Assembly: GCA_027066455.1 (NCBI GenBank)
Contig: JAMONT010000052.1
Span: 1 to 34,438 of the forward strand
Source of the DNA: Candidatus Altimarinota bacterium
Lineage (GTDB): Bacteria; Patescibacteriota; Gracilibacteria; BD1-5; UBA6164
Length of the DNA stretch: 34,438 nt
Direction of reading: 5' to 3'
The translations under genes were made by a program, and so were the position numbers. This document shows positions 1-34,438 of this stretch, in pieces. The notes under the pieces were generated by a model that saw only the letters and a program-made list of their open reading frames with translations, made no database searches and had not been told where the DNA came from. Position 1 is the stretch's first letter, and every line of letters begins with the position of its first letter.

Positions 1-581
1 TTTTCAAAAAATATTTTTTCATTTTTTGTTATTATTGCCAATTCTAAAAAAACTCTTGTTATTCTATAAGTAAAATTTTGTCTTATTTCCATAAAATCTT
101 TTAATGTATTTTCATCAAAATCTTCTTTAATTTCATCTAAAAAATTTAAATTTTTATAAGGTTTTTTTAATTTAGTATTTTTAATTTTTTTTAAAATTAA
201 TTTTATATTTTTATTATTTATATTTATATTTTTTGTTTTTCTCAATTTCATATATTCTTCACCATTTATATATATCCATATTTTATCCCATCATTCTTCT
301 CCTATTTCCTTAAGTGCTTTTTTTAAATTTATTTTTGTAAAAAATAAATCAACAACTTCTTTTTTTATATTATTTTCACATAATCAAAGTACAATATTTA
401 TTTGTTTTGTAATATCAAAAGTGCTAAATGATGATAAAAGTTCAGTATATTTACTTCTATTATTTTCTATTATAGAATTTACTTCACTTAAAAAAGTTTT
501 TCTAATTTCTTCAGTATTTTGATTTTTTTTTAGTTCTATATCTGAATGAATTAATCCTTCATTAAATTTTTTAGTTCTCAT
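1..581 (-). CDS. Unknown protein, 3' end cut by the window edge
   Basis: This frame is open from the ATG at 581 down to the left edge of the window, giving at least 193 residues with no stop codon, so the C-terminus is missing. It reads through two in-frame TGA codons (381-383 and near 290), translated here as glycine. The product is charged and Lys/Asn/Ile-rich, probably soluble and helical, with no signal peptide, membrane segment or motif that I recognise. The start follows an A-rich stretch. About 125 bases without a gene separate it from the next minus-strand gene. No function can be assigned. Confidence 0.7.
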
Positions 582-706
582 ATTTTTTTATAATTATTTA
601 ATTAAGTTGTTTTTTTAAAATTACAATTGACTGTTAGTAATAAGTGATTATAAAATATAATATATATTTTTTTAATAATTGCAAAATATTTTTTATTTTT
701 CATAAG

Positions 707-1018
707 TTATTTCTTTCTTTTAATATCCTTCAAACCCAAAAACAACAAAGCTAATAATAATATTTTTAATAAATAAAAATCATTAATATCTAAAAAATCT
801 CTAGTCATTGGCGTTATATTTTCAAAAATCAAATGAAATATAATTCCTATTGGCAAAACTAAAAACATCCAATTTTTTCTTTTTATTTCAAGTCATATTT
901 TAAGGAATAATTTTGTTAATGTTGGTGATAATAAATAAACACCTCAAAAACTAACAATTAAATCAAAAATTGCATAATCTAGTATTCTAAAACTTCTTAA
1001 GTATTCTAGTATTTCCAT
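707..1018 (-). CDS. Small multi-spanning membrane protein, unknown
   Basis: The frame encodes 103 residues from the ATG at 1018 to TAA at 707-709 and uses TGA as glycine twice. The product begins MEILEYLRSF and has about three hydrophobic segments: around residues 15-35, 50-65 (VLPIGIIFHLIF) and 83-95 (LLKILLLALLFLGL). It ends in a basic tail (KDIKRKK), as expected of a small inner-membrane protein with a cytoplasmic C-terminus. I do not recognise the family. It lies between two unrelated-looking minus-strand genes, with over 100 bases on either side, so it is probably transcribed alone. Confidence 0.65.
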
Positions 1019-1132
1019 TTTTTTATTTATTATGGGTTAATGTAAAAAATGTGTGCTATTTTTGTTATAAAAAATAGTTTTAGCGAAGGACAAAGTCTAG
1101 TATAATTTTGTAATTTTAAAATTAATTTTTAA

Positions 1133-1453
1133 TTATTCAATAATAAAATATTTAGTTCCTTTTGTATTTTTAATAAAATAACCAATAGCAACTTTTTCAG
1201 TAGAATTATTATTTATTATATATTTTATTTTTAAGGAGTTTTCAATAGAATTATTTATTTTTACTTTATAATTTTCTCCAGAATTTAGTGTTTTTATTTC
1301 AATATATTCTTTTGATGATGTATAATTTAATAAAATATTTGAAACAGTGTGATTAGTTTGATTTTCTATTATAAGATATAAATTTTTATCATAAGTACAA
1401 GATGTAAAAAAGAAAATAAAAACTAAACTTAAAATAATTAATATTTTTTGCAT
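1133..1453 (-). CDS. Short predicted lipoprotein
   Basis: The frame encodes 106 residues. A basic start (MQK), a hydrophobic core and a lipobox-like FFFTSC ending at Cys19 suggest a lipoprotein attached to the outer face of the membrane after signal peptidase II cleavage. The mature part (about 87 residues) is Asn/Thr/Ile-rich, with alternating hydrophobic and polar residues typical of a small beta-sandwich, but I recognise no family. None of its glycines is coded by TGA. The bases encoding its leader are almost identical to those of the gene starting at 2142, so the two signal sequences share a recent origin. Confidence 0.7.
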   Translation of the reverse strand: MQKILIILSLVFIFFFTSCTYDKNLYLIIENQTNHTVSNILLNYTSSKEYIEIKTLNSGENYKVKINNSIENSLKIKYIINNNSTEKVAIGYFIKNTKGTKYFIIE

Positions 1454-1513
1454 AATTTTTTTTATTATTTAATAAATTTTTTTTATTATATTTACAAAAA
1501 AATTTTAAGCAAC

Positions 1514-1544
1514 AAAAAAAGAGTACTTATAATACTCTTTTTTT
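1514..1544. terminator. Bidirectional stem-loop terminator
   Basis: A stem of gagta/tactc (1521-1525 and 1533-1537) is extended by an A-run on the left and a T-run on the right, so it reads as a rho-independent terminator on either strand. It lies upstream of the 1133-1453 lipoprotein gene and downstream of the 1741-2142 gene (both minus strand), and probably ends transcription of the latter. The rest of 1454-1740 is AT-rich, and I see no convincing gene in it. Confidence 0.75.
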
Positions 1545-1740
1545 CCATTATTTCTTTCTAAGTCTTAGACATATATATGTACTTTTATACTAACATATTT
1601 AATATAATTTGCAAATTTTTTTAGAAATTTTTTATAGCAACTAAAGAACATATTTTATAAAAAACTTAGTATTTTTCTAAACTACTTCAATCTCTCTTTA
1701 AACTTACTAAATTTTTTCAATAATATCATTAAAAATTTTT

Positions 1741-2142
1741 TTACATTTCCCATCAATTAACTAATCATTCTCAAACTATATTACCAGCTCCTTCTTCTGT
1801 AATTTTATATTTTTCATAAATTGCTTTTTTATTCTTATTTTCATTTTCAATTCTTATAATATTGTGTTTTTTAATATCATTTTTATTTAGTCATATTTTT
1901 GTAATATCAACTATCTTGTCTGCTTCTATTTTTGATTTTTTTTCAGCTTCAACTAATTTTTTAAAAATTTCTTTCTTAATTTTAGTAGATAATCATTTTT
2001 CTTTTTTTATATTATTATTTTTAGAAATTTTAGTTTCTTTAATAACTTCTTTTTCATTATTATTTGTAGTTTCAATTTTATTTACTTCTCAATAAGAAAG
2101 TAAAATAAAAACTAAACTTAAAATAATTAATATTTTTTCCAT
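1741..2142 (-). CDS. Secreted Lys-rich coiled protein, unknown
   Basis: The frame encodes 133 residues from the ATG at 2142 to TAA at 1741-1743. The N-terminus (MEKILIILSLVFILLSYG) is a signal peptide nearly identical to that of the 1133-1453 lipoprotein, but it lacks the lipobox cysteine. The rest is rich in Lys, Glu, Asn and Ile, probably helical or coiled, and ends with a more ordered segment (KYKITEEGAGNIVGEGLVNGWEM). Five TGA codons are read as glycine, several in that last segment, which supports it as real coding sequence. I recognise no family. Confidence 0.65.
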
Positions 2143-2164
2143 AATTTTAATTTTTATTATTAAA

Positions 2165-2821
2165 TTATAATTTTTCTAAACTTTTTAAATTAACTAATTC
2201 TTCTAATATTTTTTCAAAATCTTCTAAATTTAAATTACTATTTTCTTTTTTATATATTTCATTTAATTTTTTATACTCTTCTTTCTCTAAAAATGTTGTA
2301 TAACTTCATTTTTTTATTTTTCAAAAAAGCCATAAAAATCAATCTAATTCTTCAAAAGTTACTTGGTATTCTTCTTTTATTTCAAATAATGTTTCATAAA
2401 AATTTTTTGCTGTTATTTTTTTATTAAAAATAGTTTTTGAAGATTTTATAACTAAACTATCATAAATAGGAAAATTAAAATTAGTTAAATAAAAAAAATA
2501 TTTTGAAAAAAATGAGATTGCTTTTTTATTTGATAATCAAAACTTATTTTGTGATATTTCTAAAAATGTATCTTTTCAAATATTTTTAAATAAATTTTTA
2601 AATTTATTTGAGTTAATATATTCAACAATATCATCAATTGCATACTTATTTTTAGATAAATTTGTAGAATACATAAAATCTAAAAATAAAACTGATTTTA
2701 AAATATCTTGGCTATTAAATATTTTTTTTAATATATTTTTAGTTTTTTGTAAATCAGATGTTTTTAAAAAATTACTAGATTTTATAATTAAATTTTTTAT
2801 ATAATCTTTTTCTTTTTTCAT
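2165..2821 (-). CDS. Unknown soluble protein, 218 aa
   Basis: The frame encodes 218 residues from the ATG at 2821 to TAA at 2165-2167. I prefer this start to a TTG twelve codons upstream because it has the A-rich, ATAT-ending context shared by most starts here. Several TGA codons are read as glycine, for example in the segment ELDGFLGLFGKIKKG. The protein looks helical and Lys/Leu/Phe-rich. A central stretch (SKYFFYLTNFNFPIYDS) has a FPIYDS pattern that I have seen in poorly characterised families, but I cannot name it. No signal peptide or membrane segment is visible. Confidence 0.65.
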
Positions 2822-2860
2822 ATTTTTTTTATTTAAATAATTTAAACAGCTAGTCAACAG

Positions 2861-2874
2861 AGGGTTTCAACCCT
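2861..2874. repeat. Short GC-rich palindrome
   Basis: A short inverted repeat (agggtt / aaccct, two bases between the arms) lies between the 218-aa gene and the end of glyRS. It stands out by its G+C against the surrounding AT-rich sequence. It lacks a clear T-tract on either side, so calling it a terminator would be weak. It may be a minimal relative of the GC-rich palindromes found elsewhere in the window. Confidence 0.35.
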
Positions 2875-2895
2875 TTGCTAAATTTTTATAAAAAA

Positions 2896-4287
2896 CTACT
2901 TCAACCTCACTCTCAACCACTCATTCAATTCACTAATTTTCACAATTTCTTGTTCCATACTATCTCTTTCTCTAAGCGTAACATTTCCCTCTTCAAAATT
3001 ATTTGAATCTATTGAAATACAAAATGGAACTCAAATTTCATCCATTCTTGCAAATCTTTTCCCTATTGAACCAACTTCATCATATTCACACATAAAATCT
3101 TCTGAAACTTGAGCATAAATTTGTTTTGCCAAATCTCAAATCTTTTTAACTACTGGTAAAATTGCAACTTTTATTGGAGCAACTCTTGGCTCAAATTTCA
3201 AATAAGCTCTATTATTTTCTTCATCGATTGTATAAGCATCACAAATTGCAGCTAAAGTAATTCTTGATAATCACATTGCTGGCTCAATAACATAAGGCAA
3301 AAATTTCTTATTATTAACAGCATCAAAATAAGCCAAATTTTGTTTAGAAGCTGTCATATGTGACTTTAAATCATAATCTGTTCTATTTGCTAGAGTTTCA
3401 ACTTCTCCCCAACCAAAAGGAAATTTATAATCAAAATCTCAAGCTTGTTTAGAATAATGAGGCAACTCTTCTTTTTTTATTGGAGAAAATCTTATTTTTT
3501 CTGAATCAAGTCAAATTACTTGAGTTAAAAATCTTTCACTTTCATTTTTCCATAATTCAAAAGCTTCATCATCTTCCCCTGGAGTTACAAAATATTCTAT
3601 TTCCATTTGTTCAAATTCTCTTGTTCTAAAAATAAAATTCCCGGGAGTGATTTCATTTCTAAAACTTTTACCAACTTGAGCAATACCAAAAGGCAATTTT
3701 CTTCTAGAAGTTCTAGCAACATTTGCAAAATCTACAAATTGTCATTGAGCTGTTTCTGGTCTTAAATAAGCTAAAGCTGAACCATCTTCAGTAACACCTA
3801 AAAAAGTTTTTAGCATTAAATTAAATTTTTTGATTGGAGTAAATTCTTTCCCTTCACAATCTGGACAAGAAATATTTAATTCTTTTATAATTTCATCAAG
3901 TCTTGTATTTTCTGTTTTATCTCAAGAAAAATCTTTTGGAACTTCTATTTCAGGATTTTTTTCACATAATTCTTCAACTAATTTATCAGCTCTCCATCTA
4001 GCTTTACATTCTTTACAATCCATTAATGGATCAGCAAAACCACCAACATGTCCAGAAGCTTCCCAAACTTTTGGATTCATAATAATTGAGGCATCAATTA
4101 GCATTGTATCAGTTCTTTTTCTAATAAATTCTTTTAGCCAAAGATTTTTAATATTTTCTTTTAATAAACTCCCATAAGGTCCATAATCCCAAGAATTAGC
4201 CAATCCTCAATAAATTTCACTTCAAGGATATACAAAACCTCTATTTTGACATAGGTTTACAATGTCTTTCATTTCTATTTTTTTCAT
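2896..4287 (-). CDS. glyS: Glycyl-tRNA synthetase (dimeric, alpha2 type)
   Basis: This 463-residue class II aminoacyl-tRNA synthetase charges tRNA-Gly in the cytoplasm. The start is typical ([17 protein letters not shown], then NSWDYGPYG), and motif 2 is clear ([14 protein letters not shown], then [11 protein letters not shown]). Two CxxC-type cysteine pairs occur in the insertion, near DCKECKA and around the CEGKE stretch. The length fits the alpha2 GlyRS family. In-frame TGA codons fall at family glycines (for example in SEIYGG). In this organism the enzyme must also charge the tRNA-Gly(UCA) that decodes UGA, so it sits at the core of the recoded system. It starts at ATG 4287 in the A-rich ATATT context and ends in TAG. 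Confidence 0.95.
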
Positions 4288-4315
4288 AATATTTTTTTAT
4301 TGTTAAATTTTAAAT

Positions 4316-4344
4316 TTGACTTTTTAGGTCTTTTTGAATATAAT
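4316..4344 (+). promoter_or_regulatory. Near-consensus sigma70-type promoter
   Basis: TTGACT (4316-4321) and TATAAT (4339-4344) are separated by 17 bases, the best promoter match I found in the window. It points rightward, away from glyRS, and predicts a start near 4351. The only thing downstream before a strong terminator (4395-4434) is about 80 bases without a convincing gene, so the promoter appears to drive a small RNA. Confidence 0.8.
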
Positions 4345-4350
4345 TATTAT

Positions 4351-4434
4351 GTCATTAGTTGAATACTAATACTTAGCACCTATATGGAGCAACCCCTCAA
4401 GAGATTAACTTCTTATCTTGAGGTGATTTTTTTT
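4351..4434 (+). ncRNA. Putative small structured RNA antisense to the glyRS leader region
   Basis: The stretch lies between a near-consensus promoter and an 8-bp terminator. It contains a 5' hairpin (attagt / actaat around 4353-4369), a short single-stranded middle with a GGAGCAACC stretch (4386-4395), and the terminator stem cctcaaga/tcttgagg followed by T9. The predicted RNA of about 84 nt matches no class I can identify (not tRNA, SRP, 6S or tmRNA). It lies in the 146-bp gap between the MazF-like gene and glyRS, on the opposite strand. Its 3' end overlaps the stop codon of the MazF-like gene. Confidence 0.55.
4395..4434 (+). terminator. Strong rho-independent terminator
   Basis: An 8-bp perfect stem (cctcaaga 4395-4402 with tcttgagg 4416-4423) is followed by a T-tract at 4427-4435. 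The T-tract is on the plus strand only, so the terminator serves the small RNA rather than the minus-strand genes. Confidence 0.85.
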
Positions 4435-4886
4435 TATAAACTAAAAACCATTTTTATTTTTTCATTAATTATTTTTAATACATTATTTCAAATAATAGGT
4501 TTAATTTTATTTTTGGTAGAAAGATTATTTATTTTATATAATAGTCTTTTTTTACTTATTACTTTAAATTGATTTAATAAAAGCCTTGATTCTTTTTTTA
4601 ATCAATATTTATTATGATTATTTAATTCAAAATAATATTTTTCAAAATTAGAATTATATCATCAAGAAAATGGTAATACTCAAATTAAATCTCATCATAA
4701 TCATATTGAAACTATCAAAATAGGTCTTGTAAAATCATCATCTTTAGAATTTTCTCATCAAATATTTATTCAAATTTTTGAAATCCAAATTTCTCATTTT
4801 TTTACTATTTTAAATGCTTTTCAATTAAGTTCAATTTCTTGTTTTTGCTTATTCCATTCACTAAACAATTCTTTAGTTTTTTTCAT
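4434..4886 (-). CDS. MazF/PemK-like protein (putative toxin-type RNase)
   Basis: The frame encodes 150 residues from the ATG at 4886. The middle follows the PemK/MazF pattern: KGEIWISKIGINIGGENS, a variable loop, RPILIVSIG, VLPFSGG and a C-terminal strand-helix (ESRLLLNQFKVISKKRLLYKI). MazF proteins are sequence-specific endoribonucleases of type II toxin-antitoxin systems. No antitoxin-like gene precedes it. Instead it follows the isochorismatase-family gene by 14 bases, suggesting co-transcription. It has an N-terminal extension of about 28 residues. It could be an orphan toxin or a domesticated MazF-fold protein. Ten or more TGA codons are read as glycine, several at expected glycine positions. 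Confidence 0.75.
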
Positions 4887-4900
4887 AATATTTTTTTTCA

Positions 4901-5455
4901 TTAAATTATCTTACTTATTTTTTCTAAATTTTTTAAAGAATTTTTATGTGTTTCTATATCTCAAGCAACACAACATTTTTCTAATATAAAACAATTATAA
5001 TCTCTATCATGTCATTCTCTCACAGCTGATTCAATTGCTAAATCAGTTGCAACTCAACAAAAATATAAATCACTAATATTATTTTCTTTTAAAATATTTT
5101 CTAATTCAGTTTTATAAAAAGCACTTACTCTAGTTTTATTTATAATAATATCACTTTCTAAAATATTTAATTCTTTATAAAAATTATTTCACTCAGAATT
5201 TTCTTTAAATATTTCAAATTCATTAGCTTTTCAAAAAAGTGGAGAATTTTTTGGTTGATTAGAATAATCTTGTTTAAATGTTATTTTTACAAAAATTATT
5301 AAATCTCAATTTTTTTTAAATTCTTTTATTTTTTCATTTGTATTAGAAATTATATTATTTTCTAAAGCAAATTTGGCATATCATTTCCCTGCTAATTTTC
5401 ATTCAGGAGAAATAATATCATTTATAAAATCAATAATTATTAATGCTTTTTTCAT
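4901..5455 (-). CDS. Isochorismatase/nicotinamidase-family cysteine hydrolase
   Basis: The frame encodes 184 residues from the ATG at 5455 to TAA at 4901-4903. It has the family's opening strand with the catalytic aspartate (ALIIIDFINDI, Asp9), a middle lysine region (IINKTRVSAFYKTEL), and the nucleophile cysteine in YFCGVATDLAIESAVREG. That Cys-Gly-Val-x-Thr-Asp arrangement is typical of nicotinamidase, isochorismatase and related amidases. Nicotinamide deamidation in NAD salvage is a plausible role, but the substrate cannot be fixed from sequence. The glycine after the nucleophile cysteine is coded by TGA. The MazF-like gene starts 14 bases downstream. Confidence 0.85.
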
Positions 5456-5480
5456 AATGTTTTTTTTAAAAATTAAAATT

Positions 5481-5636
5481 TTATTTATTTATAATATATG
5501 ATTGCTTAATCAAATCTAAAATAAGATATAAATCTTCATTTTTTGAAATTTTTATTTCAGTCTCAGCATTTCAACAATTATGTCATATTTCTTTTATATT
5601 TTTAGTTATATCATTTATTAATCAATACTTTCAATA
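5481..5636 (-). pseudogene. Gene remnant or very short coding fragment without a start
   Basis: A 51-codon open stretch ends in TAA at 5481-5483 and has no ATG, GTG or TTG near its beginning. An in-frame TAA closes it upstream at about 5637. Four TGA codons are read as glycine (for example KEIGHNCGNAETEIKI) and it reads like real protein, so it may be the C-terminal remnant of a lost gene. It fills most of the 212-bp gap between the isochorismatase-family gene and the lipoprotein. No family is recognised. Confidence 0.35.
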
Positions 5637-5667
5637 TTAAAATTAGTTTTAGTTATCTATTAAATAT

Positions 5668-6408
5668 TTAAAGATATAAAAGAATAAAAGTAAGTATTAT
5701 AAATATAATAAATAATATAAAAGCTATTTTAATATATTTTATTCATTTATTTTTTATTATCTTTTTGTTTTCTTCTAATTTATTTTTACTATATACAAGT
5801 AACCATATTCATCTCCAAGTAAGTAATAAAACAAAAAATATTAATAAAAAAAGTATAATATATAACATATCATAGATAGTAGGTTCATAATCATATTGAT
5901 TCTTGTAATTATAAGTAGGTTGAACCATTGCCATTTCTAATTTTGTAAATCAATTTATTTTAAGCCAAGAATCAAAAAGTTCATTATCTTTTATATTCAT
6001 AACTCTCACATTATTATTTGTTCTAGCTACTTCATTAACAAAATCTTTATATTCTAAATCAGCATACATTAAGTATCAAACAGCACATAAATTTCAATTA
6101 CTTCATCTAAAAAATGGAATAATTTTTCAAGGAAATTTATCATTATTTGGAAAATTTCATAATCTAGAATACTCATTTAATAAATCTAATTTTTTTAATC
6201 TATTTTGTTTTTGCTTATCATTTAAATTTGAAGTATCAACTTCTCTAAGAACAGCTTCAACTCTTTCAAAATGCCATTGTAATTTTTCTACTTCATAATT
6301 ATTTCAAACAGAAGAATAATTATGAGGTTGTATTGCTTCTTCACCACATGCAGAGGAAACTGAAATAAATATAAAAAATGTTATTATTAATGATATTATT
6401 CTTTTCAT
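5668..6408 (-). CDS. Membrane-anchored extracytoplasmic protein (probable lipoprotein)
   Basis: The frame encodes 246 residues from the ATG at 6408 to TAA at 5668-5670. The N-terminus MKRIISLIITFFIFISVSSAC is a signal peptide ending in a lipobox-like SSAC, so Cys21 may be lipidated. A polar external domain follows (about residues 22-175, with a second Cys in GNLCAVGYLMYADLEY). Then come two transmembrane segments (around 180-208, YDMLYIILFLLIFFVLLL, and 220-246). No catalytic motif is recognised. It starts 27 bases after the aldo/keto reductase gene and is probably in the same transcript, downstream of the T-box. Confidence 0.7.
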
Positions 6409-6435
6409 AATATTTTTATTAAAAACTAAATTAAA

Positions 6436-7296
6436 TTAACCCAAAGCTATAGTATCACTTTTTTCTACTTTTGCTGAAAAATTATTTTTAAAATTTTCTA
6501 AATCTTCTTGACTCAAATTCCAATTTAATGCTCACAAATTTTCTGAAATATGTTCTAAATTATTACTTTTAAATAAAGTAACTACATTTTCTTGACTAGT
6601 TAGGTAATTTATAGCAACTTGAGCATGAGTTTTTTTGTACTTTGTTGCTATATCAACCAAAACAGAAGTTCAAGAATTCGCTAATTTTCATAATTCAAGA
6701 GGTCTCCAAGCAACAAGTAATACATCATTTTTTTGACAATATTCAAGTAATTCCTGTTCTGGTTCTCTATAAATTAAATTATAATGAACTTGATTTGCTA
6801 CAATTTTATTTTTTGTATAAGATTCAGCTTCTTTCAAACTTTTTAGAGAAAAATTACTAACTCAAATATTTTTAATCAAACCTTCTTCCAAAAGTTCATC
6901 CATAGCTTTCATACAATCTTTCAAATCAAATTGTTTTTCTCTCCAATGAATATAATATAAATCAAGATAATCTAAATTTAATCTTTTTAAAGACTTTTTG
7001 CAAGCCATTTTTATTGCAGAATAACTACAATTTGAACCCTTTACTTTTGAAGCAATTATCAATTTCTTTCTATCATAATTTTTTATAGCTTCTCCAAGAA
7101 TTTCTTCAGCTGAACCAGTTCCATAAAGTTCAGCTGTATCAAAATGAGTTATTCAATTTTTTATTGCAAATTTTATTGCTTCAATATCTTTTGAACTATC
7201 ATAATTTTCTATTTTATGTTTATATCATCACATTGGCCAAGTTCAAAAGCCGAGTTCTGGAAGAAAAAAACCTGATTTTAGTTCTTTATTTTTCAT
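6436..7296 (-). CDS. Aldo/keto reductase
   Basis: The frame encodes 286 residues from the ATG at 7296 to TAA at 6436-6438. This cytoplasmic NAD(P)H-dependent oxidoreductase has a TIM-barrel fold. The complete catalytic tetrad of the family is present at the expected spacing: Asp53 and Tyr58 (FDTAELYG), Lys84 (IIASKVKG) and His117 (DLYYIHW). The C-terminal cofactor-binding part (VTLFKSNNLEHISENLGALN) is also intact. The substrate is unknown. It is the first gene after the T-box riboswitch, so transcription into it should depend on an uncharged tRNA, which is unexpected for this family. The 246-aa lipoprotein gene follows 27 bases later. Confidence 0.9.
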
Positions 7297-7309
7297 AATA
7301 TTTTTTTAA

Positions 7310-7492
7310 AGTAAAATAAAAACCCCAAAAGTAAAAATAATTTTTACTTTTGGGGTTCAAATATTTATTTTGAACGGTTCCACCCAAATTTTTTACTTTA
7401 ATAATAAAAAATATTTTCTAAATTATGCTTTTCCATAACATATTTCAAACAAAAATTCTTTTTATTAACTAAAAATAGTTTATGGAAAAAGC
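7310..7492 (-). promoter_or_regulatory. T-box riboswitch (compact form)
   Basis: Read on the minus strand, three parts occur in order. (1) A long Stem I candidate pairs 7492-7480 with 7438-7427. (2) A T-box core GGGTGGAACCG (7385-7375) sits in a perfect antiterminator: TTTGGG, then the 7-base bulge TGGAACC, then GTTCAAA pairing with TTTGAAC, then CCCAAA. (3) A competing 17-bp terminator (7357-7341 with 7337-7321) shares the CCCAAA strand and is followed by a T-rich tract. This is the mutually exclusive architecture of T-box leaders, in which uncharged tRNA stabilises the antiterminator. TGGA in the bulge pairs with a tRNA ending in UCCA, so a tRNA with discriminator U, in bacteria mainly tRNA-Gly or tRNA-Cys. 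Stem I is short and I cannot fix the specifier triplet. Confidence 0.75.
7321..7357 (-). terminator. 17-bp perfect attenuator hairpin of the T-box leader
   Basis: The arms 7321-7337 and 7341-7357 are perfectly complementary around a 3-base loop. On the minus strand the hairpin is followed by a T-rich tract just before the aldo/keto reductase start (ATG at 7296). It is mutually exclusive with the antiterminator because both use the strand at 7348-7355. Confidence 0.85.
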
Positions 7493-7540
7493 TTTTTTTG
7501 TCAAAAAATAATTTTATTTTTTTATTTTTTCTAAAAAATT

Positions 7541-9349
7541 TTATCCTTTTTTATTTCTTTTTCTTTCTGTTTCAGTTAAATATTTTTTTCTAAGTCTAAT
7601 AGTTTCAGGAGTAATTTCAACATATTCATCTCCAGAAATATAATCAATTGCTTCTTCTAAACTCATTAATTTTGGTGGAGTAAGTTTCAAAGCTTCATCA
7701 GTTCCAGAAGCTCTAACATTTGTTAATTTTTTATTTTTAGTAGCATTAACAGACAAATCTTGACCTTTATTTGATTCACCTAAAATCATACCTTCATATA
7801 TTTCAGTAGCTGGTTTTACAAAAATTGTTCATCTATCTTGTAAATTAAATAATGAATAAGCCATAGTTTTACCATTTTCCATTGAAATCATAGAACCAAC
7901 ATCTCTTTTTTCAATTGGACCTTTATATTCTTCAAATTTATCAAATGAACTAGAAAGTAAACCTTCTCATTTAGTTAAAGTTGTAAATAGTGATTTAAAA
8001 CCTAAAAGTCCTCTAGTTGGAACAGAAAATTCTAAATTAACAATTCCATTATCTTCAATCATATTACTCATCATACCTTTTCTTTTTCCAAGTTCAGCAA
8101 TAACAGTTCATTCAACTCAAGCAGGAACAGAAATAGTAACATTTTCTATTGGTTCCATTTTTTTACCATTTTCTTGATGCATAATAACTACAGGAGCTCA
8201 AACTTGTAATTCAAAACCTTCTCTTCTCATTGTTTCAATCAAAACTGACAAATGTAATTCTCATCTACCAGCAACTTCAAAATTATCTCAAGAACTAAAA
8301 TCAACTTTTAATCAAACATTTGTTTCCATTTCTTTTTCTAATCTATCTCTGATTTGTCTAGAAGTAACAAATTTACCTTCTCTTCAAGCAAAAGGAGAAT
8401 TGTTTACCAAAAATTCCATTTTTAAAGTAGGTTCATCAATTGTAATTGGAGGCATAGCTTTAACAGTTTCATCTTGAGCAATAGTTTCACCAACATAAAT
8501 ATCAGCAATACCAGCAATTGTAATAATATCACCAGCATAAGCTTCTTTAGCTTTTACTTTTTCAAGTCATTCATTAGTTAAAATTTCAGTAATTTTAGCT
8601 TTTCTTTTTGTTCAATCATTAGCAGTAATAACTACTTCTTGTCCTATTTTTATAGTTCATTCATATATTCTACCAATACCTAATCTTCAAAGAAAATTAT
8701 CATAACCAAGATTAGCAATTTGCATTTTAAGTGGAGCTGAAGCATCATTAGTAGCATGTTCAACTTTTTCCATTACAAAATCTAAAAGTGGAGTAATATC
8801 TTTTCTTTCAGGATTTTCATCAGTCCAAGCAAGTCAATCTCTAGCAATTGCATAAATTGGTTGATTTAGATGTTCTAATTGTTCATCAGTTGCTCATAAT
8901 TGAACAAATAAATCAAATAATTGATCTATAACCCAATCAGCTCTAGCAGTTGGTTTATCCATTTTATTAATAACAATAATTGGATGAAGTCCTAATTCTA
9001 AAGATTTTTTAAGTACAAATTTAGTTTGAGGCATAGGACCTTCATAAGCATCAACAACTAAACAAACTGAATCTACAGTTCTAAGTACTCTTTCTACTTC
9101 AGAACCAAAATCAGCATGTCCTGGAGTATCAACAATATTTATTTTATTTCCTTTATAAATAATACCTGTATTTTTTGAATAAATTGTAATACCTCTTTCT
9201 TGTTCTTGAGCATTACTATCCATAGCTCTTTCTTCTAAACCAATTCTTTCATCAAAATTATCACCAGATTTTAAAAGATAATCTACCAAAGTAGTTTTTC
9301 CATGATCAACATGAGCAATAATTGCAATATTTCTATATTCTCTAGACAT
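7541..9349 (-). CDS. typA: TypA/BipA ribosome-associated GTPase
   Basis: The frame encodes 602 residues, the usual family length, from the ATG at 9349 to TAA at 7541-7543. This translational GTPase binds the ribosome and aids assembly and stress adaptation. The GTPase domain is complete: P-loop [12 protein letters not shown], switch I with [25 protein letters not shown], and NKMD for guanine. Further on are the EF-G-like domains and the TypA-specific C-terminal domain ([22 protein letters not shown], then TRGLLGF). Many in-frame TGA codons fall at invariant glycines, for example the first G of GELHLSVL, making this the clearest gene for the recoding. It sits in front of the T-box leader with its own A-rich start context. 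Confidence 0.97.
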
Positions 9350-9375
9350 ATTTTTTGTTTTAAAATAATAAATAA

Positions 9376-9412
9376 AAAATTCTAAAGTTTATGTTTAAAA
9401 CCTTAGAATTTT
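9376..9412. terminator. Stem-loop between tmk and typA
   Basis: The arms aaaattctaa (9376-9385) and ttagaatttt (9403-9412) form a 10-bp stem, flanked by a T-rich run on the minus strand. It probably terminates the tmk transcript before typA, but since it lies in the typA 5' region it could also attenuate typA. Confidence 0.6.
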
Positions 9413-9496
9413 AAAAACAATGAGATTATAAATATTTTTTTTCAAAAGTAAAATTTTTTTTTAGTTATTTTACAAAAAAAGCAAAAAAAATTTGAT

Positions 9497-10150
9497 TTAT
9501 AAAATTTTTTTCAAAATTTCTCTATTTATTTCTTCAATACTTTTCATTTCCCCATTTTTTTCACAATCAATTTTTATCCAATTATCAAATTTATTAACTA
9601 TTTTCATTGCTGAAAAATGTGCATTTTCTAAATGATTTTTATCTTCTTCATGAATATCCATTTTTTTTCAATTTTTTAAATATTCTCTTTTTTCTTTTTT
9701 TAAAACTAATTTTTGGCTCATTTCTGGGCTAACATTTAAAAAAATTGTCATATCTGGTTTAGGAATCCCAAAAATATTATATTCCAAATCATAAAGCCAG
9801 TCAATAAAATTTTCTTTTTCTATTTCATTTTCTATTTTTCCTGCTTGATGAATCATTGATGCTGAAACATATCTATTAGAAATTATAAAATCATAATTTC
9901 ATAAATCTTTTTTAAAATTAAAACTATCATCAAATCTATCAATTGCATAAAAAATACTAGCAGCTTTTGCTGAAACTTCCAATCAATATTCTCAATTCAA
10001 ATATTTTTCAACTGCAAAAGCTGATTTTTCTCCATATCTAGGATAATCTAAAATTTTTACTTTTTTTCATAATTTTTTCAATTTTTCTTCTAAAAGTTTT
10101 ACTTGAGTTCATTTTCCAGAACCATCTATTCCATCAATTACTATAAACAT
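9497..10150 (-). CDS. tmk: Thymidylate kinase (dTMP kinase)
   Basis: The frame encodes 217 residues from the ATG at 10150 to TAA at 9497-9499. The enzyme phosphorylates dTMP to dTDP in the cytoplasm. The P-loop is at the very N-terminus (MFIVIDGIDGSGKGTQVKLLEEKL, written here in two overlapping parts IDGIDGSGKGTQ and VKLLEEKL). The DR-type motif appears as ISNRYVSASMIHQAGK, with a LID region later (VLKKEKREYLKNGKK). The glycine after the P-loop lysine is coded by TGA. It is divergent from the glycosyltransferase gene starting at 10315, with about 165 bases of shared AT-rich promoter region between them. Confidence 0.92.
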
Positions 10151-10314
10151 ATTTTTATTTTTTTAATAAATTATTTTTTTACATAATATATATATTTTTT
10201 CAAAAAACAAAAAAAAATTGTAATATGCTATGAAAATGTAGAAAAAGAAATTTGTAAAAAAAAAAAATATAAGTATTATAAAATCATAATATTTAGATAA
10301 TAAAAAAATAGTAT

Positions 10315-11385
10315 ATGAAAATTTGATTAGATTTAAGAGAAAAAATTTCTAAAAATACAAAAATAAATAATGATATTATAAATATAATAATAGAAAAACT
10401 TGCTGAAAAGTCAGATATTTTATTCAATATATATTTAAATAAAAAATCTACTATAAAAGAAGAAAATAAAGAAAATTTAGATTTTTATGAAATTAATTTT
10501 GAAACAATTTCTGTAAAAAATCAGGTAAATTTTAGAAATATTTTAAAAGAACATTTGAATGATTTGAATATTTTTTTTGGACTTTGAAGACCTATTTTAC
10601 ACAAATCAGAAGATATTTTAATAATAAATAATTTGAATAATTTATTATATGAAACTACTGATGTAAATACTTTTACAAAAAAATATAAATATCATTTTTT
10701 TCTTGAACATTCTAGTTTATATTCAAAGAAAATAGTAACTTTTTTAGATAATAATAAACATACTCTTAATGAAAAATTGAATATTTCAGAAGAAAAAATA
10801 AATAATGTTTATCCTTTTTTTTATAAAAAAGATTTTTCTAAATATGATGGAAAATTAAATATTTTTTGTAAAAATAAATTTGTAATTTATAATTCTTGAA
10901 GTTGAAAAGAAAATATAAAAATATTTTTTGAAGCAATTTATAATTACAATCAAAAAAATTCTGAAAAACTTGATATTGTTTTTATTTGAGAAGAATATAA
11001 TGATGTAGAAATAAGAAAACTGGCCTTAGAATATGATTTAATAGGAAATATAAAAAATATTGATGATGAAGATAAAGAAATTTATAGTTATTATAAAAAT
11101 GCTTCTTTTATAATTTATCCAACTTTTTATGATGTTTTTCCTTTTGAATTAAATAATGCTTTGAATATTTGAACTCCTATTTTAGCTTGAGAAACTCCAG
11201 CAATAAAAGAAATATTTTCTGATTCTTTAACTTATTTTAAACCAAATTCTCTTTTAAGTTTAGAAGAAAATATAGAAAAATTGGTTAAAAATGAGGCAAA
11301 ATTTAATTATTCAAAAGTTTTTGAAAAATATTCTCCTGAAAATTTTATAAATAATTTAGTTAAATTATTTCCTGAAAAAAAATAA
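10315..11385 (+). CDS. Glycosyltransferase, GT-B fold (GT4-like)
   Basis: The frame encodes 356 residues from the ATG at 10315 to TAA at 11383-11385. The C-terminal half has the GT4 pattern: a strand with a glycine-rich turn (FVIYNSGSGKENIKIFFEAI), LDIVFIGEEYN, YYKNASFIIYPTFYDVFPFELNNAL, then GTPILAGETPAIKEIF, where a Glu contacts the nucleotide-sugar. The N-terminal acceptor domain is divergent. It probably transfers a sugar from a nucleotide donor to a cell-surface glycan, but donor and acceptor cannot be read from sequence. TGA codes the glycines in SGSGKE and GTP. The hrcA-like gene starts five bases after the stop, so they are likely co-transcribed. Confidence 0.82.
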
Positions 11386-11390
11386 TTATT

Positions 11391-12101
11391 ATGGAAACAA
11401 ACCAATTAACTTCTAGAAATATTGCTGTTTTGAAAATTATTGTTGAAGAATATTTGAAAACTTGAAAAGTTTTATGAAGTAAATTACTTTTAGAAAAATA
11501 TGACTTGCAAGTAAGTTCAGCAACAATTAGAAATGATATGGTAAAATTAGAGAAATTAGAATTAATTTTTCAGCCATATAATTCAGCTTGAAGATTACCA
11601 TCTACAAAAGGATTAAGGGCTTTTGTAGATTACTTAATGCAACAAAAACCAGATTTTTTTATTACAAATTCAGATGATTCTATAAAAAATACTTCTACAA
11701 ATTTAAAAGACTTTGCTGATTCTATTCATAAAATAACTTATGAATTATCAAATATTACAAAAGAAATTTCTTTTATAATAATTCCTGAAAATTCTATTAT
11801 GCAATATAACTGAGTTTCAAACTTTTTAGAAAAAAATGATAAAATCTTGTGAAAAAATAGTTTAAACATTGTTAAAATCTTGGAAGAAAAATTTAATTTT
11901 ATACATTTTATTTCTTCACTAAAAATAAAAAACTCAGTAAATGTTTTTATTTGAGAAGAAAATATTTCTAGTTTTTTTAAAGATTATACAATTATTTTAA
12001 AACCAATAGTTATAGAATGAAAAAGCTGATATATAGGAATAATTGGTAGTTTGAAAATGGATTACAGTTTTAATATTTCTGCAATTAGATGAATAATTTA
12101 A
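11391..12101 (+). CDS. hrcA: Short HrcA-family heat-shock repressor
   Basis: The frame encodes 236 residues from the ATG at 11391 to TAA at 12099-12101. The N-terminal winged helix is typical of HrcA ([20 protein letters not shown], then [18 protein letters not shown] and [20 protein letters not shown]). The C-terminus keeps the family ending ([23 protein letters not shown]). At 236 residues instead of about 340, much of the central GAF-like domain is shortened. HrcA normally represses groE and dnaK operons at CIRCE operators. No CIRCE-like inverted repeat or chaperone gene is visible in the window. Glycines such as that in SAGR are coded by TGA, supporting a real gene. Confidence 0.88.
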
Positions 12102-12136
12102 ATAAAAAAATACTTTAATTTTTAAAAAAAACTTTT

Positions 12137-12580
12137 ATGAAAACTTTTAAAACATTCTTTTTTTTACTTATTATTTTATGAATAATAATAAGTTCTTATT
12201 TAACTTTTTTACATTATTCAGAAACTACTGGTTTTTGTAATATTAGTGAAAATTCTGGTGGTTGTAATTCTGTATTAAAAAGTGAATATTCTGAATTTTT
12301 AGGAATTCCTATAGCAGTTTTTGGTATAATTTTTTATATTACTACACTAATTACTTTTTCAATTTTAGTTATCAAAAAGCAAAAAATAGTTTTAAATTTA
12401 CTGTTAATTTTACAAACAATTTGACTAGCTTTTTCAATGTTTTTCACTTATCTTCAATTTTTTGTGATAAAAACTTTTTGTCCTTATTGTCTAACTTCTG
12501 CCATTATTGTAACTATATTATTTATTTTAACTATTTTTTTAAAGAAAAATTGAAAAAAATATCTTTTTATGTTAAAATAA
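12137..12580 (+). CDS. VKOR-family membrane protein (disulfide-forming system)
   Basis: The frame encodes 147 residues from the ATG at 12137 to TAA at 12578-12580. It has four hydrophobic segments. The family signature is complete: a Cys34...Cys43 pair in the first loop (TGFCNISENSGGCNSVLKSEY), then FLGIPIAVFGI, and the quinone-proximal CPYC motif (Cys115/Cys118). Bacterial VKOR homologues reoxidise a periplasmic DsbA-like thioredoxin and pass electrons to quinone, replacing DsbB. No DsbA partner is seen in the window, but the cysteine-rich secreted protein at 23026-24666 is the kind of substrate that would need it. It follows hrcA by 35 bases. Confidence 0.92.
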
Positions 12581-12609
12581 TTTAAATATTATAAATAACT
12601 ATTAAAAAA

Positions 12610-13146
12610 ATGTTATTCACAGAAAAAAAAATTTGCCCAGAATGTAATTCCAAAATGGAAAAAATAGAAAAAGATTGAGTTAAAATAGATAAATGTACAA
12701 ATTCTAAATGTTTTTGAGTTTTTTTAAATTTTTGAGAAATTAAAGAAATTCTTGAAAAAGAAAATTTTTTTGACAAAGTTATTTTAAATAGAGAAAATAT
12801 TTCAAAATGAGATTTTAAAAAAAATAATGTTTGAAACAAAATAGTTTGTTTGAATTGCAGTTGATTAATGCAAGGAAGAAAATATCTTTATGGTTCTTGA
12901 ATTAATATAAATTTTTGTGTAAATTGCTGAAGTATATATTTAGGTTCTTTAGAATTACTTGAAATAAAAAAATATTTTATAACTAGAAAAAATCATAAAA
13001 AAAATAAAGAAGCTCTTGAAAAAATCAATAAAAATTTATGAAAAATTAATTTAGAGCAAAAAAATGCTTTAAATAATATGAATATAAGTGACAAAAAAAA
13101 TGTTATTTGATATACTATAAATTTTTTAAGTAAGACTTTTTTCTAA
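12610..13146 (+). CDS. Double zinc-ribbon protein (zf-TFIIB-like)
   Basis: The frame encodes 178 residues from the ATG at 12610 to TAA at 13144-13146. It contains two zf-TFIIB-type modules. The first is near residues 9-45 (CPECNSKM, then KIDKCTNSKCFGVFLNFGEI). The second is near residues 80-120 (VCLNCSGLM, then NFCVNCGSIYLGSLELLEI). Each has two Cys pairs followed by the G-x-(W/F/Y)-L segment and an acidic helix. The C-terminal part is basic and helical. Such proteins are widespread in bacteria and of unknown function. Glycines in the zinc-ribbon turns are often TGA. It is 29 bases downstream of the VKOR gene, so they may be co-transcribed. Confidence 0.75.
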
Positions 13147-13152
13147 AAAAAC

Positions 13153-13180
13153 TTGACTTTTTATAAAAAAATACTATAAG
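13153..13180 (+). promoter_or_regulatory. Sigma70-type promoter
   Basis: TTGACT (13153-13158) and TATAAG (13175-13180) are 16 bases apart, immediately after the zinc-ribbon gene. A short hairpin, aagtc / gactt, follows with a T-rich run and could act as a weak attenuator in the leader of the gene at 13234. Confidence 0.65.
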
Positions 13181-13233
13181 TATACATAAGTCTACTGGAC
13201 TTTTATATTTTTATCTTTATAAATAAGTAAATT

Positions 13234-13704
13234 ATGGAAAATTTTTATAAAAAAATTTTAGCTTTTCTAGTTATTTTTCTTACTAGTTTTAGCTTTACAA
13301 TCTCAACTACAAATGCTTTTCAAATAGTTTTAGAAGAAGAAAATGAAAAATTATTTAATATGAAAGAATTCAAACTTTTTTACAAAATTAAATATTTAAA
13401 GTATGTAATTTTGGAAAAACAAAAAATTATAAAATTACAAAAATTAGGAGAAAAAACAAATTATAAGCATATAGATGAAGAAAAATTTAATAAAGAGCTT
13501 TTTTGAGCTAGTTTACCTGTTTTTTTCAAAATAAAAATTAATTCTATAATAAAAAATATTTTTCTTTTGGAAGATGAAATAGAAATTAAAATTAAAATTA
13601 TGAATATGTTTGAAATAGCTGAAAATATAGAAAAAAAATCAAATAACAAAAATGTTATAAATGCTATGAAATATTTAAAAATTAGATTAGCTTTGAATTT
13701 TTAA
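13234..13704 (+). CDS. Small secreted protein, unknown
   Basis: The frame encodes 156 residues from the ATG at 13234 to TAA at 13702-13704. The N-terminus (MENFYKKILAFLVIFLTSFSF, then TISTTNA) is a clear Sec signal peptide with a probable cleavage site after TNA. The mature protein is rich in Lys, Ile, Glu and Asn, with long predicted helices and no cysteines or recognised motif. Only one in-frame TGA (in KELFGASLP) is used. It has its own promoter about 55 bases upstream. An AT-rich stretch of about 185 bases follows, with another promoter for the permease gene. Confidence 0.65.
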
Positions 13705-13830
13705 TTAAAAAAAAATTATAAAATCTAGAAAAAATAATTATTTATGTAAAAAAATCTGAAAAAATAATTTAAAAAAAATAAAATTTTTTTGTTAATTTTC
13801 TTTAAAAAACATAAATAATTATTTTTTATT

Positions 13831-13858
13831 TTGAATTTTTCAATTATTAGTATATAAT
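13831..13858 (+). promoter_or_regulatory. Sigma70-type promoter for the AI-2E-family permease
   Basis: TTGAAT (13831-13836) and TATAAT (13853-13858) are 16 bases apart. The predicted transcription start is about 23 bases before the ATG at 13889. Confidence 0.65.
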
Positions 13859-13888
13859 AAAAACATTATAAAATTATTTTTAAACAAT

Positions 13889-15070
13889 ATGAGTATAACA
13901 AAACAATTTTCTCTTTTTTTCAGCAAAAGAATAATAAAAAAATTAATAGCATATAGTTTGCTTATTTTAGTAATTTACATACTAAAAGATTTTTTATGAT
14001 TATTTTTGCTAACTTTTATTTTCTGATATTTAGCTTATACACTTGCTTGATTCTTAAATTCTAGAAGTAATTTTTTGATTTCAAGATTTATTTCAAAAAT
14101 TAAAACTAGAAAACTTTTGAAAAAAATTTTTTCAATAAAATTTTTTATAATAATAGAATATATTATTTTTATATGAATTATTTTTATTTTAGCTACAAAA
14201 TTAATTCCAAATGTTGCTGAAGAATTATTAAAAATTACAAAAAGTATCCCTGAATTAAAATGATATATTTTAGAAATAAATAAACAATTATCACAATTTT
14301 GACAAATAGAAGAAATAGGTGGTTATTTGAAGGAAATGCTAAATAATAATGAACTTTTTACAGAAAAAAATTTGGATATTTTAAAAAATATTTTTGAACA
14401 AATAAAAACAGTTTCTGGAATGGTTTTAAAAATTTTTATAGCATTAATATTAAGTTTTGCTTTTATTATAGACTTTGAAAAATTAAAAAAATATTTTAAT
14501 TCTATGAAAACAACTAGTTTTGCTTTTTTCCATGAAGAATATAATTTAGTAATAACAACTGTTGTTAACAGTTTTTGAAAAGTTTTTAAAGCACAAACAA
14601 TTATTGCTCTTGTTAATACAATTTTGACAACACTTTGATTAATAATAATTTGACTTATTTTTAAAGATAGTATAGATAATTCTTGAACAATTTTTCCTTT
14701 TATATACACTCTTGCAATAATAGTTTTTATATGTTGATTTATACCTGTTGTTTGAACTTTTATTTCCTCAATTCCTATCATAATAGTTGCAATTGCTATG
14801 TGATGATGAATAAATTCTGGGATTTTAGTTTTGCTAATGATTTTGCTAGTTCATGCTCTTGAAGCTTATTATTTAAATCCAAAAATTGTTTCTGGTTTTA
14901 TGAAAATACCTATAAGTTTGACTTTTTTGATTTTAATAATTTCTGAGCATCTGATGTGAATAGCATGACTTATAGTTTGAGTTAGTTTGTTTAATTTTTT
15001 TGAAGAACTTTTGAAAGATATAGATAGAATTACTAAAAAAAATAATAAAAAAATAGCTAAACAAGAATAA
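13889..15070 (+). CDS. AI-2E family (UPF0118) transporter-like membrane protein
   Basis: The frame encodes 393 residues from the ATG at 13889 to TAA at 15068-15070. There are about seven to eight membrane segments. The family signatures lie in the second half: ICGFIPVVGTFISSIPIII, then the LLVHALEAYYLNPKIVSG segment and a final GLIVGVSLFNFFEELLKDI. A long amphipathic region separates the N-terminal two-to-three-helix bundle. Members have been linked to autoinducer-2 export, ion antiport or other small-molecule transport, so the substrate cannot be assigned. Glycines in the GFIP and VVG turns are TGA-coded. It converges on murC, with a shared terminator stem that includes its stop codon. Confidence 0.88.
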
Positions 15071-15094
15071 TTTTTCTTGTTTAGCTTTTTTTTA
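15056..15094. terminator. Shared bidirectional terminator overlapping two stop codons
   Basis: A 12-bp perfect stem (15056-15067 with 15074-15085) is followed by T8. The left arm carries the end of the permease gene and the right arm includes the stop codon of murC, with only ten bases between the two stop codons. It is compact bidirectional termination by coding-end sequence. Confidence 0.88.
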
Positions 15095-16454
15095 TTTTCC
15101 TTAAATCATCAACATTTCAAGCTCACATTAAAATAAAAACCAATTTTTCTTTATTTTCCAAATCATATTTTTTCATAATTTTTAAACTATTTTCTAATCA
15201 TAATCAATTAATTTTATTTTTATGTTCCAAATTTTTTAAAAAAATTTCTGTTGTCATATTTTTTTTATCTTCTTCACTATCTCTAGATTCATAAATATTT
15301 GGCACTAATAAAATATCACAAAATTCAAAACTTGTCTTAAAATCTTCAAGCAATTCCAAAGTTCTATTATATTGATGAGGTTGAAAAACTAAATAAATTT
15401 TTTTATCTAAATATTTATTTTTTATTGCCTGTAGAGTCAATTTAATTTCTGTAGGATGATGAGCATAATCACTAATTATAAGATTTTTATTTTCAGTTTC
15501 TCAAACTATTTCCATTCTTCTCCAAATTCAATTATATTGTTTCAAAGAATCAATAATTTTTTCTTCTTTCAAACCCAAAATATAAGCTGTAACATAAGCC
15601 AATTTTGCATCATATTTTATATGATTTCAAGGAATTTTTAGTTCAAATTCTTTAAAATAAAAAATTTCTTCTCAAAAAGTAAAATAATCTTCATAAATAC
15701 TAACAAAATTTATATCAGTTCTAGTTTTTCTCAATTTTCTAGAATTTCTTTCATTTCAATCAAAAATAACAAAACCTCAACTTTTAATATTATTTATAAA
15801 ATCAGAAAATGCTGATAAATAATCATCTAAATTTTTATAATAATCAAGATGATCTAATTCAATATTTGTAATTACTGCAATAAATGGTTTATAATTCAAA
15901 AAACTTCTTTTGTATTCACAAGCTTCAATTACAAAATATTCTTCTTTATTTTCCAACATTTTTCTAAAATAAAAATTTTTATTATCAAATTCTGAAAGTA
16001 AACTTCAAACTATAGTTCAAAAATTTAATTCAGAATTTTTCAAAATTATTGAAATAAGAGAAGTTGTAGTTGATTTTCAGTGAGTTCAAGACACAGCAAT
16101 TAATTTTTTAGAATTTGCTATCAAAGCCAAAGCTTTAGGATAAGATAAATTTTTTATTCACAGCTTTTTTGCCTTTAATAATTCTGCATTTTTTTCATCA
16201 ATTGCTTCAGTATAAATCACCAAATCAAAATCTTTTGTAATCCTATTTTCATCATTTCAAATAATTATATCAATTCCCTGCTTTTTCAAATCTTCAATTA
16301 AATTTGAATTACTCAAATCAGAACCAAAAATTTCACAATTATTTTGTAAATAATATCTAGCAACAGCTGAAATTCCTATTCAACCAATTCATATAAAATA
16401 AATTTTTTGCACTTTATCAGTACTTTGTGGACTATTTTTTAGTTTTGCTTGCAT
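15081..16454 (-). CDS. murC: UDP-N-acetylmuramate--L-alanine ligase
   Basis: The frame encodes 457 residues, the normal length, from the ATG at 16454 to TAA at 15081-15083. The enzyme adds L-alanine to UDP-MurNAc, the first peptide step of peptidoglycan synthesis, in the cytoplasm. Diagnostic motifs run in order: [17 protein letters not shown] (UDP binding), VSGTHGKSTTTS (ATP P-loop), [31 protein letters not shown], and [14 protein letters not shown]. The TGA codons supply two glycines in the first motif and both in SGTHGKST, one of the clearest proofs of recoding. It starts eight bases after the SpeE-like gene ends. The organism therefore builds at least part of its own cell wall. Confidence 0.97.
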
Positions 16455-16462
16455 ATTTTTTT

Positions 16463-17899
16463 TTAATTTTTTAATAAACTTTGCATTTTAAAAATATCTA
16501 ATTCAATAGTATTTTTATCATCTCTATAAACTTTTTCTAAATTAATTTTATTTTCTAAATAAGTTTTATTTTTCTGGTTTGTAATTAATATATTTGCAAA
16601 TCTTCACTTTTTTTTAGAAACATTTTTATAATAAGATTTTCAAAAAGCTTTATTTACAGTTGCAAAAACATTTTTAGAAAAATCACTTTCTAACTTTACA
16701 TCAAGTATTATATTCAAATAAATATTATTTCAAATTTTATTTAAATTTTCAAAAAATTCCAAAGTTAAAAGTTGAGCAGGTGGAGTTTTTCCAGAATAAG
16801 CATCAATTAAAATAAAATCATATTTTTTAAATTTTTTTTCTTTCAATTTTCTATTTAGAAAAAATCTAGACGGTTCAGGAAAAAATTTTATTTTATCTGA
16901 CAGCTTTTTTTCTAAAAAATATTTTTCTGTAATATTTTTTAAAGAAGAATCAATATCAATAACATCAATATTTTTTACAAAATCATAGTGAGAAACATCA
17001 TTTGGAAGGGTAAAACCAGCAGCTCAAATAACCAAAATATTTTTAGATTTAGTTTCATATAATTTTTTTTCAGTTTCTTTTATATATCAAAAAAAACTCT
17101 TTTTATTATCCAAATTTATTCCAGAAGAATATGATCAATTAATACTAAAAATTCTTTTTTCATCTGCATCATAAATTTTTATATTATGATAAGCATTTGC
17201 TTTTTCAAATAAAATTTTAGAATTTTTATTTTCATAAACAATATTAAAATATACAAAAAATACTAATAAAGTAGCTAAAAATACATTCATTTTTATATTT
17301 TTAATAAAAAATATAGACATAATTAAAGCACATAAAACCAAAAAAATACTTGATAATACTCCAGTTTTAAAAACTCAAATTAAAGGAAAAAATAAAGTTG
17401 AAGTTCAAACAGCTCAGGCAAAAGAACCAACTGTTGAATAAAAAAGTAATTTTCATATTTTTTCTCAAGATAAACTATTTCATTTAAGTAATTCTGATAA
17501 TAAAGGAATGGTTTGGGAAGCCAGAAACACAGGAATAAAAAATAAAATTATTGAAGCAAATAATATTGAAAAAAAGTAACTTCAAGTAGAAAAAAGTAAA
17601 GCAGATAAAACAACACTACTAAAAACGAAACTAATAAAAAAATAATATAAACTAGCAATTATCAAGTTTAATATTAATATTTTTTTTATTTTTGTAGTAT
17701 CTCAGTTAACTACTTTTGATGACATTTTTCATCAAATATAGTATCAATAAGAAAGAGCTAATAATATTACTCAAAGAATTATTGAAGTTGAAATGGAATT
17801 TGATCAAATTATTGGTGTAAAAGTTCTAAGAGCAACTATTTCTACAGACAAAGTTGTAAATCATTCCAAAAATGCAACAAGATATATTAATAAATTCAT
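16463..17899 (-). CDS. Fused membrane (MFS-like) and spermidine synthase-like protein
   Basis: The frame encodes 478 residues from the ATG at 17899 to TAA at 16463-16465. The N-terminal half has about six to seven membrane helices and starts with the pattern typical of the fused family (FLEGFTTLSVEIVALRTFTP, then ALSYGYYIGGKMS). The C-terminal half is a Rossmann methyltransferase-like domain resembling spermidine synthase: NILVIGAAGFTLPNDVSHYD, IDVIDIDSSLKNI, and KYDFILIDAYSGKTPPAQL. Such fusions are common in bacteria and their reaction is mostly unknown, so polyamine synthesis should not be assumed. TGA codes many of the glycines in the membrane half. It is directly upstream of murC, probably in one operon. 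Confidence 0.85.
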
Positions 17900-18005
17900 T
17901 TTTAATTTTTAATTTCTAAAATTTTTGTAGCCTCTTTCTCCCTGCAAGGGAGAGAGAATTCAAGAGAGAGGGTTATTTTTTAATTTTTAATTTCTAAAAT
18001 TTTTT
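17899..18005. repeat. GC-rich repeat element (copy 1) between 28-bp direct repeats
   Basis: The GC-rich element (17927-17975) starts gtagcctctttctccct and ends gagagagggtta. Its near-identical sister copy is at 19342-19391. On both sides lies the same 28-base AT-rich sequence (ending tttctaaaattttt, at about 17899-17926 and 17978-18005), in direct orientation. This looks like an insertion that duplicated its target, or a slippage event. The left copy abuts the start of the fused SpeE-like gene and the right copy encodes the end of the lysozyme-fold gene. Confidence 0.8.
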
Positions 18006-19236
18006 CAAACTTTTTTCCATTTTTACTTTCTCAAAAAAATTTGTATTTATTTATTCAAGGTTTTATATTTTCATATTTTTCCCTTATATTATAAATAAAA
18101 AAACCATTTCAAAAACTATAATTTTGCAATTTATAAGCTTCTTCTTTTTCTGGTCAATTAAGCCATAAAACTTTTATATTTTTTAATTTTCAGTTTGTAG
18201 TTCAAAAAATTGTAAAAGAATTTTTTCAATTTTTTTCATAAATAATTTTATCAAACTCTTTTTTTGCTAAGATTTTTTTTGTAGATTTTTTTTCTAAAAT
18301 CTCTTTTGAACTAGAAAAAATATTTCAGAACTTTTTATTTTTTATTTTCCAATCAAGAATTTTTAAAAATCTTGTTGTAATTCAATCTTTTTTATAAACA
18401 ACATTTTTATTTAGATTTCAGTTAATATATTTTGAATTTTCAAGATGATTAAAAACTCCATTATAAGCAGCAGAATGGTATTTTATAGAAATAAAATCAT
18501 AATTATTATATTCTAATTTTATTGTTCAACTTTTTAATTTTTTATATCTTTCATAAAATTTCCATTTATTTTTAGAAAAATCTATAAAATCTTGAACTTG
18601 AATCTCAAACTGTTTATCAGTTATTTTTCCAGGTTTATAAACTCTTGTAATTATTTGAAAATTTCAGTTTCAATTACTAGGATTTTTAAAAATACAAGAA
18701 TGTTCCATTCACCAAGTTGCAATAATTAATTCTGTAGGAAAATTATTTTTCTTAGCAATTTTATCAATTAAATCATACTTTTTCAAACAAAGATTTGAAA
18801 TAGGATTTTTTGAAATAATATTTTTTGCATATTTATTATAAAAATCTATTCTTTTTTTATTTATCAAATTATTTTCAGAATTTATTTTTTTTGTATTTTT
18901 TTTATTATTTTTTTCTATTTTTTTATTTTCTTTTTTTGTAGCTTCACCCTCTCCTGTAGGAGAGGGCTGGGGTGAGGTTTTTTTCCCAATTCTCTCTAAA
19001 ATTTCTTCTATTTTTTTTAAAATTTCTTTTTTTTGCTTAGATAAATCTTTTTTCTCAGAAATTTTTTTAATAGTTTTTTTAATATTTAAAAGAAAATCTC
19101 TTCAATTTTTTTTATAATTTTTTTCTAAATTTTTTTCTATTTTTTCATAATTTATTCCAGAAACAGAATTTGTATGAAATGCTAAAGGTGTGATTAATAT
19201 CACAGACAATATAAATATTTTTTTAATTAATTTCAA
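17980..19236 (-). CDS. Secreted lysozyme-fold protein, putative peptidoglycan lytic transglycosylase
   Basis: The frame encodes 418 residues from TTG at 19236 (no ATG is available near the signal peptide) to TAA at 17980-17982. A signal peptide (KLIKKIFILSVILITPLAFH) is followed by a Lys/Asn-rich linker of about 120 residues. The lysozyme-like domain comes next: LIDKIAKKNNFPTELIIATW, GMEHSCIF with a candidate catalytic Glu, then NPSNGNGNFQI and KYHSAAYNG. These follow the SLT/lysozyme pattern, but the assignment is from motifs only. Inside the linker, TSPQPSPTGEGEA comes from an in-frame GC-rich palindrome (18938-18977). With the M23 peptidase and MurC it points to active wall remodelling. 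Confidence 0.6.
18938..18977. repeat. GC-rich palindrome inserted in frame inside a coding region
   Basis: The sequence starts gtagcttcaccctctcctg and ends ggctggggtgagg. It has a stem ccctctcct / aggagaggg around the centre near 18957. It is embedded in the linker of the lysozyme-fold gene without breaking the frame, adding a Pro/Ser/Gly-rich peptide to a Lys/Asn-rich region. It begins with the same gtagc as the copies at 17927 and 19342. Confidence 0.8.
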
Positions 19237-19341
19237 AATTATTTTTTAGAATATAAAGAAAAACTTTTTTATAAAATTTATAAAAAAAGAAAAATATTTT
19301 ATTTTTTATTACAAAATATTTTTTTTAAGTTTTAATTGTTT

Positions 19342-19391
19342 GTAGCCTCTTTCTCCCTGTAAAGGGAGAGAGAATTCAAGAGAGAGGGCTA
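19342..19391. repeat. GC-rich repeat element (copy 2) that supplies the dnaN stop codon
   Basis: This copy is nearly identical to the one at 17927-17975, with only small differences in the centre and one near the right end. Its ends, tagcc and ggcta, are inverted repeats. On the minus strand the first three bases of the element's right end (cta at 19389-19391) are the TAG stop codon of dnaN, so the gene terminates exactly at the element boundary. Confidence 0.85.
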
Positions 19392-20507
19392 AATTTTCAA
19401 AGGCATAATTATATGATTAAATTCTCAATCTTTTAGTTTTTTGTCTTCTGTTATTGGTAAAACATTAATAGGAGAAAGTGGAGATTCAAATTTTATATCA
19501 ATGTGGTCAGTGTCAATAACTCACAAAACATCTAAAAAATAAATAGAATTAAGTCATATTATTTCAGTTTCTCATTCAACTGAAGCATTTGTATTTACAA
19601 CTCATTCTCAAATTTGAGTTTCATCAGTTTTCAAAACTACTTCATTATCTCCAAAACTCATTTTTACCAGAAAATTATTTTCTCTACTTATTAAATTAAT
19701 TTTTTTTAGAGAATTTATTAGCTCTTGCTTATTTATAACAGCTCTAGTATTAAAAGTTGTTGGAAAAAAAGTTTCATAATCAGGAAATTTTCCATTTAAT
19801 AATCTAGAATATAATTTTACATTTCCAAATAAAAATAAAATTTGGTTATCAGAAGTTATTATTTTTATTTCATCATTATCTTTTATTATCGATTTTAGTT
19901 CTGAAGCTGTTTTACTAGGAATTATTTTAGAAAACTCTTCTTCCAAGTAATCAATCTTTATTTTAAATTCTGACATTCTAAAACTATCTGTTGAAGCAAA
20001 AGTAGCTAAATTATTAGAAACTTTTAAATAAATTCAAGCTAAAGTTGGTCTTATATTTCATTCACTAGCTGAAAATAAAGTTTTTTCTATAGAATTTTTT
20101 AGAATTTTTCAACTTATAGTAAAATTTTTATCTTCTTTAACATTAGAAATAATAGGAAATTCTAGAGCTGAAATTCATTTAATTTTTATATCTGAACTTT
20201 CAGTTTTCATTTCCATATGTTCATTTTCAAGCAATTTAATTTCTATTTTATCATCATTTGATAAATTTATAAAACTAGAAAAAAGACGAGAATTTATACA
20301 AAAATCTCATTCAGAAATTATTTCTAAATTTTCAGAAATATTGTATTCAATAGCTATATCCAAATTATTTGCAACTAACATTATATTTTTATAATTTACT
20401 TTTATTAAAATATTTCACAAAATAGGAGTTGTCGAAATAGTAGAAGTAGCATGGTTAACTATTTCTAGAGCTTGTTTTAATTCACTTGTAGCTATTTTAA
20501 AATGCAT
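19389..20507 (-). CDS. dnaN: DNA polymerase III beta subunit (sliding clamp)
   Basis: The frame encodes 372 residues, the family's normal length, from the ATG at 20507 to TAG at 19389-19391. The ring-shaped clamp tethers DNA polymerase III to DNA. Family features: the opening MHFKIATSELKQALEIVNHA with TPILGNILI, the domain II start (SASEGNIRPTLAGIYLKVS), FASTDSFRMSEFKI, and a C-terminal ending like HIIMPLKI, close to the usual MPMRL. Glycines such as those in EGNIRP and GEGVVNTNA are TGA-coded. No dnaA or recF is adjacent and I see no DnaA-box cluster, so this is probably not the origin. A possible promoter lies near 20636-20666, with TTGACT. Confidence 0.93.
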
Positions 20508-20910
20508 TTATTTTTTTATTATTACAAAATATTTCAAGCATTCTACTTGCTTCATTTTATTTTTCAAGATTTTTTATTTTTTTTTGTTAAAAACTTTTAT
20601 TTTTTTTAATTTTTTTTAAATTAAACTATTTTTTATATATAATCAGTATATTTTATATAAAGTCAAATATGTTTTATTTTTGGCTTTACTAAGATATTTT
20701 TACTAATAAATATTAAAAATATACTAAAAATATTTGCAAATATTTGTCAAGTAAGATTTTTATGTTATAATATATTTACATTCTTATTGTTTATGTTTTA
20801 ATATGTTTTTTATAAATATATAAAAAGAATGTTAAAGAAAACACTAAAAGACTAATTTAAAAGAAATAGTTTTTCAGTATTTCCTTAATTTATTTGGTAA
20901 GTATAATATT
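20508..20910. other. Long divergent AT-rich regulatory region between dnaN and the M23 gene
   Basis: This 403-bp gap holds no gene that I can support. It contains a rightward promoter (TTGTCA 20744-20749, TATAAT 20766-20771, 16-base spacer) and a possible leftward one (TTGACT at 20661-20666, AT-rich -10 near 20638). A stem with arms acattctt and aagaatgt encloses the sequence between about 20779 and 20832, in the leader of the M23 gene. The predicted leader is about 130 nt, unusually long for this compact genome. Confidence 0.55.
20744..20771 (+). promoter_or_regulatory. Sigma70-type promoter of the M23 peptidase gene
   Basis: TTGTCA (20744-20749) and TATAAT (20766-20771) are 16 bases apart. 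The start would be near 20778, just before the hairpin arm acattctt that pairs with aagaatgt in the leader. Confidence 0.65.
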
Positions 20911-22977
20911 ATGAGGAATATAATTACGTTAAAAATTCTAACTATTCTGCTCCTGTTTGTTATGAGTTCCAATGTTTATGCTAATAATCTTTTAACTTTC
21001 CCATTAAAAGAGGTAAGTAAACTTAAGTGTAAGTATAAGGATTTTGATACTTTGTCAAATGATTGTAAGCAAAATTTGCCAGTATTAAAAACTAAAGATT
21101 ACAATAAATATAAAAATAATTCTACTTATAGAAATTATTATACTGTTTTATATAGTTCCACTTATAAAAATGGTTGGGATCCAGATAAGTGAGCACATAT
21201 ATGAGTAGATATAGCAACAGCTTCTTGAACACCAGTTTATTCAATGGCAGCTTGAAAAGTTATAGTTGCTTGATATAAATATGGTCGGGGAAAAGTTATA
21301 TCAATAGAGCATAAAATAAATGGGAAAAAAGTTTTTTCTAATTATGCACATTTATCTAAAATTTTAGTAAAAGCTTGAGATAAAGTAAAAGTTTGAAAAG
21401 AAATTTGAAAAGTATGAACTACTTGAGCTTCAAGTTGAAATCACTTGCATTTTCAAATAGATGTAACAGACAAAACAAGACATCCATATCGGTATGCTGA
21501 ATGTTCTTGAGAATCGAATATTGTAAACAGAGGTTTATGTAGAGATGGGTTGCTTTCTAACACTATTGATCCAATTTTATTCATAGAATCTAACTGAACT
21601 GTTTTCAAAAATAAAAATTTTACTCCAAGTAAAAAAACCCCTCCCCCTGCGGGTACTCCCCTTGAAAAAGGGAGAAAAAATAAGATAAAAGAAAGAATAA
21701 AGAAAAAAGAAAAATTAGAAAAAAGAGAGGAAAAAGCTGATAATATTACAAGAAGGTTTGTAAAAATTCCTTTAAGTGAAAAAGAAAAAAGAAAAAAATT
21801 ATCTAAAGAATTTAGAAAAAAATATGAAGTAGAAATTCTTACAAAAGATTATAATAAAAAATTATCTCTGTGAGAAACTAAAAAAATTTATTTTAAAATA
21901 AAAGCAAAAAATTCTAATTCCTATTTTACTTGAAAACCACCTGTTAGTATATTTATTTTAGATACTAAAAGAAAGGTAAAAATTTCTAAAGGTAGATTTA
22001 AAAAAATTGGAAAATCTGAATATTTTGAAATAAAATGAAATAAAAAAGGTAAAACAAAAATTTATATAAAATTATGAAGTTCTGTAATAAAAAGTTTTAC
22101 TCTAAATGTTTTTGATAAAAATGAAAAAGAAAAAGTTAAAAAAGCAAAAATTATTATAAAAGATAAAAATTCAATAGGTTCTCAAGATATTGCTTGATTA
22201 GTAATGAGTTGAAAAAAATGAGAAAGACTTATTAAAATACCTTATGAATGAAAATTTAAATTAAGCTCTGATTGAAATATTGAAATGTGTCAATTTGGTA
22301 AATGTAAAGATTGATTTAAAAAAGAAATAATTTTTGAATATAAAGATACTGTAAATTGAATTTTACTTTTTAAATACAATATAAAAAAAATATGAAGATG
22401 AAAAATAAAAATAGAACAAATAAATTCTAAAAAGAAAACTTTGTTAGCAAAATATATAAGATGAGTTAAACCAATAGATTTAACTAAGTCAAATCTATAT
22501 TATAATGAAATTATATGATTAATTGAAGAATGAATTTTGGATGTTAAAAAATGATATTTTTGAAATAAAAAAAATTTAACTGATTTTGAAGCTAAAAAAT
22601 GGATAGAAAAAGCTTTGTTAAAAATGAAAGATAAAGAAACAAATTCTAAAATCTTATGAGAGATAGATAAAAAATTAAATTTATTAAAAGCTGAAAAAAA
22701 TATTTGAAAAATTTTAACAAGAAAAGATTTTTTGAAAAAAATAAATAAATTTTTAGTAATTAATAATGAAAATTCTAAAATTTCTATAAATTTTGAAGAT
22801 TTAAATACAGAAGAAAACAAACTTGCAAATACAATTTTTAACAAAAGAAATACTTTTAAAGAAAAAAATTCTAAAAAATTTTACAAACCTGAAGCTAAAA
22901 TAAATAAGTCAGAATGAGCTTATATGATAGAAAGAGCTTTAAGTGTAAATAAAGATTTTCTTGTAACTTTAAAATAA
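20911..22977 (+). CDS. Large secreted M23 metallopeptidase with SLH-like C-terminus
   Basis: The frame encodes 688 residues from the ATG at 20911 to TAA at 22975-22977. A signal peptide (ITLKILTILLLFVMSSNVYA) precedes an M23 (LytM-type) domain with zinc ligands His96 and Asp100 (GAHIGVDIATASGTP) and His178-x-His180 (GNHLHFQI). M23 enzymes cleave peptidoglycan cross-links. Then come a Lys-rich linker, a beta-rich region (about 300-470) and two C-terminal segments resembling SLH modules (LYYNEIIGLIEEGILDVKKG, and FEDLNTEENKL through YMIERALS) that could anchor it to the wall. A GC-rich palindrome (21638-21674) is read in frame as KKTPPPAGTPLEKGRK. TGA codes many conserved glycines, including GVD and GNH. 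Confidence 0.88.
21638..21674. repeat. GC-rich palindrome translated in frame inside the M23 gene
   Basis: The stretch starts cccctccccctgcgggtact and ends aagggag, with the imperfect stem ctcccct / agggag across the centre. It is of the same general type as the other GC-rich palindromes, although more diverged, and contributes Pro/Gly/Thr residues to the linker after the peptidase domain. Confidence 0.75.
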
Positions 22978-22982
22978 TTTTA

Positions 22983-23014
22983 AAAAAAATACTAATTTAA
23001 ATTAGTATTTTTTT
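22983..23014. terminator. Bidirectional terminator between convergent genes
   Basis: A 14-bp perfect stem (22983-22996 with 23001-23014, loop ttaa) has an A-run on one side and a T-run on the other. It lies between the stop of the M23 gene (22977) and the stop of the cysteine-rich protein (23026). Confidence 0.88.
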
Positions 23015-23025
23015 TATATCAAAAA

Positions 23026-24666
23026 TTAATTTGATAAATATTTTATTCTTTTTGCTTCAACTTCTTGAATAATAAAGTAAAGTATAGCTTTATATTTTGT
23101 ATGTTCTGAAATAACTAAATCTATTTTTGTAGAAATATTATCAATTGTTTTAAGTCTTTCTTCTGAATTAGATAGTTTATTTTCTAGCTTTTCATAAAAT
23201 TTATCCAAATATCATCTTATTGATGTTTTTATAGAAGAATCTATATTTGGATTATAAATAAAATTTTGACAATAAGTTCATTTAAGTACACATCTTTTTA
23301 ATCAATCACACCATAAACTACTACTTGCTAAACATCATTTTGTATCTCTTAAACTAGCATTACATTCTCAAGCATAAAGAATATCAGCTGTATCTTTTAA
23401 TGCAAAACAGAAATTAACATATGTCTTTTTTACTGAACTTTTAGATCAACAAATTGGAAAATAATCAGTACTACATTCATCTAAATTTATATCAGCTGTA
23501 ACTCAAGTTCCAGTTTGTGTATCACAAGAAACTGTATAATTTACAACACAACCAGAGCTATTTTTTACTTCTGTAGCTGTACAATTAGAGTTTAAAAATA
23601 TTTCAGGAGCTGAAGAACAAGTAGTTGTTCAAGTTCAAGTTCAATTTCAGTTACAATCAGAAGCTGAATTATATTTATTTTCTTTATCACTACATACTCA
23701 ATCTGCTTTTTTTATACAAACAAAATTATATGAATTTGATAAAGCTCAAGTAGAACTATATGCTGTTTTTACAGGAACTTTAGTTAATAAACTACAACAA
23801 CTTGCACTTTCTCAACTTATAATTTCAACTCATTCTGATTTACAAGTAGAACTTGAAGGGTTAGCAGTAAAATTTCATTTTCATAAAAATTTTCCACTTT
23901 TTTTATCATATATTTTATATTCATATGTTTTTCAAGCTTCAATTTTTTGAGTTGTAGAAGTCTTTGATAATACTATTGTTCAAGTTTTATCATCTAATGT
24001 TATTTCAGAAGCATTTCAAGTTTTATATTTGAAAGTAATTTCTAAATTATTATTTTTAATATCTTTATAAGAATATTTTATAGTAGCTAATTCAGAAGTT
24101 GTTTCTACATTTCAAAGAGTATAAGTTTTTTTACAATCATTAACTGAATTATATTCATCTTCATATTGTGATTCACAAGATTGGTCTGCTATATTCATAC
24201 ACATTTTATCAAATGAAGTTTGAACTGTAGAAACTACACTTCAATTTTCATCAAATGTTCTTGTAATTGCATTACTAGGAAATTTATCTTCAAGTCAACT
24301 ACAACATTGTAATTGTGGTTTTTGAAAATCATCAAATGTAATTCTTTTTGGAATTATTTCTCATTTATTTACACAATTTACTAGATTTGGATTAGTTGGG
24401 TTTAAAATAGTTGTTAATAAATCAGATTTTGTTAAATGATAATTTTTACCACACCAAGCAGTAACTCAACCATTACTTGCCCAATAATCATCACAATACA
24501 TGTTTGCTGTAGAAGGATATTTTTTTGTTAAAGATTTTCTAACTAAATCAGCAGAAAAAGTTTGTCATACTATACCTATTGGAACTGGATTATTAACAGC
24601 ACTTGTTATACTAATTGAAAAAATAAAACTAACAATTAATAATAATATTGATTCTTTTTTAAACAT
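23026..24666 (-). CDS. Large secreted cysteine-rich protein with a Kazal-like motif
   Basis: The frame encodes 546 residues from the ATG at 24666 to TAA at 23026-23028. A Sec signal peptide (ESILLLIVSFIFSISITSA) is followed by a Cys-rich, Ser/Thr/Asn-rich extracellular protein. About 30 cysteines are spread over repeated small modules. A segment near residues 400-445 has the Kazal serine-protease-inhibitor pattern: CSTDYFPICGS, KKTYVNFCFAL, then ILYAGEC. The C-terminus is a helical, charged tail (about 60 residues). I cannot assign the other modules. Secreted Cys-rich proteins need disulfide formation, which fits the VKOR gene at 12137. The role could be host or prey contact or protection against proteases, but both are inference. 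Confidence 0.75.
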
Positions 24667-24717
24667 AAAATATTTTTTATAAAAATAAGATATATTCATT
24701 ATATTTTTATAAAAAAA

Positions 24718-24754
24718 AAGTCAATAAAAAATTATAGAAATTTTTTATTGACTT
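24718..24754. terminator. 15-bp bidirectional terminator
   Basis: The arms 24718-24732 (aagtcaataaaaaat) and 24740-24754 are perfectly complementary around a 7-base loop, with an A-run before and T6 after. On the minus strand it lies after the HD-domain gene and before the cysteine-rich protein gene. Confidence 0.88.
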
Positions 24755-24784
24755 TTTTAAAATAATTTAAAACCTTATAAAAAT

Positions 24785-25477
24785 TTATATTTCATTTAAA
24801 AACTCTTTTAATTGTTCTACATTTTTTATTTTTTTTAATAATCTTTCTTTATTTTCTGTTTTTGTATAAAATTTTTGTTTATAAGTTAATTTAAGTACAT
24901 TTGTATACCAATCTTTTTCTTCTAAAATTATATTTTTATTTTTTTCAATTTCTTTTTTAATATCTTGAGCTTTTTCAAAAAAATCATCTCTTCATAAATT
25001 ATCCAAATCTGCATCTTTTATAATTTCTTCCAAAATATTATTAGGTTCTTTTTCTAAAGTTGTAGCAATAATAATATTTTTTATAATCTTTATTTTTTCT
25101 TTATTATATCAAAAATTTTCCAAAAATATTTTAGCAATTCAAGCTCAAATTATTTCATTATTATCATATTGTATAGAAAAACCTGAATCATGAAAAATAC
25201 CAGAAATAGCAAGTATTTCTAATTTTTCTATTCATAATCATTCTCTCATTCATAATTCAACAGCTCTATAAGCAACTTCTAAACTATGTTCAAATTTGTG
25301 AAAAAATAAATTATCATTAATAGGAATAAATAAATCATTTACATAGTTTTTTGATTCTATTACAACAGGAATTTCAAATATTTTATGCATTAAATATAAA
25401 TAATAATAAATTACTGCCAATATTTTAGCATATATGTTTTTTAATTGCAAATTTTTATTGTGTTTGAATTTTAACAT
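24785..25477 (-). CDS. HD-domain phosphohydrolase-like protein
   Basis: The frame encodes 230 residues from the ATG at 25477 to TAA at 24785-24787. It has the HD-superfamily metal-binding pattern: His60 and His64 (FFHKFEHSLEVAYRAVEL), the HD dyad near residue 96 (ILAISGIFHDSGFS) and a final Asp in IKDADLDNLG. HD proteins hydrolyse nucleotides, including cyclic nucleotides or (p)ppGpp. The arrangement here (H..HD..D with an N-terminal helical region) resembles metal-dependent phosphohydrolases, but the substrate is unknown. TGA codes the glycines in ELGMREGLG. A terminator follows it. Confidence 0.78.
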
Positions 25478-25587
25478 TGTACTTATGCCATTTACTAAAA
25501 AATTGACTTTAAAATGGTGGATAAAATTTGCTTTTTTTTTAATAAGGAGTAAGATTAGTATATTATAATTTTTTTAAATAAACAAAT

Positions 25588-25992
25588 ATGATAAATTTTT
25601 TAAATAAACAAAAATATTTACTTGGAAGAATTGTTTTATTTTCAATTTTCTTTTGGTATGGGTATTTGAAAGTAATTGGTGTTAGTCCAGCAGAAGATTT
25701 AGTAAAGGAACTATTCAGTGTATTTCATTTAGATATTATTTTGCCTTTTAAATATTTTTTCATTGCATTTTGATTATTTGAAATGTTGATAGGAATTGGT
25801 TTTTTGATTGGTAAATATAAGAAAATATTGCTTTTAGTATTTTTATTCCATATGTTCACAACATTTTTGCCAGTGATTTTCTTGCCAGAATTAGTGTGGC
25901 AGTCTTTTGGAGTTTTGACTTTAGCAGGACAGTATATAATTAAGAATTTAGTATTGATTATTTTAGGAGTGTTTTTGCTGGGGAGGAAATAA
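25588..25992 (+). CDS. DoxX-like four-helix membrane protein
   Basis: The frame encodes 134 residues from the ATG at 25588 to TAA at 25990-25992. Four hydrophobic segments (about 10-27, 55-73, 76-98 and 108-130) and the pattern FFWYGYLKVIGVSPAEDLVK suggest the DoxX/DoxD-like group of small membrane proteins, function unclear. Only one of about eleven glycines is coded by TGA (at 25771-25773), while GGT, GGA and GGG are freely used. The sequence also has more G (TGG, GTG, GGG) than neighbouring genes. This suggests relatively recent arrival from an organism with the standard code. Confidence 0.7.
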
Positions 25993-26033
25993 AAAAAAGA
26001 AAACAAATTTGCAGAATCATTGAACAGCCCCCT

Positions 26034-26068
26034 AAAAAGTAGAGTCTAAAAAAAGACTTTACTTTTTT
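26034..26068. terminator. Terminator downstream of the DoxX-like gene
   Basis: The arms aaaaagtagagtct (from 26034) and agactttactttttt (26054-26068) form an almost perfect stem with an A-rich loop and a T-run. It lies about 40 bases after the DoxX-like stop codon. Confidence 0.8.
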
Positions 26069-26114
26069 TAGTTTTTAACTGTTAAGTGTAAAGTCCAAAG
26101 ACATTGTTTAATAA

Positions 26115-26222
26115 ATTTATAATAAAAAATATACTAAACAAGAATTTTTAAAATGAGATGAAAAATATATTTCTGTTACAAGTGATTATTATAATGATTA
26201 TTTTTATATTCCAGATAATTAA
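26115..26222 (+). pseudogene. Short coding remnant without a start codon
   Basis: A 35-codon open stretch (YTKQEFLKGDEKYISVTSD, then YYNDYFYIPDN) ends in TAA at 26220-26222, overlapping the stop codon of the convergent minus-strand gene. It has no ATG, GTG or TTG, and an in-frame TAA lies just upstream. It could be the C-terminal remains of a gene truncated near the terminator. One TGA codon reads as glycine. I recognise no family. Confidence 0.35.
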
Positions 26223-26698
26223 AAATTTTTATATACATTACTATTTTTACCAAAAGTTTTTTGTATATCAAATTTTTTAAAAGGTTTATTATTTCTTTTA
26301 TATTTACCTGTTTTTGGATTAAATTCATAGTTATCATTAAATTCTTGTAACATAAAAATTGAATTATTATTTTTATCTTTAGAATATTCTTCTAATGATT
26401 TATATTCTTTATATTTTTCTTTTAAGATAGAATTTAATTTATTTTTTTGCTTTTTTTCTTTATTTTGAGAATTACCAAAAACTTTTTTATTATATTTTTC
26501 TATATTTTTATAATTATAGTCAGAATAATTTTTATATTGTTCATTTTGGTTCATTTTTTTTACTTGCTTATTATTATATTTTTGTAGTCAATAAAAAAAT
26601 AAATATATAAATATAATTACTGTTATAAGTAAAATAGTTCAAATAATAAAAATTATTTTCCAAAATTTTAGAATTAAATTAAAAAGTTTATCTATCAT
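26219..26698 (-). CDS. Single-pass membrane protein with polar Asn/Lys/Tyr-rich tail
   Basis: The frame encodes 159 residues from the ATG at 26698 to TAA at 26219-26221. I chose this start because the N-terminus supplies a membrane segment (about residues 14-37, IIFIIGTILLITVIIFIYLF), lost if the ATG at 26554 is used, and the upstream frame uses TGA as glycine twice. The rest is a hydrophilic Asn/Lys/Tyr-rich, probably flexible tail. It lies right at the spacer-distal end of the CRISPR array, and its start is about 40 bases from the first repeat. No Cas family is recognised, and neighbourhood alone does not link it to CRISPR. Confidence 0.65.
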
Positions 26699-26740
26699 AA
26701 AAATATATTAAAATTAAAAATATAGTTAACATCAATAACT

Positions 26741-28725
26741 ATCTACAAAAGTAGAAATTTAATATTGTGTTTAAATAGCTAACAAATAAAATACTGTAAG
26801 TTATCTACAAAAGTAGAAATTTAATATTGTGTTTAAATTTTCTTGCATAATTCTTTATTAGTTTCATCTACAAAAGTAGAAATTTAATATTGTGTTTAAA
26901 TGAGAGAATTTAATATAAATATATGTAAATCTACAAAAGTAGAAATTTAATATTGTGTTTAAATAAAAACATATAGAGGTTATAAGATTAATCTACAAAA
27001 GTAGAAATTTAATATTGTGTTTAAATTATAATTTTATAGGGACAATCAGTAAATCTACAAAAGTAGAAATTTAATATTGTGTTTAAATAAAAAAATAATG
27101 GTTATAATATTATACATCTACAAAAGTAGAAATTTAATATTGTGTTTAAATATAATTCTATGATTTCTGTATTGAGCTTATCTACAAAAGTAGAAATTTA
27201 ATATTGTGTTTAAATCAAGAAATAAAAGAAAATAATTTTGAATCTACAAAAGTAGAAATTTAATATTGTGTTTAAATAAAAAGACCTATTCGACGACTGG
27301 GAATTATCTACAAAAGTAGAAATTTAATATTGTGTTTAAATATGAAATTTTTTAAAGAAATTGCAATTATCTACAAAAGTAGAAATTTAATATTGTGTTT
27401 AAATAAGTTCAAACTTTTTTATCTCAATAAAATCTACAAAAGTAGAAATTTAATATTGTGTTTAAATCTCGTCTTTAGCAAGATAAGATTTAAGTATCTA
27501 CAAAAGTAGAAATTTAATATTGTGTTTAAATAAAAAGAATTAATTAAAATTTTCAAATCTACAAAAGTAGAAATTTAATATTGTGTTTAAATATATTTTT
27601 TAGGTTTATATCTATTTCTAATCTACAAAAGTAGAAATTTAATATTGTGTTTAAATTTTCTTTCTGCTTCTTTTTTTGATCTTATCTACAAAAGTAGAAA
27701 TTTAATATTGTGTTTAAATTAATTGGGATAAGTTCAATTAATACAGATCTACAAAAGTAGAAATTTAATATTGTGTTTAAATTAATTGGGATAAGTTCAA
27801 TTAATACAGATCTACAAAAGTAGAAATTTAATATTGTGTTTAAATTAATTGGGATAAGTTCAATTAATACAGATCTACAAAAGTAGAAATTTAATATTGT
27901 GTTTAAATATACAGATGATTTAAAAGCTATCCTTTATCTACAAAAGTAGAAATTTAATATTGTGTTTAAATATCTATTATTTCCCCATCAATAACAGTTA
28001 TCTACAAAAGTAGAAATTTAATATTGTGTTTAAATTTGCATAAAAATATTCCTGATGATGAATCTACAAAAGTAGAAATTTAATATTGTGTTTAAATAAA
28101 TTTCTTGGCTACATCTAGTTTGTAATCTACAAAAGTAGAAATTTAATATTGTGTTTAAATATGAACAAAATTCTATTCATTGATGATCTACAAAAGTAGA
28201 AATTTAATATTGTGTTTAAATAAAGAAATAGCTGATATTATAGCAAAATCTACAAAAGTAGAAATTTAATATTGTGTTTAAATATGGCTACATCATTACA
28301 AGGAGACAAAAATCTACAAAAGTAGAAATTTAATATTGTGTTTAAATAAAAATTAGTACAATAATTAATCTTTTATCTACAAAAGTAGAAATTTAATATT
28401 GTGTTTAAATATTAAAATATATTGTAGGAATCATTTTATCTACAAAAGTAGAAATTTAATATTGTGTTTAAATATTTTATTACAGTTTGATTTGTATGGA
28501 TATCTACAAAAGTAGAAATTTAATATTGTGTTTAAATCTGATTTAGATTTATAATCATAAATTAATCTACAAAAGTAGAAATTTAATATTGTGTTTAAAT
28601 AAAAAAGTAAGGTAAAAGAAATAGGAAATCTACAAAAGTAGAAATTTAATATTGTGTTTAAATAACACAGTCTTTACCTTGTTTGTCTTATCTACAAAAG
28701 TAGAAATTTAATATTGTGTTTAAAT
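26741..28725 (-). CRISPR. Type V-A (Cas12a-class) CRISPR array, 32 repeats, 31 spacers
   Basis: There are 32 copies of a 36-base repeat, highly conserved. On the minus strand the repeat begins ATTTAAACACAATATT and ends AATTTCTACTTTTGTAGAT. That 3' end is the Cas12a direct-repeat hairpin (TCTAC, TTTT, GTAGA), so crRNAs are read on the minus strand and the leader is on the right. I counted 31 spacers of 25-28 bases. Three consecutive spacers (27720-27870 region, repeating taattgggataagttcaatt) are identical. The array is directly downstream of cas1 and cas2, with the usual order of type V-A loci. The effector gene is not in the window. Confidence 0.97.
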
Positions 28726-29048
28726 AGCTGTTTTAGCTAGAATAAGGCCAAAAGATACAAATAAATTATCTTTCAAATTTATGACTTTTGGCTTGTCTAA
28801 CATAATCTTAAAAAATTAAGACTTAGGTTTGCAATTTTTTTTGCATTTTTATCAATTCTTCCTTATTTAAACACAATAAAAAAAGATTTTAATTTTTAAA
28901 CAAAACAATGAAATTTCCACCTTTAATAAAAAATTTTTATTAAAAGTTTTTTCAAGAGAATTTTAAAGAATAGTTTTAAAAAAAATAATTTATTTAAAAC
29001 TTTTACAAAACCATTGTATATTAAAAAGCTAAAAAATCAAAATTTTTT
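28726..29048. promoter_or_regulatory. CRISPR leader region
   Basis: This 323-bp non-coding stretch separates cas2 from the first (leader-proximal) repeat. Next to the repeat is a palindrome agct...agct (28726-28738), then a long hairpin with arms gccaaaag / cttttggc enclosing 28752-28793. A 14-base piece of the repeat lies further in, at about 28866-28879 (atttaaacacaata), in the opposite orientation to the array repeats on the plus strand. The stretch is AT-rich like a typical leader. I see no clear promoter, and no gene. Confidence 0.7.
28747..28797. repeat. Long imperfect inverted repeat in the CRISPR leader
   Basis: The arms gccaaaag (28752-28759) and cttttggc (28786-28793) enclose a partly paired inner region with aataaatt and aatttat. 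The hairpin would form in transcripts of either strand just upstream of the leader-proximal repeat, at the position where integration proteins act. Confidence 0.6.
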
Positions 29049-29327
29049 TTATAAAAATAAAATTTCCTCTTCCTCCATTGCTGGTTGTCCATATCTAATC
29101 ACCTTTTCACTATGTGCTTTTGAAATTGGAATTATTAAAATACTGTCAGCTCAAGAAAATTTTGGTGCAAAAGTCATTTCAATTTCTGTAATTAAAATAT
29201 TCAAAATTCTCTGAGAATTTTTTATTTCATAAACACTATATTGTAACATTCTTCCAAATTTTTTTAATAATCTAGAAAATTTAGCTCTAACTTTATCATC
29301 AGAAATATCATATGTAACTATTAACAT
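29049..29327 (-). CDS. cas2: CRISPR-associated endonuclease Cas2
   Basis: The frame encodes 92 residues from the ATG at 29327 to TAA at 29049-29051. The family start is clear: MLIVTYDISDDKVRAKFSRLLKKFGRMLQYSVYEI, given here as overlapping pieces MLIVTYDISDDKVR and FGRMLQYSVYEI. Asp7 is in the conserved strand, followed by the ferredoxin-like fold. Cas2 forms the adaptation complex with Cas1 and binds the new spacer DNA. It is 66 bases downstream of cas1, with a GC-rich palindrome in between, and 323 bases upstream of the array. Length is as expected, and only one TGA (in APKFSGADS) is used. Confidence 0.95.
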
Positions 29328-29354
29328 TTTTTTTAAATTAAAAAAAATAAATTA

Positions 29355-29391
29355 CTCCTTTCTCCCTTGGGGGAAAGGCTGGGATAGGGGG
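29355..29391. repeat. GC-rich palindrome between cas1 and cas2
   Basis: The stretch starts ctcctttctcccttggggga and ends ggataggggg, with a stem cctttctccc / gggggaaagg. It is one of at least five GC-rich palindromic elements in this window and lies in the short cas1-cas2 gap. It could act as a terminator or processing site between the two genes. Confidence 0.7.
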
Positions 29392-29393
29392 AA

Positions 29394-30353
29394 TTATATC
29401 TCAAACTTCGGAAATTCTTTTCTTCATTTCATAAAAAATTTATAATAATCTTTTATGAAAAAAAACATTTCTTTTTTATTATTCATAATTGCTTTCAAAA
29501 AAACCCCTGAATATTTTTTTGAATTCTGCCACGGTAAAATATATGCTCCATTTTGAAAACTAAAATCTTTAGGATTTATTTGCTTCAAATTATAAGCTTT
29601 CAACAATTCCCTGTCAATTATACACCTAAAAGGCTCCATCAAATCAAGGGCTAAACTTTTTCTAGAATACCAAGTTCTATGATAAACTCAATAATAATTA
29701 TCAAATCAATAAAGTCTCAAAAGTGCTTCAATAAAATGAAATAAATAAGTATATCAAATATCTAAAAGCAAATTTTGAATATCTCTTTTTGTCCTCGGTT
29801 CCCTTCTCTCCCATCAAATTGGTCAAAAATAATTTCCAAAAAATAATTTTGCCACATTTCATTCATAACCCAAAAGACTTTCATAATTTGTAGATTCAGG
29901 AATTTTTTTAATTATTTCTTTTATTTTTTCAATATCTCTTTTTATAAACCACTGCTTTTCTCTAATATTTTTAAGTAATTTTAACTGATTATTTGTTTTT
30001 AATAAAACTATATTTTTAGCTATTTCAAGCATTTCCTCTTCTGTTTTTTCATATTGTTTTTTTCTCAAAACAAAATTTCATTCAGTTTCATTTCAAATAA
30101 CTAAATAAGGTAAAAAATTTTTTTTTAGCAAAATTAAAGTAACTCAAAATTCTTGAAATTTTCTTATTAAAACACTTGTAATTGTAGTTTCTCAAATTAA
30201 AAAAATAGTAAATATTTTATATAAACTTACTTTATTTTTTATTTTTCAATTTTCTTTTATAACAAGATTTTCATTTTGAAAATTAATATTTTTTGCATCA
30301 AAACTTTCTATAAAAAGAATTTGTTTTTCATCAAAATCTGGAAATTGTAGCAT
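29394..30353 (-). CDS. cas1: CRISPR-associated endonuclease Cas1
   Basis: The frame encodes 319 residues, the usual length, from the ATG at 30353 to TAA at 29394-29396. Cas1 is the metal-dependent integrase of spacer acquisition, acting with Cas2. It has the N-terminal beta domain (about 1-90) and the helical domain with the metal ligands: Glu in LLGYEGNVAKLFFG, His in GVYHRTWYSRKSLALDLMEP and the acidic residue of LDLMEPFRCIID. Glycines, for example GYEG, include TGA codons. cas2 lies just downstream. The gap on the other side (30441-33711) holds the membrane and two-component genes, separating cas1 from cas4. Confidence 0.96.
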
Positions 30354-30440
30354 AATTTTTTTTTAGAAATATTTTTATTTTATCTAAATTAAATAACTTT
30401 TTAAGCTTTTTTTAAATTAATTTTTCAAGTTTTTAAAAAA

Positions 30441-30755
30441 TTAATTTTTAAGAATTTTTTTTATGTGAAATTTTATATCTCTTATTTTATGATTTAATAT
30501 TCTTTTTTTATTATAATTTTTTATTCAATATGTTATTCATTTTCTTATTTTTATAACATATTTTATTTTTTTTCAAGGAACTATAAATAAAATTCATAAA
30601 ACAAGCATTATAAGTCAAACAAAAAGTGATCAGGGGAAAATTGGTAATATAATAGGAATAATGGAAGTTATAATAAAAAAAATACCAAAAATAAACCTTA
30701 TTAAAAAAGGTATTTCAATATTTGTTCTCAAGAATTGAAAAATTTTGTATTCCAT
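30441..30755 (-). CDS. Small membrane protein (PGPGW-like)
   Basis: The frame encodes 104 residues from the ATG at 30755 to TAA at 30441-30443. Two membrane segments (about 17-40 and 45-65) contain PIFPGSLFVGLIMLVLGILFI, similar to the small PGPGW-type transmembrane proteins of unknown function. A basic, helical tail follows (residues 66-104). TGA codes the glycines in PGS, VGL, LGI and PGK, which supports real coding. It sits 87 bases upstream of cas1 on the same strand and belongs to the block that splits the cas genes. No known CRISPR role. Confidence 0.65.
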
Positions 30756-30948
30756 AAAAAGTTTTTTAAAAATTAATATTTCTTTAAATATTTTTTAGAT
30801 TTTATTTTATAAAAAATTATTTTTTTTTTATATTTTTTTTCAGTTTATTTTAAAATATTTTATTAATTACAATTTTATCATATATTTTTTATTTATGCAA
30901 CATTTTTTTATTTAATCAAATAATTTTATAAAATTTAAATACAAATAT

Positions 30949-31002
30949 TTGCATTTTTAGTTTTTTTCTTTAATATAAAAATTAGTTTTAATATAAAAAT
31001 TA
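30949..31002 (+). promoter_or_regulatory. Promoter and direct repeats upstream of the response regulator
   Basis: TTGCAT (30949-30954) and TAATAT (30971-30976) are 16 bases apart. The 16-base sequence tttaatataaaaatta occurs twice in direct orientation (30969-30984 and 30987-31002), 18 bases apart, just before the ATG at 31010. This could be an autoregulatory operator, but AT-rich background makes chance likely. Confidence 0.4.
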
Positions 31003-31009
31003 ATATTTT

Positions 31010-31672
31010 ATGAAAATACTTTTAGTAGAAGATAATAAGGAAATATCAAATAATATTTCAAAAATTTTAAGATTAAAGAATCCTAATTATGAAATTATTC
31101 AAGTTTTTGATGGTGAAGAAGCTGTTAAAAAATTTTTACTTGAAAAATTTGATTTTATTTTACTTGATTTAATGCTTCCAAAAATTGATTGAATAACTCT
31201 TTGTAAAAGATTTAGATTAAAATCAGAAATTCCAATAATTATAATGACTGCAAAATGACAAGATGATGATAAAATATTATGACTAGAATCAGGAGCTGAT
31301 GATTATATTGTAAAACCTTTTAAAGTAGAAGAATTATATTTAAGAATTTTAAGTTTAACAAAAAGATTAAATATAAAAAAAATAAAAAAAATATGAAATA
31401 TAGAAATAAATTTTTCAGATAAAATAATTAAAAAAAACTGAAAAAAAATTGAATTAACACTAAAAGAATTTCAAATATTTGATTTTATTTTTCACAAAGA
31501 AACTGTTTCAAGAACTCAAATTTTAGAAAAAATTTGGTGAGAAGAAAATTTATTTTCTAATGACAATAAATTAGATGTGAATATTTATTCTCTTAGAAAA
31601 AAATTATGAAAACATTTGATAAAAACTATCAAATGATATGGTTATTCTATAAATAAAAATTATGAAAAATAA
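31010..31672 (+). CDS. OmpR/PhoB-family response regulator
   Basis: The frame encodes 220 residues from the ATG at 31010 to TAA at 31670-31672. The receiver domain is complete: acidic pocket (LLVEDNKE), phospho-acceptor Asp53 (FDFILLDLMLPKIDG), Thr in IIIMTAKG and Lys in DDYIVKPF. The C-terminal winged helix is of OmpR type (LTLKEFQIFDFIF, then DVNIYSLRKKLG and IKGYGYSINKN). It should bind tandem direct repeats near promoters once phosphorylated by the kinase encoded downstream. The two genes overlap by 11 bases (kinase ATG at 31662), so they are translationally linked. TGA codes glycines in the conserved KIDG and IKGYG turns. Confidence 0.95.
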
Positions 31673-32939
31673 ATTTAAAACAAGTACAAGAATTTCTATT
31701 ATTTTTAGTTTATTTACTTTTTTTATAATTTGATTTTTACTTATTTTTTTAAATTTATATTTATTTTTTTCTTGGTATAATAGGGAAATTTTAGAAATCA
31801 AAGAAAACCATATTATAACTAATGCAATAAATATTTGATATAAAGAAATAATTTCTGATGAAATAAAAAATGATGATAATATTTTTTTAAAATGACTTTT
31901 AGAATTAGATCTTTTTGAAGAAAAAGAAGATGATTTAAAATGATATAAAAAAATTTTTTTTAATTTATATATTAAAAATAAAAATATTTTTCTTATTTAT
32001 AAAAAAGAAAATTGAAATTTTTATTCTCCATATAATGTTACAAAATATTACAATGATCAGTTACAAATAATTAAAATATGATTAATTTTATTAATTTTAT
32101 TTACATTAGTTTCATATATAATTTCTAAAAAATTATTTATTAAATTAGCTTTAAAAGATATTTTTTATATTTCAAAAGAATTAAAAAATATTAATTTAAA
32201 TAATATAAAAAAAATTAAATTAAATTTAGATAAAAATGATGAAATAAATATTATTTGAAATTCTTTAAATAATTTTTTAGAAATTATTGAAAAAAATAAT
32301 AAATCACTTAAACAGTTTAATTCTCAAATTGCTCATGAATTCAAAACTCCTCTTATGATAATTTCTTCAGAATTAGAATTTCTTGAATTAAAATGAGTTA
32401 AAAGTGAAAGTATGAAAAGAATAGAATTTCAAATTTCAAAATTAGATAGCCTATTAGAACATTTTTTACTTCTTACAAAAATTTGAAATTGAAAAAGTAT
32501 TGAAAAGAAAAATATAAATTTAAAAGAAATTATTAATAAAAATATTTTAGTTCTTAAAAAAATTTATTTAGAAAAAAATATTGCAATAAAAAATAATATA
32601 AATAGTAAAATAAATATAAATACTAATGAAGATTTTTTTGAAATTATTATTAAAAATATTTTAGATAATGCTTTTAAGTATAATAAAAATTCTTGAGAAA
32701 TAATAATATCAATAGAAAATTTTGATCCTTTGTGTTTAAAAATAAAAGATTATTGAATTTGAATAAAAAAAGAAAATATAAAAAAAATTTGGGATAATTT
32801 ATATAGAGAAAACCAATTCCAAAAGTGATATTGAGTCTGACTTAATTTAGTAAAAAAAATATGTGAAATTTTGAATTATGAAATAAAAGTAGAAAGTATT
32901 GAGTGAAATCAAACTACATTTTTATTAAAAATAAAATAA
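31662..32939 (+). CDS. Membrane sensor histidine kinase
   Basis: The frame encodes 425 residues from the ATG at 31662 to TAA at 32937-32939. Two membrane segments (about 10-40 and 140-165) flank a small extracytoplasmic sensor domain of about 100 residues, then a HAMP-like linker. The phospho-acceptor His is in QIAHEFKTPLMIISSELEF (near residue 225). The ATPase domain has the N box (IIIKNILDNAFKYNKNSGE), G1 (KDYGIGIKKENIKKIW) and G2 (GYGVGLNLVKKICEIL). TGA codes most of these glycines. It pairs with the response regulator whose gene it overlaps. The stimulus is unknown, but the adjacent PepSY-like protein may be part of it. Confidence 0.95.
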
Positions 32940-32950
32940 ATATAATTTGA

Positions 32951-32985
32951 AAATTCATTTTAAATTCATATTGAATATGTATAAT
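32951..32985 (+). promoter_or_regulatory. Response-regulator-type operator and promoter for the PepSY-like gene
   Basis: Two direct copies of AAATTCAT (32951-32958 and 32962-32969) start 11 bases apart, one helical turn. They end just upstream of a TATAAT (32980-32985) that lacks a good -35 at 17 bases (atttta). Tandem repeats one turn apart, covering the -35 of a promoter with poor -35, are typical of OmpR/PhoB-type activation. The likely regulator is the one encoded at 31010. Confidence 0.6.
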
Positions 32986-33033
32986 TATTTTATCTTTAAA
33001 AAAAGATATTTATATTATTTAATTAAAAATGTT

Positions 33034-33711
33034 ATGGAAACTAAAAAAATATTTACTATATTGTTAGCTACAATATTTATTTGAGCTACTAATATTACTT
33101 TTGCTGACAGAGATTATGATGATGATAGATATGAAAAAAATGATGATAAATATGAAAGAGATTATGATGAAAAATATATAAATCCAAGTAATTTATCAGA
33201 AAAAGTAAAAAATTATATATCTAAAAATTATAATTCTGAAATTATAAAAGCTAAGATTGATCATAATGAAATTGAAGTAAAATTAAAAAATGGTACAGAA
33301 GTAAAATTTTATTCTAATGGTACTTTTAAATATGCTGAAATAGATGATGATTATAAATATAAAAAATATGACAATAAATATAGACCTGTTGAGCCAAATA
33401 ATGGAATTGGTGATGGAGCTGAAAGTTTAGATGTTATTTTAAAGAAAGAAGAGAATAAAAAATTAAGAGCTTCATATAAAGCTAAATTTAAAGCAAAATT
33501 AGGTAATAGATTAGACAGTATTTCTAAAATAAAATTAGAAACAATTGTTAAAGTTATTGATAATAAAATTTTAGAATTAAAAGAAAGTACAACTAAAACA
33601 GAAGCAGAAAAAGAAAGACTTATTATTATTTATGATGCAATTAGAGATTTAATTACAGATAAAATTGCTGAATTAAATTCTGATAATATTTTAGAAGATT
33701 TACTAAAATAG
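33034..33711 (+). CDS. Secreted PepSY-like protein
   Basis: The frame encodes 225 residues from the ATG at 33034 to TAG at 33709-33711. The signal peptide KKIFTILLATIFIGATNITFA is followed by a highly acidic Asp/Tyr/Arg-rich segment (about 25-50), then a PepSY-like (DUF2874-type) unit: LSEKVKNYISKNYNSEIIKA, KIDHNEIEVKLKNGTEVKFY and FKYAEID. The C-terminal 90 residues are helical and charged. PepSY-type proteins often accompany two-component systems in the same operon and act in the periplasm. An operator-like promoter lies upstream. Single TGA codons are used as glycine (for example in the signal peptide). It may be the main target of the system. Confidence 0.72.
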
Positions 33712-33733
33712 TAAAAATATAAGGTTTCAAAAT

Positions 33734-33766
33734 AAAAAATCTAGATTTAAAATTTCTAGATTTTTT
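33734..33766. terminator. Shared terminator between the PepSY-like gene and cas4
   Basis: A 12-bp stem (33734-33745 with 33755-33766) is bounded by an A-run and a T-run. It lies between the PepSY-like stop (33711) and the cas4 stop (33767), so it can end transcription from both sides. Confidence 0.88.
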
Positions 33767-34372
33767 TTAATCAAATAATTTTAATTGAGGATAAACTTCT
33801 CAAATATAATAATCACAAAGTTCTCTATAAATGCATTTTAAGCATTTTTGTGTATTTTGCCTAAAATTTTTTTGTAATAAATCAAAATTTTTATATTCTT
33901 TTAAAATTTTTTGAAATTTCAATAATTGCATATCATTTGGCTTATAAATTCTATATTTTTTATTATCTTTTACTGAATAAATCCACAAACTTTGTACATT
34001 ATATCACATTTCTTGCAGACAAAACATTTGTCACCAAAGTTGATATTTTTGTCATAAATAAATTTTTGGTTTTCATTCTTTATCTAAAAAAATTTTAGTT
34101 TTTCTTTCAATTAATTCTTCAGTTTTTGTATTAAAAATATCTATTTTTCAGGCAATTTGGTAAAATTCTGAGTAAACTGACATTGCTTGTAAAATATGTT
34201 TTGAGCTTGAATAAGTTTTATTATCTACTTTTTCGTGAATTTTAGTTCCCTCTTTTTGGGCTTTTTCCTGATAAATATTTTTTTCATAACTATCATAAAG
34301 TGTATGATAATAAATTGATTTTGGGCAAAAAATAAAATCATTGAGAGTTGAGAGTTTGATATAGTTTTCCAT
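33767..34372 (-). CDS. cas4: CRISPR-associated exonuclease Cas4
   Basis: The frame encodes 201 residues from the ATG at 34372 to TAA at 33767-33769. Cas4 trims and selects PAM-bearing prespacers for Cas1-Cas2. The Fe-S cysteines are in place: Cys16 (DFIFCPKSIYYHTLYDS) and Cys177, Cys180 and Cys186 (QKCLKCIYRELCDYY). The RecB-like nuclease motifs are GKIDIF, EELIERKTKIF and YQLWGQMFCLQEMGYNV. Glycines in GKID and YQLWGQ are TGA-coded. It is separated from cas1 by 3.4 kb, the two-component cassette in between being on the opposite strand. A terminator-like stem lies just upstream (34388-34422), so it may be transcribed independently. Confidence 0.95.
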
Positions 34373-34387
34373 AATTTTTAGTGTAAA

Positions 34388-34422
34388 AAAATATGATACT
34401 TTTTTAGTGTATCATATTTTTT
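34388..34422. terminator. Bidirectional stem-loop upstream of cas4
   Basis: The arms aaaaaatatgatac and gtatcatatttttt form a near-perfect stem with A and T runs outside. It sits 15 to 50 bases upstream of the cas4 start, where the next gene (beyond the window edge) would end, so it probably terminates that gene's transcript. Confidence 0.75.
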
Positions 34423-34438
34423 TGGTTTTTGGAAATTA

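Follow-up and report, generated by a model that had tools for sequence, protein, structure and literature searches.

T-box riboswitches have been described mainly from Gram-positive bacteria. For those that act on transcription, a long Stem I bearing a tRNA-elbow module is generally required, whereas a specifier in the apical loop goes with a short Stem I, as in the translational T-boxes of Actinobacteria, which need Stem II (PMC7583486). In known T-boxes, a G-U pair at the end of helix A2, next to the bulge, is the proposed amino acid sensor (PMC7583486). Here we describe a leader on the minus strand of a 34,438-nucleotide stretch of DNA (the window) from Gracilibacteria, and compare it with these systems. 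It shares with the glyQS/glyS T-box of Bacillota (RF00230) the core, the 7-base bulge, the overlapping terminator, the glycine specifier, the lack of Stem II and glycyl-tRNA synthetase as the target; the core is also present at the Clostridium glyS loci that we found. In the Bacillota system, however, the specifier occupies a side bulge of a long Stem I, below the distal tRNA-elbow module, whereas the present leader has no long Stem I and carries its specifier apically; the pair next to the bulge is G-U there and G-C in 45/48 leaders here, and the Rfam score lies far below threshold. As far as PMC7583486 outlines it, citing Sherwood 2015, the translational ileS T-box of Actinobacteria with an ultrashort Stem I has in common with our leader the apical-loop specifier, the short Stem I and the absence of an elbow module. 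That T-box sequesters the ribosome-binding site, controls translation and depends on Stem II, in contrast to the terminator, the lack of Stem II and the glycine tRNA found or predicted here. What is new is that a T-box linked to a terminator has neither a long Stem I (no elbow module) nor Stem II, and has G-C next to the bulge.

Judging from sequence, we consider it highly probable (about 0.9) that the leader is a compact transcription-attenuating T-box riboswitch, which reads tRNA-Gly and raises glyS expression when this tRNA is uncharged; that it binds tRNA, senses the amino acid and antiterminates is deduced from its anatomy. A long Stem I is said to be required if transcriptional T-boxes are to capture the tRNA fast enough; the class described here is conserved and lacks it. 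How little tRNA-sensing attenuation requires becomes directly testable, in very small, largely uncultured bacteria whose genetic code is altered. In these bacteria UGA means glycine, and the switch, if the model is true, senses the tRNA of that very amino acid.

Architecture of the leader

The source of the window belongs to the Gracilibacteria (Patescibacteria, genetic code 25): long open reading frames in the window are open only with UGA read as glycine, glyS itself contains nine UGA codons, and the nearest named relatives of the glycyl-tRNA synthetase are 'Candidatus Gracilibacteria', with 78% identity. The leader is flanked by typA (7541-9349) on one side and by an aldo/keto reductase gene (6436-7296) on the other. 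A T-box core had been noticed here in the first-pass annotation, and we could confirm it as UGGGUGGAACCGUUC, with the strand corrected to minus; GGGTGGNACCG occurs a single time in the genome. The annotation had also suggested looking for the same leader in relatives, which yielded 48 Gracilibacteria leaders, gathered by pattern searches over relatives and by reading the regions upstream of glyS; about 10 further leaders built alike were recognised by eye. The features of the window leader are as follows.

7477-7504, minus strand: promoter, TTGACA (7504-7499), 16-base spacer, TAAACT (7482-7477); same place and spacing in relatives
7398-7468, minus strand: Stem I, in which a 5' asymmetric bulge separates a long lower helix rich in A/U (about 7468-7451 with 7418-7398) from the specifier hairpin
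7422-7444, minus strand: specifier hairpin, five contiguous pairs (7442-7438 with 7428-7424) and the 9-base apical loop UAUGGAAAA (7437-7429); from covariation and arm swapping
7432-7434, minus strand: specifier codon GGA (glycine), followed by A7431; GG invariant in the leaders, codon matching tRNA-Gly(UCC)
7387-7399, minus strand: purine-rich linker AAAGUAAAAAAUU in the place of Stem III, vestigial in the window and a true hairpin in many relatives
7349-7388, minus strand: antiterminator, A1 (7388-7383 with 7354-7349), bulge UGGAACC (7382-7376), A2 (7375-7369 with 7361-7355); predicted fold, conserved in relatives
7316-7358, minus strand: intrinsic terminator, 18 pairs (7358-7341 with 7337-7320), 3-base loop and T run; from the fold, the sole such minus-strand site in 2000-7700

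In the relatives, -35- and -10-like hexamers stand at the same place, often 16 bases apart (TTGATT-16-TAAACT in L004 and TTGCAA-16-TAAACT in L087), and transcription in the window would start near 7470. Stem I had been called short in the first-pass annotation, and short it is, at 7468-7398; the helix implied there, GCTTTTTCCATAA at 7492-7480 with 7438-7427, was the wrong one and was rejected. Its 5' arm falls mostly in the 16-base promoter spacer, between -35 and -10, and, since the place of the promoter recurs in relatives, this arm is probably not transcribed. Were this 12-bp helix nevertheless Stem I, it would hide GGA, and specificity would have to lie elsewhere, for example in the UGA of UUUGAAA read by a tRNA-Gly(UCA). 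The two arms are indeed complementary over 12 bases, with one base bulged, but the 5' arm takes up part of the spacer and reaches into the beginning of the -10 hexamer, the region is promoter in the relatives, and UGA is absent from their conserved loop, so that we give this arrangement next to no credence. UGA (glycine here) was likewise rejected as the specifier, as the conserved apical loop holds GGN.

The antiterminator with its 7-base bulge, also seen in the first pass, was found again in the window, and the bulge is conserved in all 43 aligned leaders (pattern UGGNACC between A1 and A2). The 5' arm of the terminator overlaps the 3' side of the antiterminator at 7358-7349, and the two are therefore mutually exclusive, as had been proposed, although the terminator helix measures 18 bp instead of 17 bp. 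Terminator-like hairpins are present in the leaders of the relatives as well. When the transcript was cut at 7349, before the 3' arm of the terminator, the predicted fold comprised Stem I with the specifier hairpin and the antiterminator; for the full leader, the terminator fold was calculated at -38.6 kcal/mol, as compared with -28.8 kcal/mol with the antiterminator enforced. Folding and a comparison with RF00230 had both been proposed as checks: the whole leader gave z = -5.0 against shuffles, and RF00230 scored it at 22.6 bits, below the gathering score of 93. The flanking purines RRRxG-StemIII-AA showed a by-eye fit (AAGUG ... GGAA) in leaders with a true Stem III. The base pair at the A2 end next to the bulge is G-C in 45 of the 48 leaders and G-U in three; 13 of the 48 (those with A1 ending in CCCT) were read by eye from the sequences.

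A different reading is that the leader is a constitutive attenuator whose one working part is the terminator, the T-box core having decayed into a relic. The weak specifier hairpin and the vestigial Stem III of the window would suit such decay, but the bulge, A1, A2, the specifier loop and the lower helix of Stem I are all intact in the window and conserved in relatives, and the antiterminator is predicted to form when the 3' arm of the terminator is missing. We regard a constitutive attenuator as extremely unlikely and retain the T-box reading.

Stem I, the specifier and the matching tRNA

The apical specifier loop is mostly 8-9 bases long across the leaders and contains UGG-N, with UGG invariant. 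N is A in 34 leaders, C in 7, U in 4 and G in 3, and the base after it is A in 47/48; because only the frame GGN keeps one amino acid as N varies, the specifier would be GGN, glycine. The hairpin that carries it is weak in the window when folded alone (-1.1 kcal/mol, only five contiguous pairs). Its covariation was assessed in two alignments, in which 46 and 33 cells were changed on both sides, with 86% and 91% paired; none of 500 shuffles was as good, and the structure fell apart when slid by 1-3 columns. In the specifier hairpin as in the lower helix, pairing was poorer when arms were swapped between genomes (0/5000 each), the lower helix being tested on 43 non-redundant leaders. Since one MAFFT alignment of whole leaders misplaced the hairpin arms, we aligned the hairpin separately for two classes of loop length, leaving out L047 and L064 (poor fit) and L053 (near-duplicate). 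In leaders with more than one UGG, the hairpin was chosen by pairing, which introduces a small bias into the arm-swap test. Stem I ends in the specifier loop, the distal interdigitated T-loop module (tRNA elbow) being absent, and the interval from Stem I to Stem III is too short for Stem II. Looked over for a kink-turn at the foot of Stem I, the leaders showed a 5' asymmetric bulge, with a UGA ... GA motif in part of them only.

The only tRNA-Gly detected in the genome of the window is tRNA-Gly(UCC), which has U73 and ends in UCCA, fitting the UGGA of the bulge. Among the tRNAs read in this genome, U73 is confined to Gly(UCC), Thr and Cys, and the specifier loop contains neither a Thr nor a Cys codon; bulge and loop together point to tRNA-Gly. 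In neighbouring families, three genomes in which the specifier is GGC carry tRNA-Gly(GCC) alongside tRNA-Gly(UCC). Some family members in which tRNA-Gly(UCC) was the only glycine tRNA detected have GGU or GGG as the specifier, and one has GGC; wobble pairing would be needed there, which suggests, from few genomes of which some are incomplete, that wobble at the specifier is tolerated. None of the weak tRNA candidates in the window's own genome was a tRNA-Gly(UCA). We noticed in another genome (G049) a tRNA with anticodon UCA and U73 (L274:1403-1481; called SeC by ARAGORN) that adjoins a tRNA-Gly(GCC) and is probably the code-25 tRNA-Gly(UCA); no such UCA tRNA was found in the window's own assembly.

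In the mechanism that we propose, transcription from the promoter at 7504-7477 would yield a leader of about 150 nt, in which Stem I displays GGA in its 9-base apical loop and is followed by the vestigial Stem III, the antiterminator and the overlapping terminator. Uncharged tRNA-Gly(UCC) would pair through its anticodon with GGA and through its UCCA end with UGGA; with the antiterminator held in this way, RNA polymerase would read on into the reductase gene and glyS. Glycyl-tRNA would be unable to hold the antiterminator, and the terminator would form and stop transcription. Uncharged glycine tRNA would in this manner raise glycyl-tRNA synthetase, the four genes in between being carried along. 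Several points speak against this model, namely the lack of an Rfam match over the gathering score, the weak specifier hairpin of the window, the absence of an elbow module and of Stem II, the GGU and GGG specifiers that would call for wobble, and the long way to glyS with its gap of 146 bases after the PemK-like gene. Going one step further, we lean slightly towards the hypothesis that this minimal transcriptional T-box works throughout the order by the apical-loop codon alone, without elbow module or Stem II. The G-C pair would then mean that a G-U steric sensor is not needed, and the third codon base would be free in genomes with tRNA-Gly(UCC) as the single glycine tRNA, wobble being tolerated, unlike in known T-boxes.

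glyS and the other genes behind the leader

The genes that follow the leader are listed below; an aldo/keto reductase gene in first place and a lipoprotein-like one in second had been correctly read in the first pass.

6436-7296, minus strand: operon gene 1, aldo/keto reductase (Pfam PF00248, 3e-65)
5668-6408, minus strand: operon gene 2, lipoprotein/membrane-like protein, no Pfam match
4901-5455, minus strand: operon gene 3, isochorismatase-fold protein (Pfam PF00857, 4.7e-38)
4434-4901, minus strand: operon gene 4, PemK/MazF-like protein (Pfam PF02452, 2.6e-05, just over the cut-off)
2896-4287, minus strand: operon gene 5, glycyl-tRNA synthetase (glyS), the conserved target (Pfam PF00587 and PF03129)

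The first-pass annotation made no mention of glyS and took the T-box to control the aldo/keto reductase. We found that the downstream gene shared by the leaders is glyS, which follows on the same strand in 48/48, usually directly adjacent; at four loci too short to hold it, its position was taken from genome coordinates. The distance from leader to glyS is below 200 bases in about two thirds of the leaders, and the 3.1 kb in the window is the longest. Besides the terminator of the T-box itself, no minus-strand terminator-like site was found in 2000-7700, which makes transcription from the leader through about 3 kb into glyS plausible. Since the genes between leader and glyS differ from genome to genome, the reductase is best seen as a passenger in a glyS operon. 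Control chiefly of the reductase, with glyS there by coincidence or served by its own promoter, would agree with the reductase being the first gene, with the distance of glyS and the 146-base gap that separates it from the PemK-like gene, and with a weak promoter-like match near 4314. We judge it very unlikely, as glyS is common to all 48 leaders, mostly so close that no room is left for a reductase, the specifier reads glycine, and no minus-strand terminator-like site separates the genes.

A PemK/MazF-like gene between T-box and glyS was also seen in one other genome (L012:2923-3387, genome G036). Directly upstream of glyS in the window, at 4288-4440 (minus strand), there is a stable hairpin, CCTCAAGA...TCTTGAGG, with a z of only -2.0.

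Occurrence in Gracilibacteria and other Patescibacteria

The compact leader before glyS spans the whole bacterial order. Of 48 genomes of the family, 43 yielded glyS, and 41 of these 43 have a T-box near it; no T-box appeared in the stretch examined near glyS in G033 and G011. No T-box was seen in the regions upstream of glyS in Peregrinibacteria, Peribacteria and several other Patescibacteria. Two glyS T-boxes, in L105 (genome G062) and L055 (genome G055), are apparently without Stem I, promoter-like hexamers standing just before Stem III and the antiterminator; they might sense tRNA with no codon being read. The bulge of L055 reads UGGG, despite the U73 of its tRNA-Gly.

In a tree of GlyRS, the Gracilibacteria formed one clade (100/100) that was joined by Bacillota, Mycoplasma and a small number of others (99/97); the remaining Patescibacteria in the sample stood apart. 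The T-box and glyS may have been acquired as a unit by transfer, Stem I becoming shorter afterwards. T-box pattern matches were obtained in 39 of 380 sampled Patescibacteria genomes, far above the reversed control, some of them being due to chance. T-box-like leaders were seen sporadically before thrS, glyS and leuS- or ileS-like genes in other Patescibacteria (L232-L236, L240-L245, L247, L248), several with an apparently longer Stem I. They resemble the present leader in having the core upstream of synthetase genes; several of them look longer, such as those of thrS in L232-L236, and their glyS with a T-box stands elsewhere in the GlyRS tree.

An Rfam scan of the window at the gathering threshold gave no match, nor did a search of its own genome with RF00230, and a set of relatives was unmatched or below threshold with the same model. 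The compact class is nearly invisible to Rfam; with switches of this kind escaping the standard model, the number of T-boxes in Patescibacteria has probably been underestimated. We found no paper joining T-boxes with the Candidate Phyla Radiation or Gracilibacteria in a search that stopped short of subscription papers and the TBDB tables, and provisionally regard T-boxes in Gracilibacteria as undescribed. Our data support the earlier view of a compact T-box in a code-25 genome of the CPR type (Patescibacteria); its being possibly undescribed holds for the literature searched, T-box-like leaders being seen in other Patescibacteria nonetheless.

Elsewhere in the window, a CRISPR array with a spacing of about 63 bases extends over 26698-28727, with linked features at 29049-30353 and 33767-34372. 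cas2 and cas1 lie near the array and a cas4-like gene further off; no effector gene for it was seen in the window. Near 27704-27909, at least two adjacent spacers have the same sequence. The repeat ends, on the opposite strand, in AATTTCTACTTTTGTAGAT, which we take to be Cas12a-like.
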